A DNA stretch of 64,000 nucleotides from Pseudomonadota bacterium (GTDB lineage: Bacteria; Pseudomonadota; Gammaproteobacteria; Burkholderiales; Thiobacillaceae). Location: the NCBI GenBank assembly GCA_029558905.1, contig JAKQCX010000027.1:1-64000 (forward strand), written 5' to 3'. The notes under the pieces are model-generated. The model was not told the DNA's origin. It searched no databases and worked only from the letters and a program-made list of their open reading frames with translations. The stretch's first letter is position 1. Every line of letters starts with the position of its first letter. Below are positions 1 to 64,000 of this stretch, one piece after another. A program made the translations under genes and the position numbers.

Positions 1-296
1 GCGTGCGCCACATCCGCCGGAAACGTATCCAGCAGGGCGGACAGCTTGTGTCTTGCCTCCAGGGAGTAAATTATCTTCCCCGCCATAACGAGCTTTTCCA
101 GCGTGCCGTATTCATGGCCGAACTCGATCTCTGCGGCGAAATACCTGCTCCATGGCGAGGGCGCGTTCTTCGGATGGTGCATAGTCATCACCGCCGTATC
201 CCAGCCCAAGGCCCGGAACATGGCATCGTGTTCCAGGAAGACGACGTCCGAACCGCCCCGGCGGTAGTTATAGGTATTGAGAGAAAGGAGGCGCAT
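1..296 (-). CDS. Glycosyltransferase, GT4-like (partial, C-terminus outside window)
   Basis: Only the first 98 codons are present; the gene runs off the left edge. The start is an ATG at 296 with a GAGG-rich stretch just upstream, 19 bases after the preceding glycosyltransferase gene, so the two are probably co-transcribed. The N-terminus has the hydrophobic strand followed by a glycine pair (RRGGSD, residues 12-17) seen in the acceptor-binding half of GT-B fold enzymes of the GT4 family. The inferred role is addition of a sugar to the lipid-linked exopolysaccharide repeat on the cytoplasmic face of the inner membrane. The donor domain is not visible, so family and sugar specificity stay open. 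Confidence 0.6.
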   Translation of the reverse strand, partial: MRLLSLNTYNYRRGGSDVVFLEHDAMFRALGWDTAVMTMHHPKNAPSPWSRYFAAEIEFGHEYGTLEKLVMAGKIIYSLEARHKLSALLDTFPADVAH

Positions 297-315
297 TGTC
301 TTCGGGTTCATTCCT

Positions 316-1563
316 TCATTGGTGCTCTGTGCGTCGCAATATCCGGTCCTTTCCACATCCGCTTGATATTTCCAGATATTGTGCGGCGAGCCGCTCCGCT
401 ATGTGTCTGTAAGTGCGGTTTTTCATTACCCATTCCGGACCGCGTGCGCCCAACGCGGCTGAGCGGTCGGGCTCATTCAACAGGTCAATGATGGCATCGG
501 CGAAGGCCTCGGCTGACCATGCCACGCATATCCCCGCACCACTGTCTTCTATCACTGCGCGCTGCTCTGGATGGTCGTTCGCCACTACCGGTCTGCCCTG
601 CGCCATATATTCAATCAGTTTGGTAGGGGATGCGGAGCGCAACACAGCATTTGGATAAAACGGAGACACGCAAACTGCCGCCTTCCCCACCTCGGCCAGT
701 GCTTCCCGCATCGGCATACGACCCAGGAATTCGACGGAGCCCGCCACCCCGAGCCGATGTGCTTCTGCCTCCAGAAAGGCGCGGTCTCGTGGGCTGTCGC
801 CCTCGCCTACGAGAACCAAGCTTGCGTCAGGCCGGACAGAGCTTATGCGCTTCATTGCCTCGAGCAATATTTCTAGTCTCCTGATCCTGGCCATCGTCCC
901 GAGGTACAGGATGGTGCTGGCCTGAACCTTCTGTCTTGGCAGGGCGAGCAGAGATTCATCCACACCCATGGGCACGGGTGTCATTTTGTCCCGTGAAATG
1001 CCATGTTTACATACATCCTGTCGCATCTGCTCACTTTGCACGAATATATGTGTCGCAGCGGGCATGATGATTCTGTAGAGCAGCCAGCCGCTTATCCTGC
1101 CGGCCAGCCAGGATAGTGTCGGAATTCTCGCTCGCCCCTCGCGCGCATCGAGCACACGTGATTCAGGAAAGGGGTAGGACAACCAATAGATGAAACAGCG
1201 TTTGCGTAGTTTTGCGGCAATCAGGCACAACACTGCGGACACGAACTTGTCACGCACCTGGATCAGGTCATAGTCGCCGCGCAGTGCCATCCAGAAGGTA
1301 CGAAGATCGGCGACGAGTTCCATTCGCTTGGTATTTATGGCAGCACCGATACCTTCGCCATTTGCACGGCCGATCCAATAGGCATTGGCACCATTCCATA
1401 TTTCCTGTCGCCATGCCGGCGATGGCTCGGGGTCGAAAACTACCCAGTCTATATCGAAAAGTTCTTTCCCCAGAAAGGCCCCGAACAAGACAGACACGTC
1501 TACTCTCGGTGCTGCCCTTCGCCCACCCACGACGTATAGCAACCGCAGCCTTTGTTGAGTCAT
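316..1563 (-). CDS. Glycosyltransferase family 4 protein
   Basis: This 415-residue protein has a GT-B layout: a variable N-terminal acceptor half and a C-terminal Glycos_transf_1 half from about residue 200. Visible family marks are VPMGVDES (197-204), the strand LYLGTM near 219, GEGDSPRD near 253, and SPTKLIEYMAQG (312-323), whose Glu318 belongs to the nucleotide-sugar binding E-x7-E element. It probably transfers a sugar from an NDP donor to the growing undecaprenyl-linked oligosaccharide. It lies between a glycoside hydrolase gene and a second glycosyltransferase in the variable end of the eps locus. Its base composition looks less GC-rich than the eps core genes. Donor and linkage cannot be told from sequence. 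Confidence 0.85.
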   Translation of the reverse strand: MTQQRLRLLYVVGGRRAAPRVDVSVLFGAFLGKELFDIDWVVFDPEPSPAWRQEIWNGANAYWIGRANGEGIGAAINTKRMELVADLRTFWMALRGDYDLIQVRDKFVSAVLCLIAAKLRKRCFIYWLSYPFPESRVLDAREGRARIPTLSWLAGRISGWLLYRIIMPAATHIFVQSEQMRQDVCKHGISRDKMTPVPMGVDESLLALPRQKVQASTILYLGTMARIRRLEILLEAMKRISSVRPDASLVLVGEGDSPRDRAFLEAEAHRLGVAGSVEFLGRMPMREALAEVGKAAVCVSPFYPNAVLRSASPTKLIEYMAQGRPVVANDHPEQRAVIEDSGAGICVAWSAEAFADAIIDLLNEPDRSAALGARGPEWVMKNRTYRHIAERLAAQYLEISSGCGKDRILRRTEHQ

Positions 1564-1625
1564 ATATCACTCAATGGATTCATCGAGGACATGACAACCA
1601 CAAGAATTTCCGTATATCCTGCTCT

Positions 1626-3182
1626 TCAACGCGCAAAACCGATGCTGGAGACCGACTGCGGGGGAAGGACGATATGCATGGTGCCGGAATTATCGAATGC
1701 CAGCGTGGGCTTTGCCTCCTGAACGGTGATGCTGCCAGCGGATGCATAGTTGTTTGCCTCCAGATTGGCGTCCGCGACATAACGATGGCGCGCCTCCACC
1801 ACGCGGGCCGCGAGTTGCGGGATCAGCACTTCCACACTGATCGCCTGCGGCGCGCGGTTGACCGCCCACAGGGCAAAGCGGTCGCGCTGGAGATTGGTCA
1901 TGACGGTGGCCCGCAGGTCATAGCCGCCGGCATAGCCGCTGCGGTTGTTGCTGCGCAACTGTGTTTCGAGCACGACCGGCAGCATGTCTTCGCGTAACAG
2001 ACGCAAGGTCTGAAAAACGACGCTGGGGCGGAGCGCTCCGCTCTGATCCGCGTGGAACATCGGCCAGGGGCCTTTCGTCGTGGCCAGGCTGTGCGCGAAC
2101 ACCCCGGCGATTTCGGGTATTTGGGTTGCCAGGATGACGGCATCCGCAACACCCAGCGCGGCCTCCAGGTTCGCCGTCTTGGGCCAGCTGTTTTTCCAGC
2201 CCGCGCTGTTGTCATAGACGTGGGGAATGTCGCGGCCGAATTCGGTTATCCAGATGCGGGGGTTGGCGATACCGATCTTCTTCGCGTTGGCGAGCGTCCC
2301 GCACACAACCGCGAAACGACGCGGAACCTCACGCGAGGCCGGCGGGGCATCGAAATATAGATGATGCGCGTATTCCGTGGTGACATCGCGCAGGCCAGAC
2401 ATGACGTCCTGGTTGTAACCGGACACGGTGCGGGAGAGCTGTGCCTTCCAGTCCTGCAGCATCGCCACCGGCTTGCCGCTCGGCCGGGCTGCGTTGATGG
2501 CATTGCCGAAGGTGCCGGCAATCGACACATATTTGGCCGGAGACCAGGATTTCGTCGGGCCCCGGTCGAGTTCGTTGCCCAATTCCCAGCGCAGCACTGG
2601 ATCGGCGCCCGCGCTTGCCTTGGCTTTCGCGTAATTGACCCAGGCGGTGGCGCTTTCCAGGAGGGGTTCAGTCTGCGTCTCGCCTGCTCTGGTGCCGTAG
2701 AGATTCAGTACGACCCATGGCTTTCCCGCGACGCTGTGAACGAAGTCCAGGAATTCATCAAAGCCGAAATTCACCGCCACGGGGTTGAGCCAGGACACGA
2801 CCTTGCGCTTTGGCCGCATTGCGTATTGGCCCACGGAATCGGCCCACTGGAAGCTATTGGCGCCGCCCCCTCCGGGGTAGCGATAGACAGCACCGGGGAA
2901 TGCCTGGAGATAGGCCACTACCGCGGGGTTCACACGTCGCGTCGCCGCTTCCCAGAAGGTCGTCTGGAAGCCGACCCATTCCAGATTGAAGCCGAAGAAT
3001 TCGGGTGTCAGTTCCCGAAGGCCCTGCGTCACGGTAGGGACAGCGATGCGGTAGTCCGCCGCCGCCTCGATGCTTACCGTGGATTCGCAACTGCGCCCCG
3101 CCGCGCCTGCCGTCGGGACATGGGCGAGTACGCCGCCCAGGAATGCCAGGGACAGCAAGAGATTGATGATGTGCCTTGTCAT
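1626..3182 (-). CDS. Secreted glycoside hydrolase, clan GH-A-like
   Basis: The 518-residue product starts with a signal peptide (about residues 1-28) and so is exported. The sequence WELGNELD (199-206) gives an Asn203-Glu204 pair typical of the acid/base of clan GH-A hydrolases, and WITEFG (311-316) gives Glu314 in the nucleophile position, about 110 residues later as expected for a TIM barrel. Overall it recalls GH39/GH51/GH79 enzymes, which cut arabinosides, xylosides or glucuronides. Its start overlaps the polymerase gene's stop in an ATGA arrangement, so the two are translationally coupled. The likely job is trimming or turnover of the exopolysaccharide in the periplasm. The exact GH family is uncertain. 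Confidence 0.7.
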   Translation of the reverse strand: MTRHIINLLLSLAFLGGVLAHVPTAGAAGRSCESTVSIEAAADYRIAVPTVTQGLRELTPEFFGFNLEWVGFQTTFWEAATRRVNPAVVAYLQAFPGAVYRYPGGGGANSFQWADSVGQYAMRPKRKVVSWLNPVAVNFGFDEFLDFVHSVAGKPWVVLNLYGTRAGETQTEPLLESATAWVNYAKAKASAGADPVLRWELGNELDRGPTKSWSPAKYVSIAGTFGNAINAARPSGKPVAMLQDWKAQLSRTVSGYNQDVMSGLRDVTTEYAHHLYFDAPPASREVPRRFAVVCGTLANAKKIGIANPRIWITEFGRDIPHVYDNSAGWKNSWPKTANLEAALGVADAVILATQIPEIAGVFAHSLATTKGPWPMFHADQSGALRPSVVFQTLRLLREDMLPVVLETQLRSNNRSGYAGGYDLRATVMTNLQRDRFALWAVNRAPQAISVEVLIPQLAARVVEARHRYVADANLEANNYASAGSITVQEAKPTLAFDNSGTMHIVLPPQSVSSIGFAR

Positions 3183-4762
3183 GAGAGGTCCTCCTTAGGG
3201 GCTGCGCGAGTTTCCATGCGCCGTGAATGGCGTGTGTCCGCTGGCTTCGCGTCAGGCCGGCTGACGGTGTGGCTCAGTCTCGACACAGCCACGACATAGC
3301 CGAGCAGCAGCATCAATACCGCCTGGTAGCTCAGCTCGAACACAAACGATTGGTTATGCAAGAGGCTGAACGCAAACACGGCGATCCCGGCGCGTGCCGC
3401 TCGGATATTCATCCCGGTTTGCGTACCCCGATAATGCTCCATGAGCCTGCCGGCGAGTCTGAATGCGCTGACGAATAGACCGATGGTGGCCGCCAGCCCC
3501 AAGACCCCCGTCTCCCAGAGCAGGGCGGACACGCCGGTGAGTCCCACCCCATAACCTAGGTAGCGCGTCGACGCGAGCGTCCTCACGGAAAGTCCCGTCC
3601 CGGAATCCTTTGATGATGCTGCACCATGGCCCACGAACGTCTGCAGCAGGTTACGCATGCCATGCTCGGACCACCAGAATGGGTACACGGTCGTGCGATT
3701 CAGGATATAGCGGCCATGTCCCCGGTCGCCGATGTTGTAGTCGATGGTGTTCTGGATGAAGGATTCGAGATCCCTGTTCGCGCCCTGGTTGTGCTGGCGC
3801 ATGATTTCCGCCTGTCCCCAGAGTATCCCCAGCAGCACGGGGATGATCAGAATGGCAAAACCCAGGAGTACGCCAATCCTATGCTTGAGGTAATCCCAGA
3901 AAACCACACCCAGGGCGAGAGGCAGTGCGATCAGAACGATTTTTGCCTCGTTCAGCATGGTGGGTATCAACAGGAATACCGAGACAGCGAGGGTGGCCCA
4001 GCCACCGATCTTTCGGCGTCGCCAGAATCCCGCGAGGATGGCTATGCAGATTACCTGCACCATTGCCAACAAGGCATTGGCGCCGCCGCCATATTTGCTC
4101 CCCACGAACGTACCGACGACGACATCCACCTGTGTCAGGCCCGTCCGCTGCTGCGTGAGAAAAAGATATTGGTGCAGCACGGGGATTATTTGGATGAAGC
4201 CGAGAAACACCAGGTAGTAGAGGAATGCGTTTGCGTGACGCAGGCTCATGGGTACGAACATGAAAGCCAGGAGAATGCCCCAGACCTGGAAGTGGTTCTT
4301 CAGGCCCACGATGATGTCGAAGCTCAGCCCGTCGTTATAGAGCGTGGATACCGCAACGATGGAGAAATACAGCAAGGCCCAGAAGAGGATGGGGTTGGGT
4401 TGCCCTGGTTTTCCCCGAGGCGCGTTCATTGCATCGATCATGTAGCGTATGACCGCCGCCAGGCCGAGAAAAACGGCGGCGATTACAAAGGCCCAGCGGA
4501 TCGGTCCTGCCTGGGGCAGGTATAGGCCTGTCAGTCCGGCGACGGTGGTCGAGCCGATGACTACGAACCACAGCAGTGGAATGGGCACAAGCACAAGGAA
4601 GATACTGCACAGGAGCGCGACGACGACACCCGTGTTGAAAAGGCTCCCCGTCGAGGCCGCAAAGCCCGCGACGATTGCCAAGGAGATGACTGCCGCAATG
4701 GATAGTGACCAACCGAGCAACAGGCCCGGGGTCGGGAATTTTGCGGTTCGCAAGGTATTCAT
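3179..4762 (-). CDS. O-antigen ligase/polymerase (Wzy-like) membrane protein
   Basis: The product is about 527 residues, mostly hydrophobic, with roughly ten or more membrane segments and a large loop in the second half that contains aromatic residues, as in Wzy/O-antigen ligase proteins. I start at the ATG at 4762 (MNTLRT), because an upstream start at 4870 would run through the end of the sulfotransferase gene. It is expected to polymerise flipped repeat units on the periplasmic side of the inner membrane, using substrate delivered by the flippase encoded at 5501-7030. Sequence conservation in this group is too low to separate polymerase from ligase by eye. The codon use and lower GC resemble the neighbouring variable genes. 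Confidence 0.65.
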   Translation of the reverse strand: MNTLRTAKFPTPGLLLGWSLSIAAVISLAIVAGFAASTGSLFNTGVVVALLCSIFLVLVPIPLLWFVVIGSTTVAGLTGLYLPQAGPIRWAFVIAAVFLGLAAVIRYMIDAMNAPRGKPGQPNPILFWALLYFSIVAVSTLYNDGLSFDIIVGLKNHFQVWGILLAFMFVPMSLRHANAFLYYLVFLGFIQIIPVLHQYLFLTQQRTGLTQVDVVVGTFVGSKYGGGANALLAMVQVICIAILAGFWRRRKIGGWATLAVSVFLLIPTMLNEAKIVLIALPLALGVVFWDYLKHRIGVLLGFAILIIPVLLGILWGQAEIMRQHNQGANRDLESFIQNTIDYNIGDRGHGRYILNRTTVYPFWWSEHGMRNLLQTFVGHGAASSKDSGTGLSVRTLASTRYLGYGVGLTGVSALLWETGVLGLAATIGLFVSAFRLAGRLMEHYRGTQTGMNIRAARAGIAVFAFSLLHNQSFVFELSYQAVLMLLLGYVVAVSRLSHTVSRPDAKPADTRHSRRMETRAAPKEDLS

Positions 4763-4806
4763 GGGCGGGTACTCTCGAGGTTTTGTGTCATTCGGGTATC
4801 CGTTGT

Positions 4807-5496
4807 TCAGAAGCGGTAATCGAAGAGTTCGATATCCTCTCGGTAAACACGGCCGACTATCTCCCTGCATTCCTCGTCATAATAATCGTGGTAATCCTTC
4901 CTGCCGGAACTGTTCAGGTGCTCCAGGTGGGCATCCACGCCAAGATGTCGGGCGATCCTGGCAAAGTCTTCGTTGATATTCTCGAAGCGTCCGACAAAAT
5001 CTACCGCCAGCCTACCTTCGGTCTTCAGGAAGTAGCTTTGGGGATAGAAATGCTGTTTCGTCCAGATGTTCTTTGTATTGACCCAACCCCTGACGAAATC
5101 CGTGAAATTTCCATAGGAGGCGAGGTTGTCCCGTGCCCATTCCTCGTCGTCGCCGTTGAATCCGCCATTGGAAAGAAACATATAGGCCGAAAGCAGACGA
5201 TCCCATGGATTCCGTACAAAGGTAAACTTGAAGTAATCAGCGAATTCAGCGGGTGAGAATACATGCGCAAAATCATCGATGGGCGCGTGTCCACCCCCCA
5301 GGCAGCCAAACAGTTTTTTCGACACCGACACGCCCGCTGCCTTGGGTATATGCACGAAAATACAGCGATGCTCATCGAATGGTTTCAAGGAATAACCACG
5401 TATTTCACAGGTCCTGAGCTTCTTGAGGTGTCGGTAGCGGCGCCCAAAGACAAGCCGGCCAAGCCGGATATGCAGTTTCACCGGGGGTGCTTCCAT
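4807..5496 (-). CDS. Sulfotransferase family 2-like protein
   Basis: The 229-residue protein shows both PAPS-binding elements of carbohydrate sulfotransferases: a 5'-phosphosulfate loop, FVHIPKAAGVS (47-57), and a 3'-phosphate site, FVRNPWDRLLSAY (93-105). It therefore probably moves sulfate from PAPS to a sugar hydroxyl of the exopolysaccharide repeat, in the cytoplasm. The gene lies 4 bases after the flippase stop at 5501, which implies one transcript. Sulfated bacterial exopolysaccharides are uncommon, and this gene sits in a host with other sulfur genes. It is AT-richer than the eps core, consistent with acquisition as part of the variable cassette. Confidence 0.75.
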   Translation of the reverse strand: MEAPPVKLHIRLGRLVFGRRYRHLKKLRTCEIRGYSLKPFDEHRCIFVHIPKAAGVSVSKKLFGCLGGGHAPIDDFAHVFSPAEFADYFKFTFVRNPWDRLLSAYMFLSNGGFNGDDEEWARDNLASYGNFTDFVRGWVNTKNIWTKQHFYPQSYFLKTEGRLAVDFVGRFENINEDFARIARHLGVDAHLEHLNSSGRKDYHDYYDEECREIVGRVYREDIELFDYRF

Positions 5497-5500
5497 CGGT

Positions 5501-7030
5501 TCATGTCCTGTTGGTTTGTCCGCGGCGCAGGAGCAGGAGATCCTGGCGGCTCACGATGCCGAGCACGAAGGATCCTGCAGCAAAGATCGCCACTGCGGCG
5601 GTGGTTGCCATGGCGGTAATGATCAGCGTATTGGTGCTGAAGGCGTGTACGGCATAGGCCACACCCGCGGCAAATATGCCCAGGGCAAGCAGTTTCAGCC
5701 ATGTGCCCGCTCCGGGCGACACATCGCAATCCACCTTACGCAGGTGAAGTGACAGATTAAGGATTACGACGGCGAAGTAGATGAGGGGCGTGTAGGGAAG
5801 TATGGTCAAGGCATGGCTGGAGACCGTTGTGAACAGGGCGATACCATAGAAAGCCAGCCCGAGCAGTGCAGCGGGTATCAGGCGAAGAGTCACATCAAGC
5901 GCGGTAAGCACGATCTTTTGCAACACGATCTGCGAGGACAGCACAAGTTGCAGGAGGGTGGGTATGAGCAGCCACCAGTATTCCGTATAGCGGTTACCCG
6001 CAAGCAAGGAGGTCAGGGAGCCACCCATGCCGATTACCAGCGCCATGGCAGGCCCGAGGATCATGAGATTCATGACATACAGAAAGCGTACTCGCTGTCT
6101 CAAGGTTGCGAGATTGCCATGCTCGATGTACTTGGCGATCAGGAGTGGTTCAATCAGCATGTAAAGGAGCTGTGTCGGCAGGTACTGACGCGCCTTTTCG
6201 ACAAGGCTCTGAAAGAACCCATAGGCTGCGACAAATTGCGGCGGACACAACGCCGCGATGATCAAGCGCATGACCGCGCCTTGGGGCGGTATGGCCAGCA
6301 GATTGAAAAGATAGTTGTAGCCGGCGACCTCGATAAGGCCTTTCCTCTGCGGCCAGGGTATCTGACGGCCTATGTCGACCTGCGCGCTGTCGGCATGCGG
6401 GTTGACTACGGCACGGATCACCAGATGCGCAATCACCGCGCCCAGTACCTCGGGTACTGCGAGTATCATGACTGCCTGGGCGAGGCTGATATGGGTTCCG
6501 GCATAAACAAAGTACAGGGCAAGGGCCAGCCGGCTGCCCCATTGGGCGACCAGTACGCGAGTAAGCAGCCGTTGATGCATCAGGGACTGGAATACTGCGC
6601 TTTGTACCTGGAAAACACTACCACCCATCACCGCCATCGCGATCAAGGCCGGCGAGATGCTGGCACTTCGGGGAATCGCGAAGAGGCTGGTCAACGGCTG
6701 CCATAACAGCACGATCGCCAGGGTAAACAGGAGGGCTGCGCCCGCGCGGTACAACGTGATCATGCGTATGAACGAGGCCAACTGGCTGGGTTTGCCGTTG
6801 AGGACACCATCCGGAACATAGCGCGCAACCGCACGTTCCAGGCCCAGGCTGGAGACACTGGTACCAAGCATTATCAGTCCGGTTAGCGCGGTGTAGGCGG
6901 CATAGTCCACGGTGACCATGTAGCGGACCATTAGAAGGATGGTCAGGAAGCTGGCTACCCCCCCCGCCACGCGCCCACCGAGATAATGCAAAGCCCCGCT
7001 CAATGCCCTTTCTTTTGAATAGATTGACAT
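5501..7030 (-). CDS. Polysaccharide flippase, Wzx/MATE-like
   Basis: About 509 residues with around 12 to 14 predicted membrane helices and the N-terminal pattern (SGALHYLGGRV followed by a long hydrophobic stretch) of the polysaccharide biosynthesis/MOP exporter superfamily. It should move undecaprenyl-linked repeat units from the cytoplasmic to the periplasmic leaflet. I prefer the ATG at 7030, because the frame opens earlier (GTG at 7126, ATG at 7123) only with a polar, low-complexity N-terminus unlike this family; no start has a good Shine-Dalgarno sequence. It lies between epsI and the sulfotransferase gene and pairs with the Wzy-like gene at 3179-4762. Confidence 0.75.
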   Translation of the reverse strand: MSIYSKERALSGALHYLGGRVAGGVASFLTILLMVRYMVTVDYAAYTALTGLIMLGTSVSSLGLERAVARYVPDGVLNGKPSQLASFIRMITLYRAGAALLFTLAIVLLWQPLTSLFAIPRSASISPALIAMAVMGGSVFQVQSAVFQSLMHQRLLTRVLVAQWGSRLALALYFVYAGTHISLAQAVMILAVPEVLGAVIAHLVIRAVVNPHADSAQVDIGRQIPWPQRKGLIEVAGYNYLFNLLAIPPQGAVMRLIIAALCPPQFVAAYGFFQSLVEKARQYLPTQLLYMLIEPLLIAKYIEHGNLATLRQRVRFLYVMNLMILGPAMALVIGMGGSLTSLLAGNRYTEYWWLLIPTLLQLVLSSQIVLQKIVLTALDVTLRLIPAALLGLAFYGIALFTTVSSHALTILPYTPLIYFAVVILNLSLHLRKVDCDVSPGAGTWLKLLALGIFAAGVAYAVHAFSTNTLIITAMATTAAVAIFAAGSFVLGIVSRQDLLLLRRGQTNRT

Positions 7031-7202
7031 ACCAACGCCCTGGGGCGAATTTCCCTTCTTGGTTTCAGCACTCGATCTTCTGCGTGCCGATTCGTTTTGT
7101 GACCGTCCCGCGTTCACGGTCATCACGCATCTTGGTTCGTTCGTCCGCGGTCGGTCCCTGTGCTTGTTGCGGCTCGCGAGCTGTCACGGTATGGATCAGG
7201 CA

Positions 7203-7895
7203 TTATCCGGCCTGAGCAGCTCGGCCGAATATGCGCCGCCTGCTTTCCGGAGATATTGCTTCCATCAGGGAACGGGAGAAATCGTCCTGGATCCTGTATG
7301 CGGCGGCCTCATCCGCCTGAATGGTGGAAATGCGGAAAAGGAGTCCGTCAGGGATTTTTCCCGCCAGTCCGTATTTTATTTGGTTTATTTTCCACTCCAG
7401 CCCTTTGATGCTGACGGTGTCGCCAATCGTGGTCCAATATGTGATTGGTTCGATGCGTGTACCTTGTTTCGCCAACAACCGTTTGATGGGAATCACCCCA
7501 TCGCCGGTAGAAAAGACATCACTGCTGTTCTTCAGAATCTGAAAACCCTGGGCGGGGTAACAATACTCGGGTTTGTGCACAGACATCGAGTCGCTCTGGT
7601 CGCCACCATAGGCGATCGACAGCATGATGCGATCGTTATGCGAATTGATGTAGGTCCGAGTGAGCGTTTGGTTGTAAATCCGATTGATGGCCTCCTGTTG
7701 TACCGGATTGGCGATCAGCGGCACGATGTTCTCGTCCATCTTCCAGTCCCCGAATTGCTTCGGGATCAGCGTTTCGAGATCGATCCTGGGGCCGGCGTCG
7801 GCGAGCCTGTGCGTGGGCTTGAGCGCCAGGGCCAGGCCGGCGGCGGCAAACATGAGAAAACCGATGATGAGGTGTTTGAGGCTGAACGGTTTCAT
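7203..7895 (-). CDS. epsI: EpsI, exosortase-associated periplasmic protein
   Basis: The 230-residue protein has an N-terminal membrane anchor (about residues 9-27) followed by a DUF3485/EpsI domain with the typical stretch DRIMLSIAYGGDQSDSMSVH and the YCYPAQGF element after it. EpsI proteins accompany exosortases, encoded separately or fused to the enzyme; their biochemical role is not established but is tied to exopolysaccharide assembly and sorting. A GGGAG sequence lies 8 bases before the ATG at 7895. The gene is separated from xrtB by 466 bases of repeat-bearing DNA, which is unusual because epsH-epsI pairs are normally adjacent. Its GC content looks lower than that of the genes upstream. 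Confidence 0.85.
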   Translation of the reverse strand: MKPFSLKHLIIGFLMFAAAGLALALKPTHRLADAGPRIDLETLIPKQFGDWKMDENIVPLIANPVQQEAINRIYNQTLTRTYINSHNDRIMLSIAYGGDQSDSMSVHKPEYCYPAQGFQILKNSSDVFSTGDGVIPIKRLLAKQGTRIEPITYWTTIGDTVSIKGLEWKINQIKYGLAGKIPDGLLFRISTIQADEAAAYRIQDDFSRSLMEAISPESRRRIFGRAAQAG

Positions 7896-8068
7896 GTCCG
7901 ATGCTCCCGCTGGGTTGCTTGCCCGACGGGCTGCGCCTGACCGCCCGAGGCTTGGGATAGGTGGTGGACGTGTCGGCGAGGGGGGTTGCGGGTCAGGGTC
8001 CCGGTATTTTTGGCTTTGGCTTTGCGGTTCATGACGGGATGGGGTTCAGGCTCGCAGTGGAGCGTGCA

Positions 8069-8096
8069 GGATTCCTCGCTGCGCTCGGAATGACAG
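8069..8096 (-). repeat. 28-bp interspersed repeat, copy 1
   Basis: The block from GGATTCCTCGC to GGAATGACAG is identical over 28 bases to 15736-15763. On the minus strand it reads CTGTCATTCCGAGCGCAGCG and ends in a GAGGAATCC-type tail, a sequence style I know as a widespread interspersed repeat in many unrelated bacterial genomes. Here its end seeds the 19-bp tandem array that follows. Confidence 0.75.
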
Positions 8097-8266
8097 GGGA
8101 CGCTCGGAATGACAGGGGACGCTCGGAATGACAGGGGACGCTCGGAATGACAGGGGACGCTCGGAATGACAGGGGACGCTCGGAATGACAGGGGGCGCTC
8201 GGAATGACAGGGGGCGCTCGGAATGACAGGGGGCGCTCGGAATGACAGGGGGCGCTCGGAATGACA
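8083..8266. repeat. 19-bp tandem repeat array, about 10 units
   Basis: Units of GCTCGGAATGACAGGGGAC begin at 8083, 8102, 8121, 8140, 8159, 8178, 8197, 8216, 8235 and 8254 (the last incomplete). The first five or six units have A at position 18 and the later ones G, so the array probably grew in two blocks. The unit is the last part of the flanking 28-bp interspersed repeat. Because 19 is not a multiple of 3 and both strands lack start signals, it is not part of a gene. Copy number is likely to vary between strains. Confidence 0.9.
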
Positions 8267-8361
8267 TGAGGGCACTGGGGATGGCAGGGCGGCGTTCGGC
8301 GGGACAGGGCGACGTTGGGGATGGCAGGCAGGTGTTCGCACGGAGTGGATGCTGGAGCATG

Positions 8362-9249
8362 TCAGGTGCCTTGCGGGCCGGTGGGTTGGTGCGGGCGGTC
8401 GGGGAAGAGGAAGCCGAGCGCCCAGTCGACCACAAACAGGAACAGCAGGCCGACGACGAACAGCAGGATGCCGGCGAAGCCGTGCAGGAAGCCCTGGCCG
8501 GCCTCGTCGCCCAGGTGGTAGGTGACGAGGATGAGCAGCATGACGCGCACCACGTTGGCGGCGAAGGCGATCGGCAGGATGGCGGCAATGAGCAGGAGGT
8601 TGCGTGTGGGGCTGGTGCGGCGCATGAGGTACAGGTAGAGCAGGCCCATGGCCGACAGGCTGAACATGGAGTGCAGGCCGGAGCAGGCGTCGGCCACCAG
8701 GAGCTGGTAGGGACCCACGGTGAGCATGACGCCGCTGCGGGCGATGGGATAGCCGGCGGCATACAGCACATTCTCGGCGATGATGGAGATGTATTGCTTG
8801 AGCGGGCCGGTGGCGGCGTCCACCAGGAAGCCGGGCAGGGGCACCATGAACAGCAGGAAGAACAGGGCGAACCACAGCGCGCGCGCGGCCTGTGTGCCCT
8901 GGGTGATTAGCAGGGCCCCCAGTATGACGGGGACCTGCGAGCCGACCTCGAACAGCAGGATGTCCTGCGAGCGGCCCAGGGCGTAGAGCAGCAGGCCGAT
9001 GATGAGCAGGGCCCAGCCGCTGGTGGCCGGGCCGCGCGCGGGGTTGCCCGGCTGCAGGAAAACGGTGCGTTTTTGCCAGATGAGGTACAGGGTGACGGCC
9101 AGGACGATGGGACCGTGGGCCTGTTCTTCGCTGTTCCACAGGCCGTGCGCGAGCATCCAGTAGGTGGGCAGGTAGAGCGCCAGCAGGCCGGCCAGCACCG
9201 GCCACCAGATGGCCAGCAGGCGGGGCGCGGCGAGGGTCTGGCCGGTCAT
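8362..9249 (-). CDS. xrtB: Exosortase B (XrtB)
   Basis: The 295-residue polytopic membrane protein carries the exosortase catalytic set: Cys189 in ADACSGLHS, Arg235 in AANVVRV, and His256 in GFLHGFAG, all near the periplasmic ends of helices. This enzyme is thought to cleave PEP-CTERM tails of secreted proteins and link them to the cell surface, in step with exopolysaccharide export. The eps gene order and the GLHSMFSLSAMGLLYLYL-type stretch fit the XrtB subtype. I start at the ATG at 9249, four bases after the epsG stop; a GTG at 9273 would overlap epsG. The substrate in this window is probably the PEP-CTERM protein at 17454-18173. Confidence 0.9.
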   Translation of the reverse strand: MTGQTLAAPRLLAIWWPVLAGLLALYLPTYWMLAHGLWNSEEQAHGPIVLAVTLYLIWQKRTVFLQPGNPARGPATSGWALLIIGLLLYALGRSQDILLFEVGSQVPVILGALLITQGTQAARALWFALFFLLFMVPLPGFLVDAATGPLKQYISIIAENVLYAAGYPIARSGVMLTVGPYQLLVADACSGLHSMFSLSAMGLLYLYLMRRTSPTRNLLLIAAILPIAFAANVVRVMLLILVTYHLGDEAGQGFLHGFAGILLFVVGLLFLFVVDWALGFLFPDRPHQPTGPQGT

Positions 9250-9253
9250 GCCT

Positions 9254-10132
9254 TCAGTCGAGCACCACGGCACCGACGACCTGGGCGCCGGTGAAACTGA
9301 TCTTGTCCTTCATTTCCGCCAGGGGGGCCAGACGGCTGACGTTGCGGCGCGTGCTGATGAGCATGCCGCCGGCCCGGGCGGCCACGACCTGGTAGTCGGC
9401 GGCCAGTTCGGCCGGGGCGGTGTCCAGGAGGATGATGTCGTGGCCGGGTTCCAGCCGCGCCAGCAGGCTGCCCAGGGTGGGGCGGGCCAGGAGTTCGGCG
9501 GGGTTGGGGGGGGGCGAGCCGGCAGTGAGCACGGCCAGGGTGCTGAAGGGCTGGACGGCCTCCACCTGCAGGGTGGCGACGCGCTCGGCCAGCAGGTCGG
9601 ACAGGCCCAGGCCGTTGCCCAGGCCGAAGATGGCCTGCTGGCGCGGCTGGCGCAGGTTGGCATCGATGAGCAGCACGTTGCGGCCCATCTGCGCGAACAG
9701 CACGGCGAGGTTGGCGGCCAGATAGCTGGCGCCTTCGTGGCTGCCCACGCTGCCGATGGCCAGGGTCTTGCGGCCATCCCTGAACCAGCGCAGGAGCAGT
9801 TCCGAGCGCAGGGAGCGCAGGGCTTCGGCCTCGCGGCTGTAGGGGTCGAAGGCGGCGATGAGTTCGGCACCGAGTTTGGTGTTGGCGGCCGGCAGGGTGG
9901 GGTATTCGAACTGGCGCGAGAGGGCGGTGCGGATGTCGTCCGCGTTCACCAGGCCAAGCCGTTGCGCGGCCTCGCCAAAGCGCAGGTCCTGCTCCTTCTG
10001 CAGCCTGAGCACACGTTCCATGTCCTGGGGTTTGAGCTTGCCGGCGGCCTGCAGCAGCGTTCCGATGTGATCGTCGCCGCGGGGGCTGCCGGCGGGTGTA
10101 ACGGCGCTCTGTTCGCTGGAAACTGGGGTCAT
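9254..10132 (-). CDS. epsG: EpsG, tyrosine-kinase-like chain-length partner with altered P-loop
   Basis: The 292-residue protein has an N-terminal type II secretion/MshE-like segment (about 25-80) and a C-terminal bacterial tyrosine kinase (BY-kinase, ParA-like) domain, the architecture of EpsG. The Walker A region reads GSVGSHEGAS (127-136), so the invariant lysine is replaced by Ala135. The Walker A' stretch LLIDANLRQP has Asn159 where Asp is usual; the Walker B strand DIILLDTAP (232-240) is kept. There is no C-terminal tyrosine cluster: the protein ends in GAVVLD. The start ATG at 10132 has AAAGG 7 bases upstream. It should work with EpsF to control polymer length, but ATP hydrolysis and kinase activity are doubtful. 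Confidence 0.85.
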   Translation of the reverse strand: MTPVSSEQSAVTPAGSPRGDDHIGTLLQAAGKLKPQDMERVLRLQKEQDLRFGEAAQRLGLVNADDIRTALSRQFEYPTLPAANTKLGAELIAAFDPYSREAEALRSLRSELLLRWFRDGRKTLAIGSVGSHEGASYLAANLAVLFAQMGRNVLLIDANLRQPRQQAIFGLGNGLGLSDLLAERVATLQVEAVQPFSTLAVLTAGSPPPNPAELLARPTLGSLLARLEPGHDIILLDTAPAELAADYQVVAARAGGMLISTRRNVSRLAPLAEMKDKISFTGAQVVGAVVLD

Positions 10133-10196
10133 GGCTGTGCCTTTGCGGATGGAGGGGTGGGTTTGCGGTGAATCCCGGTGCCGCGCTTGTCCGGTC

Positions 10197-11585
10197 TCAT
10201 GCCTGGGCCGGGCGGTTGCGGCGGAACAGGCGGCGCGCGCCCGCTGCCCGGCCGCCGGTCTTCTTGAATTCCGCCAGTACGGGGATGCCCAGGGCCTCGG
10301 CGATGTCCTGGCCAGAGCGCACGCGGCGGTCCAGTACCTCGGCGAGGAAGCCGGCACCCACGCCCAGCAGGCCGCCCAGGAAGATGGACAGCAGGATGTT
10401 GAGCAGGATGCGGGGTTGAGAAGGATCGACGGGGGGGATGGCCGGGTTGAGGACGGCCAGGTCGGTCTGCGTGGACTGCGCCTCCATGCGGCTCTGGCCG
10501 TAGCGTTGCAGGGCGGAATCGTAGATGCGCTGGGCGTTTTCCACGTCACGCGCCAGGAGGGCGGCCTCTTCGCGCTGGTTTTTCAGTTCCAGCACCCTGG
10601 CCTTCTGGCGTTCGAAGGCGGCGGACAGTTCGCTCACGCGCTGGCGGGCGGCACCGGCGGTGGCGCCCACACCGCGGGTGGCGGTGCCCAGTTCGGTGGT
10701 CAGTTGGGCCTTGTAGGTGTCCAGTTCGGCGCGCAGGCGCAGAAAGTCGGGGTGGTTGGCGCCCACGCGCTTGCCCAGCTCGGCCAGCTTGCCCTCGGTC
10801 TGGGCGATCTGCACCTTGAGGTTCTGCACCACGGGGCTGTTGCTCACCTCGGGCAGGTTGCTGCTGTCCCGGGCGCGGGAGCTGGCGTCGAAGGCCAGGG
10901 ACTGGGCCGACACCATCTGGCCGGCCAGGTCGGACAGGCGGCGGGTTTCCACGTCCAGGCGCTCTTCCGCTTCGACGATGCCCTTCTCGCGCTGGTAGGC
11001 GGTGAGCTTCTGCTGGGCCTGCTCCAGGTTGTCCCGCAGTTGGGCGATCTGCTGATCGAACCACTCGGCGGTCTGCCTGGCGGGGGCCAGGCGCAGTTCC
11101 AGGTTGGTGTCGATATAGGTCCTGGCGAAGGCGTTGGCGATGGTGGCGGCGAAGCGCGGGTCGGTGCCGGTGAAGGCGATGTTGATGACGCTGGATTCGC
11201 GCGAGGGTTCGACTTCCAGCTTTTTCTGCAGCACTTCGATGAGCCATTGCTCGATGGTGCCCTTGCCCCCGGTGGCCTGCATGAACTGTTCACGCGTGCC
11301 GGGGGTGTTGGCCAGGTTCAGCGTGCGCACCACCTTGCCCGCCACGTTGGCGCTGCGGATGATGTCCACCTGGGTGGCCATGTAGCCGGGGAACATCTGC
11401 GCCGGCAGGAGCTGGCCGGTGAACGGGTCCTTGCTCTTGGAGTCGACGATGAGGGTGGCGCTGGCCGTGTACTCGCTGGGCAGCAGCAGGCTGACCACGG
11501 TAGTGGTGGCGACGGTGATCAGCAGGACGCCGAGGATGATCCACTTGCGGGCGTTCAGGATCAGCAGGAATTGGGAAAAGTTCAT
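10197..11585 (-). CDS. epsF: EpsF, polysaccharide co-polymerase (Wzz-like)
   Basis: This 462-residue protein has the chain-length determinant layout: a short N-terminal tail, a first membrane helix (about 14-36), a long periplasmic region rich in Gln/Glu/Ala that should form coiled coils (about 170-380), and a second membrane helix (about 393-415) followed by a basic cytoplasmic tail. The tail end (ALGIPVLAEF) matches the EpsF family. It probably forms an inner-membrane oligomer that sets polymer length together with EpsG, whose gene follows 64 bases downstream. The epsE stop is only 12 bases upstream of the start, so one transcript is likely. Confidence 0.9.
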   Translation of the reverse strand: MNFSQFLLILNARKWIILGVLLITVATTTVVSLLLPSEYTASATLIVDSKSKDPFTGQLLPAQMFPGYMATQVDIIRSANVAGKVVRTLNLANTPGTREQFMQATGGKGTIEQWLIEVLQKKLEVEPSRESSVINIAFTGTDPRFAATIANAFARTYIDTNLELRLAPARQTAEWFDQQIAQLRDNLEQAQQKLTAYQREKGIVEAEERLDVETRRLSDLAGQMVSAQSLAFDASSRARDSSNLPEVSNSPVVQNLKVQIAQTEGKLAELGKRVGANHPDFLRLRAELDTYKAQLTTELGTATRGVGATAGAARQRVSELSAAFERQKARVLELKNQREEAALLARDVENAQRIYDSALQRYGQSRMEAQSTQTDLAVLNPAIPPVDPSQPRILLNILLSIFLGGLLGVGAGFLAEVLDRRVRSGQDIAEALGIPVLAEFKKTGGRAAGARRLFRRNRPAQA

Positions 11586-11597
11586 GGCGCGCGGTCC

Positions 11598-12395
11598 TCA
11601 GAACAGGCTTTCCTTGACGTAGATGACGTCGTTCTTTTGTACCGGGTCGGCCAGATGGGCGTCGATTTCCCGCATGGTGCCGCCGGGGTCCAGGCGCAGG
11701 ATGCGCATGCCTTTCTGCGTGCCGCGCGGGGTCAGGCCGCCGCCCATGGACAGGGCCTGCACCACGCTCATGTCCTGTTCCAGGCGGAAGGCGCCGGGAC
11801 GCTGCACCTCGCCGTAGATGTAGAACATGGGCTGGCGTGCGACATTGATGAGATCGCCGTCCTGGACCTCCACGTTGCTGGCCTCGCCGCCGGGCTTGAA
11901 CAGGGCGATGAGGTCGATCTCGCGGTATTCGGTCTTGCCGTCGCGTGTACGGATGAGGGTGGCGGTGTCGGCGCCGTCCGGGATGACGCCGCCGGCCAGG
12001 GCCAGGACATCGGCCACGCGGTTGGTGCGTTCCAGGTTGTATTTGCCGGGACGGTTGACCCGGCCCAGCACAGAGACCTGCTGGCCGCGGTACTGCACCA
12101 CGTTGAGGCTGACGAAGGGCTTGAGGATGAAGCCGCCCTTGGAGAGGCGCGCGGCGATCTCGACTTCGCCCTGGGCCGGGGTGATGCCGGCGAGCTTGAT
12201 GTTGCCGATCAGGGGGAAGCTGATGCTGCCGTTCTCGCCCACGCGTGCCTCCGTGGTGAGATCGGGCTGGCCGTAGACGGTGATGCGCACCACATCGCCC
12301 GTGCCCATGCGGTAATCGTCGTTGCCCGCGCTCCAGGCCGGCACGGTCATCAGCATCGCGCCCAGGAGCCAGATGGCTGCCCATAGTCTTTTCAT
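11598..12395 (-). CDS. epsE: EpsE, outer-membrane polysaccharide export protein
   Basis: The 265-residue protein has a cleavable signal peptide (about residues 1-22) and then a Poly_export domain beginning with DYRMGTGDVVRITVYGQPDL and two SLBB-type beta-grasp repeats (about 105-250). It belongs to the Wza/KpsD group that forms the periplasmic and outer-membrane export channel. Unlike Wza, the signal region contains no lipobox cysteine, as is normal for EpsE. It should cooperate with the outer-membrane barrel EpsL encoded just upstream and with EpsF in the inner membrane. Confidence 0.9.
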   Translation of the reverse strand: MKRLWAAIWLLGAMLMTVPAWSAGNDDYRMGTGDVVRITVYGQPDLTTEARVGENGSISFPLIGNIKLAGITPAQGEVEIAARLSKGGFILKPFVSLNVVQYRGQQVSVLGRVNRPGKYNLERTNRVADVLALAGGVIPDGADTATLIRTRDGKTEYREIDLIALFKPGGEASNVEVQDGDLINVARQPMFYIYGEVQRPGAFRLEQDMSVVQALSMGGGLTPRGTQKGMRILRLDPGGTMREIDAHLADPVQKNDVIYVKESLF

Positions 12396-12498
12396 GTGTG
12401 TCTCCGGAAGGTCAGGTGCAAGTTACTCGATTCAGCCCGCATGTAAAACCCTGGCGGGATTCGCGCGGGGAGGGTGGATGCCGGTGTCGTTCGCATGT

Positions 12499-13752
12499 TC
12501 AGAAGTCTCCCCGCACGCTCACGAACAGGGTGCGATAGCGGAAGTCTTCGTTGGCGAGGTTGGACGAGCGCCGGCCGGCCTGTATGCCCACGTCCAGCGA
12601 TACGGCCCGGGTGGGCATGTAGCGCACGACGAGATTGGCGTTGGTGGTGTCGTCGTCGCGCCGGGTGAGACCCGACAGGGCCCCGGGGTCGCCGCGGAAA
12701 TCCCGGTTCTCGAAGTTCAGGCCGGCGTTCATTTGCCATTTTTCCCGTATCAGCCAGGCCGCGTCCAGATTGAGGCCGCGCTTGAGCACCGAGCTGGCGT
12801 TGATGTCCGTGGCGCCGCCCAGTTCCTGGTAGAACGCGGCGTTGACGCGGGTCTTGGCGGTGGGCGACCAGTCGGCACCGACACGCGCGGTGACACCGCT
12901 GTGATCGGGGCGGTCCACCAGGCTGGGGGCGGGCAGCGGCGTGGGCTTGAGTCGGTTGTCGTACCGGCGCTTCACCCAGCCGGCCTGGGTGTTCAGCGAG
13001 AGCTTGGCACTGAGTTTCCATTCGCCCGTGAGATTGAATTCGTCCTGGCGGAAGCTGTTGTCGGCCACGTACTGGACCGGGACGAGCGCCATGACCTGCA
13101 TGTTGGGGTAATCGGCCTCGAGGTGCCGGAGCTGGGCGCCCAGGCGGCTGCCCTTGCGGGTCAGGTAGGCGATGTTCAGCTCCTGGTTGTCCTGGCGCAC
13201 GTCCTGGGAGCGCTGGCTGGGCGCGCTGTGGGTGTTGTCCAGCGTGCCCAGGCCGCCACCCACGCGCCAGCGTGGATGCGGTTCCCACTCCGCGCGCACG
13301 AAGCGGCGTTCCCGCCGCTCGTGGTTGTCCACCAGGCCGATGTTTTCGAAGCCGCTCTGGCTGGTGACCCTGCTGGCCCCCAGCTGGCCCGACAGACGGT
13401 TGCCCAGGCGCCAGTTCCAGCGAGCCTGCAGGTCATCGCCGTCGAAATCCAGGAAATCGTTGCGCGCGTAGCGGATCAGGGTCTTGGCGGCGCTGGCCAC
13501 GACCTGTTGCCGGCCCGGCTTCCAGTCCACGTTGATGCCGGCCTGATACAGTGCGTAGCGGTCCTGTTTCGCGTAGCCCGGTGGCAGGCTCGAATACTCG
13601 CTCCTGGCCAGGCGGAACAGGTTGCTGTCCTGGAAATGACCAGCCGACACGAAGGGGCGGAAGGTATCGCCTTCGTGGCCAGTGGCCAGCCCCGCCCAGC
13701 CTGCGCAGCAGATGGCCAGCACGGTCTTCAGCCAGACCCTCACCAGTCTCAC
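12499..13752 (-). CDS. epsL: EpsL, outer-membrane beta-barrel of exopolysaccharide export
   Basis: The product is a 417-residue exported protein whose mature part consists of alternating short strands and ends in an aromatic residue (RGDF), as expected for an outer-membrane barrel; length and context match EpsL. The start is a GTG at 13752: GGAG lies 6 bases upstream and the GTG overlaps the stop of the CAAX protease gene (GTGA), so translation is coupled. From this start residues 1-24 form a good signal peptide. A longer frame opening at 13896 would run deep into the neighbour. EpsL probably supplies the pore for exopolysaccharide secretion. Confidence 0.85.
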   Translation of the reverse strand: MRLVRVWLKTVLAICCAGWAGLATGHEGDTFRPFVSAGHFQDSNLFRLARSEYSSLPPGYAKQDRYALYQAGINVDWKPGRQQVVASAAKTLIRYARNDFLDFDGDDLQARWNWRLGNRLSGQLGASRVTSQSGFENIGLVDNHERRERRFVRAEWEPHPRWRVGGGLGTLDNTHSAPSQRSQDVRQDNQELNIAYLTRKGSRLGAQLRHLEADYPNMQVMALVPVQYVADNSFRQDEFNLTGEWKLSAKLSLNTQAGWVKRRYDNRLKPTPLPAPSLVDRPDHSGVTARVGADWSPTAKTRVNAAFYQELGGATDINASSVLKRGLNLDAAWLIREKWQMNAGLNFENRDFRGDPGALSGLTRRDDDTTNANLVVRYMPTRAVSLDVGIQAGRRSSNLANEDFRYRTLFVSVRGDF

Positions 13753-14408
13753 CAGTAACTCCAGCGCCCCGAGCTCAGCACGTAGGCCGCCAGTCCGCCG
13801 TTGGTGACCGCATGCGCCAGCACGGGTGCCCACAGGTTGCGCGTGCGCATGTAGAGCCAGCCATAGCCCAGGCCGGCAACGAGACCGGCGAGCCACTGCA
13901 GGTGCTCCAGCGCGAACAGGGTGCTGGCGATGAGCAGGGCGCGCACGCCGATGCGCGCCGGATCGAGGGCGAGGAAGTCATGCTGCTGGAGCCAGCGCTG
14001 CAGGAAGGAGCGCCAGAACAGCTCTTCCATGACGGGTACCACCAGGGCCGCGCCGGCAATGCGGAAACCCACCAGCCACCAGTCCATGCCGCCGTGTGCG
14101 TCGCGCGGGTCGTAGCCCGGGCCCAGGTCATCCAGCAACATCCAGCCGCTGTCCATATTGACCCACAGCACCAGCACCAGCACACCCATGCCCACGCTGA
14201 GCAGCAACTGTCCGGCAGTCAGGCCCCAGGTCCGCAGTTCGTGGTAATGGTGCCAGAGGATCGCCAGACTCAGGGCCACGAGGCCGGCCTTGATGGGGTA
14301 CACCACGCGTACGTCGAATTCCGGCGCCAGATCGGGCAGCACACCTTCCAGGGCCAGTAGCCCGATATAGAGGGCAAACGGCAGACTGCGGGCGAGAATG
14401 GGAGACAT
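13749..14408 (-). CDS. PEP-CTERM-associated CAAX prenyl protease-related protein
   Basis: The 219-residue membrane protein has the three motifs of the CPBP/CAAX-protease family: Glu128-Glu129 followed by Arg133 (EELFWR), His169 (ALEHLQ) and His199 with Asn203 (LAHAVTN). Members of this subfamily occur next to exosortases in PEP-CTERM genomes; their substrate is unknown, but a role in maturing sorted proteins is a fair inference. I use the ATG at 14408 (MSPILARS); the longer frame from 14480 has an N-terminus without membrane character. The stop overlaps the GTG of epsL by four bases. Confidence 0.8.
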   Translation of the reverse strand: MSPILARSLPFALYIGLLALEGVLPDLAPEFDVRVVYPIKAGLVALSLAILWHHYHELRTWGLTAGQLLLSVGMGVLVLVLWVNMDSGWMLLDDLGPGYDPRDAHGGMDWWLVGFRIAGAALVVPVMEELFWRSFLQRWLQQHDFLALDPARIGVRALLIASTLFALEHLQWLAGLVAGLGYGWLYMRTRNLWAPVLAHAVTNGGLAAYVLSSGRWSYW

Positions 14409-14493
14409 CGCTGGATTCAGACCATGGGTGCGGGTTGCGGGATACATGCGGCCGGCAGGCCAATCGCGCGCTCCCTGCACCGTGCGTCCAGGC

Positions 14494-15447
14494 CTACCTG
14501 AGCCCGGAAATGCCCTTGCTCATGGACTCGTCATGGTCTTCGTCGGGCTGGACGACCGGCGGTGAGGTCGCTTCGCCGTTGGTCGGCGCGTCCTGCTTGC
14601 CGGCATCGGCGAATTCACCCAGGTATTCGATCTTGGCCGCCGTGCGCAGGGCTTCCAGCTCGGCCCTGGCCGCCTTCTGACGCGCCTGCTGCTGCAGGGC
14701 ACGGGCGATAACCGGCCTGGCCTGTTCCAGGGTGACGGGTTGCGTCTGCGAACCGGCATTGACCAGCACCAGCAGGCCCGCCGGCGTATTCAGCACCATG
14801 GCCTGGCCTTCCGGCATCTGCGCCAGCCTGGGCAGGATCCCCATGGGCAGCTGCTCGGCCGGCTTCACACCCTGGGCGGCCTGGAAGGGGATGTTCTGCG
14901 ATTTGAGCCAGGCCCCGAAATCCACGAGGGTCTTGGAGGCGGTGAGCTGCTTGCGAATCGAGTCGCGTTGCGCCTGCGGCGCGCGGATGTTGATTTCCTG
15001 CAGGCGGTAGAGCTTGCGCTGGGAAAAGAGCTCGGGATGTTGGTTGTAGTAACCGTTGATCTCCTCGTCTGTGGGTTCGGCCGGGGTGCCCAGCTTGCGG
15101 CTCAACCAGGCATCCGCCAGGATCTGGCGCCGCGCCGCGTCCAGGGCCTGCACCACGTCCGGATCCCGGTCCAACTTGTCGGCTTCCGCCTTCTGCACCA
15201 GCAGGGTCTGGTCCACCAGGCTCTTCACCACACGCAGCGCGGCCGCCTTGGCCTGATCCTGCTCGAGGTTGGGAATGCGCTGCAACGCATAATTCACCTG
15301 GTGCACGGTCAGTTCGGTGTCATTGACCTTGGCCGCCACCTGGGTCGTCTTCTCGCCGCCCGCGGCTTCCTCCTTCTTGTCGCCGCAACCCGCCGCCAGC
15401 GCGGCGGCAATCAGCAGGGGCAGGTACAGCTTTCCGGATACTTGCAT
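14494..15447 (-). CDS. epsD: EpsD, lipoprotein peptidyl-prolyl isomerase-like
   Basis: The 317-residue protein begins with a lipoprotein signal and lipobox LAAGC (Cys21). The rest resembles SurA/parvulin-type chaperones: an N-terminal helical chaperone segment (about 38-130) and a degenerate parvulin-like region (about 140-250), the EpsD architecture. It probably helps fold or insert outer-membrane components such as EpsL, from the inner or outer membrane leaflet. The tail after about residue 285 is low-complexity and acidic. The gene follows epsB after 380 bases of repeat-bearing DNA. Confidence 0.85.
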   Translation of the reverse strand: MQVSGKLYLPLLIAAALAAGCGDKKEEAAGGEKTTQVAAKVNDTELTVHQVNYALQRIPNLEQDQAKAAALRVVKSLVDQTLLVQKAEADKLDRDPDVVQALDAARRQILADAWLSRKLGTPAEPTDEEINGYYNQHPELFSQRKLYRLQEINIRAPQAQRDSIRKQLTASKTLVDFGAWLKSQNIPFQAAQGVKPAEQLPMGILPRLAQMPEGQAMVLNTPAGLLVLVNAGSQTQPVTLEQARPVIARALQQQARQKAARAELEALRTAAKIEYLGEFADAGKQDAPTNGEATSPPVVQPDEDHDESMSKGISGLR

Positions 15448-15650
15448 GTGGACTCCTCGAAGACGGTTGGCTGGGGATAAAACGAGGCGAATGCTACCGC
15501 AAACATCCCGATGCCGGGCGCCGCGGACATCTGCGCACGCCGGTGTCTCGGGATGCGCCAGTCATTTGTCGATGCACCGACCACGCCATGACGGAAGTGC
15601 GCGCCGGCATCCAGGGTGTTTTGGCATGCAGCTGTCATCTGTGGATGCGC

Positions 15651-15763
15651 CTGTCATTTCGACCGGAGGGAGAAATCCCGGCTTGGGTGGCAGGCAAACG
15701 AGCGACAGGAACCCAGGCTTGGGTGACCGGCCCCTGGATTCCTCGCTGCGCTCGGAATGACAG
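15651..15763. repeat. 113-bp element with imperfect terminal inverted repeats
   Basis: The left end CTGTCATTTCGACCGGAGGG, running on into a GAAATCC tail, and the reverse complement of the right end, CTGTCATTCCGAGCGCAGCG, running on into GAGGAATCC, are two variants of the same repeat in inverted orientation. Between them lie two copies of a CCGGCTTGGGTG / CCAGGCTTGGGTG word. The structure is that of a small non-autonomous element (MITE-like); no transposase gene or target-site duplication was identified. Confidence 0.6.
15736..15763 (-). repeat. 28-bp interspersed repeat, copy 2
   Basis: This is identical to 8069-8096 over 28 bases and forms the right end of the 113-bp element. As at the first locus, it sits in a gap between two eps genes and is directly followed by a tandem duplication that includes its GGAATGACAG end. 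Confidence 0.75.
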
Positions 15764-15792
15764 CCCGGGCGCCGGAATGACAGCCCGGGCGC
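15753..15792. repeat. 20-bp tandem doublet
   Basis: CGGAATGACAGCCCGGGCGC occurs twice in direct succession (15753-15772 and 15773-15792). It shares the CGGAATGACAG core with the 19-bp array at 8083-8266 but has a different remainder, which suggests independent slippage at the end of the same interspersed repeat. Confidence 0.8.
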
Positions 15793-15827
15793 CATATGGT
15801 GCCGGGCTGTGCGGTTTCGCTGGGGAG

Positions 15828-17210
15828 TCAGTAGGCATTGCGATCTCGCCAGACCACCAGGATGGTCTTGACGATGATGACCAGGTCGAACATGAGCGAC
15901 CAGTTGCGTATGTAGTCGATGTCGTACTGGATGCGGGCCCGCATCTTGTCCAGGGTTTCAATTTCACCGCGCAGGCCATTGACCTGGGCCCAGCCGGTGA
16001 TGCCGGGCTTGACCTTGTGGCGCAGCATGTAGCCCTTGATGAGCTTGCGGTATTGCTCGTTGTGGGCGACGGCATGCGGGCGGGGACCCACCACGCTCAT
16101 GCGGCCCTGCAGCACGTTGATGAACTGGGGCAGCTCGTCCAGGGATGTCCTGCGCAAAAAGGCGCCGACGCGGGTGACGCGCGGATCGCCACGGCTGGCC
16201 TGGCGGATCTCGCCACCATCTTCGCTGACATGCATGGAGCGGAACTTGTATACCAGAATCTCGTGGCCATCCAGACCATAGCGGCGCTGCTTGAAGATGA
16301 TGGGTCCGGGGGAGGAGAGCTTCACGGCGAGGGCGATGACGAGCAGCACGGGCCAGATCAGGAGCAGGATGAGGCTGGCGATGAGGATGTCGCTGATGCG
16401 CTTGCCGATGCCGGATACCCCCAGGGTTGGAGATTCGGTGAGGGCCACCACGGGCATGCCGTGGATGTGATCGACGCGGGCCTGGATGAGGTCGGAGATG
16501 AAGATGTCCGGCACGAAATAGACCGAGGCGGTGGTGTCGCGCAGGGCGTCCAGCAGGGCCAGGGTGCGCGGCTGGGAGGCCATGGGCAGGGTGATGTAGA
16601 CCAGGTCGATGCCGTTGTGGTTGACGTAGTCGTAGAGCTCGCTGAGCTTGCCGAGCAGGGCGCTGGCATCGTCGAGCTTGGTGCGCTCCAGGGCACGGTC
16701 GTCAAAATAGCCCACCACGTCTACGCCCAGGGCACGGTCCCGCGCAAAACGCGCCTGCAGCGAGGTGCCCAGGTAACTGGCCCCGACAATGACGGCGCGG
16801 CGCCGGCCGCCTTCCAGCAGCAACAGGCGCGGCAACTGCCTGCGTACCAGACGGTGCGCGGCGAACATGGCCAGCGGGGTAATCAATGCCCAGGCGATGA
16901 TCAGCCGGGGCGGAAACCAGGTCAGGTAGCCGGTGGCGAACCCAAACAGCAGCAGGAGCCCGACCAGGAAGAACCAGGGCATGGCCACATCGTTCCAGAA
17001 GGCACGCAGGGTGACTTCCGGCCACCTGCCGGGAAAGGACAGGGTGAAGGCGATGAGCGCCAGAATGGGGTAGGGACCGCGGAAGGGCTCATCGAAATAG
17101 AGCGCGCAGCCTACCAGCACCAGCACGACCAGCAGGGGGTCGAGCAGGATCTTGGTCAGGGTGACGACGGACAGCTGCTGCCTGAACAGCCACAGGTTGT
17201 GGTTTGTCAT
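15828..17210 (-). CDS. epsB: EpsB, undecaprenyl-phosphate sugar phosphotransferase (WcaJ/WbaP-like)
   Basis: The 460-residue protein has several N-terminal membrane helices (to about residue 120), a nucleotide-binding-like middle, another hydrophobic segment near 275-297 and a C-terminal bacterial sugar transferase domain with KFRSMH, RTSLDELPQ, VGPRPH and KPGITGWAQ. It should start repeat synthesis by moving a hexose-1-phosphate from a UDP-sugar to undecaprenyl phosphate. It is the first enzyme gene of the eps run; a clear terminator upstream (17398-17425) separates it from the PEP-CTERM gene, so it needs its own promoter within 17211-17397. Confidence 0.9.
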   Translation of the reverse strand: MTNHNLWLFRQQLSVVTLTKILLDPLLVVLVLVGCALYFDEPFRGPYPILALIAFTLSFPGRWPEVTLRAFWNDVAMPWFFLVGLLLLFGFATGYLTWFPPRLIIAWALITPLAMFAAHRLVRRQLPRLLLLEGGRRRAVIVGASYLGTSLQARFARDRALGVDVVGYFDDRALERTKLDDASALLGKLSELYDYVNHNGIDLVYITLPMASQPRTLALLDALRDTTASVYFVPDIFISDLIQARVDHIHGMPVVALTESPTLGVSGIGKRISDILIASLILLLIWPVLLVIALAVKLSSPGPIIFKQRRYGLDGHEILVYKFRSMHVSEDGGEIRQASRGDPRVTRVGAFLRRTSLDELPQFINVLQGRMSVVGPRPHAVAHNEQYRKLIKGYMLRHKVKPGITGWAQVNGLRGEIETLDKMRARIQYDIDYIRNWSLMFDLVIIVKTILVVWRDRNAY

Positions 17211-17397
17211 GGTTTGTTATTGGAGCACCGGCTAATGGGCCGACGCGACGCGGGCATGCCTCCCGGGGATTCCCTACCCGAATGATCCTTTACGGACTAT
17301 CCGGCGATGCCATCGAGCCTCCGTGCGAACCCCTGCACATATTACCGGCACGTGGTGCGTCGGACGAACCCCATATTACTACCAGATGCCGTCCAAC

Positions 17398-17425
17398 AAA
17401 AAACGGCTTCCCGAAGGAAGCCGTT
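17398..17425 (-). terminator. Rho-independent terminator of the PEP-CTERM gene
   Basis: On the minus strand a 10-bp perfect stem (AACGGCTTCC with GGAAGCCGTT) closes a TTCG tetraloop with a C-G closing pair and is followed by six T residues. It lies about 30 bases after the stop of the PEP-CTERM gene and ends that transcript before epsB. Confidence 0.9.
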
Positions 17426-17453
17426 GTGCGATTCGCATCCTGGATGCGGCGTA

Positions 17454-18173
17454 TTACTTCACCGCGGTGCGACGACGGGCCAGGAAGCCGATGATGCCCA
17501 GGCCTGCCAGGAACATGGCGTAGGTTTCGGCCTCGGGAACGGGAACCGTGGTGAGGCCGATGCCGGCGTATTTCTTCTCGATGAAGGCGGCGCTCGCCGG
17601 GTTCAGGCTGCTGGCGATGAGGATGTTCTGCAGGGTGATGTCGACGCCATCTCCGCCCCAGCCCATCATGCCCGCGCTTGCGCTGGCGCTCCAGCCGGTG
17701 GTGCTGAAGGTCTGCAGAGAGGCCACGGTCGCGGTCGTGGGGGCCGAAGCCATGATGCTGGAGATGGAGTAGTTCGTGCCCGGCGCGTCCATGTCGCGCG
17801 CGATGAACTGCCCGCCCACACCTACGCCCTCGAAGCCGGCGAAGTTGGTGTTGATGTTGTAGTAGTCGCCCGCCTCGCTCAGGGAGGCGCCGGTGATCCT
17901 GTGGCCAGCGTTGGCGGTGACCTTGATGTTGACCGTTTGGTTGGCTATGTCGAAGCCGGCGCCGTTGGCGGACTGGGCGATGAATGTGGTGGGGGTGAAG
18001 TAGAGCAGGTCGCCCGTGACGGTGGGGGTGCCGAACATGCCGGTCAGGGCGTCATCGAAGGTGAAGCTTACCGTGGAACCCGCGATGGTGACGGGAATCG
18101 CCTGGGCCTGTCCGGCCAGGGCGGCTGAGGCGATCAAGGCGGCAATCGCGATAGGTTTGAGCTGTGTTTTCAT
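17454..18173 (-). CDS. PEP-CTERM sorting-domain protein
   Basis: The 239-residue protein has a signal peptide (ending AQA, about residues 1-25), a Gly/Ala/Ser/Thr-rich mature region of beta-type composition with no cysteine, and a PEP-CTERM tail: PVPEAETYAMFLAGLGIIGF followed by LARRR and a few residues. The tail is the recognition, membrane and basic-stop signal used by exosortases, so this is a likely substrate of XrtB encoded at 8362-9249. The function of the mature part is unknown; an extracellular matrix or surface protein is plausible. The start is the ATG at 18173, with GGGAG about 10 bases upstream. The gene is monocistronic, between a sigma-54-type promoter and a strong terminator. 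Confidence 0.9.
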   Translation of the reverse strand: MKTQLKPIAIAALIASAALAGQAQAIPVTIAGSTVSFTFDDALTGMFGTPTVTGDLLYFTPTTFIAQSANGAGFDIANQTVNIKVTANAGHRITGASLSEAGDYYNINTNFAGFEGVGVGGQFIARDMDAPGTNYSISSIMASAPTTATVASLQTFSTTGWSASASAGMMGWGGDGVDITLQNILIASSLNPASAAFIEKKYAGIGLTTVPVPEAETYAMFLAGLGIIGFLARRRTAVK

Positions 18174-18276
18174 CAATTCAGGTCTCCCACAACCATGGTT
18201 TCAAATACATCCGCTACACGCGAGGGGTGCATGGATCTCCGTGCCGAATACGAAAATACTCGTGGCCGGAAATTCT

Positions 18277-18294
18277 TAGCAATACCTGGGCCAA
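18277..18294 (-). promoter_or_regulatory. Sigma-54 (RpoN) -24/-12 promoter of the PEP-CTERM gene
   Basis: On the minus strand TTGGCCCAGGTATTGCTA fits the consensus TGGCAC-N5-TTGC: the invariant GG (18291-18292) and GC (18279-18280) are exactly 10 bases apart. The only clear departure is C for A in the -24 element. It would start transcription near 18266, leaving a leader of about 90 bases before the ATG at 18173. RpoN-dependent control of PEP-CTERM genes by the PrsK/PrsR two-component system is known in related floc-forming bacteria. Confidence 0.75.
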
Positions 18295-18374
18295 GTCAAA
18301 AACTGATTATATCCATCTGTTTCGTAAAGTATTTTTTGCGGGCACAGGCCATGCGGCGAGAACTTTGGTGCGAG

Positions 18375-18392
18375 GTGTAAGGAAATTCGACA
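18375..18392 (-). promoter_or_regulatory. Candidate activator box, copy 1 (proximal)
   Basis: The minus strand reads TGTCGAATTTCCTTACAC, with TGT/ACA ends giving partial dyad symmetry. It lies about 90 bases upstream of the -24 element, a normal distance for an enhancer-binding activator of sigma-54 RNA polymerase. It matches copy 2 at 15 of 18 positions. Assignment to a PrsR-type regulator is inference. Confidence 0.45.
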
Positions 18393-18652
18393 CTCTCGAC
18401 AGCCGCCCGGGGCGGGTTCGCCCGCCTTGCGGGGCTGCGCACCGGCGGTGTCCCGCTTGCCAGGGCCGCCGCTTTCCGGTTTGCGTTGCGACGTGCATTC
18501 CCCGGAAGGGCGCGGGTGAGCTGCGTGATTCGCGCCCGCCAGGCGGGATGCGGCAAGGCCGGGCCGTGGCCGGATGCGTGGGGCCTTGCGTGGAGTATGT
18601 ACGGTTTTTGGCCGCAAAGATTGGCCACACGGACAAGGTACTGGGGGTGAAA

Positions 18653-18670
18653 GTGTAAAAAAATCCGACA
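18653..18670 (-). promoter_or_regulatory. Candidate activator box, copy 2 (distal)
   Basis: The minus strand reads TGTCGGATTTTTTTACAC. It is about 370 bases upstream of the -24 element, and it directly abuts a second copy of the ACAGGCCATGCGG word. It could equally serve the plus-strand gene at 18843, whose start is 172 bases away. Confidence 0.4.
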
Positions 18671-18842
18671 GGCCATGCGGTGGGGGGTCAGGTTCCGCAG
18701 ACCGTTTCCAAGCGGGTTGACCGGACAAATAAGCACGAGCGGGTGATTCGTGTCCGCCGCCAGGGCGGCGTCCCGGCGCGCGTACCATCATGTTTGTGCG
18801 CTGCAGGGTTATGCTTGCCGCTGTGCCAGCATCCTTTCACGC

Positions 18843-19340
18843 ATGAAGCGCATCACCACCCAGAACTGGCTGGAGCCTGACAGTCCCGGGGCCCAGGCCG
18901 GCACGCACCCGAGTGTCTGGCGCGATGCCTTCCTCTCCATCCACCTGGACCGGGGCGTGCCGGTGGAGGTGGCCACCCTGTTCGAGACGGCCCGGGCCAG
19001 TGCCCTCTACGGCCTGTTCTTCGCGCCGCTGGTGGGGTTGGGGGTGGAGCAGTGTTATCGCGCCCTGGAGACGGGCATTCGCGTGCGCTGCGCCCAGGCG
19101 GGCTTGCCGGTTTCCCTGCAGGATAGGCAGGGCCGGCGGCATGCTCTGTCCTTCAGCCACAATCTGCGCCAGCTCCAGGACCGTGCGCTGATTCCGCCCG
19201 CCGATGTGGCCCTGTGGCAGCAGGTGGGGGAGCTGAAGAACTGGCTGGCGGCGCTCCGGCACACCGATGCCATGGCGCGGGAACACGCGGTCACGGCCCT
19301 GAGCCGGGCCGCCGGCCTGTTGAACGGTCTGTTTGCCTGA
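18843..19340 (+). CDS. Hypothetical protein
   Basis: I do not recognise this 165-residue protein. It has no signal peptide or cysteine-rich site; it is predicted mostly helical, with a hydrophobic helix at roughly residues 53-72 (the stretch ALYGLFFAPLVGLGVEQ) and a C-terminal Leu/Ala-rich helical part. A stretch WRDAFLSIHLDRGVPVEVATL near the N-terminus looks like the conserved core. I start at the ATG at 18843 (MKRITTQNW); a longer frame to 18750 has a Cys/Arg-rich, non-protein-like N-terminus. There is no good Shine-Dalgarno sequence. It precedes a HIT protein gene by 50 bases on the same strand. Confidence 0.6.
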   Translation: MKRITTQNWLEPDSPGAQAGTHPSVWRDAFLSIHLDRGVPVEVATLFETARASALYGLFFAPLVGLGVEQCYRALETGIRVRCAQAGLPVSLQDRQGRRHALSFSHNLRQLQDRALIPPADVALWQQVGELKNWLAALRHTDAMAREHAVTALSRAAGLLNGLFA

Positions 19341-19390
19341 TGCCGGCGCATGCGGGGGATAATGCTGCTCTTTGTGTCTCCTCGCGTGCG

Positions 19391-19783
19391 ATGTCACAGC
19401 CCGTTTCCAGGCCTTGCCCCTTCTGCGTATTGGAGCCCGCCCGCATCCTGGCCGAAGACGGGCTGACCGTGGTGTATGCGGATGGCTTTCCCGTCTCTCC
19501 CGGTCATGCGGTGGTGATCCCGCGGCGCCATTTCGCCACCCTGTTCGAGGCCACGGAGGCTGAACAGGCCGCGCTGCTGCGGGCCATCTTCGCATGCAAG
19601 CGCATCCTGGACGCGCAACACCAGCCGGATGGCTACAACATCGGCATCAACCACGGTGCCGCCGCTGGACAGAGCGTGCCGCACCTGCACGTCCATATCA
19701 TCCCGCGCTACACGGGTGATCGGGAGGATCCCAAGGGTGGGGTACGCTGGGTGTTGCCGGACAAGGCCCGGTACTGGGCCTGA
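19391..19783 (+). CDS. HIT-family nucleotide hydrolase
   Basis: The 130-residue protein has the histidine triad HLHVHI (98-103), with His100 as the expected nucleophile, and an N-terminal CPFC (9-12) that with later histidines can form the zinc site of Hint/HIT proteins. It probably hydrolyses adenosine phosphoramidates or dinucleotide polyphosphates in the cytoplasm. The start chosen is the ATG at 19391, which gives the normal family length; an in-frame ATG overlapping the previous stop (19340) would add an unconserved tail. A GATAAT hexamer near 19356 could be its own -10 element. Confidence 0.85.
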   Translation: MSQPVSRPCPFCVLEPARILAEDGLTVVYADGFPVSPGHAVVIPRRHFATLFEATEAEQAALLRAIFACKRILDAQHQPDGYNIGINHGAAAGQSVPHLHVHIIPRYTGDREDPKGGVRWVLPDKARYWA

Positions 19784-19868
19784 CACGCGTCGGCGCATCC
19801 CGCGCGTGCCGCACGCGCCGGGCGGACCGATAATGCGCCGCACATGTCCTGAAGGGAGGATGGGAAAC

Positions 19869-21017
19869 GTGGCAAACATCGTTCAGTTACTGCACAGCAT
19901 GGTGCAGAAGAAGGCCTCGGACCTGTACATCACCGCCGGCGCGCGCATCAGCCTCAAGATCGAAGGCCGGGTCCTGCCCACCTCGCTGCCCGAGCTGACC
20001 GCGGAGACCGCGAAAGAGCTGGCCTACGCACTCATGAGCCCGGGGCAGATCCAGTCCTTCGAGGCCAGCAAGGAAATGAATTTCGGCTATGGCATCGCCG
20101 GTGTCGGGCGTTTCAGGGTCAATGTGTTTCAGCAGCGTGGCGCGGTGGCCATGGTGGTGCGTCACCTGCCCACGGTGGTGCCTACGCTGCCTGAGCTCGG
20201 CCTGCCCGCCGTGCTGGATCGCCTGGCCCTGGAACGGCGCGGCCTGGTGTTGGTGGTGGGGGCCGCGGGCGCGGGCAAGACATCCACCATGGCCGCCATG
20301 CTCGAGCGCCGCAACCAGTCCATGGAGGGCCACATCCTCACGGTGGAAGACCCCATCGAATATGTGTATCGGCACAGGAAAGCCCTGGTCAATCAGCGCG
20401 AGGTCGGCACCGATACCGCTTCGTTCGAGGTGGCCCTGCTCAATGCACTGCGCGAATCGCCGGACATGATCATGGTGGGCGAGATCCGGGACCGCTCCGC
20501 CATGGAGCAGGTGATCAGCTATGCCAATACCGGCCATTTCTGCCTGTCCACCCTGCACGCCATCAACAGCTATCAGGCCCTGACCCGCATCATCAGCTTC
20601 TTTCCCCTGGAGACCCGCAACGCCGTGCTCTATGACCTGGCGTCCTGTCTGGTGGGTATCATCGCCCAGCGTCTGGTGCCCACCAAGGAAGGGGTGCGCG
20701 TGCCGGTGGTGGAGGTTTTCGTGGTGAACTACCACATCCGCGAGCTGATCCGGGAAGGCCGCATGGCGGAGATCCGGGAGGTCATCGAGAAGGGCCATAC
20801 GGATGAACTGCAGAGCTTTGATTACGCCCTGATCCAGTTGTACCGGGCCGGGCGGATCGATTTCGAGGAGGCCCGCGCCTATTCCGATTCACCCCGTCAG
20901 TTGCATCTGCTGGCCTGTGGCGCCGATGCGGAGAGCCAGACGGATTTGACTGACATGCCCGCTCTGGGCCTGCCGGCAAGCCTGATTCCGGATTTGCCCG
21001 GGTCCGACCGGGGTTGA
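19869..21017 (+). CDS. PilT/PilU-type retraction ATPase
   Basis: The 382-residue protein has the twitching-motility ATPase motifs: Walker A GAAGAGKT (131-138), the Asp-box TVEDPIEYVY, Walker B MIMVGEIRD (200-208) and the His-box LSTLHA with His230. Length and the long C-terminal tail fit PilU better than PilT (about 345 residues). It should power type IV pilus retraction at the inner membrane base. No other pil gene is nearby, so it is an orphan here. A GTG at 19869 has GGAGG 9 bases upstream; the ATG at 19860 would abut the Shine-Dalgarno sequence and is less likely. Confidence 0.85.
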   Translation: MANIVQLLHSMVQKKASDLYITAGARISLKIEGRVLPTSLPELTAETAKELAYALMSPGQIQSFEASKEMNFGYGIAGVGRFRVNVFQQRGAVAMVVRHLPTVVPTLPELGLPAVLDRLALERRGLVLVVGAAGAGKTSTMAAMLERRNQSMEGHILTVEDPIEYVYRHRKALVNQREVGTDTASFEVALLNALRESPDMIMVGEIRDRSAMEQVISYANTGHFCLSTLHAINSYQALTRIISFFPLETRNAVLYDLASCLVGIIAQRLVPTKEGVRVPVVEVFVVNYHIRELIREGRMAEIREVIEKGHTDELQSFDYALIQLYRAGRIDFEEARAYSDSPRQLHLLACGADAESQTDLTDMPALGLPASLIPDLPGSDRG

Positions 21018-21062
21018 ATGCCGACCGGCCTCGTCCGAGGGGTATGCGTCCGGACGGGTGGT

Positions 21063-22355
21063 CTACAGCCTGCCCGTGTGCGCCAGGAAGATCGCCCGTG
21101 CCTGGTGGAGATTGCGCCCCAGCAGCATGGCGCTGGCGGCCAGCAGGCCCAGTCCTGGCAGGGCCAGCGGCGCGTGCAGCCACGGCGTGGGCAGCAACAG
21201 GAGCACGGCCGCCAGGTGCAGACGGAAGTGCCAGCGCGCCTTGGCATCGGCGACGAACTGGCGCATGTTCGGAATCTTGCCCGCACCAGCCCGGGTCTGG
21301 GACTGCAGATGAAACCAGCCCAGGAAGGGCACGATCTTGTAGAGCATGCCGTTGACTGCCGAGGCGGCGAAACCCAGCAGGAAGAGCAGACCCAGCAGGA
21401 GCTGCAGGCGGTCGCGCCCGGCATGGGTCTCCAATACCAGGAGCGGCACGAGCAGGGCCGCGGCGATGAGACTGCTCATGCCCAGGCGCCAGAAATCCAG
21501 GGTTACATCCGCCAGCTTGCGTCGGCGCTGGTGTTGCAGCCCGAGGGTGGCCAGCGCGAAGGCCAAGGCGGATGCCATGCCGATCAGCAGGCCCGAGACT
21601 TCCATGCCCGGCCTGGCTCCCCGCGGTACGAACCAGGCCAGGCCGAGGAGCAGCAAGGCAACGGGCATGGCCCAGGTCAGGCTGGCGATCAGGCCGCGTG
21701 GATAGGGTGGGGTGAGCTGCAGCATGGGAACCACCTGGTAGGCCACGCCGATGACCAGGATCAGTATCCAGCCGCCCAAGCCCCAGGCCGCATGCAGGTC
21801 CGTCAGCTCCATGGGGTCGGACAGGTGCCATAAACCCGCCCGGTTCGCGGCCAGGGCCAGGCCCAGGATGAAGGTCACGACCAAGGCCATCCAGGCCTGC
21901 CGCATGGGCCAGGCGACATGCGGCAGGGCGCGGGCCCGCGCGAGGCTGGCCAGGGTGCCGAGCAGAAAGGGGACCAGGCCGACCGTCAGGGCCAGGGCGG
22001 CCAGACCTAACAACACGGGATTGCTGCCCAGGAAGCCCAGCGACAGCAGCAAGGCGCCACTCCCCAGACCGCCCAGGGCCAGCCAGCCGATGAGGCGGGC
22101 GGCGGGTACCGGCGAGCCCACGACCACGGGCAGGATCTGTAGGACCGCGCCGGTCATGACCATGCCCAGATAGCCCAGGGTGAGCAGATGTGTGAGAGCC
22201 AGGGCCTGGGGCGTCCAGCGGCCGGCCAGCCAGTCATCCACCGAGACCATGGCGAGCATGGCCGCAAGGATCAGGAAGACCGGGGCGGCCAGAAACAAGC
22301 GCAGCGGCGTGCCTAAGGGGGGGGCCTGGTCGTAGGACAGACCGGGGCTGGCCAT
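21063..22355 (-). CDS. Polytopic membrane protein, NnrS/heme-copper-oxidase-like
   Basis: This 430-residue protein has about 12 membrane helices with conserved-looking histidines in HLLTLGYLGMV (near 55-65) and WFHL near the end, and a GAVLQILPVVVG stretch. Such His-bearing helices recall NnrS-type heme proteins and cytochrome oxidase subunit I relatives, but I cannot name the family for certain. It is the last gene of a minus-strand unit (tiny membrane protein, DUF2249, this gene): its ATG overlaps the DUF2249 stop by one base (TGATG). Genes of these kinds cluster in nitric-oxide and low-oxygen responses. The inferred role is in NO handling or electron transfer in the inner membrane. Confidence 0.5.
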   Translation of the reverse strand: MASPGLSYDQAPPLGTPLRLFLAAPVFLILAAMLAMVSVDDWLAGRWTPQALALTHLLTLGYLGMVMTGAVLQILPVVVGSPVPAARLIGWLALGGLGSGALLLSLGFLGSNPVLLGLAALALTVGLVPFLLGTLASLARARALPHVAWPMRQAWMALVVTFILGLALAANRAGLWHLSDPMELTDLHAAWGLGGWILILVIGVAYQVVPMLQLTPPYPRGLIASLTWAMPVALLLLGLAWFVPRGARPGMEVSGLLIGMASALAFALATLGLQHQRRRKLADVTLDFWRLGMSSLIAAALLVPLLVLETHAGRDRLQLLLGLLFLLGFAASAVNGMLYKIVPFLGWFHLQSQTRAGAGKIPNMRQFVADAKARWHFRLHLAAVLLLLPTPWLHAPLALPGLGLLAASAMLLGRNLHQARAIFLAHTGRL

Positions 22356-22588
22356 CAGGATGGGGTGTGCGGGTGTGTGATCAGCACTTCGAAACAGCCT
22401 TCCCCGATGGGGCGCACCACATGGTGCAGACCCCTGTCGCGCAGCAGCGCATAGAGGGGAGTTGGCTCGCGGTGGATGAGGAAACGCAGGGTCTGACCAG
22501 GGCGCAGGTCATTCAGAGCCGGCAGTACGCGTTCCATGGGTTCCGGAGGTTCCAGCCAGCGCCCATCCACCAGCACCACGGGTTCCAT
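22355..22588 (-). CDS. DUF2249 (TusA-fold) protein
   Basis: The 77-residue protein resembles the DUF2249 family: an N-terminal strand, the LRPGQTLRFLIHREPTPLY segment and a final strand before a short tail. These proteins have a TusA-like alpha/beta fold but lack the TusA sulfur-carrier CPxP motif, as here (no cysteine at all). They are often found next to hemerythrins and nitrogen-oxide genes. It overlaps the next gene by one base and lies 46 bases after the tiny membrane protein gene. The function is unknown; partner of the membrane protein encoded downstream is a reasonable guess. Confidence 0.7.
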   Translation of the reverse strand: MEPVVLVDGRWLEPPEPMERVLPALNDLRPGQTLRFLIHREPTPLYALLRDRGLHHVVRPIGEGCFEVLITHPHTPS

Positions 22589-22634
22589 GCCGGATGCTGG
22601 TGGATGGGTATGTCGGGGTGCTGCGACAGCGGGA

Positions 22635-22745
22635 TCAGGTCATTTCGAACAGCAGCAGCATGCCGAAATGGAAGACGATGAAGATGAAGAAAATGTAGGC
22701 AACGGCCAAGTTTTCGCTTTTCTGGAAGAGGTACTGGATACCCAT
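22635..22745 (-). CDS. 36-residue single-pass membrane protein
   Basis: The small frame encodes MGIQYLFQKSENLAVAYIFF followed by a hydrophobic run to the end, so one transmembrane helix of about 22 residues. A strong AAGGAG lies 6 bases upstream of the ATG at 22745, which is the main reason to believe it. It is the first gene after a promoter with an FNR-like site and precedes the DUF2249 gene. Small single-pass proteins often stabilise oxidase-like complexes; here it may be a subunit of the polytopic protein encoded at 21063-22355. A longer upstream frame would cross that promoter. Confidence 0.6.
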   Translation of the reverse strand: MGIQYLFQKSENLAVAYIFFIFIVFHFGMLLLFEMT

Positions 22746-22778
22746 GTCCACTCCTTGGGTTTGTTGAGGGTCGGAGAG

Positions 22779-22820
22779 ATTATTATGTACACAAAACGGG
22801 CCGGCATTGACTTTGCTCAA
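22779..22820 (-). promoter_or_regulatory. FNR/Dnr-type site and -10 of the DUF2249 operon
   Basis: TTGA-GCAAAG-TCAA on the minus strand (22807-22820) is a perfect four-base dyad with the N6 spacing of FNR/Dnr boxes (TTGAT-N4-ATCAA). An A/T-rich -10-like stretch (CATAATAATC, about 22778-22787) follows with its centre about 29-32 bases downstream, so the box would lie near -41.5 as in class II activated promoters. The leader to the ATG at 22745 is about 27-30 bases. Confidence 0.6.
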
Positions 22821-22842
22821 CTACCGCCGGTTGCGCCTGTCA

Positions 22843-23268
22843 TCACATGCCGGACAGCAGACGGTCGGCCTCGTCGGCCAGAGCCTGATCCATCATGGGA
22901 TAGAGGATGTTTTCCTCCTTGAGGTTGTGCTGACGCATGAGCATGAGCAGGGTTTCGGACAGCCCCAGATAGCGTTGGCCGTCACGAGCCTGCAGGGCCT
23001 GTTCCATGGCAGCGATGGCGTCGCGCATCTGTTCGTGCTCCGAGCGCATGACGAAGGTGGGTCCACCCTTCATGCCGGTGCGGTTTTCAAAGGCGGTGAA
23101 CAGTACTTCATCTTCCTGGGAGAAGTGGTGCAGGGTATCCCGGGCGAAGGCCTGGAACTGTTCCTGTGCACGTGGCCAGTCTCCTTCGGCCACGGCGTTT
23201 TCCGCCGCGGCGAACAAGGTGTCACAGTGCTCGTGCTGCTTGGCAAGGGTCTGTGAAAAATGGGGCAT
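22843..23268 (-). CDS. Hemerythrin HHE-domain protein
   Basis: The 141-residue all-helical protein has the spaced histidines and carboxylates of the hemerythrin fold: His12 and His14, His47-His48 with Glu52, His78, and His114 with Glu118/Glu119. It should bind a non-heme di-iron centre and may sense or buffer O2, NO or act in iron-sulfur repair, like YtfE/DnrN relatives, though it is shorter and lacks their N-terminal domain. The ATG at 23268 is favoured by GGAGG 7 bases upstream. An FNR-like box and a -10 lie just upstream (23300-23341), giving the same regulatory picture as the operon that follows. Confidence 0.8.
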   Translation of the reverse strand: MPHFSQTLAKQHEHCDTLFAAAENAVAEGDWPRAQEQFQAFARDTLHHFSQEDEVLFTAFENRTGMKGGPTFVMRSEHEQMRDAIAAMEQALQARDGQRYLGLSETLLMLMRQHNLKEENILYPMMDQALADEADRLLSGM

Positions 23269-23299
23269 GGCATGACCTCCGTGATCTGGCATGGCAGGG

Positions 23300-23341
23300 A
23301 TTATGGAAACGGACCGGGCAGTCAACCTTGACTAAAGGCAA
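23300..23341 (-). promoter_or_regulatory. FNR-like site and -10 upstream of the hemerythrin gene
   Basis: The plus-strand word TTGA-CTAAAG-GCAA (23328-23341) matches an FNR box with one mismatch; a perfect dyad GTCAA-CC-TTGAC (23321-23332) overlaps it. On the minus strand a CATAAT -10 hexamer (23300-23305) has its centre 32 bases from the box centre, the class II distance. The same hexamer occurs in the neighbouring promoter. Confidence 0.45.
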
Positions 23342-23425
23342 CCACGCGCCCGTGGCCTGCCCGTCAAGGCCGCATGACCCTGCCTGCGACATTGGCAAGC
23401 CTGATTTCGGTCAAGACACAATCGC

Positions 23426-24541
23426 ATGGGTCATGGGAGCATGCGCGCTATGCTGATCGCACTCGTTGCCGCGACCCTGGTGGCCTTGCTGGCCGGCCAG
23501 GCCTTACCCAAGGTCATTGCCGCCGCCCCGGCCTTCTGGGCGCACATCGTCCTGGCCATGGGGGTGATGACCCTGATCACCGCCGCCATGCAGCACTTCG
23601 TGCCCGTGCTGGCCCGTACCCGGGGAGCGAGCCCACACATGGCGCGCCTGCCCCTGCTCATGCTTCTGGCGGGCAGCCTGGCCGTGCTCGCCCTGGGGGG
23701 ATGGATAGATTTCTACTGGGTGAGCGTGGCGGCCTTGCTGGGGCTGGTGGGCATGGCGGTGATGGTGGCCTGGATGCTCGACCGGGCGCGCCAGGCGCTG
23801 GGGCGTCCGCATCCCGGTCTCAACTGGTATGGGGCGGCCATGGTCTGCCTGGGTCTGGCCCTGGCGGCGGCCCTCATGATCCCTCTGTTCCCGGACTGGT
23901 ACCATGCCCTGCGGGCCTTTCACCTGCATCTGAACCTCTATGGCTTCGTGGGTCTGACCGCCGTGGGGACGCTGCAGGTCCTCATGCCTACCGCTGCGGG
24001 CCAGGCGGATCCCCAGGCCGCACTGCGTCTGAGGCAGGATCTGAAATGGGCCCTGGGAGGGGCCTTGGCGATCGCCATCGGTCAGGCTGCCTGGCCGGTA
24101 CTCGCCTGGTTGGGCGTGGCCCTGTGGATCTGGGTGATGGGGCGCATGGGCTGGGCCTGGTGGGGTTTGCATCGCGCGCGCATATTGAGCCTGCATGGCG
24201 CCGAACCAGTGCTGGCCGCTGCCTGGCTGGGCTATGTGGCGGCCTTGATCGGTGTGCTCCAGGACCAGGCCAATCCGCTGGCCCAGTTTCTGCCGGCCTT
24301 TCTCATGCCCCTGGTGACCGGCGCTGCGGGGGTGCTGGCTCCGGTCTGGCTCAACCCCGCCCGGCCCGCCAGCCACGCGACGGGACGACAGGCGCTGAAC
24401 CGCTGGGGCAGCGTGCGTGCCGTATTTTTCCTGGTGGCGGGCATTCTGCCCCTGCTTGGCTACCAGTGCGCCGGCATGCCGGCCCTGACGGCCCTGATCT
24501 GGTTCGGCATCCTGTTCGCCGTTTGGCTGTACTACCAATAA
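23426..24541 (+). CDS. Polytopic membrane protein, NnrS-like
   Basis: The 371-residue protein has about 10 to 12 membrane helices, with histidines inside helices at AHIVLAMGVMTL and FHLHLNLYGFVGL, the latter resembling heme- or metal-binding helices of NnrS and oxidase-like proteins. It looks distantly related to the 430-residue protein encoded at 21063-22355 and lies divergent from the hemerythrin gene, so the three probably share a NO or low-oxygen theme. The start is uncertain: ATGs at 23426, 23441 and 23450 are all in frame, and a GGGAG lies between them. A weak FNR-like word CTGA-TTTCGG-TCAA is at 23401-23414. Confidence 0.5.
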   Translation: MGHGSMRAMLIALVAATLVALLAGQALPKVIAAAPAFWAHIVLAMGVMTLITAAMQHFVPVLARTRGASPHMARLPLLMLLAGSLAVLALGGWIDFYWVSVAALLGLVGMAVMVAWMLDRARQALGRPHPGLNWYGAAMVCLGLALAAALMIPLFPDWYHALRAFHLHLNLYGFVGLTAVGTLQVLMPTAAGQADPQAALRLRQDLKWALGGALAIAIGQAAWPVLAWLGVALWIWVMGRMGWAWWGLHRARILSLHGAEPVLAAAWLGYVAALIGVLQDQANPLAQFLPAFLMPLVTGAAGVLAPVWLNPARPASHATGRQALNRWGSVRAVFFLVAGILPLLGYQCAGMPALTALIWFGILFAVWLYYQ

Positions 24542-24641
24542 AGGACCATGGAACCGGATATATCTTCGCCTGTTCGAATGACCTAGCATCTAGGGGTGGC
24601 ATTCACAACCGCGCCTGCGGGCGCACTTTTCGGAGCAAGAC

Positions 24642-25121
24642 ATGAATTGCATGCAACGCAGTGCCTTGGTTGTCTCCCTGACCGCCCTGTTCAGCCTGTC
24701 TGGAGCGGTATATGCGCAAGATGCGGCCCAGGCGGAGGCCGCGCCCGCCCCGGCCCCACAGGCCACGGACGCCATGCCGGATGCGGCGCCCGGCATGATG
24801 CGTGGCAAGGGTGGCATGGGGCCCGGAGGCGGCATGATGGGCATGGGGCCCGGCAAGGATTGTGATCGACCGGGCATGGGCATGGGCATGGGGCCCGGGT
24901 CCGGTAAGATGGGCATGGGCATGGGCATGGGACCTGGAGCCGGCAAAATGGGTATGGGACCCGGCATGATGGGACCCGGAATGGGCATGGGTCCAAACTG
25001 CCAGCGCATGGGTGAGGGCAGGCCCGGATGCGCCATGCATCAGGATCTGGACCGGCGGGTGGGAGACCTGGAAAAGCGTCTGGACATGATGCAGATGATG
25101 ATGAAGATGATGATGAAATAG
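24642..25121 (+). CDS. Secreted Met/Gly-rich protein
   Basis: The 159-residue protein has a signal peptide (about residues 1-25), an Ala/Pro-rich linker, then a low-complexity core (about 51-120) of GMGPG/GKMGMG repeats in which about a third of residues are methionine, and a C-terminal amphipathic heptad-like helix ending in Met-Lys pairs. GGAG lies 6 bases before the ATG at 24642. Methionine-rich periplasmic segments in copper proteins bind Cu(I), so metal binding is a reasonable inference but is not shown. It follows the NnrS-like gene by 100 bases and precedes mutL. I know no family for it. Confidence 0.65.
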   Translation: MNCMQRSALVVSLTALFSLSGAVYAQDAAQAEAAPAPAPQATDAMPDAAPGMMRGKGGMGPGGGMMGMGPGKDCDRPGMGMGMGPGSGKMGMGMGMGPGAGKMGMGPGMMGPGMGMGPNCQRMGEGRPGCAMHQDLDRRVGDLEKRLDMMQMMMKMMMK

Positions 25122-25163
25122 CGCGCCGGAGTGGACACAGGGCGGGTGCTACACTCGCCCGCC

Positions 25164-26984
25164 ATGTCCGTTTCCCGTATCCATCTTCTTCCTGATCTCC
25201 TCGTCTCCCAGATTGCCGCCGGGGAGGTGGTGGACCGACCGGCCGCGGCCCTGAAGGAACTGCTGGAAAACAGCCTGGACGCGGGCGCCCGGGACATCCG
25301 GGTGGAACTGGAAGAGGGTGGCATCCGCCTCATGCGCGTGACCGACGAGGGCGTCGGCATGGGGCCTGGTGACCTGCCCCTGGCCCTGACCCGTCATGCC
25401 ACCAGCAAGATTGCCAGCCTGGAAGACCTGGAACGGGTGGCCAGCCTGGGTTTTCGTGGCGAGGCCCTGGCCAGCATCGCCGCCGTTTCCCGTCTCACCC
25501 TCACCAGCCGTCAGGCCGTGGCCTCACATGCCTGGAGACTGACGGCCCAGGATGGCCAGGTCAGCCAGCCGGAACCCGCAGCCCTGGGCAAGGGCACGGT
25601 GGTGGAGGTGCGGGACCTGTTCTTCAATACCCCGGCGCGGCGCAAGTTTCTCAAGACCCCAGGCACGGAATATGCCCACTGTGACGCTGTCTTCCGCCGT
25701 CTAGCCATCGCCCATCCCGCGTGCGCCTTCACCCTGATCCACCAGGGCAGGGTGGTGCGGCGCTTTCCCGTGCAGGACTGGCAGGCACGCGCCCTGGCGG
25801 TCATGGGGGGGGAGGATGAAAATCCCTTTGCCGCAGCCGCCCGCATCCTGGATGAGCGGGCCGGTCCCCTGCACCTGTTCGGCCTGGCGGGACTGCCGGC
25901 CTATTCCCGGGCCGGTCGGGATGCCCAGTACCTGTTCGTCAATGCCCGCTTCGTGCGGGACAAGCTGCTGAATCATGCCGTGCGAGAGGCCTACCGGGAC
26001 GTGCTGCACCACGAGCGCCATCCGGCCTACGTGCTGTTCCTGGAGCTACCGTCGGAAGGCGTGGACGTCAACGTGCACCCGGCCAAGACCGAGGTACGTT
26101 TCCGGGATGGACGGAGCGTACATCAGTTCGTCCTGCATGCCTTGGAACGGATCTTGGGACGGCCTGCCATGGACCTGTCCGGTGATCCACCCATCGCACA
26201 CGCTTCGGTACGTGCCCTGGACCGGGCCTGGCAGCCCCCTCTCCGGGAAGCTGGCTCCCCGGTCCAGCAACGGCCCGGACAACAGGCGGGCATGGCGCAG
26301 GTTGGCGAACCGTCCGCGTATTACGCGGTCGTGGCCGGGGCCCTTGCGGAGGTCGGCCTGCCGGTCCCGGCGGAAGCCGAGGAGCCCGAGGCTCTGCGGA
26401 TACCGCCACTGGGCTACGCCCTGGCCCAGCTGGCGGGAATCTATATCCTGGCCAGGAATACCCACGGCCTGGTGGTGGTGGACATGCACGCGGCGCACGA
26501 ACGCATTCTGTACGAACGCCTGAAGACCGCCCTCGAACGGCGCCGGCTGGCCAGTCAGCCCCTGCTCATCCCGGTGGTGTTCACCGCCACGCCCCTGGAA
26601 ATCAGCACGGCGGCAGAGGCCGGCCCTGCCCTGGCGGATCTGGGCTTCGAGATCCACGCCGTCTCGCCCACCCACCTGGCCCTGCGGGCAATGCCCGGTA
26701 TGCTGGACCAGGGCGCGGGGGAAACCCTGGCGCGCGAAGTGTTGAAAGAGATGGCGGAATTCGGTATTTCAGCAGCCCTGAGCGCGCGCCGCGACGAACT
26801 GCTGGCCACCCTGGCCTGTCATGGCGCGGTGCGCGCCAACCGTCGTCTGAGTGTGCCCGAGATGAATGCCCTGCTGCGGGACATGGAGGCCACGGCCCGT
26901 GCAGATCAATGCAATCATGGCCGGCCTACCTGGCTCCAGCTGACCTTGGCCGACCTGGACAAGATGTTCATGCGAGGAAAGTGA
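25164..26984 (+). CDS. mutL: MutL, DNA mismatch repair protein
   Basis: The 606-residue protein has the GHKL ATPase motifs KELLEN (31-36), DEGVGM (61-66) and GFRGEAL (96-102), a transducer domain to about 330, a linker rich in Pro/Gln, and a C-terminal dimer domain. The C-terminal part contains DMHAAHERILYE (440-451), which fits the D-x-H-A-x2-E-x4-E endonuclease motif, and a CNHGRP-type motif near the end. It should therefore nick DNA itself, as in bacteria without MutH. I start at ATG 25164; the frame opens at 25131 but that N-terminus is unconserved. A TACACT hexamer 8 bases before the ATG and the lack of a Shine-Dalgarno sequence suggest a leaderless transcript. Confidence 0.95.
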   Translation: MSVSRIHLLPDLLVSQIAAGEVVDRPAAALKELLENSLDAGARDIRVELEEGGIRLMRVTDEGVGMGPGDLPLALTRHATSKIASLEDLERVASLGFRGEALASIAAVSRLTLTSRQAVASHAWRLTAQDGQVSQPEPAALGKGTVVEVRDLFFNTPARRKFLKTPGTEYAHCDAVFRRLAIAHPACAFTLIHQGRVVRRFPVQDWQARALAVMGGEDENPFAAAARILDERAGPLHLFGLAGLPAYSRAGRDAQYLFVNARFVRDKLLNHAVREAYRDVLHHERHPAYVLFLELPSEGVDVNVHPAKTEVRFRDGRSVHQFVLHALERILGRPAMDLSGDPPIAHASVRALDRAWQPPLREAGSPVQQRPGQQAGMAQVGEPSAYYAVVAGALAEVGLPVPAEAEEPEALRIPPLGYALAQLAGIYILARNTHGLVVVDMHAAHERILYERLKTALERRRLASQPLLIPVVFTATPLEISTAAEAGPALADLGFEIHAVSPTHLALRAMPGMLDQGAGETLAREVLKEMAEFGISAALSARRDELLATLACHGAVRANRRLSVPEMNALLRDMEATARADQCNHGRPTWLQLTLADLDKMFMRGK

Positions 26985-27397
26985 TGTCCGAAAAAGCCGC
27001 ACCCAAACCCTTTCCCATTCCCGTCAAGCCCGCGCTGGCCGAACGCAGCCCCGAGGACGAACTGGCCTCATCCTGCGCCAGTGGAGAGCCCTATGCCCTC
27101 ATGGTGCTGGGGGACTCCATGCTGCCTGAGTTCGAGGAGGGGGAGATCATCGTCGTGGAGCCGGAAGGAGTGGCGCGGGATGGCTCCTATGTCATCGCTT
27201 ATCTGCCGGACGTGGAAAAGGAGGATGAGCGCTACATCTTTCGTCAGCTGGTGCGGCATGCGGAGGGCTGGATGCTCAAACCCCTCAATCCCCTATACCC
27301 CAACATTCCCATCGACGGCATCCTCTCCGTGGTGAAGGGGGTGGTGATCATGAAGAAAAAACCCGGCCGCCGCCGGGCCATGAAGGAGTACACCTGA
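26984..27397 (+). CDS. LexA/S24-fold protein without the catalytic lysine
   Basis: The 137-residue protein is a stand-alone peptidase S24-like domain: the Ser loop GDSM (Ser45) is intact, but in the strand that should carry the general base (usual form VKRL) the sequence is FRQL, with Arg87 in place of Lys. There is no DNA-binding helix-turn-helix. It is therefore probably not a self-cleaving repressor; it may be a regulatory or protein-interaction module. Its ATG overlaps the mutL stop by one base (TGATG) with AGGA upstream, so it is translated together with mutL. The basic C-terminus (KKKPGRRR) overlaps a terminator used by the opposite-strand gene. Confidence 0.75.
   Translation: MSEKAAPKPFPIPVKPALAERSPEDELASSCASGEPYALMVLGDSMLPEFEEGEIIVVEPEGVARDGSYVIAYLPDVEKEDERYIFRQLVRHAEGWMLKPLNPLYPNIPIDGILSVVKGVVIMKKKPGRRRAMKEYT
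27356..27377 (-). terminator. Rho-independent terminator of ypjD inside the opposing gene
   Basis: On the minus strand CCCGGC-GGCG-GCCGGG forms a 6-bp stem followed by six T residues, 35 bases after the ypjD stop. It lies within the last codons of the S24-like gene on the plus strand, where it encodes the Lys/Pro/Gly/Arg tail. Confidence 0.7.
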
Positions 27398-27411
27398 GCC
27401 GGCAGGCCAGG

Positions 27412-28203
27412 TCAGCGCCCGAGGATGACTTCCAGGACGAATTTCACTCCGGCGTAGGCCAGTACCAGACTGGTGAAGCCGGCCAGGGTCCAGGAGATGG
27501 CGGTGCGTCCGCGCCAGCCATAGATGTGCCGACCGCCGAGCAGGGCGGCGAAGATCAGCCAGGCGGCGAAGCCGAATACGCTCATGTGGTTGAAGGGCAC
27601 GGGCTTGCCGAAGATTTCCTGGGAAAAGCCGATACCGGAGACGACCGTCAGGGTAAGCAGCACGAAGCCGGCCTGGATGATGCGGAAGAGGAGTTTTTCC
27701 AGGGTCAGCAGGGGGGGCAGGCCCGCCAGCATCCTGGGGGGCACGGCCTGGTGCAGGTGCTTCTCCGCCAGGGCGATGAGGATGGCGTGCAGGGCGGCGA
27801 TGCTGAGCAGGCTGTAGGCGGCAAAGGCCACCAACAGGTGCCAGTGGAACAGCGGGGCATCCGTATGTGCCAGGGGCGGACCCGGTGGCATGAGGATCTC
27901 CAGCAGCACGCTCGATCCCGCCAGGGCCAGCACGAAACCCAGCACACCGGCCAAATGATAGCGCCAGGCGGCGGTGGTATAGGTGAGTACCGTGAGGGCC
28001 GAGACGGCGGACAGGGATACGGCGAAGCCCAGGTGCAGGCCATCCTCGCCCAGGATGTCACGGTGCAGCAGGAAGAGATGGGGGACCAGGGGTACGATGG
28101 GCAGCAGGCGTGGCAGCCAGCCGGTCCGACAGCATCCGGGCAGTCCGGGCCAGAACCAGATGGCCAGGCCGAAGTAAGCGATGATGCAGATGGCCTCTAG
28201 CAT
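27412..28203 (-). CDS. ypjD: YpjD, CcsA/cytochrome c assembly-like membrane protein
   Basis: The 263-residue protein has eight predicted membrane helices and the cytochrome c assembly (CcsA/CcmC) pattern, with histidines in FHWHLLVAF and NHMSVFGFAAWL that could bind heme. It is divergent from ffh, as ypjD is in many proteobacteria, and this conserved position supports the name. Its function is unknown; it is not needed for the classical Ccm route and may act in heme handling. The start ATG is at 28203, 70 bases from the ffh start, so the two promoters share this gap. Confidence 0.85.
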   Translation of the reverse strand: MLEAICIIAYFGLAIWFWPGLPGCCRTGWLPRLLPIVPLVPHLFLLHRDILGEDGLHLGFAVSLSAVSALTVLTYTTAAWRYHLAGVLGFVLALAGSSVLLEILMPPGPPLAHTDAPLFHWHLLVAFAAYSLLSIAALHAILIALAEKHLHQAVPPRMLAGLPPLLTLEKLLFRIIQAGFVLLTLTVVSGIGFSQEIFGKPVPFNHMSVFGFAAWLIFAALLGGRHIYGWRGRTAISWTLAGFTSLVLAYAGVKFVLEVILGR

Positions 28204-28273
28204 GACGGGCGCTGGGTCCCCCCGAGTTTGGGTTTGTTAGACTCCGCGAGTTTATAGCAACTCCCTGCCCACC

Positions 28274-29626
28274 ATGTTCGAGAATCTGAGCGACCGCCTT
28301 GCCCGCGTAGTCAAGAACCTGCGCGGCCAGGGCCGCCTCACAGAGGTCAATATCCAGGATGCCCTGCGAGAGGTGCGCGTGGCCTTGCTGGAGGCCGATG
28401 TGGCCCTGCCCGTGGTGCGCGACTTCATCGCCCGGGTAAAGGAGCGGGCCATGGGGCAGGAAGTCCTGCAGAGCCTCACCCCGGGGCAGCAGCTCATCGG
28501 TGTGGTGCACAAGGAGCTGACCCACCTCATGGGGGACCAGGCCGCGCCACTGTCCTTTGCCACCCGGCCTCCGGCGGTGTTCCTCATGGCGGGTCTGCAG
28601 GGCGCCGGCAAGACCACATCCACCGGCAAGCTGGCACGCGTGGTCCGCGAGACGGGCAGGAAGAGGATCCTGGTGGTGAGCTGTGACGTGTACCGTCCCG
28701 CTGCCATCGATCAACTGCGAACCGTGGCGGGCCAGGCGGAGGTGGACTTCTTTCCTTCCTCCGGCGAGCAGAAGCCCGCGGACATCGCCCGCGCCGCCCT
28801 GGATCATGCCCGGCGCCATCTCTATGACGTGCTCATCGTGGATACCGCCGGGCGGCTGCACGTGGATGAGGCCATGATGGCGGAGATCAGGGCCCTGCAC
28901 GCCTTGCTGAATCCGGTGGAGACCCTGTTCGTGGTGGATGCCATGCAGGGTCAGGACGCGGTGAACACCGCCAAGGCCTTTGGCGACGCCCTGCCCCTGA
29001 CGGGCGTGATCCTCACCAAGCTGGATGGCGATGCCCGCGGCGGCGCGGCCCTCTCGGTGCGCCACATCACCGGCAAGCCCATCAAGCTGGTAGGGGTGGG
29101 AGAAAAGCTCACGGGCATCGAGGTGTTCCACCCGGAACGCATGGCCAGCCGGGTGCTGGGCATGGGGGATGTGCTCTCCCTCATCGAGGAGGCCCAGCGC
29201 ACGGTGGATCAGGCCGAGGCCCTGAAGGCGGTACAGAAGCTCAAGAGCGGCAAGGGCTTCGACCTGGAAGACTTCCTCTCGCAGATGCAGCAGATGAAGA
29301 AGATGGGCGGCCTGGGCGGCCTCATGGACAAGCTGCCCGGGGCAGGCCAGATCGCGGCGGCCGATCTGGCCAGGGGCGAGAAGGAGATGCGCCGCATCGA
29401 GGCCATCATCCACGGCATGACACCGGAGGAGCGCCGTCGTCCCGATATCCTCAAGGCCAGCCGCAAGCGTCGCATCGCGGCCGGCTCCGGGGTCCAGGTG
29501 CAGGATGTGAACCGCCTGTTGAACCAGTTCGAACAGGCCCGCAAGATGATGAAGATGATGGGCAAGGGTGGTGGTCTGGCCAAGATGATGCGGGGCATGA
29601 AGGGCATGTTGCCCGGCATGCGCTGA
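28274..29626 (+). CDS. ffh: Ffh, signal recognition particle protein
   Basis: The 450-residue GTPase has the N domain (1-90), the G domain with GLQGAGKTT (107-115), DTAGR and TKLDGDARGG, and a methionine-rich M domain (from about 325) ending in KMMRGMKGMLPGMR. It binds 4.5S RNA and signal sequences of membrane proteins and delivers ribosomes to FtsY. A possible promoter is TTGGGT with TTATAG 18 bases apart at about 28228-28257. The gene leads the ffh-rpsP-rimM-trmD-rplS block. Confidence 0.97.
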   Translation: MFENLSDRLARVVKNLRGQGRLTEVNIQDALREVRVALLEADVALPVVRDFIARVKERAMGQEVLQSLTPGQQLIGVVHKELTHLMGDQAAPLSFATRPPAVFLMAGLQGAGKTTSTGKLARVVRETGRKRILVVSCDVYRPAAIDQLRTVAGQAEVDFFPSSGEQKPADIARAALDHARRHLYDVLIVDTAGRLHVDEAMMAEIRALHALLNPVETLFVVDAMQGQDAVNTAKAFGDALPLTGVILTKLDGDARGGAALSVRHITGKPIKLVGVGEKLTGIEVFHPERMASRVLGMGDVLSLIEEAQRTVDQAEALKAVQKLKSGKGFDLEDFLSQMQQMKKMGGLGGLMDKLPGAGQIAAADLARGEKEMRRIEAIIHGMTPEERRRPDILKASRKRRIAAGSGVQVQDVNRLLNQFEQARKMMKMMGKGGGLAKMMRGMKGMLPGMR

Positions 29627-29654
29627 TCGTCGGCAGAACAATGGCTTGAAGTGC

Positions 29655-29683
29655 TTGGAATGGCGGTGGGCTTGGCGTACAAT
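29655..29683 (+). promoter_or_regulatory. Sigma-70 promoter of the rpsP operon
   Basis: TTGGAA (29655-29660) and TACAAT (29678-29683) are separated by exactly 17 bases, a good housekeeping promoter. It drives rpsP-rimM-trmD-rplS and leaves a leader of about 70 bases containing a GCGGCCTTCCGGCCGC inverted repeat. Confidence 0.75.
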
Positions 29684-29760
29684 GCGCGGCCTTCCGGCCG
29701 CTGGGTGCGAGCCACCTTTGTGTGTACGCCGGTAACCGTACTCTAGAGGACTGCAACACC

Positions 29761-30009
29761 ATGGTGACCATTCGTCTCGCCCGCGGCGGCTCCAAGAAGA
29801 ATCCCTTCTACAACATCGTCGTGGCGGATTCCCGCAGCCGCCGTGATGGCCGCTTCGTCGAGCGTATCGGCTTTTACAACCCCGTGGCCCGGGGTGGCGC
29901 CGAAACCCTGCGCCTGGCCCAGGATCGGCTGACTTACTGGCAGGGTGTGGGCGCTCGGATGTCCGACACCGTTGCCCGCATCGTGCGTGGACAGAAGCCC
30001 ACTGCCTGA
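29761..30009 (+). CDS. rpsP: Ribosomal protein bS16
   Basis: The 82-residue protein starts [20 protein letters not shown] and contains [13 protein letters not shown], the standard bS16 sequence. It stabilises the 5' domain of 16S rRNA in the small subunit. I start at ATG 29761; the frame is open to 29722 but the N-terminus above is the family start. It leads the conserved rpsP-rimM-trmD-rplS operon with its own promoter. Confidence 0.97.
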
Positions 30010-30025
30010 CGCGGAACGGGTCGTG

Positions 30026-30526
30026 ATGGGGCGGGTGACCGCCCCCTATGCCGTCCAGGGCTGGATCCGGATCCAGCCTTACACGTCCACGCCGGGCAGC
30101 CTGCTGGATTACGGGTTCTGGTGGCTGGGCCCGGCTGATACGGGTTGCGGCTGGCGTCGATACCAGGTCCTGGCAGGCAGGGTTCACCGCCATGGCCTGC
30201 TGGCGCAATTGGCGGACGTGCGGGACCGAACCGCGGCGCAGGCCCTGCAGGGGATGGACGTGGCCGTGGACCGCGCGGAATTTCCGGGCACCGATGCGGA
30301 CGAGTATTACTGGGACGACCTCATCGGTCTGGAGGTGGTGAACGTCCAGGGTATGGTCCTGGGCGAGGTGGCGGGTCTGCTGGAAACCGGCGCCCATGAT
30401 GTGTTGCGGGTGGGGCATGCGCGCGGCGAGCGCTTGATCCCCTTCGTGCATGCCTATGTACGGGAGGTGGATCGGCCGGGCCGGCGCATCCTGGTGGAGT
30501 GGGACGCGAACTGGGACCAGGACTGA
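30026..30526 (+). CDS. rimM: RimM, 16S rRNA processing protein
   Basis: The 166-residue protein has the RimM N-terminal beta-barrel (MGRVTAPYAVQGWIRIQPY) and the C-terminal PRC-like barrel with YYWDDLIGLEVVN. It assists 30S head assembly, in the bS16/uS19 region. The start is uncertain: the ATG at 30026 follows a GTG at 30023 and GGAA lies 6-9 bases upstream; either start is 14-17 bases after the rpsP stop. The stop is 12 bases before trmD. Confidence 0.93.
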   Translation: MGRVTAPYAVQGWIRIQPYTSTPGSLLDYGFWWLGPADTGCGWRRYQVLAGRVHRHGLLAQLADVRDRTAAQALQGMDVAVDRAEFPGTDADEYYWDDLIGLEVVNVQGMVLGEVAGLLETGAHDVLRVGHARGERLIPFVHAYVREVDRPGRRILVEWDANWDQD

Positions 30527-30538
30527 ACGGATGCGGGC

Positions 30539-31342
30539 ATGGTGCCGAGCTACCACGTCATCACCCTGTTTCCGGAGATGTTTAGCGCCTTGAGCCAGTC
30601 CGGTGTGACGGGCAGGGCGATAGACAGGCAGTTGTGTCGGTTGAGATTCTGGGACCCCCGGGATTTCACCCTGGACAGCTACCGTACGGTGGATGACCGG
30701 CCCTTCGGGGGCGGGCCCGGCATGGTGATGCGGGTGGAACCCCTGGATCTGGCCCTGACGGCGGCGAAGACCGTCCTGGAGCGGGAAGGGGTGGCCAGGC
30801 CGCGGCTGGTGCATCTCACGCCCCAGGGGCGGCGGCTGGACCAGGCCATGGTCGAAGGACTCGCCCTGGAGCCAGCCCTGGTGCTGCTGGCGGGGCGTTA
30901 CGAAGGCATCGATGAGCGCCTGTTTGCGCGTCACCCACTGGAAGAGCTTTCCATCGGTGACTATGTGTTGTCCGGCGGGGAGTTGCCCGCCATGGTGGTG
31001 CTCGACGCGGTGATCCGCCAGCTCCCCGGGGCCCTGGGCCACGCGGATTCGGCCCGGGAGGATTCCTTCGCGCAGGGCCTGCTGGACTGCCCGCACTACA
31101 CCCGGCCCGAGGTGTACCTGGGCCTGGAGGTGCCGGTGGTGCTGAAGAGTGGTGACCATGCCGCCATCGCCCGCTGGCGCCTGTGCCAGTCCCTGGCCAG
31201 GACACGCCGGCGCCGACCGGACCTGCTGCGGGGCCGGGCCCTGTCCGGGCTGGAACGCTCCTTGCTGCGGAAGCTGGAGGACGAATTCGGCGATGGGCCG
31301 CAAGACCCGTCGCAAGAAGGAACCCGCTCAGGCGGGGATTGA
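30539..31342 (+). CDS. trmD: TrmD, tRNA (guanine37-N1)-methyltransferase
   Basis: The 267-residue SPOUT methyltransferase has [11 protein letters not shown] (SAM/substrate loop), GRYEGIDER and the trefoil-knot segment [13 protein letters not shown]. It methylates G37 next to the anticodon and prevents frameshifting. The last ~25 residues are polar and repetitive, longer than usual. The start is ATG 30539; an ATG 8 bases upstream is out of frame. It lies between rimM and rplS in the conserved order. Confidence 0.96.
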
Positions 31343-31401
31343 GAAACGGCGTCATGTATCCACGGATACCTCGGACGCCCGGAGTGTTGAGGAAAGCGAA
31401 G

Positions 31402-31785
31402 ATGAATCTGATCGAACAGCTGGAAAAAGAAGAAATGGCCCGCCTGACGGCAGGCAAGACCATCCCCGAGTTTGCCCCCGGCGACACCGTGGTGGTGCAG
31501 GTGAAGGTGAAGGAAGGCAACCGGGAGCGTCTCCAGGCCTATGAGGGTGTGGTGATCGCTCGGCGCAACCGGGGCCTGAACTCCGCCTTCACCGTGCGCA
31601 AGATCTCCGCGGGTGAAGGCGTGGAGCGCACCTTCCAGCTCTACTCCCCCCTGGTGGCTGCCATCGAGGTGAAGCGTCGCGGCGATGTGCGCAGGGCCAA
31701 GCTCTACTACCTGCGCCAGCGTTCCGGCAAGTCCGCCCGCATCAAGGAAAAGCTGGACTACACCAAGAAGGTCAGCAAGGACTGA
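31402..31785 (+). CDS. rplS: Ribosomal protein bL19
   Basis: The 127-residue protein begins [15 protein letters not shown] and has [16 protein letters not shown] and the [20 protein letters not shown]-terminus of bL19, which bridges the two ribosomal subunits. The true start is ATG 31402, with GAGGA about 10 bases upstream; the frame extends back to 31183 inside trmD but that part is a shadow. A strong terminator follows. Confidence 0.97.
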
Positions 31786-31804
31786 AGCCCCGCCCCATAC
31801 CCGA

Positions 31805-31837
31805 CAGAAGGCCGCCTGAGGGCGGCCTTCTGCTTTT
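31805..31837 (+). terminator. Rho-independent terminator after rplS
   Basis: A perfect 12-bp stem (CAGAAGGCCGCC with GGCGGCCTTCTG) with a TGAG loop is followed by CTTTT. It lies 20 bases after the rplS stop and also before the convergent TauE/SafE gene on the minus strand. Confidence 0.92.
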
Positions 31838-31867
31838 GGCCCCCGCGCCGTGCATGCGGCCTCCAGC

Positions 31868-32605
31868 TTACTGCACCGCCTTCACCAGCACGGAGACGGC
31901 GCTGCCCAGCAGCAGCCAGCCCACCAGGCGCTGCATCTGCAGGTTGCTCAAGCGGGTGTGGATATGGCTGCCGCTGTACAGGGCGGCCAGCACGATGGGC
32001 AGGGCCCCCAGGACGTGCAGCCAGATGCGCCCATCCAGCAGCAGGCCGGCGACGAGGAAGGTGGCGATGCGGATCAGGCCTTCCATGAAGAACAGACCGG
32101 ACAGGGTGGCGCGCAGGACGGTCTTGTCCTGGATGCGGTGGGACAGATAGATGACGTAAGGGGGACCACCGGTACCGAACATGCCGCCCACGGCACCCCC
32201 GGTCAGGGCCGCGGGGTAGGCCCACAGGGGTGAGACAGGGGAGAAGGGTCCGGGGCGCAGCAGCAGGAAGCGCAGGGCGAACGCCAGGATCAAGGCGGCC
32301 AGGGCGTGGAGCAGAGCGGTGGCCGGCAGGGACACCAGTAGGGTCGTGCCGAGGATTACACCGACCAGGGAGACGGGCAGCAGGCGCTTGATCTCCGCTT
32401 TCACCACATGCTGGAAGTGCAGACCGCCGATGATGGCCGAGGCGGAAAAATCTGCCAGCAACATGAAGGGCACGACCTGGGGCAGGGGAAACTTCAGGGC
32501 CAAGAGGGGCACGGCGATGAGACCGGAACCAAATCCCGAGATACCGCGCACGAAGTAAGCCAGCAGGAGCACCAGCAGGGCATAGACGAGGTCGGCGACG
32601 GGCAT
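31868..32605 (-). CDS. TauE/SafE (DUF81) family permease
   Basis: The 245-residue protein has about seven to eight membrane helices in the two-repeat TauE/SafE pattern: FVRGISGFGSGLIAVPLLA early and GGAVGGMFGTGGPPYVIYL in the second half. Family members export sulfite, sulfoacetate or other organic or sulfur anions; in a sulfur oxidiser sulfite export is plausible, but the substrate cannot be read. It is a single gene convergent with rplS and divergent from coq7. Confidence 0.85.
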   Translation of the reverse strand: MPVADLVYALLVLLLAYFVRGISGFGSGLIAVPLLALKFPLPQVVPFMLLADFSASAIIGGLHFQHVVKAEIKRLLPVSLVGVILGTTLLVSLPATALLHALAALILAFALRFLLLRPGPFSPVSPLWAYPAALTGGAVGGMFGTGGPPYVIYLSHRIQDKTVLRATLSGLFFMEGLIRIATFLVAGLLLDGRIWLHVLGALPIVLAALYSGSHIHTRLSNLQMQRLVGWLLLGSAVSVLVKAVQ

Positions 32606-32742
32606 GGCGGGTATCAGGGCTGTGGAACGCAGACAGGGCGCGCATTACACCACAGGCCCGGTGTCCGCGCCGATCGGCTCGCGCGCGGCCCGTGCAACCG
32701 CATTTTTCGGGATAATCCCGCATCCCGATATTTGGAGCGAGC

Positions 32743-33390
32743 ATGCCTGCCGTCCTGCCCAAGTCATCCTTGCCGGACCTGGTGATCCTGCAATTCGACA
32801 AGGCCCTGCGCACGGTTTTTGCGGGCGCGTCCAGCCGTCGCCCACATCCGGATGCCGGCCAGGCGGAAGGGGACATGAGCGTGGCCGAGAAGCGGCATGC
32901 CGCGGGCCTCATGCGCATCAACCACAGTGGAGAGGTGTGCGCCCAGGCCCTCTACGCCGGCCAGGCCCTCACGGCCCGCAACCCCGAGGCCCAGCAGGCC
33001 CTGCTAATGGCGGCGGAGGAAGAGACCGAGCATCTGGCCTGGTGCGAGCGGCGGCTGCGGGAACTGGGCAGCCACAAGAGCCTGCTGAACCCCGTCTGGT
33101 ATGCCGGCTCCTTCGCCCTGGGGGCCCTGGCCGGTGCCCTGGGGGACAAGTGGAATCTGGGTTTTCTGGCAGAAACCGAGCGCCAGGTGGAAGGTCATCT
33201 GGACAGTCATCTGGATAAGCTCCCCGCCCGGGATGCCCGCAGTCGGGCCATCGTCGAGCAGATGAAGGTGGACGAGGCCCGGCATGCGCACACCGCGGTC
33301 GCGTACGGCGGGACTGAACTGCCCGGACCGGTGAAGCGGGCCATGCGCATGACCTCCAGGGTGCTGACCCTGCTGGCCTACCGGCTGTGA
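32743..33390 (+). CDS. coq7: Coq7, demethoxyubiquinone hydroxylase
   Basis: The 215-residue di-iron protein carries Glu64 in [13 protein letters not shown], the EEETEHL ligand motif (Glu94, His97) and a matching second set with Glu in [10 protein letters not shown] and [10 protein letters not shown]. It hydroxylates the ubiquinone precursor in aerobic quinone synthesis at the membrane. It has the longer N-terminal region usual in betaproteobacteria. A GATAAT hexamer (32711-32716) is a candidate -10, and TTTGGAGCGAGC gives a GGAG before the ATG. Confidence 0.95.
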
Positions 33391-33397
33391 GGCGGGC

Positions 33398-33715
33398 ATG
33401 AATTTCACGGAGCGTGTGGCCAGCCTGCCCGAAGTGCGTGCTGTCTCGCGCCTGGAACTGCAGGGGCCGCGGGGACAGCGCGAGAACATCGAGAACCGGC
33501 CCGGCAGTATGGGCTCGGTACGGATCTATGCCTATCTGGCGGGCAAATATGGCCAGATCGATGTGGACGCCGCCCGGGAGGGGGTGGAACTCTATGCTGA
33601 GCACGGCGAGGATGCGCGCCGGCATGCGGGCAGGCATCCCAACATCGATCGCCTGTTCGCAATCCTGGCGGGTGGCGGGACTTGGCGGTTGTGCATCGTT
33701 CCGGAAACGGCGTGA
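33398..33715 (+). CDS. DUF2322-like protein
   Basis: The 105-residue protein (MNFTERVASLPEVRAVSRLE start, GSVRIYAYLAGKYGQIDVDA core, HPNIDRLFAIL near the end) resembles my recollection of the DUF2322 family. It has no signal peptide, membrane segment or metal motif. The gene is 7 bases after coq7 and probably co-transcribed. Its function is unknown; I base the family name on pattern memory only. Confidence 0.6.
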   Translation: MNFTERVASLPEVRAVSRLELQGPRGQRENIENRPGSMGSVRIYAYLAGKYGQIDVDAAREGVELYAEHGEDARRHAGRHPNIDRLFAILAGGGTWRLCIVPETA

Positions 33716-33730
33716 ACCGGACGCGATGAG

Positions 33731-33751
33731 AAAGACCCGCCGCGGCGGGTC
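33731..33751 (-). terminator. Likely terminator of the SCP2-like gene
   Basis: GACCCGC-CGCG-GCGGGTC is a perfect 7-bp stem; on the minus strand it is followed by TTTCTCATC, a weak T tract. It lies 28 bases beyond the stop of the minus-strand gene at 33779. Confidence 0.5.
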
Positions 33752-33778
33752 CTATCGGGGTAGTCGGCTATGGCTGGC

Positions 33779-34288
33779 CTAGCGTGCGGCCGGGCAGGCG
33801 TCGTCTCCGGGCACCTTGCCGGGGATGAGCAGGAACTGCTCGAAGGGGCCCATGACCTTCATGGCTTCGACCTTGGGGCCCTCGAACTTGAGGCGGCCGA
33901 ACATCATGGCGCGCATGGGCCCGTATTCACCGGCACCCATCTCGCGCCAGCGCTTGGTTTCGGCGTGCATCTGATAGTCCATGGCGTAATCGAGGCTGGC
34001 ATGCTGGATGGCGCCGGCATAGGCGCAGGTGGTCTTGCCGCCCCTGGTGGAGATGGTCATTTCCACCTTGGTGTTCTCACCGCAGTCCGTACGGTACATG
34101 TGGATTACCTTGTAGCCGCGGCCACCGTCATTCTTGGCCCATTTTTCCGCCAGCTCGTTGGTGAGTACGGGGTTGGTGTTCCAGTAGTTGCAGGCCTGGA
34201 CCGCCCACTCGGCGGACATCAGGGGGGCGGCCTGCGCGATGCCGCCAGAGCCAGCCAGCAGGGCGAGGGTGATCAGGGTCTTGCGCAT
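33779..34288 (-). CDS. Secreted SCP2-domain-like protein
   Basis: The 169-residue protein has a signal peptide (about 1-20, ending AQA) and a compact mature domain with two cysteines at positions consistent with a disulfide (VQACNYW, RTDCGEN) and a third in the TTCAYAG segment. The C-terminal half (MMFGRLKFEGPKVEAMKVMG) resembles the SCP2 sterol-transfer fold. GAGGAG lies about 7 bases before ATG 34288; the longer frame overlaps the YeeE gene and is rejected. It follows two YeeE/YedE genes on the same strand, so a periplasmic binding role for a sulfur compound or lipid is possible, but not shown. Confidence 0.6.
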   Translation of the reverse strand: MRKTLITLALLAGSGGIAQAAPLMSAEWAVQACNYWNTNPVLTNELAEKWAKNDGGRGYKVIHMYRTDCGENTKVEMTISTRGGKTTCAYAGAIQHASLDYAMDYQMHAETKRWREMGAGEYGPMRAMMFGRLKFEGPKVEAMKVMGPFEQFLLIPGKVPGDDACPAAR

Positions 34289-34383
34289 GGGGGTCTCCTC
34301 ATTGTGGGGGTGTGGAACGGGAACGGGCACGAAGGGTAGTCGGTTGACCGCCGGGCTGTCAAAACCCCCTGGGGCGGAAGGGT

Positions 34384-34803
34384 TCAATGCGGCAGATGCT
34401 GTTTGAGCGCGCCATACAGCCAGGTACCTTGCAGCGCACCGGCAAGCACCACCATGGCCCCCATGGAGCCGGTGCCCACCAGGGCAAAAACCGGTCCCGG
34501 ACACAGGCCGACGAGTCCCCAGCCGAAGCCGAAGATGAGGCCGCCGAAGATATAGCTCCCGCGCCCGGGGAGCTTGCTCGGGATCTCGATGGCCTGCCCA
34601 TCCAGGGACTGTCCGCGCGCATGGCGCCGGATGAGCTGAATGCTCACGAAGGCCGTGAGGATGGCGGAGAGCAGGATGCCGTACATGTGAAAGCTCTGGA
34701 AATGGAACATTTCCTGGATGCGGTACCAGGATGCCGCTTCGGATTTGATGAGCACGAAGCCGAACAGTACGCCGGAGCAAAGATAGGGCAGGTAGCGGAG
34801 CAT
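34384..34803 (-). CDS. YeeE/YedE family membrane protein (PmpB-like)
   Basis: The 139-residue protein has four membrane helices and the family motif GLCPGP with Cys101 in a helix. YeeE/YedE (DUF395) proteins import thiosulfate by passing it along conserved cysteines; the short split form resembles PmpA/PmpB pairs. It is encoded 7 bases after its partner at 34811-35368 and probably forms a half of one transporter with it. In this sulfur-oxidising setting thiosulfate or sulfide-derived sulfur is the likely substrate. Confidence 0.8.
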   Translation of the reverse strand: MLRYLPYLCSGVLFGFVLIKSEAASWYRIQEMFHFQSFHMYGILLSAILTAFVSIQLIRRHARGQSLDGQAIEIPSKLPGRGSYIFGGLIFGFGWGLVGLCPGPVFALVGTGSMGAMVVLAGALQGTWLYGALKQHLPH

Positions 34804-34810
34804 GCGGGCC

Positions 34811-35368
34811 TCAACCGATCAGCATGTGCGGCATGAAGAACCAGGAGGCCAGCAGACCACCCGTGAAGATACCCAGCACGGCATACAGGGAGGGCAGTTG
34901 CAGGGTGGACAGGCCGGTGATGGCGTGGCCCGAGGTACAGCCACCGGCATAGCGGGTGCCAAAGCCCACCAACACGCCACAGGCGAATAGGAAGGTGAAG
35001 TTGCGCACGCTGGCTCCGAACAGCTCATCCGGTACCAGGCTGTCAGCGGGCAGGAGAAAGCCCCAAGAGAGCAGCATGTCCTGGGTGGCCTGGGCAAGCT
35101 GTACAGGGTTGGGATCCGCGAACACGACTCCGGCCAGATATCCCCCCAGGCCCGTGCCGGTGACGAATACCAGGCTCCAGACATGTTCCTTCCAGTCGTA
35201 GCGGAAGAATTCCACATCCACCTTGCCCGGCTGGGTGATGGCGCAGAGGTGGCGCAGATTGTTGGAGATGCCGAAGGAACGGTTGCCGATGAACAGCATG
35301 AGCGGAACCATGAGGCCGATGATGGGGCCGGCCACATACCAGGGCCAGGGTCGGGTTAACCAGTCCAT
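34811..35368 (-). CDS. YeeE/YedE family membrane protein (PmpA-like)
   Basis: The 185-residue protein has about five membrane helices and the hallmark [11 protein letters not shown] with Cys144, plus another helix cysteine near residue 130. It is the other half of the split YeeE/YedE pair and the first gene of a three-gene minus-strand run with the SCP2-like gene at the end. The insertion between the first and second helices (residues 40-65) contains charged residues and may be cytoplasmic. The substrate is inferred, not shown. Confidence 0.8.
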
Positions 35369-35450
35369 CCTTCTTTACCGGCCTGCCAGGAGTGAGCGGA
35401 ATGATTGAGCAAACCTTCGTTTGCATGGGATGAGGGTCCGAAATGGGCCA

Positions 35451-36122
35451 TCACGGTCGGGTCTTGCCTTCCACCAGGTCGATACGGCGCTGCAGGTGCC
35501 GGATCGCATCGGCATCACCGGCGTCACGGGCACGGCGGAGCTGGACTTCCAGCCAGGTGAGCAGGGGGCGGCGCCAGCCCCGCTCCGAGGCGGTATCCAC
35601 CGCCATGGCCAGGGTCTCGGGTCCGGCCCTGCCCTGGCGCAACAGCAGGCCGGCGGCGATGAGCCGGGACAGGGGATCCTGGATGCCGGCCACGGCCCGG
35701 TTGGCGCCGGTATCCTCGCGCGCGGCCACCAGGTCGGCATAGCGAGGTGGCAGGAGCCCGCCATCCAGCCCGTCCCACGCACCCCCCAGAAAACGGGCAT
35801 AGGCCCGATCCGCCGGGGCGGCCTCCGATGCCAGCGGGGCGTAGGCCGCGCAGGCCGTGAAATCCAGGGCGGCCGCACGGGTGCCGCAGGCCGCCAGCTC
35901 CAGGCGGGCCAGCAGATCCAGCCGGCCGCTGCGGGCGAGCTCGGCGCGGCTCTTTGCCAGGGCCAGATCCGCCGCCCGTGTATCTCCTTCCAGCCAACGC
36001 GCCTGGAAGTGCTCCAGCTGGCCCACGGCATTCATCTTCCAGTCCGGCGGGGGAGGCGCGCTGGAGCAGCCCGCCATGAGCAAGGCGGCCGCCAGGCAGG
36101 CGGCAATCGTCGTCTTCATCAT
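35451..36122 (-). CDS. Lipoprotein of an MCE/Mla-like operon
   Basis: The 223-residue protein has a lipoprotein signal with lipobox LMAGC and a helical, Ala/Leu/Arg-rich mature part resembling stacked helical repeats. The start ATG at 36122 overlaps the stop of the MCE gene (ATGA), so it is translationally coupled. Lipoproteins often accompany MCE systems to link the inner-membrane complex to the outer membrane. I do not recognise its family; it differs from PqiC/YrbC types by being mostly helical. Confidence 0.65.
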   Translation of the reverse strand: MMKTTIAACLAAALLMAGCSSAPPPPDWKMNAVGQLEHFQARWLEGDTRAADLALAKSRAELARSGRLDLLARLELAACGTRAAALDFTACAAYAPLASEAAPADRAYARFLGGAWDGLDGGLLPPRYADLVAAREDTGANRAVAGIQDPLSRLIAAGLLLRQGRAGPETLAMAVDTASERGWRRPLLTWLEVQLRRARDAGDADAIRHLQRRIDLVEGKTRP

Positions 36123-37117
36123 GGTGTCCTGATCTCCACGTCGCGGGCGAACGGCCATTTCTTATTGATCTCGTTGATGAGGTGGTTGACCTTGCGCACG
36201 CTGTCGTCGATCTCCACCCGCAGCTGGGCCATGTCGGTGGTGGCCTCCTTAACGTTGCCGGTGATGACCGCCACGTCGGCGCTGGCGGTCTGGGCCGAGG
36301 CCAGGATGGCGTCCGCCTTCTTCAGGCTTTCCCGCACCTCCCCCAGCATCCGGTTGACCGTGGCCACCGACTGGCGCGTGTGGTCCATGACGCCGTCGGG
36401 CCCGAACACCTGGGTGTCGGCCTTGGCCAGCATGCCGTCCACCTTGAGGGAGATGCCGTTCACGTTGCCCATGAGGGTGTTGGCCTGCTCGATGATCTTC
36501 ACCACCTGCCTGGCCTTTTCCGGGCTGCCCATGACACCTCCCAGCACACCATATTCCCCGGCCATGCGCCCGGTCATGGTCTCCACATGGCCCAGGGTGC
36601 GGTTGATGGGGGCTTCCGCCTGGGTCATGGCCACCACGTTGTCCAGCAGGGTCTGTACGCGCTGCTTGATGACGGCGATGTCCGTGGGGTCCTCGCCGGT
36701 CAGCAGGGGCAGGGTGGCGCCGTCCACGAGGGGCCTTTCCCTCAGATCGGCCGTATGGGCCTTGATCCTTGCGCTGCCGATGAGGCCTTTCTCCAGGGTG
36801 AACTGGCTGTTGTGACGCAGCCATTTGGCATCCCGCTTCGGAATGGCGACTTCGATGAGTACCTTGCCGTCCTCGCTGAGGTCCATCTTCTTGACCTCGC
36901 CTATGGGGAAGCCGGAAAAACTGACCGGCATGCCCACGCTCACGCCCTCCGCATCCGGGGCGGTGAGGTTAAGGGTCTGTGTGGGTTCGAACAGGCCGCG
37001 CGCATAGAGGCCATAGAACACCAGACCCAAGGCCAGGAGTACGGTCAGGCTCAGCAGCAGCCCCACCTTGAACTGCAGGTTCTTGATCAGCGGGGCGCGT
37101 ACAGGGGCTCGTTCCAT
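36119..37117 (-). CDS. MCE/MlaD-domain substrate-binding protein
   Basis: The 332-residue protein has one N-terminal membrane helix (about 16-38), an MCE domain (about 45-125, with GMPVSFSGFPIGEV and a later GLIGSARIK) and a long helical C-terminal region (about 150-320) that may form a coiled-coil needle. It probably binds lipids in the periplasm and hands them to or from the permease. The start is ATG 37117, so the gene overlaps the end of the upstream ATPase-like gene by 31 bases. Confidence 0.85.
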   Translation of the reverse strand: MERAPVRAPLIKNLQFKVGLLLSLTVLLALGLVFYGLYARGLFEPTQTLNLTAPDAEGVSVGMPVSFSGFPIGEVKKMDLSEDGKVLIEVAIPKRDAKWLRHNSQFTLEKGLIGSARIKAHTADLRERPLVDGATLPLLTGEDPTDIAVIKQRVQTLLDNVVAMTQAEAPINRTLGHVETMTGRMAGEYGVLGGVMGSPEKARQVVKIIEQANTLMGNVNGISLKVDGMLAKADTQVFGPDGVMDHTRQSVATVNRMLGEVRESLKKADAILASAQTASADVAVITGNVKEATTDMAQLRVEIDDSVRKVNHLINEINKKWPFARDVEIRTP

Positions 37118-37461
37118 CTGTAATCCAGGATCCAGCAGTGGTTGAGTCGGTCATCCAGGCGGCGGAGCACATCGTCCACGAACGGAGGATAGCGGGTATC
37201 GGGCAAAAGCATAGCCGGCCGGTCGATGAGCAGCAGGTCGGGGCGGCCCACCACCGCACGCAGCAGCTTGGCGACGAATCGCTCCTCGTGCGTCAGGGCC
37301 GGGTCGCGCTTGTAGGCGGCGTCGGCATAGCCCACCTGGAGCAGGAGGTTCCAGGCCACGTCCGCCGCGTCCAGATAGGACAGGTTCTGGACGTACTGGG
37401 GCACCACGGCGATGTTTTCCAGCACTACCAGATTGGCGCGCAGCGGCAGCTCGGCGGACAC
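37087..37461 (-). CDS. Degenerate ABC ATPase-like protein of the MCE operon
   Basis: The 124-residue frame (from a GTG at 37461) aligns with only the C-terminal two-thirds of an MlaF-like ATPase: RANLVVLENIAVVPQY (helical-domain start), LTHEERFVAKLLRAVVGRPD in the place of the LSGGQ signature helix, and LLLIDRP for Walker B with Arg where the catalytic Glu should be. No Walker A exists upstream; the frame stays open back through about 37530, where it overlaps the end of the permease gene, so a few dozen more N-terminal residues from a non-ATG start (for example CTG at 37527) are possible. It cannot hydrolyse ATP alone. It may be a structural partner or a decayed subunit. Confidence 0.6.
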   Translation of the reverse strand: MSAELPLRANLVVLENIAVVPQYVQNLSYLDAADVAWNLLLQVGYADAAYKRDPALTHEERFVAKLLRAVVGRPDLLLIDRPAMLLPDTRYPPFVDDVLRRLDDRLNHCWILDYRWNEPLYAPR

Positions 37462-37523
37462 CAGGGCGGCGCCGGGCTGGGCTTCGATGAGCGCGCGCCG
37501 GGCGGCATCGTGCGCCAGCCACT

Positions 37524-38318
37524 TCAGATGTATTTGAAGGCTAATGAGGCCACCTCGATGAGCATCAGCACGAAGAACAGGCGCACCATGCCGCGCAGCA
37601 CGGAAATGGGGGCCATGAACAGCATCCTGGGGGTGGCCAGGCCTTCCGCCACGGGGATGATGGTGACCGCCAGGCCGAAGGCCAGGCTCTTGAGCCAGAT
37701 GCCGGTCATGATGGCGGCATCGAACACCTTGCCCATGACACGGGTGAAATCCGGCAGGCTCCAGAGCTGGAAACCGTATACCGCCAGATAGGCCAGCACC
37801 AGGGCCAGCACGCTGGTGATGGCGGTCAGTGCCAGCACCGACACCACGCCGCCAATGACCCGGGGCATGAACTCCATGCGCAGGGTGTCAACGCCTGCCT
37901 CCTCCAAGGCGTCTATTTCATTGTGGATGCGCATCAGGGCCACCTCGGTGTTGATGGCCGAACTGGAACGCAGGGCCACGAACAGGGCGGTGACCAGAGG
38001 CAGGATCTCCAACACGAGGATGCGCATGCTCATCTCCAGGGCGAAATCCGACTGACCGATGCGGGCCGCGGTAGAGACCACGATCTGGATCAGCACGAAG
38101 GAGAGCAGGGCGGCGAATAGGGTAAAGGGCAACAGGATCTGCCAGGCCGTGAAGTAGATCTGCTTCATCACCACCATGCGCGTGGCACTGTTGTAAGCAG
38201 CGGGTGTGGAAGCGGCGATCAGGGCCTGGGCCGCGAAACGGAGGATGCCCTGCCAGGTGCGCAACAGGGCAAGGGCCGCCGTGCCACGGCGGATGAGGAA
38301 GTCACTGAGCCATGCCAT
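37524..38318 (-). CDS. MlaE-like ABC permease
   Basis: The 264-residue inner-membrane protein has five to six helices and the MlaE domain marks LEILPLVTALFVALRSSSAI and EIDALEEAGVDTLR (coupling helix). It should be the membrane core of a lipid transporter with the MCE protein encoded downstream. I start at ATG 38318 (MAWLSDF); an earlier start at 38342 would add eight polar residues. It is the first gene of the minus-strand operon MlaE, ATPase-like, MCE protein, lipoprotein. Without a complete ATPase nearby, a separate MlaF must exist elsewhere if transport is active. Confidence 0.85.
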   Translation of the reverse strand: MAWLSDFLIRRGTAALALLRTWQGILRFAAQALIAASTPAAYNSATRMVVMKQIYFTAWQILLPFTLFAALLSFVLIQIVVSTAARIGQSDFALEMSMRILVLEILPLVTALFVALRSSSAINTEVALMRIHNEIDALEEAGVDTLRMEFMPRVIGGVVSVLALTAITSVLALVLAYLAVYGFQLWSLPDFTRVMGKVFDAAIMTGIWLKSLAFGLAVTIIPVAEGLATPRMLFMAPISVLRGMVRLFFVLMLIEVASLAFKYI

Positions 38319-38379
38319 GCGGGAATCATAGCAACCCCGCATGTATCATTGGGCCAGCAAGAGAGAGGGGAATACCGAC

Positions 38380-38904
38380 ATGACACGCATGCTGCATTTG
38401 CTGTGCCTGGGCCTGCTGACCCTGCCAGTCTGGGCCGGTCCCGGCACCCTGATCAAGGATGAGGACCTGAAGTCCTCCCCCAGTGTTGCCGCGGCCCGCG
38501 TGGCCGCACTGGCCAAGGGCAGCAATGTGGAGATCCTGGCACGTCAGGGGGGATGGACCCAGATTCGTGCCGGTGGGCATACCGGCTGGGTACGCATCCT
38601 TTCCGTGCGGGCGAACACCAGTACCGGCAGTGCCGCGGATATCGCCGCCCTGGCCAGCAGGCGTGACAGCCGTGTGGTGGCGGTGGCCGGGGTGCGGGGC
38701 CTCAATGAGGAGGAATTGAAGATGGCCCGCTTCGACGCCCAGGAACTCCAGTCCATGGAGCGATATCGTGCCACGGCGGCCGACGCCACGGGCTTTGCCC
38801 GGGCCGCCGGTCTGAGCCAGCGGCGGGTGCCGTATCTTCCGGCACCCGCGCCGGCCGGCAGCGATCCCAATGCCGGCCCCAATGCTTGGGGAGGTGTGCA
38901 ATGA
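38380..38904 (+). CDS. Secreted SH3-domain protein
   Basis: The 174-residue protein has a signal peptide (about 1-18) and one bacterial SH3 domain (about residues 25-78; GSNVEILARQGGWTQIRAGG then GWVRILSV). The rest is low in order, ending in a Pro/Ala/Gly-rich tail. Such SH3 domains often bind peptidoglycan or partner proteins. GAGGGG lies about 9 bases before ATG 38380. Its stop overlaps the start of the M48 protease gene (ATGA), so both act together in the envelope. Confidence 0.75.
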   Translation: MTRMLHLLCLGLLTLPVWAGPGTLIKDEDLKSSPSVAAARVAALAKGSNVEILARQGGWTQIRAGGHTGWVRILSVRANTSTGSAADIAALASRRDSRVVAVAGVRGLNEEELKMARFDAQELQSMERYRATAADATGFARAAGLSQRRVPYLPAPAPAGSDPNAGPNAWGGVQ

Positions 38905-39827
38905 AGCGCCCTGTCAGGACCGTCCTAGCCTTGGTGCTGACGGGTTTTCTGGGGCTGGGTCCCGCCCAGGCGCTGGATCTGGGCTCTGCCCTGAAGTCCA
39001 TCCTGAAGGAGAAGATCAAGCCCAAGGACAGCCAGCAGACCCTGGACACCCCGCCAGGCACCCAGCAGCAGGTGCAGCCGGCCGCCGAGAAGCCCCGGGA
39101 TCAGCTTCTCAAGTCCCTGCTCGCCGGCAGCACCAGTCAGGCGGACGAGGTGCGCATCGGTCAGCGGATTGCTGGCAACCTGCTGGGTGCCGTCCCCCTG
39201 GTGCGTGACGACGGCCTGCAGCGCTACGTCAACCGCGTGGGGCTGTGGGTGGCCCTGCAGGGTGAGCGTCCAGACCTGCCCTGGCGCTTTGGCGTCATCG
39301 ATAGCGAGGACATCAACGCCTTCGCCGCTCCCGGGGGGTATATCTTCATCACCAAGGGACTCTACCGACGCCTCAACAACGAGGCGGAACTGGCAGGAGT
39401 ATTGGCCCACGAGGTGGGACATGTGCTCCGCAGGCATCATCTCAAGCTGTTGCAACAGAGCCAGGCCATCGCCGCCGTGGGCAGCCTGCTGGGCAGTAAG
39501 TTCAAGAGTGAGGATCAACTGGTGCAGAACATCATCGGCAATGGCGCCGAGGTGGTGGCCCGCGGTCTGGACAAGGACGCGGAATACGAGGCGGATCGCA
39601 TCGGCGTGGTGCTCACCGCCCGGGCAGGCTATGACGCCTACGCCCTGCCGGCCGTGCTGGCGGATATCGGACATGTGGCCCAGGGTGACAAGCGTGTTTC
39701 CCTGCTGTTCAAGACCCATCCCCACCCGGAGGAGCGTCTGGGACGTCTGGCCGAGGCGGTGGACAGCCACCTGGATGATGTACCCGCGGGTCAGTCCGTT
39801 GCCGGCCGCTTTTATCGCCTGAGGTGA
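38901..39827 (+). CDS. M48-family metalloprotease
   Basis: The 308-residue exported protein (signal peptide about 1-24) has the zinc motif HEVGH (His170, Glu171, His174) and a downstream EYEADRIG that gives the third ligand, the pattern of periplasmic M48 proteases related to BepA/LoiP/YfgC without TPR repeats. GGAGG lies 6 bases upstream of ATG 38901. It probably takes part in quality control of envelope proteins with the SH3 protein encoded just upstream. It is followed 4 bases later by the cyclase gene, so the four genes to 42823 look like one unit. Confidence 0.88.
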   Translation: MKRPVRTVLALVLTGFLGLGPAQALDLGSALKSILKEKIKPKDSQQTLDTPPGTQQQVQPAAEKPRDQLLKSLLAGSTSQADEVRIGQRIAGNLLGAVPLVRDDGLQRYVNRVGLWVALQGERPDLPWRFGVIDSEDINAFAAPGGYIFITKGLYRRLNNEAELAGVLAHEVGHVLRRHHLKLLQQSQAIAAVGSLLGSKFKSEDQLVQNIIGNGAEVVARGLDKDAEYEADRIGVVLTARAGYDAYALPAVLADIGHVAQGDKRVSLLFKTHPHPEERLGRLAEAVDSHLDDVPAGQSVAGRFYRLR

Positions 39828-39831
39828 GGCG

Positions 39832-42051
39832 ATGGCCTGGAGCCAGCGAACCCGACGCTCCCTGGGGCAGTTCGCCGCGGGCGTGGCGTTCCTGCTCGTG
39901 CTCCTGGGTCAGACCGCTGGCCTGTACGAGCTGTATTTCGTGGAAAAGCTGGACGCGGCCCTGTATGACGCCAAGCTGCGCATATTTCAGGACAGGCGCG
40001 TGGACGAGCGCATCGTCATCGCCGACATCGACGAGAAGAGCCTGAAGGAAATCGGCCGCTGGCCCTGGCCCCGGGAGCGCATGGCCCAGCTCACCTCCAA
40101 CCTGTTTCAGCAATATGGCGTCGCGGCGGTGGGATTCGACATCCTGTTCGCCGAGCCGGATCAGAGCTCGGGTTTGCCCGTGCTGGAACGGCTGGCCCGC
40201 GGTCCGCTGGCGGGGGATGCCGGTTTCAACGCCAATCTGGCCCGTCTGCGGGACCGCCTGGATTATGACGGTCACCTGGCCAAGGCCCTGGCGCAGGGCC
40301 CGGCGGTCTTGGGTTTCTATTTCGGGGTCCAGGCCGGGCACTCCAGTCAGGGTGAGCTGCCGCAGGCCTTGCTGGATTGCGGACTTCTGGAGCAGCAGGG
40401 CATCCGGCCCGAGCGGGCGGAGGGTTACAACGCCAATCTGGCGCGTCTGCAAGGCCAGACCCCGTTCGCGGGTTTCTTCAATGCCCATCCGGATTTCGAC
40501 GGCGTGATGCGTCGCATGCCCATGGTCATGGCCCACGCGGGCAAGTGCTACGCTTCCCTGTCCCTGAACCTGGCGCGGGCCGGCATGGGCAGCGATACCC
40601 CCCGGGTGATCCCCCCGGGACGCAGTGGTCACGGCCTGGCCCCCGCCGCCCTGGATCTCGATGGCCTGAAGCTGCCCCTGGACAAGCAGGCCCTGGCTCT
40701 GGTGCCGTATCGCATCATGGGAGCCTTTTCATACATCTCCGCGGCGGACATCATCGCCGGGCGCACCCCCGCATCCCAGCTGGAGGGCCGCATCGTTCTG
40801 GTGGGTTCCACCGCTCCGGGCATCCTGGACCTGCGGGTCACACCGGCGGAAAAGGCCTTTCCGGGTGTGGAGATCCATGCCAACCTGATCTCCGGCATCC
40901 TGGACGAGACGGTGAAATGGGAGCCCGCCAACCAGCAACGCATCCTGACCCTGGGGGTGTTGTTCCTGGGCCTGGCCCTGGCTGCGGTCCTGCCCTGGCT
41001 GTCCCCCGTGTGGGCGGCCAGCCTCGCGGGCAGTCTGCTGCTGCTGCTGCTGGGGCTGGATGTCTATGCCTGGACCGGCATGCAGATGAGCCTGAACCTG
41101 GCCGCTCCCTTGCTGGTGGTGGCAGGGCTGTTCGTGCTCAACATGAGCTGGGGCTTCTTCACGGAGGCGCGTTCCAAGGCGCAGATCACCCGTCTCTTCG
41201 GCCAGTACGTGCCCCCGGAACTGGTGGACGAGATGGCTCGGGACCCGGCACGCTACAGCCTGCGGGGCGAGTCCAGGGTCATGAGCGTGTTGTTTTCCGA
41301 TATCGTTGGTTTCACCAGCATCTCGGAAAAACTGGAGGCCGCCGAGCTGGCGGCCATGCTCAACGTCTATCTGTCCGCCATGACCCGGGTGGTGCAGGAG
41401 GGCCGTGGCACCATCGACAAGTATATCGGTGATGCCGTCATGGCCTTCTGGGGCGCTCCCATGAGTGACGAGCACCATGCGCGTGATGCCGTGCTGGCGG
41501 CACTGGCCATGCAGGCCGCCCTGAGCGAGCTGAATCCCAGGCTGGAAGAGCGGGGCTGGCCGGCGGTACGCATCGGTGTGGGCGTGAATACCGGCCGCAT
41601 GAGCGTGGGTAACATGGGCTCGGAATTCCGCATGGCCTATACCGTCATGGCCGATGCGGTGAACCTGGCCTCCCGCCTGGAGGCCCTCACGCGCCAGTAT
41701 GGTGTGGGCGTGCTGGTGGGCGAGGCCACACGCGAGGCCTGTCCGGACCTGGCCTTCCAGATCGTGGATCGGGTACGGGTCAAGGGCAAGGATGTGCCCG
41801 TGGCCATCCATGAACCCCTGGGCGTGGCCGCGGAACTGTCCTCCGAGCGTCTGGCGGAGGCCAGCGCCTTCGAGGCCGCCTTCGCCGACTACCAGGCCCA
41901 GCGCTGGGACGAGGCGGAGGTCCGGCTCATGGAATTGCGCAAGGGCAATGCCCGCCGACTGTATGACGTCTACCTGGATCGGGTGACCCACTTCCGCTTC
42001 AATCCGCCCCACGCCGATTGGGATGGCGTGTTCACCTTCACCAGCAAGTGA
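39832..42051 (+). CDS. CHASE2-domain class III adenylate cyclase
   Basis: The 739-residue protein has an N-terminal membrane helix (about 13-30), a large CHASE2 sensory domain in the periplasm (about 35-360), three membrane helices (about 365-445) and a C-terminal class III nucleotide cyclase domain. The two metal-binding aspartates are present: Asp490 in FSDIVGFTS and Asp534 in DKYIGDAVMAFWG, and NLASRLEAL and GEATRE follow as expected. It should make cAMP (or another cyclic nucleotide) in response to a periplasmic signal. The next gene encodes a likely cyclic-nucleotide phosphodiesterase. Confidence 0.92.
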   Translation: MAWSQRTRRSLGQFAAGVAFLLVLLGQTAGLYELYFVEKLDAALYDAKLRIFQDRRVDERIVIADIDEKSLKEIGRWPWPRERMAQLTSNLFQQYGVAAVGFDILFAEPDQSSGLPVLERLARGPLAGDAGFNANLARLRDRLDYDGHLAKALAQGPAVLGFYFGVQAGHSSQGELPQALLDCGLLEQQGIRPERAEGYNANLARLQGQTPFAGFFNAHPDFDGVMRRMPMVMAHAGKCYASLSLNLARAGMGSDTPRVIPPGRSGHGLAPAALDLDGLKLPLDKQALALVPYRIMGAFSYISAADIIAGRTPASQLEGRIVLVGSTAPGILDLRVTPAEKAFPGVEIHANLISGILDETVKWEPANQQRILTLGVLFLGLALAAVLPWLSPVWAASLAGSLLLLLLGLDVYAWTGMQMSLNLAAPLLVVAGLFVLNMSWGFFTEARSKAQITRLFGQYVPPELVDEMARDPARYSLRGESRVMSVLFSDIVGFTSISEKLEAAELAAMLNVYLSAMTRVVQEGRGTIDKYIGDAVMAFWGAPMSDEHHARDAVLAALAMQAALSELNPRLEERGWPAVRIGVGVNTGRMSVGNMGSEFRMAYTVMADAVNLASRLEALTRQYGVGVLVGEATREACPDLAFQIVDRVRVKGKDVPVAIHEPLGVAAELSSERLAEASAFEAAFADYQAQRWDEAEVRLMELRKGNARRLYDVYLDRVTHFRFNPPHADWDGVFTFTSK

Positions 42052-42061
42052 AGGACGAGTC

Positions 42062-42823
42062 ATGAAAATACGCGTACTGGGCTGTTCCGGCGGCATCGGC
42101 GATGGCCGTCATACCACCAGCTTTCTGGTGAACGATGACGTGCTCATGGACTGCGGCACCGGCGTGACCACCCTGAGCCATGCCGAGCTGTGCCGCGTCG
42201 AGCATGTCTTTATCACGCACAGCCACCTGGACCACATCTGTTCCCTGCCCTTGCTGCTGGACAGCGTGGCCGGCGAGCGGGCACGCCCCCTGACCCTGCA
42301 TGGCCTGCCGGAGGTCCTGCAGATTCTCCAGGATCATGTGTTCAACTGGCGTATCTGGCCGGATTTCGCCCGCATCCCCGATCCGGAGGCCCCATTCCTG
42401 CGTTACGCAAGGCTGGATATCGGCCAGACAGTGGACCTGGCCGGGGTGGAATTCACGCCCATCCCCGCCAACCATGTGGTGCCGGCCGTGGGCTTCCTGC
42501 TGCGGGCCGGAGGGGGCAGCCTGCTGTTTTCCGGTGATACGGCCCACCATGAGGCCCTGTGGCGAACGGCGGCCACGACCCCGGATCTGCGCCATCTGGT
42601 GGTGGAATGCTCCTTCCCCGATGCCTTGGCGGAGCTGGCCGAGGCCTCGAAGCACTACCGACCCGGGACCCTCGCCCCGGCCCTGGCCCGTCTCGGGAAC
42701 GGCCCCGCGGTCTGGATCAGCCATCTGAAGCCTGCCGGCGAGGCCGCCATCATGGCCGAACTGGCGCAACAGGGTGCCACCCGGGCCCAGCCCCTGTATC
42801 AGGGTCAGCTCTTCGAACTTTGA
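42062..42823 (+). CDS. Class II cyclic-nucleotide phosphodiesterase-like MBL protein
   Basis: The 253-residue metallo-beta-lactamase-fold protein has the metal motif THSHLDHI (52-59), a TGV-type early strand, NHVVPAVGFLL and FSGDTAHHEALW, then a final strand with WISHLKP. The form HSHLDHICSLPLLLDSV is that of the class II cAMP phosphodiesterases (PDEase_II) rather than of RNase Z or glyoxalase II. The gene lies 10 bases after the CHASE2 cyclase gene, which supports degradation of the product made by that enzyme. The start is ATG 42062; no signal peptide is seen, so it acts in the cytoplasm. Confidence 0.8.
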   Translation: MKIRVLGCSGGIGDGRHTTSFLVNDDVLMDCGTGVTTLSHAELCRVEHVFITHSHLDHICSLPLLLDSVAGERARPLTLHGLPEVLQILQDHVFNWRIWPDFARIPDPEAPFLRYARLDIGQTVDLAGVEFTPIPANHVVPAVGFLLRAGGGSLLFSGDTAHHEALWRTAATTPDLRHLVVECSFPDALAELAEASKHYRPGTLAPALARLGNGPAVWISHLKPAGEAAIMAELAQQGATRAQPLYQGQLFEL

Positions 42824-42844
42824 AACGGCGTCCCGTGGCGGGCG

Positions 42845-42873
42845 AAAAAAAGGAGGGGATCGAGCCCCTCCTT
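42845..42873 (-). terminator. Rho-independent terminator of fccAB
   Basis: On the minus strand AAGGAGGGG-CTCGAT-CCCCTCCTT forms a 9-bp stem followed by T residues (seven or more counting those in the stem end). It lies 23 bases after the fccB stop. Confidence 0.88.
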
Positions 42874-42895
42874 GTGCACGTCGCAGCGCCCAGGC

Positions 42896-44194
42896 TTACA
42901 GGGCCAGGGTATCGTTCAGCACGTTCTCTTTCCAGGAACGCATGTAGGCCAGTTCCAGCTCGCTCTCCTCCTTGGAGACCCCGTTGGCATTCTTGGGCGG
43001 CACCATGGATTTCGTCTTCGCATCCCAGCGGTATACGGTGGCCACGTGAAAGGCCGTGCTGTTCGTGCTGGCGGAGTAGCAGGTGTTGGTCACCACGGGA
43101 GCCGGGTCGGGCTGGCGGCCGGCGAAGATCTCCGACAGGCCATAGGCGCACATCTTGGCGGTGTTGTTGGCCACGGAACCGGACTTGGGGAAGTTGGTCA
43201 GCGTCGAATCCCCCAGGACGTGCACGTTGGGCACCACCTTCGACTCGAAGGTGGTGAAGTCGATGGTGCACCAGGTGCCATTGCTGGCGTCGCGCACACC
43301 GGCCATGCCGCAGATCTCGGCGGCGCGCATGGGCGGCACCACGTTGATCACGTCGCCCTTCACGTCGTCGAACTCGGTACCCACCATCATGGTCCGGGCG
43401 TTCACGGAGCGGGGCATGTTGTTGGGCCGGTAGTCGATCATGCTCTTGTCGGTGCCATAGCCGTAGTGCTTTTTCCAGGCGGCCAGGAACAGCCCCTTCT
43501 TGGAGGCGATGTCTTCGTTGCCGTCCAGGACGATGACCTTGGAGCGGGGCTTGGCCTGTTTGAAATAGAAGGACACCAGACAGGCACGCTCGTAGGGCCC
43601 AGGAGGGCAACGGTAGGGCGCGCGTGGTACGGACATGACGAACACGCCGCCGTCGGGCATGGCTTCCAGCTGCTTGCGCAGGGTGGCGGTCTGGGGGCCG
43701 GCCTTCCAGGCGTGCATCACGGTCTTCTGCGCCTCGGCGTCATAGCCTTCCACCTTGTCGAACAGAATCTCGATACCGCCGGCCAGTATCAGGCGGTCAT
43801 AGGCAAAGGTCTGGCCACCTGCGGTCTTGACGGTGCGCTTGTCGGGGTCGATGGCCACGACGGTATCCGCCACCCAGCGATCGGCGATCTTCTTGATGTT
43901 GTCATAGGGACGGGTGATGTCTTGCATTTGGCTGAGGCCTGCCAGAACCTCGTTGGAGGTGGGGCAGGAGACGAACTGGGCGTTGGGCTCGATGACGGTT
44001 ATCTCGACCCCGGGTGTCCACAGCTTCATGTAGCGCGTGAAGGTGGCGCCACCGAAGCCCGCGCCCACCACCACGATCTTGGGCATGGCGCCACCCACCG
44101 TGGCGGTGCTGGCGCAACCGGAAAGCGTGCCCAGGGAAACCGCACCCGCTGCCCCGGCGGAGGCCTTCAGGAAATCACGACGATCAAAGCTCAT
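42896..44194 (-). CDS. fccB: FccB, flavocytochrome c sulfide dehydrogenase flavoprotein subunit
   Basis: The 432-residue protein has a twin-arginine signal (RRDFLK, 5-10) with a Cys-containing c-region, an FAD dinucleotide fold (KIVVVGAGFGG, 39-49) and the FccB C-terminal domain. Three cysteines correspond to the known Allochromatium FccB sites (offset 35 for the signal): Cys77 in SCPTSNEV for covalent FAD attachment, and Cys196 (YRCPPGPYE) and Cys372 (NTCYSAS) for the redox disulfide. So it should oxidise sulfide to sulfur in the periplasm and pass electrons to FccA. It is encoded 24 bases after fccA and is followed by a strong terminator. Confidence 0.92.
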   Translation of the reverse strand: MSFDRRDFLKASAGAAGAVSLGTLSGCASTATVGGAMPKIVVVGAGFGGATFTRYMKLWTPGVEITVIEPNAQFVSCPTSNEVLAGLSQMQDITRPYDNIKKIADRWVADTVVAIDPDKRTVKTAGGQTFAYDRLILAGGIEILFDKVEGYDAEAQKTVMHAWKAGPQTATLRKQLEAMPDGGVFVMSVPRAPYRCPPGPYERACLVSFYFKQAKPRSKVIVLDGNEDIASKKGLFLAAWKKHYGYGTDKSMIDYRPNNMPRSVNARTMMVGTEFDDVKGDVINVVPPMRAAEICGMAGVRDASNGTWCTIDFTTFESKVVPNVHVLGDSTLTNFPKSGSVANNTAKMCAYGLSEIFAGRQPDPAPVVTNTCYSASTNSTAFHVATVYRWDAKTKSMVPPKNANGVSKEESELELAYMRSWKENVLNDTLAL

Positions 44195-44218
44195 TTTGTC
44201 TCTCCTCTATGCCGCGGG

Positions 44219-44527
44219 TCAGGGTTTGATGGCCGCGAAGTACTTGGCCATGGCCTCGTATTCCGCATCGGTGTAGCCACTGGCATGCTTGCCCATGACC
44301 GTGGCGGGTCGGCTGCCATCCCGGAAGGCTTTCATCTGGTCGACGAAGTACTTCGCGTCCAGCCCGGCCAGACTGGGAATCGCGCCGGAGCTGCGGCCGT
44401 CGGTGCCATGGCAGTAGGAACAGTTGGCGGCCATGAAGCGGGCCCGGGTATCCACCGCCTGGGCCGTGGCTACGGTACCCAGCATGCCCGCGACCAGCAG
44501 GCCCAGGGCGAGTTTTTTTGTCTCCAT
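44219..44527 (-). CDS. fccA: FccA, monoheme cytochrome c subunit of sulfide dehydrogenase
   Basis: The 102-residue protein has a signal peptide (about 1-24, ending AQA) and one heme c site CSYCH (36-40), with a later Met (VMGKHA) as the likely axial ligand. It is encoded directly before fccB and so is probably its electron acceptor. It is monoheme like the small FccA forms, whereas the Allochromatium subunit is diheme. GGAGG lies 5 bases before ATG 44527; the frame opens earlier but without protein-like sequence. Confidence 0.88.
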   Translation of the reverse strand: METKKLALGLLVAGMLGTVATAQAVDTRARFMAANCSYCHGTDGRSSGAIPSLAGLDAKYFVDQMKAFRDGSRPATVMGKHASGYTDAEYEAMAKYFAAIKP

Positions 44528-44571
44528 CACATCCTCCAGAAAGAAAAGACGGTTGCCCGTCACCAGGGTCG

Positions 44572-44590
44572 AACTTGAATGAATCAAGTT
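44572..44590 (-). promoter_or_regulatory. Palindrome in the fccA leader region
   Basis: AACTTGA-ATGAA-TCAAGTT is a perfect 7-bp dyad with a 5-base spacer, about 45 bases upstream of the fccA start. Its TTGA-N5-TCAA core has one base fewer than an FNR box. It could be an operator for sulfide control or an mRNA hairpin. Confidence 0.4.
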
Positions 44591-44610
44591 CTGATATGAA
44601 TGAGGCATAG

Positions 44611-44642
44611 TTTCACGGGAATTTTTCCCGGGTCAACAAGCA
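44611..44642 (-). promoter_or_regulatory. Candidate fccA promoter with an internal operator-like dyad
   Basis: On the minus strand TTGACC is followed 18 bases later by AACTAT, a weak -35/-10 pair. Between them lies CGGGAA-AAA-TTCCCG (44616-44630), a 6-bp dyad with 3-base spacer. The position inside the promoter spacer is typical for repressor or MerR/ArsR-type operators. This is inference from layout only. Confidence 0.35.
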
Positions 44643-44668
44643 AACTCTAATATTGCCGCGGCTTGCGG

Positions 44669-45775
44669 CTAATTTTTTGCCCCCAGGGCGCGTGCCTGCT
44701 GATGCGAGGCGTCCATTTCCGCCTTCTCGGCGGCTGCGCTCCAGTTTTCATCCAGCCACCCTGCCAGGTGGCTCTGTACCAGATCGCACAGGGCGTGGAT
44801 CCACAAGGGCCGGTCGTTGAGGGCGGGAATATAGTGGAACTCCTTGCCGCCGGCCTGGAGGAAGCCGGCCTTGCCCTCCATGCCGATCTCTTCCAGGGTT
44901 TCCAGGCAGTCGGCCACGAAGCCCGGGCATACCACGTCCACCCGGCGGGTGCCGTTCCGGCCCAGTTGTGCCAGGGTGGCACTGGTGTAGGGCTGCAGCC
45001 ATTCCGCCCGACCGAAGCGGGACTGGAAGGTGATGCGGAATCGTTCTGCCGGCAGGTCGAGGGCCTCGGCCAGCAGACGTCCGGTTTTCCGGCATGCGCA
45101 GTGGTAGGGATCACCGAGTTCCAGGCTGCGGCGCGGCACGCCATGGAAACTCATGACCAGCACGTCGGGCCGGCCCCGCTCCGCCCAGAACATCTCGATG
45201 CTCTGGCGCAGGGCCTGGAGATAGCCGGGGTGGTCGTGGAAACCACGCACGGTGCGCAATTCGGGGGGCGCGCGGGTGCGCAGCAGGGTGGCGTACACCG
45301 CATCCAGGGCCGAGCCCGTGCTGCTGGCCGCATACTGGGGATAGAGTGGCACCACCAGCAGGCGATTCACCCCCCTGGCTCTCAGGGCGGCAATTTTGTC
45401 GGCTACGCTGGGCCGGCCGTAGCGCATGGCGTAGTCCACCAGTACCGGTTCCCGTACCCGCTCACCCAGATGGCCCTGGAGCAGGCTGGCCATGTGCCCG
45501 GTATGCACCTGCAGGGGCGAGCCGTCCGCGCGCCAGATGGCGGCGTATTTCCCAGCGGATTTTCTCGGCCGGGTGTTGAGGATGATGCCGTTGAGGATGA
45601 GCCACCAGATGGGTCGGGGAATTTCCACCACCCTCCGGTCCCAAAGGAACTCCCGGAGATAGGGCCGCAGGGCCTTGGTCGTTGGCGCCTCGGGGGTGCC
45701 CAGGTTGATGAGCAGCACACCGACGCGGTCGGGCTGTCCATGTTGATAGGGCGGTTCGGGCAGGTAGAAGGCCAT
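44669..45775 (-). CDS. hemH: Ferrochelatase
   Basis: The 368-residue protein has the ferrochelatase pattern: [14 protein letters not shown] at the start, [32 protein letters not shown] (with the catalytic His) and [15 protein letters not shown]. It inserts Fe(II) into protoporphyrin IX to make heme, needed for the cytochromes encoded nearby. It is encoded 9 bases after the EamA-like gene and in the same direction. It is slightly longer than the E. coli enzyme because of a C-terminal helical tail. Confidence 0.96.
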
Positions 45776-45784
45776 GCGGCAGGT

Positions 45785-46219
45785 TCAGCGTTTGAGCCCC
45801 AGGGTGAGCACGCCGGCGGCCACCAGACCGATGCCCAGCCATTCCCTCGGGCTGGGACGCTCACCCAGGAACATGTAGGCGAAGATGGCCACCAGCACCA
45901 GGCTGAGCTTGTCTATGGGGGCGACCTTGGAGGCTTCCCCCAGCTGCAGGGCACGGAAGTAGCTGACCCAGGAGGCACCGGTGGCCAGGGCCGAGAGGGA
46001 CAGGAACACCCAGGTGTGGGCGGACAGGTGCAGGGGGTTGCTCCACTTGCCCGTGGCCAGCACGAAGGCCGTCAGCACCAGCAGGATGACGGCCGTGCGG
46101 ATCAGGGTGGCGAGGTCGGAATCCACATCCTGCAGGCCGAGCTTGGCGAAGATGGCGGTCATGGCCGCGAACACCGCCGAGAGCAGGGCCCAGTGGAACC
46201 AGTTCAGACCGCCGAGCAT
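45785..46219 (-). CDS. EamA-domain single-repeat membrane protein
   Basis: The 144-residue protein has five membrane helices and one EamA (DMT) domain, with the terminal FLGERPSPREWLGIGLVAAG typical of that fold. It would dimerise to form a small-molecule exporter; the substrate is unknown. I start at ATG 46219 (MLGGLNWFHW), which overlaps the end of the peroxidase gene by 16 bases; the longer frame to 46282 lies in the neighbour and is not hydrophobic. Confidence 0.8.
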   Translation of the reverse strand: MLGGLNWFHWALLSAVFAAMTAIFAKLGLQDVDSDLATLIRTAVILLVLTAFVLATGKWSNPLHLSAHTWVFLSLSALATGASWVSYFRALQLGEASKVAPIDKLSLVLVAIFAYMFLGERPSPREWLGIGLVAAGVLTLGLKR

Positions 46220-47121
46220 GGGGCGGGCTGACGCATGTCCAGGAGCCGCAGATCGGGCCGTCCCTGAAGCATGGGCGGGCACCAGAAATAGGCCCCGGTG
46301 AGCGGCCGGGTGAAGCGGAACAGGGCATCGAGGATGCCGTCATCCTGGCCCGTCATGCGCCGGAGCTGGGCCTCGAAGGCACGGGCATCCCGGCCGAAGG
46401 CCAGAAACATCAGACCGGACCGGCCACAGTCCGACCAGGGCATGGAACGGCGCAGCACAAAGGCCTCGGGCTCGAAGTCTTCCTGGGCCGTGCGCTTCAC
46501 GTGGGCACTTTCCGGGGCATCCTCGATTTCTTCGTTGTCCGCCTTGCGCCGGCCGAAGCTGTGGTCCTGCTCCAGGGGCGTCAGGGTCTGGAAGCGGTCC
46601 AGATCATGCACCCACTGCTGCAGGGCGGCGATGCTGCCACCATCCAGGCCGGGCTCCTGATCGCGGGTGAAGGCGGCGGCCAGGGCAGCCTCGCCCTGGG
46701 GGTTCTCGGTGCCGTCCTCGTAGCCCGTGAGGTCCAGGCTGTTTTCGTAGCGGAAGGCTTCCAGGTTCTGGGTCAGGTGGAAGGCGGGGGCCAAAAGCCT
46801 TTCGATGTCGCGGCCCTGGTGCAGCAGGGTGCCTCGATCTTCGCCGCGCAACCAGCACCACAGGGCCGTGGGCGTGGCAGGGATGTCCACCGCGGCGGAC
46901 TGGTAAGCGGGAAAGTCATGCAGGCCAGGCACGCAGCGGCCCAGCGCGGCCACCAGGGGCAGGCCGATACCCAACACCACATGTTCGCCGTCCACGCTTG
47001 CGGCCAGGCGCTCCAGGGTGGCGCGCATTGCCTCCGGGTCCTGGCCCGGGGCCAGGTGAAATTGCAGATGCCGGGCGGCGGCAGGGATGGGGGCGAGAAT
47101 GCCGGGCTGGAACGGGATCAC
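46204..47121 (-). CDS. Dyp-type heme peroxidase
   Basis: The 305-residue protein has the family motif GYEDGTENP with catalytic Asp136, and His207 (ESAHVKR) in the proximal heme-ligand position, followed by the VLRRSMPW arginine. It is of the short (YfeX/class B) type without a Tat signal, so it acts in the cytoplasm as a peroxidase on dyes, porphyrinogen or lignin-type substrates. It is encoded two genes before hemH. The start is GTG 47121 with AGGAG 5 bases upstream; an ATG overlapping it is in another frame. Confidence 0.93.
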   Translation of the reverse strand: MIPFQPGILAPIPAAARHLQFHLAPGQDPEAMRATLERLAASVDGEHVVLGIGLPLVAALGRCVPGLHDFPAYQSAAVDIPATPTALWCWLRGEDRGTLLHQGRDIERLLAPAFHLTQNLEAFRYENSLDLTGYEDGTENPQGEAALAAAFTRDQEPGLDGGSIAALQQWVHDLDRFQTLTPLEQDHSFGRRKADNEEIEDAPESAHVKRTAQEDFEPEAFVLRRSMPWSDCGRSGLMFLAFGRDARAFEAQLRRMTGQDDGILDALFRFTRPLTGAYFWCPPMLQGRPDLRLLDMRQPAPCSAV

Positions 47122-47198
47122 ATGGTCTCCTGGGTATTCTGGATTCAGGCTACAGGGTACGGGTCACGGCGTACAGAGGGCGGGGGCAGTGCCCCGCA

Positions 47199-48218
47199 TC
47201 AGTGGTAGGACAGGGCACTGGACAACAGCCGGGCGGTGATGTCGACGATGGGGATGACCCGCTCGTAGGCCATGCGCGTGGGGCCGATGACGCCCAGGGT
47301 ACCCACAACCTCGCCGTTCACTTCATAGGGGGCGGCGATGACGCTGCATTCGTCCAGGGGTTCGACCCGCGATTCCGCGCCGATGAAGATCTGCACGCCA
47401 TTGGCGCAGAGCCCCACATCCATGAGCTGCAGCAGCTCGGTCTTCTGTTCGAACAGGCCGAAGAGTTCCCGCAGTCGACTCATGTTGGTGGACAGTTCCG
47501 GTGTGTGCAGCAGGTTGCGCCCACCGGCCAGTACGTATTCCTTACCGGCATCTCCGAAGGCCTCGCTGCCGGCCTTCACCACCGCCTCCATGAGGCGACT
47601 GATGTCGGATTTCAGCTCCACCAGTTCCCGCGCCAGGCGGGGCTGCACATCCACGAAGGACAAGCCGGCGAAGTGCTGATTGAAGTAGTTGGCGGCCCGG
47701 GTGAGCTGGCTGGGGGTGAAGGTCTTGTCCGTGAGCAGCACCCGGTTTTGCACCTCGCCGTCCTGGGTCACCAGGATGAGCAGGATGCGCTTTTCCGACA
47801 GGGGCAGGAATTCGATCTGACGCAGGGATGGGTTGCGCCGCTTGGGGGTCATGACCACCCCGGCATAGGCGGTGAGTTCCGCCAGCAGGTTAGAGGCGGT
47901 GGCAATCAGGCGCTGTGGATCGTCCGGGATGAGACTGGCTTCGATCTGGCGGACCTCCCCCCGCTCCAGGGGTTTCACCGTGAGCAGGCTGTCCACGAAC
48001 AGGCGATAGCCCTTGGGTGTGGGGATGCGGCCGGCCGAGGTGTGCGGGCTGGCGATGAAGCCCCCTTCCTCCAGGTCCGCCATGATGTTGCGGATGGATG
48101 CGGGGGAGAGGTTGAGTGCCGTGTGTCTGGACAGGGTGCGGGAGCCGACGGGCTGACCGTCCTCGATGTAGCGTTCCACCAGGTGTTTGAGCAGGATGCG
48201 GGCGCGGTCGTTGAGCAT
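47199..48218 (-). CDS. hrcA: HrcA, heat-inducible transcription repressor
   Basis: The 339-residue protein has an N-terminal winged-helix domain (about 1-75; [20 protein letters not shown] and [18 protein letters not shown]), a GAF-like core and the C-terminal [15 protein letters not shown]. It binds CIRCE operators of groE/dnaK-type genes at normal temperature with GroEL help. It is divergent from nadK with only 37 bases between starts. No CIRCE sequence was seen within the window, so its targets lie elsewhere. Confidence 0.95.
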
Positions 48219-48241
48219 GATTTCGATCCGGGGGGCATGGC

Positions 48242-48247
48242 TATAAT
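48242..48247 (+). promoter_or_regulatory. -10 hexamer of nadK, 8 bases before the start codon
   Basis: A consensus TATAAT ends 8 bases before the nadK ATG at 48256. Transcription from it would begin at or within about two bases of the start codon, giving a leaderless or nearly leaderless mRNA; no Shine-Dalgarno sequence is present. A clear -35 is missing at 17-18 bases. Confidence 0.5.
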
Positions 48248-48255
48248 TTCACGCC

Positions 48256-49128
48256 ATGAAACCCGATTTCAAGACAATAGCCCTGGTGGGCAAGTACAAC
48301 AGCCCATCCAGCGCCTCTTCCCTGTCCAGGCTGGCCCATTACCTCAAGGCCAAGCACTATACCGTACTGCTGACCTGCCACATTGCCGAGACCTGCGCCA
48401 TAGCCGGCTTCCAGACCCGGGCCCTGAGCGGCATCGGCCAGGAGGCGGACCTGGCCATCGTCATGGGGGGGGATGGTACCTTCCTGAGTATCGCCCGCGC
48501 CCTGGTGGACTCCCGTATCCCGCTGGTGGGCATCAACCTGGGGCGCCTGGGCTTTCTCACGGATGTGTCCCTGGACACCATGTTTTCCACCCTGGACGAG
48601 ATGCTGGGCGGGGAATTCGTGACCGAGGAGCGCGTCATGCTGGAAGCCAGCGTGGAGCGGACGGGGGAAGTCCTCATTCATGCCCATGCCTTCAACGACG
48701 TGGTGGTGAACAAGGGTTCGCAGGGGCGACTCATCGAGTTCGAGATATATATCGACGACCAGTTCGTCTACAGTCAGCGCGCCGATGGCCTGGTGGTGTC
48801 CTCCCCCACCGGTTCCACTGCCTACGCCCTTTCGGCCGGAGGCCCCATCCTGCATCCCTCCCTGGAGGCGGTGGTCCTGGTACCCATCTGTCCCCATACC
48901 CTGTCGGCCCGGCCCATCGCCGTGAACAGTCACTCCGAGATCGAGATCAATGTCATCCATGCCGATGACGCCCGTGTCCACTTCGATGGCCAGCTGCATG
49001 CCGATCTGCAGGTGGGCGACCGGGTGGTCATCCGCCGCGCCCACAACAGCGTGCGCCTGCTGCATCCCGTTGGGCACAGCTACTACGATACCCTGCGTCA
49101 GAAGCTGCGTTGGGGAGAGAAGCTGTGA
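48256..49128 (+). CDS. nadK: NAD kinase
   Basis: The 290-residue protein has the GGDGT motif (71-75), an NDVVVNKG strand and GLVVSSPTGSTAYALSAGGP, all hallmarks of NAD kinase, which makes NADP from NAD and ATP in the cytoplasm. It is divergent from hrcA and followed 106 bases later by recN, the usual betaproteobacterial order. No Shine-Dalgarno sequence precedes the ATG, in line with the close TATAAT hexamer. Confidence 0.97.
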   Translation: MKPDFKTIALVGKYNSPSSASSLSRLAHYLKAKHYTVLLTCHIAETCAIAGFQTRALSGIGQEADLAIVMGGDGTFLSIARALVDSRIPLVGINLGRLGFLTDVSLDTMFSTLDEMLGGEFVTEERVMLEASVERTGEVLIHAHAFNDVVVNKGSQGRLIEFEIYIDDQFVYSQRADGLVVSSPTGSTAYALSAGGPILHPSLEAVVLVPICPHTLSARPIAVNSHSEIEINVIHADDARVHFDGQLHADLQVGDRVVIRRAHNSVRLLHPVGHSYYDTLRQKLRWGEKL

Positions 49129-49234
49129 TGCGAAAGGAAAAAGGGGGGAGGGCAAGGGTAATGCCGGCCTCCCGCCCTGCGCAGGCCCATCGCCTGTCCC
49201 CCCGCGCAGTCGATTTTCCCCGGCACTGGCACGC

Positions 49235-50923
49235 ATGCTGCTGTCGCTGACCCTCACGGATTTCGTCCTGGTGGCGCGGCTGGAGCTGGACTTCCACCCC
49301 GGCTTTTCCGTGCTTACCGGCGAGACCGGCGCGGGCAAGTCCCTTCTTCTGGATGCCCTGGCCCTGGTGCTGGGTGAGCGGGCCGAGGGCGGCGTGGTGC
49401 GGGCGGGCGCCACCCGGGCGGAGATCGGCGCCGAGTTCGACCTGTCCGGCATGCCGGCTCTGATCGCCTGGCTGGCGGATCAGGATCTGGCGGCCGATGG
49501 GCAGACGCTGCTCCTGCGTCGCGTGGTGGAGAGCGGAGGCCGTTCCCGCGCCTTCATCAATGGCCGGCCGGCCACCCTCCAACAGCTCAAGGCGGCCGGT
49601 ACATTCCTGCTCGATATCCATGGTCAGCACGCGCATTACTCCTTGCTGAAGGCGGCGGAACAGCGTCGTCTGCTGGATGCCTATGCCGGTGCCGCGGAAC
49701 TGGCGCGACAGGTGGCGGAGGCCTGGCACCGCTGGCGCGCGGCACGTGATCACCGCCGGGCGGCCATCTCGCAAAGCGATGGCTTGGCGGCGGAGCGCCA
49801 GGAACTGGCGGAGACGGTACGTGAGCTCGAGGCCCTGGAATACGGTGAGGAGGACTGGCGCATCCTGCAGGAGGACCAGCGCCGCCTGGCGCATGCCGCG
49901 GAACTCCTGCAGGGGTCCCAGCAGCTGGCCGACGCGCTGGAGGGGGACGAGGCCGGGCTGTCGCAGCGCCTGCGCGGCGTGCGTCTGCGCCTGCTGGAGC
50001 TGGCGCAACTGGATGCGGCCCTGACAGACCTGCGGGACAGTCTGGATGGCGTCTCGGAAGTGATCCAGGACACGGCCCGGGAACTGCGTCGCTACGCGGA
50101 CCGGGTGGATCTGGATCCGGAAGCACTCGCGCGGGTGGAGTCACGCCTTGCGGTCATCCAGGCCGCGGCGCGCAGACACCACATCCGCCCCGAGGCCATA
50201 CCCGATACCTTGCTGCACGCCAGGGCCCGCCTGCGGGAGCTGGGCGAAGCGGCCGATCTGGTGGCCCTGGAACAGGCCGAGCGGGCATGCGAGGCGGATT
50301 ATCATCGTCTGGCCCAGGGCCTGAGCCGCCTGCGCGCGCAGGCAGCGGACAGGCTGGGCCAGGCCGTTACCCGGACCATGCAGCAATTGGCCATGCAGGG
50401 CGGGCGCTTTCGTGTGGACCTGCCCACCTGTGAGCCGTGCGGACAGGGTGTGGAGGAAGCGAGGTTCCGGGTTTCCACCCATTCCGGCCAGGCCCTTCAG
50501 GATCTGGCGCGCACGGCTTCGGGAGGCGAACTCTCCCGCCTGGGGCTCGCCCTGCAGACGGTGCTGTCCGGGGTCAGTGGTGCGGCCACCCTGATCTTTG
50601 ACGAGGTGGATGCCGGCATCGGTGGCCGCGTGGCGGAGATCGTGGGCCGCCTCCTGGCCGAACAGGGCAAGGACCGTCAGGTGCTGTGCGTGACCCATCT
50701 GCCTCAGGTGGCCGCACGTGCCGACCAGCACTACCGTGTCAGCAAGGAATCGGTGGCAGGGGAACTGCGGACGCGTGTGGTACTGCTGGATATCGCCAGC
50801 CGCCGGGAAGAACTGGCGCGCATGCTGGGAGGACTGGAAATCACCGAGGTCACGCGCCGTCATGCCGCGGAGATGCTGGATGTGAGCGGGCCTGCCGGAG
50901 GGGTTCGGGCCAAGCCTGGCTGA
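49235..50923 (+). CDS. recN: RecN, DNA repair SMC-like ATPase
   Basis: The 562-residue protein has Walker A GETGAGKS (29-36), a long coiled-coil middle (about 160-370), the ABC signature ASGGELSR near 428 and Walker B TLIFDEVDAGIGG near 452. RecN holds DNA ends together during double-strand break repair. The start is ATG 49235 (MLLSLTLTDFVLV); the same frame is open far upstream inside nadK but that part has no family similarity. It is convergent with fur. Confidence 0.95.
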   Translation: MLLSLTLTDFVLVARLELDFHPGFSVLTGETGAGKSLLLDALALVLGERAEGGVVRAGATRAEIGAEFDLSGMPALIAWLADQDLAADGQTLLLRRVVESGGRSRAFINGRPATLQQLKAAGTFLLDIHGQHAHYSLLKAAEQRRLLDAYAGAAELARQVAEAWHRWRAARDHRRAAISQSDGLAAERQELAETVRELEALEYGEEDWRILQEDQRRLAHAAELLQGSQQLADALEGDEAGLSQRLRGVRLRLLELAQLDAALTDLRDSLDGVSEVIQDTARELRRYADRVDLDPEALARVESRLAVIQAAARRHHIRPEAIPDTLLHARARLRELGEAADLVALEQAERACEADYHRLAQGLSRLRAQAADRLGQAVTRTMQQLAMQGGRFRVDLPTCEPCGQGVEEARFRVSTHSGQALQDLARTASGGELSRLGLALQTVLSGVSGAATLIFDEVDAGIGGRVAEIVGRLLAEQGKDRQVLCVTHLPQVAARADQHYRVSKESVAGELRTRVVLLDIASRREELARMLGGLEITEVTRRHAAEMLDVSGPAGGVRAKPG

Positions 50924-50996
50924 GGAAACCTGGTTGCCGGGCCGGAACGGTGTCCCGTGCGGCGGGCTCTACGGACTTGGAGCCGGTTCCGGCGCC

Positions 50997-51449
50997 TCAA
51001 TCCGTCTTGGCCCGCTGATCCTGCGCGTGTTTGTTGGGGCAGTCTTCCCTGAGGCATTCCACATAGAGATACAGGGCGTGCTCCGCCAGCCTGAAGCCGC
51101 GTTCGGCGGCCACGGCCTTCTGGCGCTTCTCGATCTCCGCATCGTAGAACTCTTCCACCTTGCCGCACTGGATACACAGCAGATGGTCGTGATGCCCGCC
51201 GCGGTTCAGCTCATAGACCGCCTTGTCGTTGTCGAAGTGATGGCGGATGAGCAGGCCGGCCTGCTCGAACTGGGTCAGCACGCGGTAAACGGTGGCCAGA
51301 CCCACATCCACGTTATCCAGGACCAGCAGGCGATACACGTCTTCGGCAGTCAGGTGACGCTGATCCGACTGTTCGAACAGGCTCAGGATTTTCAGGCGGG
51401 GGCCGGTGGCCTTGAGACCCATGGTCTTGAGTTGCTGCGTATTGGTCAT
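50997..51449 (-). CDS. fur: Fur, ferric uptake regulator
   Basis: The 150-residue protein has the Fur winged helix ([12 protein letters not shown] to [15 protein letters not shown]) and metal sites: HHDH (86-89), Cys92 and Cys95 in CIQC, and the second CxxxxC pair Cys132/Cys137. It represses iron-uptake genes when loaded with Fe(II). It is divergent from bamE and convergent with recN, the normal betaproteobacterial arrangement. Start ATG 51449. Confidence 0.95.
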
Positions 51450-51452
51450 TGA

Positions 51453-52727
<1,275 letters not shown>

Positions 52728-52763
52728 TGCCTCGATCCGGGGGGTTGGTATGAAACAGGTGTC

Positions 52764-53183
52764 ATGCGCCTAGCATTCAGGTGGGCCGGACTGGGGCTGG
52801 CCGGACTGCTCGCGCTGCAGGCGGGGGCGGTCGATGTCATCGCCAACAGGTCCGTACCCGTCAGCCAGCTGAGCCAGGCCAATGCGCGCGCCATCTTCGG
52901 CATGCGTCAGGTCAAGTGGCCCGATGGCAGTCTGATCCGGGTCTTCGTGCTGCCCGATGGCCATCCCTTGCACAGCGCGCTGTGCAAGGAGCGTTTGAAT
53001 CTCTACCCCTATCAACTGCGGCAGTCCTGGGACCGCTTGGTCTATTCGGGCATGGCCCAGGCGCCTGTGATGGTGGAATCCGAGACGGAGCTGATCAGCA
53101 AAGTGGCGGCTACACCAGGGGCCGTCGGCTATGCCAGCCGCGCGCCGAGCAACGAGAAGATCAGGGTGATCCATGTGGATTAG
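52764..53183 (+). CDS. Periplasmic phosphate-binding-protein-like small protein
   Basis: The 139-residue exported protein (signal peptide about 1-22, ending AGA) resembles one lobe of PstS-like binding proteins: VSQLSQANARAIFGMRQVKW and WPDGSLIRVFVLPDGHPLH are typical, and the last strand GAVGYASR is a known end of that fold. It is about half the size of a full binding protein. It is encoded directly before a porin-like gene, overlapping it by 11 bases, and a GGDEF-EAL gene. Such trios occur in proteobacteria and suggest a ligand sensor or surface signalling module. Confidence 0.75.
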   Translation: MRLAFRWAGLGLAGLLALQAGAVDVIANRSVPVSQLSQANARAIFGMRQVKWPDGSLIRVFVLPDGHPLHSALCKERLNLYPYQLRQSWDRLVYSGMAQAPVMVESETELISKVAATPGAVGYASRAPSNEKIRVIHVD

Positions 53184-54360
53184 CAAGCAGATTCCATGCG
53201 TGTTGGTGCTCGGCCTGTTGCTCCAGACCGAGCCCTTGTCTGCCGCGGATGACCAGTTGCAGTGGCATGGCTTCCTCAGCCAGGCCGTGGTGCACACCAA
53301 TGACAACAACGTGGGTGGTCACAGCGACGATGGCCTGGGTCTGGACATGCGCGAGGTCGGGGCAAACGTCTCGTATCGTCCGAACGGGGACTGGCTGTTT
53401 TCCGGCCAGCTCCTGGCCCGCTGGGCAGGTGCTTCCGACGAGGGCGACCCACGGGTCGATTACGCCTTCGCGGATCGCACGCTGATCAGCGATGACAGCC
53501 GACGTATCGGTATCCAGGTCGGCAAGGTCAAGAATCCCTATGGGCTGTACAACACCACACGGGACGTGGCCCACACCCGCCCCGGTATCCTCATGCCCCA
53601 ATCGGTCTATCTGGACCGGATCAGAGACTTCTATCTCGCGGCGCCAGGTGTATCGCTGTACGGCAATCATGTGCACGCCGACTGGGAAATCAATTGGCGT
53701 GTCAACGCGATGCGGCCCGAAACGGACAGCAAGGACCTGGAACACCTGTTCATGCTGCGGGATTCCCCCGGTTCGTATCATGGGCGGAATTCCTGGTTGG
53801 GGCAGATCCTGGCGGAGCGGGATGGAGGCAAGCTGCGGCTCGGCCTTACGCTGGGCCAGGTGAAGGCCCGATACCGCCCCGGCATGCCGGATGTATTCAG
53901 CGCGGGGGAATCGACCTTGAAGCCACGGCTGCTGTCTCTGGAGTGGAACAGTGAAAACTGGAGCATCACCGGCGAGTATGGACGGATCAGAAACCAGGGG
54001 AGGGGCTACGGGCCGTTCGGTGCCGGACTCGAGGACCCCAACACGGTGGAGACGTGGTACCTGCAGGGTACGTACCGCCTGGATCCGGCCCTGCAGGTGT
54101 ATCTGCGCAGGGATGCCTTCTATCTCAACCGGAAGGATCGTCACGGCGCCGGATTTGCCGCCGCGACCGGCTTGCCGCCCTATCTTGGCTATGCCGAGGG
54201 CTGGGTGCTCGGCGCCAGACGGGACCTGGGGGCCTGGGCGTTTTCCGGTGAAGTGCACCGTACCGAAGGCACCGGCTGGCTCTCGCCCATGGATACGCCG
54301 CTTCTGTCCCAACGCAAAAACTGGCGCATGCTCCTCCTCCAGGCCGCCTACCGTTTTTGA
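53173..54360 (+). CDS. Outer-membrane porin-like beta-barrel protein
   Basis: The 395-residue protein has a signal peptide (about 1-25) and alternating amphipathic strands, ending in the aromatic C-terminus AAYRF that directs barrel assembly by BamA. The N-terminal LQWHGFLSQAVVHTNDNNVG is typical of porin-like proteins encoded near periplasmic-binding and GGDEF proteins. No specific substrate can be read. Its start overlaps the previous gene by 11 bases and its stop is 12 bases before the GGDEF-EAL gene, so the three form an operon. Confidence 0.75.
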   Translation: MWISKQIPCVLVLGLLLQTEPLSAADDQLQWHGFLSQAVVHTNDNNVGGHSDDGLGLDMREVGANVSYRPNGDWLFSGQLLARWAGASDEGDPRVDYAFADRTLISDDSRRIGIQVGKVKNPYGLYNTTRDVAHTRPGILMPQSVYLDRIRDFYLAAPGVSLYGNHVHADWEINWRVNAMRPETDSKDLEHLFMLRDSPGSYHGRNSWLGQILAERDGGKLRLGLTLGQVKARYRPGMPDVFSAGESTLKPRLLSLEWNSENWSITGEYGRIRNQGRGYGPFGAGLEDPNTVETWYLQGTYRLDPALQVYLRRDAFYLNRKDRHGAGFAAATGLPPYLGYAEGWVLGARRDLGAWAFSGEVHRTEGTGWLSPMDTPLLSQRKNWRMLLLQAAYRF

Positions 54361-54371
54361 TCGCGGCCGCC

Positions 54372-57134
54372 ATGTTCCTCAGTATCCGCTGGCAGATCAT
54401 CATCCTGGCGGGCCTGGTCATGGCGGGCATGGCAGCGCTGTATTCCCTGCAGCAGCAATATGATCTGAGCAGGCAGTTCAGCCTGGACCAGGCCGCCTAT
54501 CGTGAACGCCTGCGCGTGACCGCCAGCCGCCTGCTGCATGCCCAGAATGACCGGCTGCAGGTGCTGGCACGCATGCTGGTGGAGACCCCTGCCATCCGAT
54601 CCGCGCTGCGCGCGGGAGACGGGGAGCGCTTGCGCGAGGCGGTGGAGCCGCTGTGGTCCGAGTTGAGCCTGAGCCAGGGCCTTTCCACCCTGGTGTTCTT
54701 CGATGCGGATCAACGCGTGCTGGGCCAATGGGGCGCGGGTGCGCCCGCGCCCCTGGTGGCGCTGGCCGAACGGGCCGAACGCAACGAAATGCCTCAGGTC
54801 TGGGTGAGCTGCGGCGCGCGCTGCGAACATCAGGTGGTATTGCCCACCACGCAGCATGGCCGGCCTTTGGGGACGGTGGCCCTGGTCTCGGGCCTGGAAG
54901 ATGTGGTGCTGGACCTGCGCCGCCTGGGAGAGGGGGAGGTGGCCGTGCTCGCGGCCGGGGGCAATGGCGCGCACGATCGGCTGAAAAACATGCGTCTGCT
55001 TTCGGTAAGCGGTGGCGAAAGTGCCCACAGGATCCTGCGCGCGGCACAGGCCAAGGCCTGGAGCGAGAACTACATTCCCGTGGTCGTGAATGGCGACACC
55101 TGGCATGTCATGACCTTTGCTCCGGATTTTCCTGGGGATGGCCTGTTGCGCCTGGCCGTGGCGGCGGACGTGACCCGCGGGGTGCGCAACATCGAGCTGG
55201 CCACCTGGCGGAACCTGGCCTGGGGCGGCGGTGTGCTGCTGCTGGCCCTGGTCGTCATGTATTTCCTGCTGCGTCCGGCCATGCAGCGCATACGGAGGGT
55301 GTCCGGCCTGCTGCCACTGCTGGGCCAGGAGAAATTCATGGAAGTGGCGGCGGCCATCCCGCAGAACCCCGAGCACTGGCTGGAGGACGAGATGCGCGTG
55401 CTGGAACGCCTGGCATTCGATCTGGCCTATCAACTGCAATCCCTGCACGACGCAGACAAGGCCCATGCGGCGGCCCTTTCCGCGCAGGCCACCCAACTGG
55501 AACAGGAGCGTGATCTTGTGGCGGGCCTGCTGGATACGGCCCCCGTGCTGATCATCACGTATGGTGGCGACGGTCGCATCCGCATGGCCAATGCCTTTGC
55601 CGTCGCGGACAGCGGTTTCCGGCGTGACCAGCTGGTGGGTCAGTCGTTCCAGCGGATGTTCATGCATGCAACCGAAATCGATGAGTACAGGCTTCGCCTG
55701 GAGGCCATGCACCCGGGCGATGTGGTGCATGGCGAGGGCAGCTTCAGGCACGGAGTATTGGATGAACCACGTGATGTGGTCTGGTTCCATTCCTGCCTGG
55801 ATGACGTACAGGGCGAGCGACTCTACCTGTCCGTGGGTCTGGATGTTACCGAGCACCGCCTGGCGGAACGACGCCTGCAGACACTGGTGGAACAGGATGT
55901 GGTCACCGGCCTGCTGAACCGCCATACCTTCAAGCGCCGTCTGGATGGGTTGTTGTCCCGGGCCGGTAAGGGCGTGGTGATCGTCAGTGATATCGATGAA
56001 TTCCGTTCCATCAACGATCTTGATGGGCATGAGGCGGGCGACCAGCTCCTGGTGGCCTTTGCCCGGCACATCCAGAATCTGTACCCGGCCCCGCTCTATG
56101 CCGCGCGTCTGGGCAGCGATGAGTTCGCCCTGGTGTACCCGGATCTGAGCAGTGCGGACGCCATCCTGATCGGTCGTCTGCTGAGTCGGGTCGCGGCCCA
56201 GCGGATCTCCGATCACGAGGGCACGCTCAGGCGCAGCCTTTCCGCCTGTGTGGGCCTGGTGGTATATCCCGAGCATGGTGAGAGCGCCGATGCCCTGCTG
56301 GGCAATGCCGAGCTGGCGCTTGCCAATGCGCGTGCCAAGGGGCATGGCTCCTGGCATCTGTATTCCGACCAGGAATCCTACCGGGAGCAGGCGGACCGGC
56401 GTGCCTACTGGCTCGAAGAGGTGGAAAACGCCCTGGACGAAGGCCGCTTCGTGCTGCATTTCCAGCCCATCGTGCAGGTGGATACGGGCAAGATCAGCCA
56501 CCACGAGGCCCTGTTGCGTCTGGTGGGCCAGGATGGCAAGCTGATTCCACCGGGCTACTTCATCGATGTGGCGGAAAGCACGGGCCTGATTCGGCGTATC
56601 GACCGCTGGGTGATGCAGGCCGGCGTGCGGGCCGTGGCCCGCCACCACGGCGCCCGGATCGCGCTCAACCTGTCCAGCCGCAGCTTCGAGGACGATCTGA
56701 CCTTCGAAACCCTGCAGTCGTCCCTGGCGCAGGAGCAGGTGGCGGGCGAGAGCCTGTTGCTGGAGATCACCGAGACCGCCGCTCTGGCCAATTTCTCCGC
56801 GGCCAAGCGCATCATGGCCAAGTTCAAGGAACTGGGCTGCGCCTTTGGTCTGGATGATTTCGGCGTCGGCTACAGCTCATTCCAGTATCTCAGGGAACTG
56901 CCGGTGGATTTCGTCAAGATCGATGGATCCTTCATCAAGAACCTCACCAAGAACGCGGATGACGTGGTGTTCGTGCGCGCCCTCAACAGCGCCGTGCAGG
57001 GCTTTGGCAAGGCCACGGTGGCGGAGTTCGTGGAGGACGAGGAGACCCTGGACATCCTGCGGGAGATCGGTGTGGACCAGGCCCAGGGCTATCTGCTGGG
57101 CCGGCCCGGGCCGGAGATACGGGCAGGGGACTGA
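54372..57134 (+). CDS. Membrane PAS-GGDEF-EAL c-di-GMP protein
   Basis: The 920-residue protein has a membrane helix (about 7-25), a periplasmic sensor domain (about 30-280), a second helix (about 285-305), a PAS domain (about 385-490), a GGDEF domain with GSDEF (581-585) and an EAL domain. The EAL domain looks complete: EAL 712-714, NLSSRSF, LLLEITETA and DDFGVG from Asp828-Asp829. The second Gly of GGDEF is Ser, so cyclase activity is uncertain, while c-di-GMP breakdown is likely. ATG 54372 is used; TTG 54357 overlaps the porin gene's stop. It ends the binding-protein/porin/sensor operon. Confidence 0.9.
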   Translation: MFLSIRWQIIILAGLVMAGMAALYSLQQQYDLSRQFSLDQAAYRERLRVTASRLLHAQNDRLQVLARMLVETPAIRSALRAGDGERLREAVEPLWSELSLSQGLSTLVFFDADQRVLGQWGAGAPAPLVALAERAERNEMPQVWVSCGARCEHQVVLPTTQHGRPLGTVALVSGLEDVVLDLRRLGEGEVAVLAAGGNGAHDRLKNMRLLSVSGGESAHRILRAAQAKAWSENYIPVVVNGDTWHVMTFAPDFPGDGLLRLAVAADVTRGVRNIELATWRNLAWGGGVLLLALVVMYFLLRPAMQRIRRVSGLLPLLGQEKFMEVAAAIPQNPEHWLEDEMRVLERLAFDLAYQLQSLHDADKAHAAALSAQATQLEQERDLVAGLLDTAPVLIITYGGDGRIRMANAFAVADSGFRRDQLVGQSFQRMFMHATEIDEYRLRLEAMHPGDVVHGEGSFRHGVLDEPRDVVWFHSCLDDVQGERLYLSVGLDVTEHRLAERRLQTLVEQDVVTGLLNRHTFKRRLDGLLSRAGKGVVIVSDIDEFRSINDLDGHEAGDQLLVAFARHIQNLYPAPLYAARLGSDEFALVYPDLSSADAILIGRLLSRVAAQRISDHEGTLRRSLSACVGLVVYPEHGESADALLGNAELALANARAKGHGSWHLYSDQESYREQADRRAYWLEEVENALDEGRFVLHFQPIVQVDTGKISHHEALLRLVGQDGKLIPPGYFIDVAESTGLIRRIDRWVMQAGVRAVARHHGARIALNLSSRSFEDDLTFETLQSSLAQEQVAGESLLLEITETAALANFSAAKRIMAKFKELGCAFGLDDFGVGYSSFQYLRELPVDFVKIDGSFIKNLTKNADDVVFVRALNSAVQGFGKATVAEFVEDEETLDILREIGVDQAQGYLLGRPGPEIRAGD

Positions 57135-57202
57135 GCAGCCGGTAGACGCGTGGGCGTTTTCCCTCGTCCGCTCGGCTGCCGCATGGCCCTTGTTTCCGGC
57201 CC

Positions 57203-57231
57203 CTTGAAGCCGGAAGCTTGAGCCCTATTTA
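57203..57231 (+). promoter_or_regulatory. Sigma-32 heat-shock promoter of htpG
   Basis: CTTGAA (57203-57208, preceded by CCC) and CCCTATTTA (57223-57231) are 14 bases apart, matching the RpoH consensus CTTGAA-N13-17-CCCCATNT at nearly every position. Transcription would start near 57238, 27 bases before the htpG start. Confidence 0.85.
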
Positions 57232-57264
57232 CCCTCCCATCCGCAACAGGGGAGATGACCCATC

Positions 57265-59151
57265 ATGACCGAAACCGCCTCCGAGTCCACCAGCAAGGAA
57301 ACCCTGGGCTTCCAGGCCGAGGTGCAGCAACTGCTGCACCTGATGATCCATTCCCTCTACAGCCACAAGGAAATCTTCCTGCGGGAACTGATTTCCAATG
57401 CTTCCGATGCCGCCGACAAGCTGCGTTTCGAGGCCCTGTCCGACCCGGCACTGTTCGAGCAGGATGCCGAGCTGAAGATCAGGGTCAGCGCCGACAAGGA
57501 CGCCAGGACCCTCACCATCCGGGACAACGGCATCGGCATGAGCCGGGCTGAGGTCATCGAGCACATCGGTACCATCGCCAAGTCCGGCACGCGCGAGTTC
57601 TTCGGCAAACTCACTGGTGACCAGAAGAAGGATGCCCAGCTCATCGGCCAGTTCGGCGTGGGTTTCTATTCCAGCTTCATCGTCGCCGACCGGGTGACCC
57701 TGACCACCCGCCGCGCCGGCCTTGCCGCCGAACACGGTGTGCGTTGGGAGTGCGGCATGGATGGGGACAGCGCCGGCCAGTACACCCTGGAGACGGTGGA
57801 AAAGGCCGAACGCGGCACCGACATCGTCCTGCACCTGAAGGCGGACGAGGCCGAGTTCCTGGAGGAATGGCGTCTCAAGTCCATCATCCGCAACTACTCG
57901 GACCACATCGCCATCCCCGTGGAATTCATCGACGAGAAGGGCGAGGCGGAAACGGTCAACCGTGCCAATGCCCTCTGGGCAAGGCCGAAGAGCGAGATCG
58001 GCGAGGACGAATACAAGGCCTTCTACAAACATGTGGGCCATGATTTTGAAGACCCCCTGGCCTGGACCCACGTAAAGGTGGAGGGCCGGCAGGACTACAC
58101 CGCTCTGCTGTACATCCCCGCCCATGCCCCCTTTGACCTGTGGGACCGGGATGCCAAGGCAGGGGTGAAGCTCTATGTGAAGCGGGTGTTCATCATGGAA
58201 GATGCCCGCAAGCTCATGCCCGCCTACCTGCGCTTCGTGCGCGGGGTCATCGATGCTGCCGACCTGCCTCTCAACGTCTCCAGGGAGATCCTGCAGCAGA
58301 CCCGGGACATGGAGATGATCCGCAACGGCTGTGTACGCAAGACCCTGGACCTGCTGGACGACCTGGCGGAGAACCGTCGCGAAGACTACGCCAAGGTGTG
58401 GGAATACTTCGGCAAGGTGCTGAAGGAGGGCGTGGGCGAGGACTTCGCCAACAAGGAGCGTATCGCCAGGCTCCTGCGATTCCGCTCCACCCAGGCGGAC
58501 GAGGAGACCGTTTCCCTGGCGGACTATGTCGGCCGCATGAAGGAGGGGCAGGACAGGCTTTACTATCTGACGGCCGACACCCTGGCCGCCGCGCAGGCCA
58601 GCCCCCACCTGGAAGTGTTCCGCAAGAAGGGGGTGGAAGTGCTGTTGCTCACCGACCGGGTGGATGAATGGCTGGTTTCCAACCTTTTCGAATTCGAAGG
58701 CAAGTCCCTGGTGTCCGTGGCCAAGGGCCAGGTGGACCTGTCCGCCATCGCCGGCGAGGACAAGGACGCGGAAGCGAAGGAGGAAGCCAAGGCCGAGGAG
58801 GCCAAGCCGTTGCTGGAACGCCTGAAGAAGGCACTGGAGGGCCGGGCCAAGGACGTGCGTGTCAGTGCCCGTCTGGTGGACTCCCCCGCCTGCCTGGTGG
58901 CCGACGAAGGCGACATGAACCCCAATCTGGCCCGCATGCTCAAGTCCATGGGTCAGGCCGTGCCCGAGACCGTCCCCATCCTGGAAGTGAATCTGGACCA
59001 TGCCCTGCTCAAGCGCATCGAGACCGCGCAGGAGACCCGTTTCGACGAACTGGCCGGCCTGCTCATGGACCAGGCCGTGCTGCTGGATGGCGGCCAGTTG
59101 ACCGATCCCGCGGGCTTCGTGAAACGGGTGAATGGCTTGCTGTTCGGCTGA
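57265..59151 (+). CDS. htpG: HtpG, Hsp90 chaperone
   Basis: The 628-residue protein has the GHKL ATPase motifs: Glu41, Asn45 and Asp48 in [18 protein letters not shown] (87-92) and GQFGVGFYS, then the middle domain with [12 protein letters not shown] and the C-terminal dimer domain. It refolds stressed proteins and supports envelope and iron-sulfur clients. A GGGGAG precedes the ATG at 57265. A sigma-32 promoter is in place. A charged Ala/Glu/Lys insert (about residues 500-518) is somewhat longer than in E. coli. Confidence 0.97.
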
Positions 59152-59479
59152 GGCCGGGCCTCGCCAGTGCCAAACGCCGGCAGTGCCGGCGCCTGGCATT
59201 GGGTACCCGGAATCAGAAGCTGTTTTCGCAGGAAGAGCCAGCGGCGGAAATGTACCCGAAGTTCGCGCGCGGTAGCGGCAGAGTGGTCCTCTGAGCGACC
59301 ACAGGAGGGCCCCGGGTCGTCATGCGAGCTTGGCGTGCAACCCTGGAGGCCTAGGGGACGATCGGCAGCAAGGGGGCATGAACGGACGCAGCCGGTCACC
59401 ACTCCCACTTCAGCTGGCTCGCGTCGAGCGGCGTCCCGATCCCCCAGCCAATTCCAGACGCCCATTTGTTGCGTCCGGC
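59152..59479. other. Intergenic region after htpG, no gene seen
   Basis: These 328 bases show no convincing coding frame, although antisense frames stay open because of high GC. A long imperfect hairpin TGCCA-AA-CGCCGGC-AGT-GCCGGCG-CC-TGGCA (59168-59198) lies just after the htpG stop; without a T tract it is not a standard terminator. The rest may be a decayed gene fragment, but I cannot name it. Confidence 0.5.
59168..59198. repeat. Long inverted repeat downstream of htpG
   Basis: A perfect 7-bp inner stem (CGCCGGC/GCCGGCG with loop AGT) is extended by a 5-bp outer stem (TGCCA/TGGCA) after a 2-base internal loop. It begins 17 bases after the htpG stop and may stabilise the mRNA end or act with Rho. 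Confidence 0.55.
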
Positions 59480-59821
59480 TTACTCCTGCAACAGCGTCAC
59501 CTGCGTCTTCGCATTGATCTTGTCGATCTCCAGCAGCACCTCGCAGTACTCCGTCTGCTCGTCCACGGGGGTGGGATCGTCCGCGCAGCTGCAGCCGGCG
59601 ATGATGCCAGTGTAGAACAGGCCGGCCTTTACAAGCAGGCGGTCGCCTGCGTCCACGGTGCTGAGGATCACGGCCTGGGGCGGGGTGTCGGTGGCGTAGC
59701 TGCTGCCGGCCAGGCCCTGTTGCAGGGGCAGCTCCGCCGGACCCAGGCGGGCGATCTCCGCCTTCAGCGTGTCGCGGAAGGCCGAGGTGCCCCAGGCCTG
59801 CAGACTTGCTTCCAAATGCAT
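59480..59821 (-). CDS. Hypothetical protein
   Basis: I do not recognise this 113-residue protein. The start ATG at 59821 (MHLEASLQAWG) has GGAG about 8 bases upstream; the frame continues upstream to 59977 but with Arg/His-rich, unlikely sequence. The second half contains LVKAGLFYTGIIAGCSCADD and an EYCEVLLEIDK strand; the three cysteines (two as CSC) may bind a metal. No signal peptide. It is a single gene, convergent with htpG and divergent from hfq. Confidence 0.6.
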   Translation of the reverse strand: MHLEASLQAWGTSAFRDTLKAEIARLGPAELPLQQGLAGSSYATDTPPQAVILSTVDAGDRLLVKAGLFYTGIIAGCSCADDPTPVDEQTEYCEVLLEIDKINAKTQVTLLQE

Positions 59822-60052
59822 CTCAGATTCTCCGGGTTGATTGGGCATGGCGAGTGCCATGAGACATGATCTCAGGGTGTGGCCGACATGGCTACGCTCC
59901 ATGCGAATGGTGGCGAACCTTCGCCGGACGTGTGCGGCACGGCCTCGCTCCATGCAAGAAGTTCGCTCCCGATGCAAATCCGCTTAGACGCCGGGCGAAA
60001 AGGGAATAAAATCCGGGACCCATTACACATCCGTACCCTATAAGGAAATCTC

Positions 60053-60286
60053 ATGAGCAAAGGGCTGCAATTACAAGACCCGTTCCTCAACGCCCTGCGC
60101 CAGGAGCAGGTGCAGGTTTCTGTCTATCTGGTGAACGGCATCAAGCTGCAAGGCCACATCGAAAGCTTCGATCAATATGTGGTGCTGCTCAAGAATGCGG
60201 TGACCCAGATGGTCTACAAGCACGCCATATCCACCGTGGTGCCCGCCCGTCCAGTGACCCTGCAGCGCGCCGGCGAAGATTCCTGA
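60053..60286 (+). CDS. hfq: Hfq, RNA chaperone
   Basis: The 77-residue protein has the Sm1 core [20 protein letters not shown] and Sm2 YKHAIS (55-60), with the proximal-face residues Gln8 and Lys56. It forms hexamers that pair sRNAs with mRNAs. AAGGAAATCTC before the ATG at 60053 is a good ribosome site. It starts the hfq-hflX-hflK-hflC run, the standard order. Confidence 0.97.
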
Positions 60287-60300
60287 TCTAGTGCCGCCGC

Positions 60301-61458
60301 ATGTTTGAGCGGCCCGAGGCTGGGCTGGCCGTGGTGCTGGCCTCCCTGGATTTTGGCGATCCCGATCATGCTGAAGGACTGAATGAGCTGAAGCTGCTGG
60401 CCAGCAGCGCCAGCCTGCGGGTGGTCGGCGTGGTGGAAGGCAAGCGGGCCAAGCCGGATGCGGCATTGTTCGCGGGCTTGGGCAAGGCGGACGAGATCGG
60501 TGCCTTAGCGCGTCTGACCGGCGCGCGGCTGGTCATCTTCAACCATGAGCTCTCCCCCGTGCAGGAGCGCAATCTGGAACGTCGTTTGCAATGCCGGGTA
60601 CTGGATCGCACCGCGCTGATTCTGGATATCTTCGCGCAGCGGGCCCGCAGCAACGAGGGCAAGCTGCAGGTGGAACTGGCCCAGCTGCGGCATTACGCCA
60701 CCCGCCTGGTGCGGGGTTGGACGCACCTGGAACGGCAGAAGGGTGGTATCGGCCTGCGCGGTGGCCCCGGCGAGACACAGCTGGAACTGGATCGGCGCAT
60801 CATCGCCCAGCGTATCCGCACCATCGAGAGCAGGCTGGAGAAGCACGCACGCGGCCGCGCGGTGCAGCGCCGCGGTCGTCAGCGCGGCCGGGTCCTGTCC
60901 GTTTCCCTGGTGGGGTATACCAACGCGGGCAAGTCCACCCTTTTCAACAGACTGACCCATGCCGGGGCCTATGCGGCGGATCAGTTGTTTGCCACTCTGG
61001 ATACCACGTCGCGCCGGCTCTGGGTGCCGCAGGCCCACAGGCAAGTGGTGATCTCCGATACCGTGGGCTTCATCACGCATCTGCCGCATGCCCTGGTGGC
61101 AGCCTTTCACGCCACCCTGGAAGAAAGCGTGCACGCCGATCTGCTGTTGCATGTGGTGGATGCCGCCAGCACCAACCGCAGCCGCCAGATGCTGGAGGTG
61201 GAGAAGGTGTTGCGGGAGATCGGCGCGGAACACGTGCCACGGATCCAGGTCATGAACAAGATCGATCTGACCGCCACGGAGCCTCAATTGGCACGGGATG
61301 AATATGGTAAGATCGACGCCATTTGGCTCTCCGCGAGGACAGGCGCGGGCATTGACCTGCTTCGGGAAGCCTTGGGCGAAATTGCCAACCAACCTGTCCA
61401 TGATCGCGAGTTCGGGGCATCGCCCAACACGGATGCGGAAACCCATGCAACTGATTAA
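60301..61458 (+). CDS. hflX: HflX, ribosome-associated GTPase
   Basis: The 385-residue protein has an N-terminal ATP-binding-like domain, the linker GGIGLRGGPGETQLELDRR and a G domain with GYTNAGKST (205-213), DTVGFI and NKID. It splits stalled 70S ribosomes after stress. It lies 14 bases after hfq and overlaps hflK by 14 bases. The length is below the E. coli protein because the C-terminal tail is short. Confidence 0.96.
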   Translation: MFERPEAGLAVVLASLDFGDPDHAEGLNELKLLASSASLRVVGVVEGKRAKPDAALFAGLGKADEIGALARLTGARLVIFNHELSPVQERNLERRLQCRVLDRTALILDIFAQRARSNEGKLQVELAQLRHYATRLVRGWTHLERQKGGIGLRGGPGETQLELDRRIIAQRIRTIESRLEKHARGRAVQRRGRQRGRVLSVSLVGYTNAGKSTLFNRLTHAGAYAADQLFATLDTTSRRLWVPQAHRQVVISDTVGFITHLPHALVAAFHATLEESVHADLLLHVVDAASTNRSRQMLEVEKVLREIGAEHVPRIQVMNKIDLTATEPQLARDEYGKIDAIWLSARTGAGIDLLREALGEIANQPVHDREFGASPNTDAETHATD

Positions 61459-62734
61459 AGATCTCCTGCGCGCGCCCTTCTGGCTCGTGTGGCGCTACCT
61501 GTTCGGGCCCCTGGCCGCCGTGCGCAGGGGTGTGCCCTTGGCCATGGCCTGGAACGATCCACAGTGGGGCAACGGCGGCAAGCGTGACGGCCCGCCGGAC
61601 CTGGACGAACTGTGGCGCAATTTCAACCGGCGCCTGAATGGTCTGTTCGGCCGCAAGGGCGGCAACGGCGGAGGGGATTCCGGCGGTGGGCGCGAGTTCC
61701 GGATCCCCGGAGGTGCCGGGCTGCTGCTGGCCCTGGCCCTGCTGGTGTGGGTGGCTTCGGGGTTCTACATCGTTGATGCGGGCGAGCGGGGTGTGGTACT
61801 GCGCTTCGGCAAATACGTGGAAACCACCCATCCCGGCCCCCGCTGGCATCTGCCCTATCCCGTGGAAACGGTGGAGGTCGTGAATATCGAGCAGGTGCGC
61901 ACCGCGGAGGTGGGCTATCACAACAACGTCAAGGCCAAGGTGCTGTCCGAGGCCCTGATGCTGACGGACGACGAGAACATCATCGATCTGCAGTTTTCCA
62001 TCCAGTACACCCTGAAGGATCCGGAGGACTACCTGTTTTCCAATCGTGAGCCGGACATCGCCGTGAAGCAGGTGGCGGAAACCGCCATGCGCGAGATCGT
62101 GGGCAAGAGCAAGATGGACTACGTCCTGTACGAAGGGCGCGCGGACATCGCCATCCGGGCCACCAAGCTCATGCAGGACCTGCTGGACCGCTACAAGACC
62201 GGCATCAGCATCAGCAAGGTGAACATGCAGCAGGCCCAGCCACCTGAACAGGTGCAGGACGCCTTCGACGATGCCGTGAAGGCCGGTCAGGACCAGGAGC
62301 GCCTGAAAAACGAAGGCCAGGCCTACGCCAACGACGTGATTCCCAAGGCCCGGGGTGTGGCGGCCCGTCTCATCGAGGAGGCCAACGCCCACAAGGCCCG
62401 CGTGGTCGACCAGGCCGAGGGCGATGCTTCCCGCTTTTCCCAGATCCTGGTGGAATACAACAAGGCTCCGCAGGTAACACGTGAGCGTCTGTACCAGGAC
62501 GCCATGCAGCAGGTCCTCTCCAATACCACCAAGGTCCTGGTGGATGACAAGCAGGGCGGCAACCTCATTTACCTGCCCCTGGACAAGATCATGCAGTTGA
62601 CTGGCGCCTCCAGCCAACCCGTCCCGCATGAGGCACAGCCCGCGGCGCCCGTCGCCCCTCCCGTCGGTAGTCAGGACAACCTGTTCCGCTCACGGGATGC
62701 CTTCCGCAGCCGTGACCGGGAGGAGCGGCCATGA
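61445..62734 (+). CDS. hflK: HflK, membrane regulator of FtsH, with N-terminal extension
   Basis: The 429-residue protein has a Gly-rich N-terminal part, a membrane helix (about 89-110, followed by GERGVVLRFGKYVE), the SPFH/band-7 domain and a C-terminal tail. With HflC it forms the cage around FtsH that controls proteolysis. The usual family start (MAWNDPQWGNGG) is at 61544, but codons 61445-61543 have strong GC at third positions and encode a protein-like extension with a hydrophobic segment, APFWLVWRYLFGPLAAVR. I therefore start at ATG 61445, which overlaps hflX by 14 bases. If the start is 61544 the product has 396 residues. Confidence 0.9.
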   Translation: MQLIKDLLRAPFWLVWRYLFGPLAAVRRGVPLAMAWNDPQWGNGGKRDGPPDLDELWRNFNRRLNGLFGRKGGNGGGDSGGGREFRIPGGAGLLLALALLVWVASGFYIVDAGERGVVLRFGKYVETTHPGPRWHLPYPVETVEVVNIEQVRTAEVGYHNNVKAKVLSEALMLTDDENIIDLQFSIQYTLKDPEDYLFSNREPDIAVKQVAETAMREIVGKSKMDYVLYEGRADIAIRATKLMQDLLDRYKTGISISKVNMQQAQPPEQVQDAFDDAVKAGQDQERLKNEGQAYANDVIPKARGVAARLIEEANAHKARVVDQAEGDASRFSQILVEYNKAPQVTRERLYQDAMQQVLSNTTKVLVDDKQGGNLIYLPLDKIMQLTGASSQPVPHEAQPAAPVAPPVGSQDNLFRSRDAFRSRDREERP

Positions 62735-63618
62735 TGAAGAATCCCGTCAACCTGCTCGTCGTCCTGGTGGCGCTCCTGCTGCTGCTGTTCTTTTCCATGT
62801 ACACCGTGGATCAGCGTCAGGCGGCTATCGTGTTCCAGCTGGGAGAGGTGGTCCAGATCAACAAGAAGCCCGGGTTTTATCTCAAGTTTCCCTTCATTCA
62901 GAACGTGCGTTACTTTGATACCCGCATCCTGACCCTGGACGCGGCCGACCCTGAGCGCTTCATCACCTCCGAGAAGAAGAACGTGCTGGTGGACTATTTC
63001 ATCAAGTGGCGCGTGTTCGATGTGGAGAAGTACTACGTCAGCTTCAATGGTGATGAGCGCCGTGCCGAGAACCGCCTGTTCCAGACCGTCAACGACGGCA
63101 TGCGCGCCGAATTCGGGCGCCGCACCGTGCACGACGTGGTATCCGGCGAGCGCGACGATGTCATGGACCTGCTGCGCACCAAGGCCGACCAGGATGCCCG
63201 CCGCTTCGGCGTGCAGGTCATGGACGTGCGCATCAAGCGCGTGGACCTGCCCACGGAGGTGAGCGAATCCGTTTACCGGCGCATGGAAGCGGAGCGCAAG
63301 CGGGTGGCCAACGAGTTGCGCTCCACCGGTTCGGCCGAGGCGGAGAAGATTCGTGCCGATGCCGACCGTCAGCGTGAAATCATCATTGCCGAGGCCTACC
63401 GGGATGCCCAGCGCAGCAAGGGTGAGGGCGATGCCAAGGCTGCCGCCATCTATGCCGCCGCTTATGGCAAGAACCCCGAGTTCTACGCCTTCTATCGCAG
63501 CATGGATGCCTATCGTCAGAGCTTCAACGGCAAGAACGACATCCTGGTGCTGCAGCCCAACTCGGAGTTCTTCCGCTACATGAAGTCGCCGGGCGGCCAG
63601 GCCCGGGGCGGCAAATAG
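62731..63618 (+). CDS. hflC: HflC, membrane regulator of FtsH
   Basis: The 295-residue protein has an N-terminal membrane helix (about 6-23), DQRQAAIVFQLGEVV and the SPFH domain, ending in a helical tail with the EKIRADADRQREIIIAEAYR coiled-coil stretch. It pairs with HflK. The start ATG overlaps the hflK stop (ATGATGA), so translation is coupled. Confidence 0.97.
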   Translation: MMKNPVNLLVVLVALLLLLFFSMYTVDQRQAAIVFQLGEVVQINKKPGFYLKFPFIQNVRYFDTRILTLDAADPERFITSEKKNVLVDYFIKWRVFDVEKYYVSFNGDERRAENRLFQTVNDGMRAEFGRRTVHDVVSGERDDVMDLLRTKADQDARRFGVQVMDVRIKRVDLPTEVSESVYRRMEAERKRVANELRSTGSAEAEKIRADADRQREIIIAEAYRDAQRSKGEGDAKAAAIYAAAYGKNPEFYAFYRSMDAYRQSFNGKNDILVLQPNSEFFRYMKSPGGQARGGK

Positions 63619-63659
63619 GCGCACGCCGGCACCCGCGTGGATGATGCCGAGACGTACGC

Positions 63660-63854
63660 ATGACCCTGGGCGACATATTTTTTCCGGCCCTGGCGCTGAT
63701 GCTCGTGCTGGAAGGCGTGTTGCCCTTCATCGCGCCGAAGGTGTGGCGCGAAACCTTCGCCCGCATGCTGCGCTTCAATGATGGTCAGCTGCGCTTCATG
63801 GGGCTGATTTCCATGCTGGCGGGGCTGCTGCTGCTCTGGTTCAGTCGCATGTGA
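63660..63854 (+). CDS. DUF2065 (YjeT-like) small membrane protein
   Basis: The 64-residue protein has two membrane helices (about 7-25 and 45-62) and the family pattern LMLVLEGVLPFIAP and MLRFNDGQLRFMGLISMLAG. It lies 42 bases after hflC and before hisZ, a conserved position. Its function is unknown; a small partner of the HflKC complex is possible from context only. Confidence 0.85.
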   Translation: MTLGDIFFPALALMLVLEGVLPFIAPKVWRETFARMLRFNDGQLRFMGLISMLAGLLLLWFSRM

Positions 63855-63873
63855 TGCCGGTCTGATCGCCACA

Positions 63874-64000
63874 TGATCCCCGCCTGGCTCCTGCCCGAAT
63901 ACATCGAGGACATCCTGCCGCCCTATGCACGGGCGGCCGAGGAGCTGCGCAGGCGCCTGCTGGACCTGTTCGACGGTCATGGGTATGAGCTCATCACCCC
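63874..64000 (+). CDS. hisZ: HisZ, ATP phosphoribosyltransferase regulatory subunit (partial)
   Basis: Only the first 42 codons are in the window. [20 protein letters not shown] and the following [19 protein letters not shown] match the start of HisZ, a histidyl-tRNA synthetase-like protein that with short HisG makes the first enzyme of histidine synthesis. It follows hflC-DUF2065 as in many betaproteobacteria. The start is ATG 63874. Confidence 0.85.

Follow-up and report, generated by a model that had tools for sequence, protein, structure and literature searches.

A hemerythrin, DUF2249 and heme-copper-oxidase-homologue gene cluster with conserved Dnr/FNR boxes and a 36-residue membrane protein in a Thiobacillus-like denitrifier

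Genes of the cluster and their source genome

The cluster considered here lies in the window, by which we mean the whole 64,000-nucleotide stretch of DNA that was analysed, and it comes from a 2.6 Mb draft genome, about 90% complete, which comparison with relatives places in a Thiobacillus-like betaproteobacterial family. Judged by its gene content, the source genome is that of a nirS/cNor denitrifier, encoding nirS, further d1-type proteins and a cNor-type norCB, and it has three true NnrS genes elsewhere. The initial annotation had grouped a hemerythrin, a 36-residue membrane protein (here called SMP36), a DUF2249 protein and two polytopic membrane proteins (A and B), and all five genes are present (Table 1), with SMP36 situated between the hemerythrin and DUF2249 genes and with B divergent from the other four. 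The coordinates first given for them were right except at the start of B, which is probably 23450 rather than 23426 because its homologues begin MLIxLVAATL. A plasmid comparison gave no DNA-level match for the cluster.

Table 1. Genes and promoter elements of the cluster, in window coordinates
Feature	Position	Strand	Description
Protein A	21063..22355	-	430 aa; 12 TM; heme-copper oxidase subunit I fold; invariant His56 (TM2) and His188 (TM6)
DUF2249 protein	22355..22588	-	77 aa; TusA-like family; EPPEP motif without the TusA cysteine; PF10006 E=4e-16
SMP36	22635..22745	-	36-aa membrane protein; one predicted helix; invariant His26
-10 hexamer CATAAT, SMP36 promoter	22782..22787	-	overlaps AATAAT (22784-22779)
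Dnr/FNR box TTGAGCAAAGTCAA, SMP36 promoter	22807..22820	-	perfect, 8/8; predicted transcription start near 22772
Hemerythrin-domain (HHE) protein	22843..23268	-	141 aa; PF01814 E=6e-21; conserved H12, H48, E52, H78, H114, E118
-10 hexamer CATAAT, hemerythrin promoter	23300..23305	-	
Dnr/FNR box TTGCCTTTAGTCAA, hemerythrin promoter	23328..23341	-	7/8; centred about 41.5 bp ahead of the predicted transcription start (near 23293)
Protein B	23450..24541	+	second 12-TM protein; homologue of A with the same subunit I fold; runs divergently from the hemerythrin gene; start position probable

The hemerythrin belongs to the HHE family, to which it matches with 75.7 bits and whose His and Glu ligands it conserves. 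It has the HHE di-iron domain in common with the iron-sulfur repair proteins RIC, YtfE and DnrN, which are likewise found in NO regulons, but it is a shorter, single-domain protein, the RIC models fall well short of their cut-offs on it (30 vs 205 bits), and identity with that group was rejected on scores of 23-33 bits against NCBIfam equivalog cut-offs of 204-300. Membership of the small TusA-like protein in DUF2249 is equally clear (58.9 bits, cut-off 29.5), and P14 is conserved in 38/39; it was rejected as a TusA sulfurtransferase, the catalytic cysteine of the CPxP motif being absent and the TusA match (E 0.0033) falling below the cut-off.

Membrane proteins A and B

Proteins A and B are related by homology (hhalign E=5e-8), and both adopt, in AlphaFold models, the 12-TM fold of subunit I of the heme-copper oxidases (HCO). 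The models align over their full length with CcoN of the cbb3 oxidases, and also with NorB; for A (pLDDT 94.8) the CcoN match has a Z of 35.0 over 396 residues at 3.2 A, and for B (pLDDT 86.8) a Z of 30.1 over 350 residues. The CcoN, CcoN-like and NorB proteins of the source genome share six histidines (H63, H212, H262, H263, H350 and H352), and neither A nor B has this full ligand set, which is distributed as one residue each in TM2 and TM6 and two each in TM7 and TM10. When histidines were assigned to helices by collinear fold alignment, the only invariant ones of A were H56 in TM2 and H188 in TM6, and B was found to have histidines at the same TM2 and TM6 positions and none in TM7 or TM10, with other conserved histidines elsewhere. 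With only two of the six metal-ligand histidines remaining, A and B cannot form the usual heme-heme/copper active site, and they would appear to be HCO homologues in which that site is gone and two histidines remain, which most likely allow them to bind one heme or metal.

The description of these proteins as NnrS-like in the initial annotation is only loosely right. Neither A nor B of the window matches any Pfam family, and membership in NnrS (PF05940) was rejected on this ground together with the different invariant histidines and an hhalign probability of 7.7% for A against NnrS. The likeness that does exist lies in a shared occurrence in NO and denitrification regulons and in distant A relatives that reach 5.5e-7 with PF05940 (3/29 A relatives match at E up to 10, as does 1/7 B relatives, with a best value of 1.9); the difference is that eight NnrS proteins keep H54, which aligns with H56 of A, and H324, whereas A keeps H56 and H188. 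A parallel may also be drawn with the three-unit proteins called HCOH. Pei et al. reportedly described in 2014 a set of 12-TM heme-copper-oxidase homologues with two conserved histidines and a denitrification context, and since A and B fit that definition they probably belong to a kind of protein already known; A shares with the HCOH proteins, as reportedly described, the 12 helices, the HCO fold, the two invariant histidines and the DUF2249 and denitrification surroundings. What differs is SMP36, which to our knowledge was not described as a neighbour there. A passage of PMC11218638 cites Pei et al. 2014 for the link between the HCO superfamily and DUF2249.

Conservation, regulation and likely role of the operon

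The initial annotation had proposed that the gene set be sought in other genomes, together with norB and nirS, and the outcome supports its reading in part. The hemerythrin-DUF2249-A operon is conserved in the Beta- and Gammaproteobacteria, across many genera, and its three genes occur together in nearly all of the loci of 39 relatives. Protein A is encoded by 73/100 family genomes, and with a single query some NOR was detected in 64/73 A-positive as compared to 9/27 A-negative genomes; 9/73 A-positive genomes have no NOR detectable by the query used, and 25/73 have no strong cd1-NirS hit. Because some genomes encode A but no nirS, the protein is no strict marker of denitrification, and it may have a wider role at low oxygen or in NO detoxification, or may serve NO handling more widely than denitrification. 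In relatives, the cluster or parts of it adjoin nirS, a Dnr-type regulator and norCB (locus L070), NnrS (L048) and, in L037 and in many loci with SMP36, nirJ-nirN; DUF2249-B pairs lie beside nar genes in L038 and L049. These neighbours, and the way in which A tracks NOR genes, support the suggested link to nitric oxide and denitrification.

The same annotation called the module uncharacterised, which is half right, since DUF2249 had already been tied to nor genes and denitrification. Genes for DUF2249 (COG4309) proteins occur in NsrR, NnrR and DNR regulons, where they are tied to nor genes and co-transcribed with them (PMC1274295), and DUF2249 has been linked to denitrification in haloarchaea as well (PMC11218638). 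The window gene resembles those of the regulon study in its probable NO-responsive control and its nor connection and differs in its company, its operon partners being a hemerythrin and an HCO homologue instead of nor genes (PMC1274295). In Thermus, the DUF2249 proteins DrpA and DrpB alter the expression of dnr and nar and have been proposed as nitrate sensors (PMC6282519), so that A, B and the DUF2249 protein could be imagined as signalling parts that detect nitrate, nitrite or NO and modulate the Dnr regulon instead of detoxifying. Both systems have a small protein of the DUF2249 family placed under a Dnr-named activator in the setting of nitrate respiration (PMC6282519), and the DUF2249-B pairs beside nar genes would fit. 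DrpB, however, is built differently, of a DUF1858 and two DUF2249 domains (PMC6282519), the Drp operon is without a hemerythrin and no HCO-fold partner is described for it, and the hemerythrin of the present operon points to iron and NO chemistry; we regard such a signalling function as unlikely. Our literature search found no paper that joins hemerythrin, DUF2249 and NnrS.

Two FNR-type dyads, one of them perfect, had been reported upstream of these genes, and both are there. In each promoter the distance between the dyad centre and a -10-like hexamer is about 30 bases, which is the class II geometry; the CATAAT reported at this spacing holds for the hemerythrin promoter, but in the SMP36 promoter the hexamer at the exact distance is AATAAT, with CATAAT overlapping it. 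The conservation of the boxes was counted over 95 distinct orthologous hemerythrin-DUF2249-A operons. A dyad of at least 7/8 is found within 200 bases upstream of 64/95 of them, as compared to 8.1 expected from shuffles (maximum 15 in 200), and a perfect dyad precedes 36/95 (0.36 expected, shuffle maximum 3). Most of these boxes sit at one position, 67-92 bases before the start codon, and conservation extends to a flanking G that was no part of the scanned pattern (kept in 47/50 aligned sites) and to the A..AT of the -10 region (kept in 36-40 of the 50), all of which makes strong sequence evidence that the box is functional. A lack of FNR-type sites in orthologous operons, which the initial annotation had named as a sign against its reading, is not what was seen: both the placement of the sites and their sequence are conserved. 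Chance dyads were rejected on the shuffles and on the background of other ORFs. That unrelated adjoining genes and an accidental dyad account for the arrangement is highly improbable: SMP36 and B do lie elsewhere than at the hemerythrin-DUF2249-A operon in most relatives, so that their placement by the operon is not general, but conservation of the gene set and of the boxes across many genera contradicts an accident. Protein B has a 7/8 dyad of its own, but at -49 this sits too near to serve in class II activation, so that B can here be counted only as a putative target.

A TTGA-N6-TCAA box at the class II position, conserved in orthologues, identifies the cluster as part of a Dnr/FNR-type regulon, as had been proposed, and the box alone gives no distinction between the two. 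For two Crp/FNR-family proteins of the source genome the closest solved structure is P. aeruginosa DNR (3dkw; E=7e-42 and 1e-31), with FNR matching far less well, and the N-terminal cysteine cluster of FNR is absent from all four proteins of the family that were read in this genome; perfect boxes also precede nirS, one NnrS gene and one DNR-like gene. Because the regulators are DNR-like and without the cysteine cluster, and because nirS, NnrS and DNR-like genes share the box, Dnr-type control appears to be the better reading and, as far as sequence can tell, is very likely, although the incompleteness of the draft means that an FNR may be missing from it. These observations also bear on the idea that the module answers to oxygen limitation through an FNR/Anr-type activator, with the hemerythrin delivering or sensing O2 and with A and B serving microaerobic respiration or the biogenesis of cbb3 oxidases. 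The box can be read by FNR and Dnr alike, the fold of A and B comes nearest to that of CcoN, and A is found where nirS is not; set against this are the DNR-like regulators, the nir, nor, nar and NnrS neighbours in relatives and the association of A with NOR genes, and we give the idea a low probability.

A Dnr-controlled module for denitrification or NO is thus well supported at the level of sequence. Some role for the cluster in NO metabolism or denitrification seems likely, and it probably helps the cell to handle nitric oxide, because the same control sequence also precedes nirS, the gene of the nitrite-reducing enzyme. The best explanation, which we hold to be rather more plausible than otherwise, is an accessory denitrification module that would be turned on by a Dnr-type, NO-sensing activator of the FNR family when NO appears at low oxygen. 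The detailed roles of the single proteins, taken jointly, can be offered only tentatively. Having lost the catalytic site and kept two histidines, A and B would most likely hold one heme or metal and, at the membrane, would not reduce NO but bind it, sense it or hand it on. The hemerythrin, a di-iron protein, could buffer NO or protect iron on the cytoplasmic side, and the DUF2249 protein, TusA-like but without the TusA cysteine, may be its partner. DUF2249 proteins, non-catalytic HCO homologues and hemerythrins recur around NO genes without an agreed function, and the boxed operon presents them as a compact test set.

SMP36, a small membrane protein associated with a norB clade

The member of the cluster that is most new and most consistently boxed is SMP36, a point that the initial annotation missed. 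Its consensus is MNxQKIFExSENxAVxxxVxLFIVFHFGxLYLFxxV, with M1, Q4, E11, N12, A14, V15 and H26 invariant. Despite its size it is a real gene by the marks of its sequence, because third codon positions diverge most (0.44 vs 0.25-0.30), GGAG stands just before the start in 22/24 copies and homologues are found in 42/100 family genomes. None was found in 369 other genomes of a class sample, and in 399 genomes of the order it was found in genomes of the same family only, so that it looks family-specific, although divergent homologues of so short a protein could have been missed. Comparison with Pfam, NCBIfam and PDB gave chance-level scores, and as far as could be found SMP36 has not been described before. 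A perfect box lies within 150 bases before 20/24 copies (0.06 expected from shuffles), the background being 16/383 among the remaining ORFs of the first locus set. Placement is varied: most loci have SMP36 directly downstream of nirJ-nirN or beside norCB or NnrS, others beside the hemerythrin or A (adjacent to A in five), and a few (L210, L212 and L222) away from nir and nor genes.

Tiny subunits such as CcoM, CcoQ and CydX are known from membrane oxidases. SMP36 resembles these in being a very small single-helix protein, and they associate with respiratory enzymes; it differs in that no family and no solved chain matches it significantly and in its invariant membrane histidine. Most likely, in our view, SMP36 would serve the nitric oxide reductase norCB (or the nir apparatus) as a small subunit or as an assembly or stability factor, its membrane histidine possibly being used in that accessory role. 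Cytochrome b559, in which heme is ligated by membrane histidines in a dimer, offers another model, according to which SMP36 would not be a NOR-linked subunit but would either partner A and B or form a minimal b-type cytochrome. An invariant histidine in a single predicted helix and the loci where SMP36 adjoins A are in keeping with it, but several SMP36-positive genomes are without A (for example G028, G062, G083, G097 and G123), and SMP36 is tied more closely to one close clade of norB (present in 38/42 SMP36-positive vs 9/58 SMP36-negative family genomes) than to A (36/42 vs 37/58), which leaves this model improbable. More speculatively, one could combine the elements into an undescribed, lineage-specific denitrification mini-protein that acts as an extra subunit or minimal heme- or NO-binding partner of one cNor clade and cooperates with catalytically dead A and B, which would bind NO without reducing it, a picture that we think possible yet doubtful. 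For a small subunit or factor of NO or nitrite reduction that has been missed, SMP36 is a clear candidate, proteins of this kind being skipped by annotation pipelines, and the rule of a perfect Dnr box followed by a tiny single-helix ORF may be used on other denitrifiers, whose handling of NO sets N2O emission.

In seven genomes that belong to the order but not to the family, and that have the norB clade without SMP36, a search by rule around norCB turned up no SMP36-like ORF; in controls it re-found SMP36 at L205, L207 and L216 and missed it at L215, where the gene is without a box. Within the family, SMP36 is present in 38/47 genomes with the close norB clade, in 4/53 without it and in 0/18 with a distant norB type, and the association with the clade has a Fisher p=1.5e-14 when shared ancestry is ignored. 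It follows from these counts that SMP36 travels with NO reduction in the family, but that this norB does not depend on it in every genome. Among the genomes sampled from the order, a close-clade norB and SMP36 are found in exactly the same ten members of the family.

SMP36 and the nitric oxide reductase genes

A perfect Dnr box accompanies the 36-residue membrane protein SMP36 in three loci from relatives' genomes (L210, L212 and L222). These copies lie away from nir and nor, next to an alanine dehydrogenase or GDT1-type antiporter gene. In L207, another locus from a relative, a gene for a Dnr-type regulator comes after SMP36, while norCB lies ahead of it on the opposite strand. In the large sister genus g6, whose sequenced relatives are labelled Thiobacillus, most genomes have either a norB that is only distantly related (38-40% identity) or a long protein resembling qNor, and from these SMP36 is almost always missing.

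Within the SMP36-linked norB clade, a membrane protein of ~115 residues, which in L087 and its equivalents has no Pfam match, is encoded upstream of norC-norB; it is perhaps an additional reductase subunit or an assembly factor.

Coordinates of the features discussed
Feature	Locus	Position	Strand	Remark
SMP36	L210	6085-6192
SMP36	L212	4678-4785
SMP36	L222	6018-6125
SMP36, regulator	L207	6203-7276	+
~115-residue protein	L087	10399-10746	+	equivalents: L207, L215, L216, L218
DUF2249-B pair	L038	3361-4744
DUF2249-B pair	L040	14093-15550
DUF2249-B pair	L049	13634-15145
DUF2249-B pair	L050	1195-2630
Met/Gly-rich protein	window	24642-25121	+	between B and mutL

Partners and neighbours of protein B

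A second type of DUF2249 protein (DARGIAKRFRHAAIFGALDAL) forms a pair with the 12-helix protein B in four loci, and nar genes adjoin the pair in L038 and L049; protein B of the window stands without this partner. The gene beside it encodes a protein that looks secreted and contains a repeat rich in Met and Gly (MGMGPG...); this protein had no matches in Pfam or NCBIfam and may bind copper.
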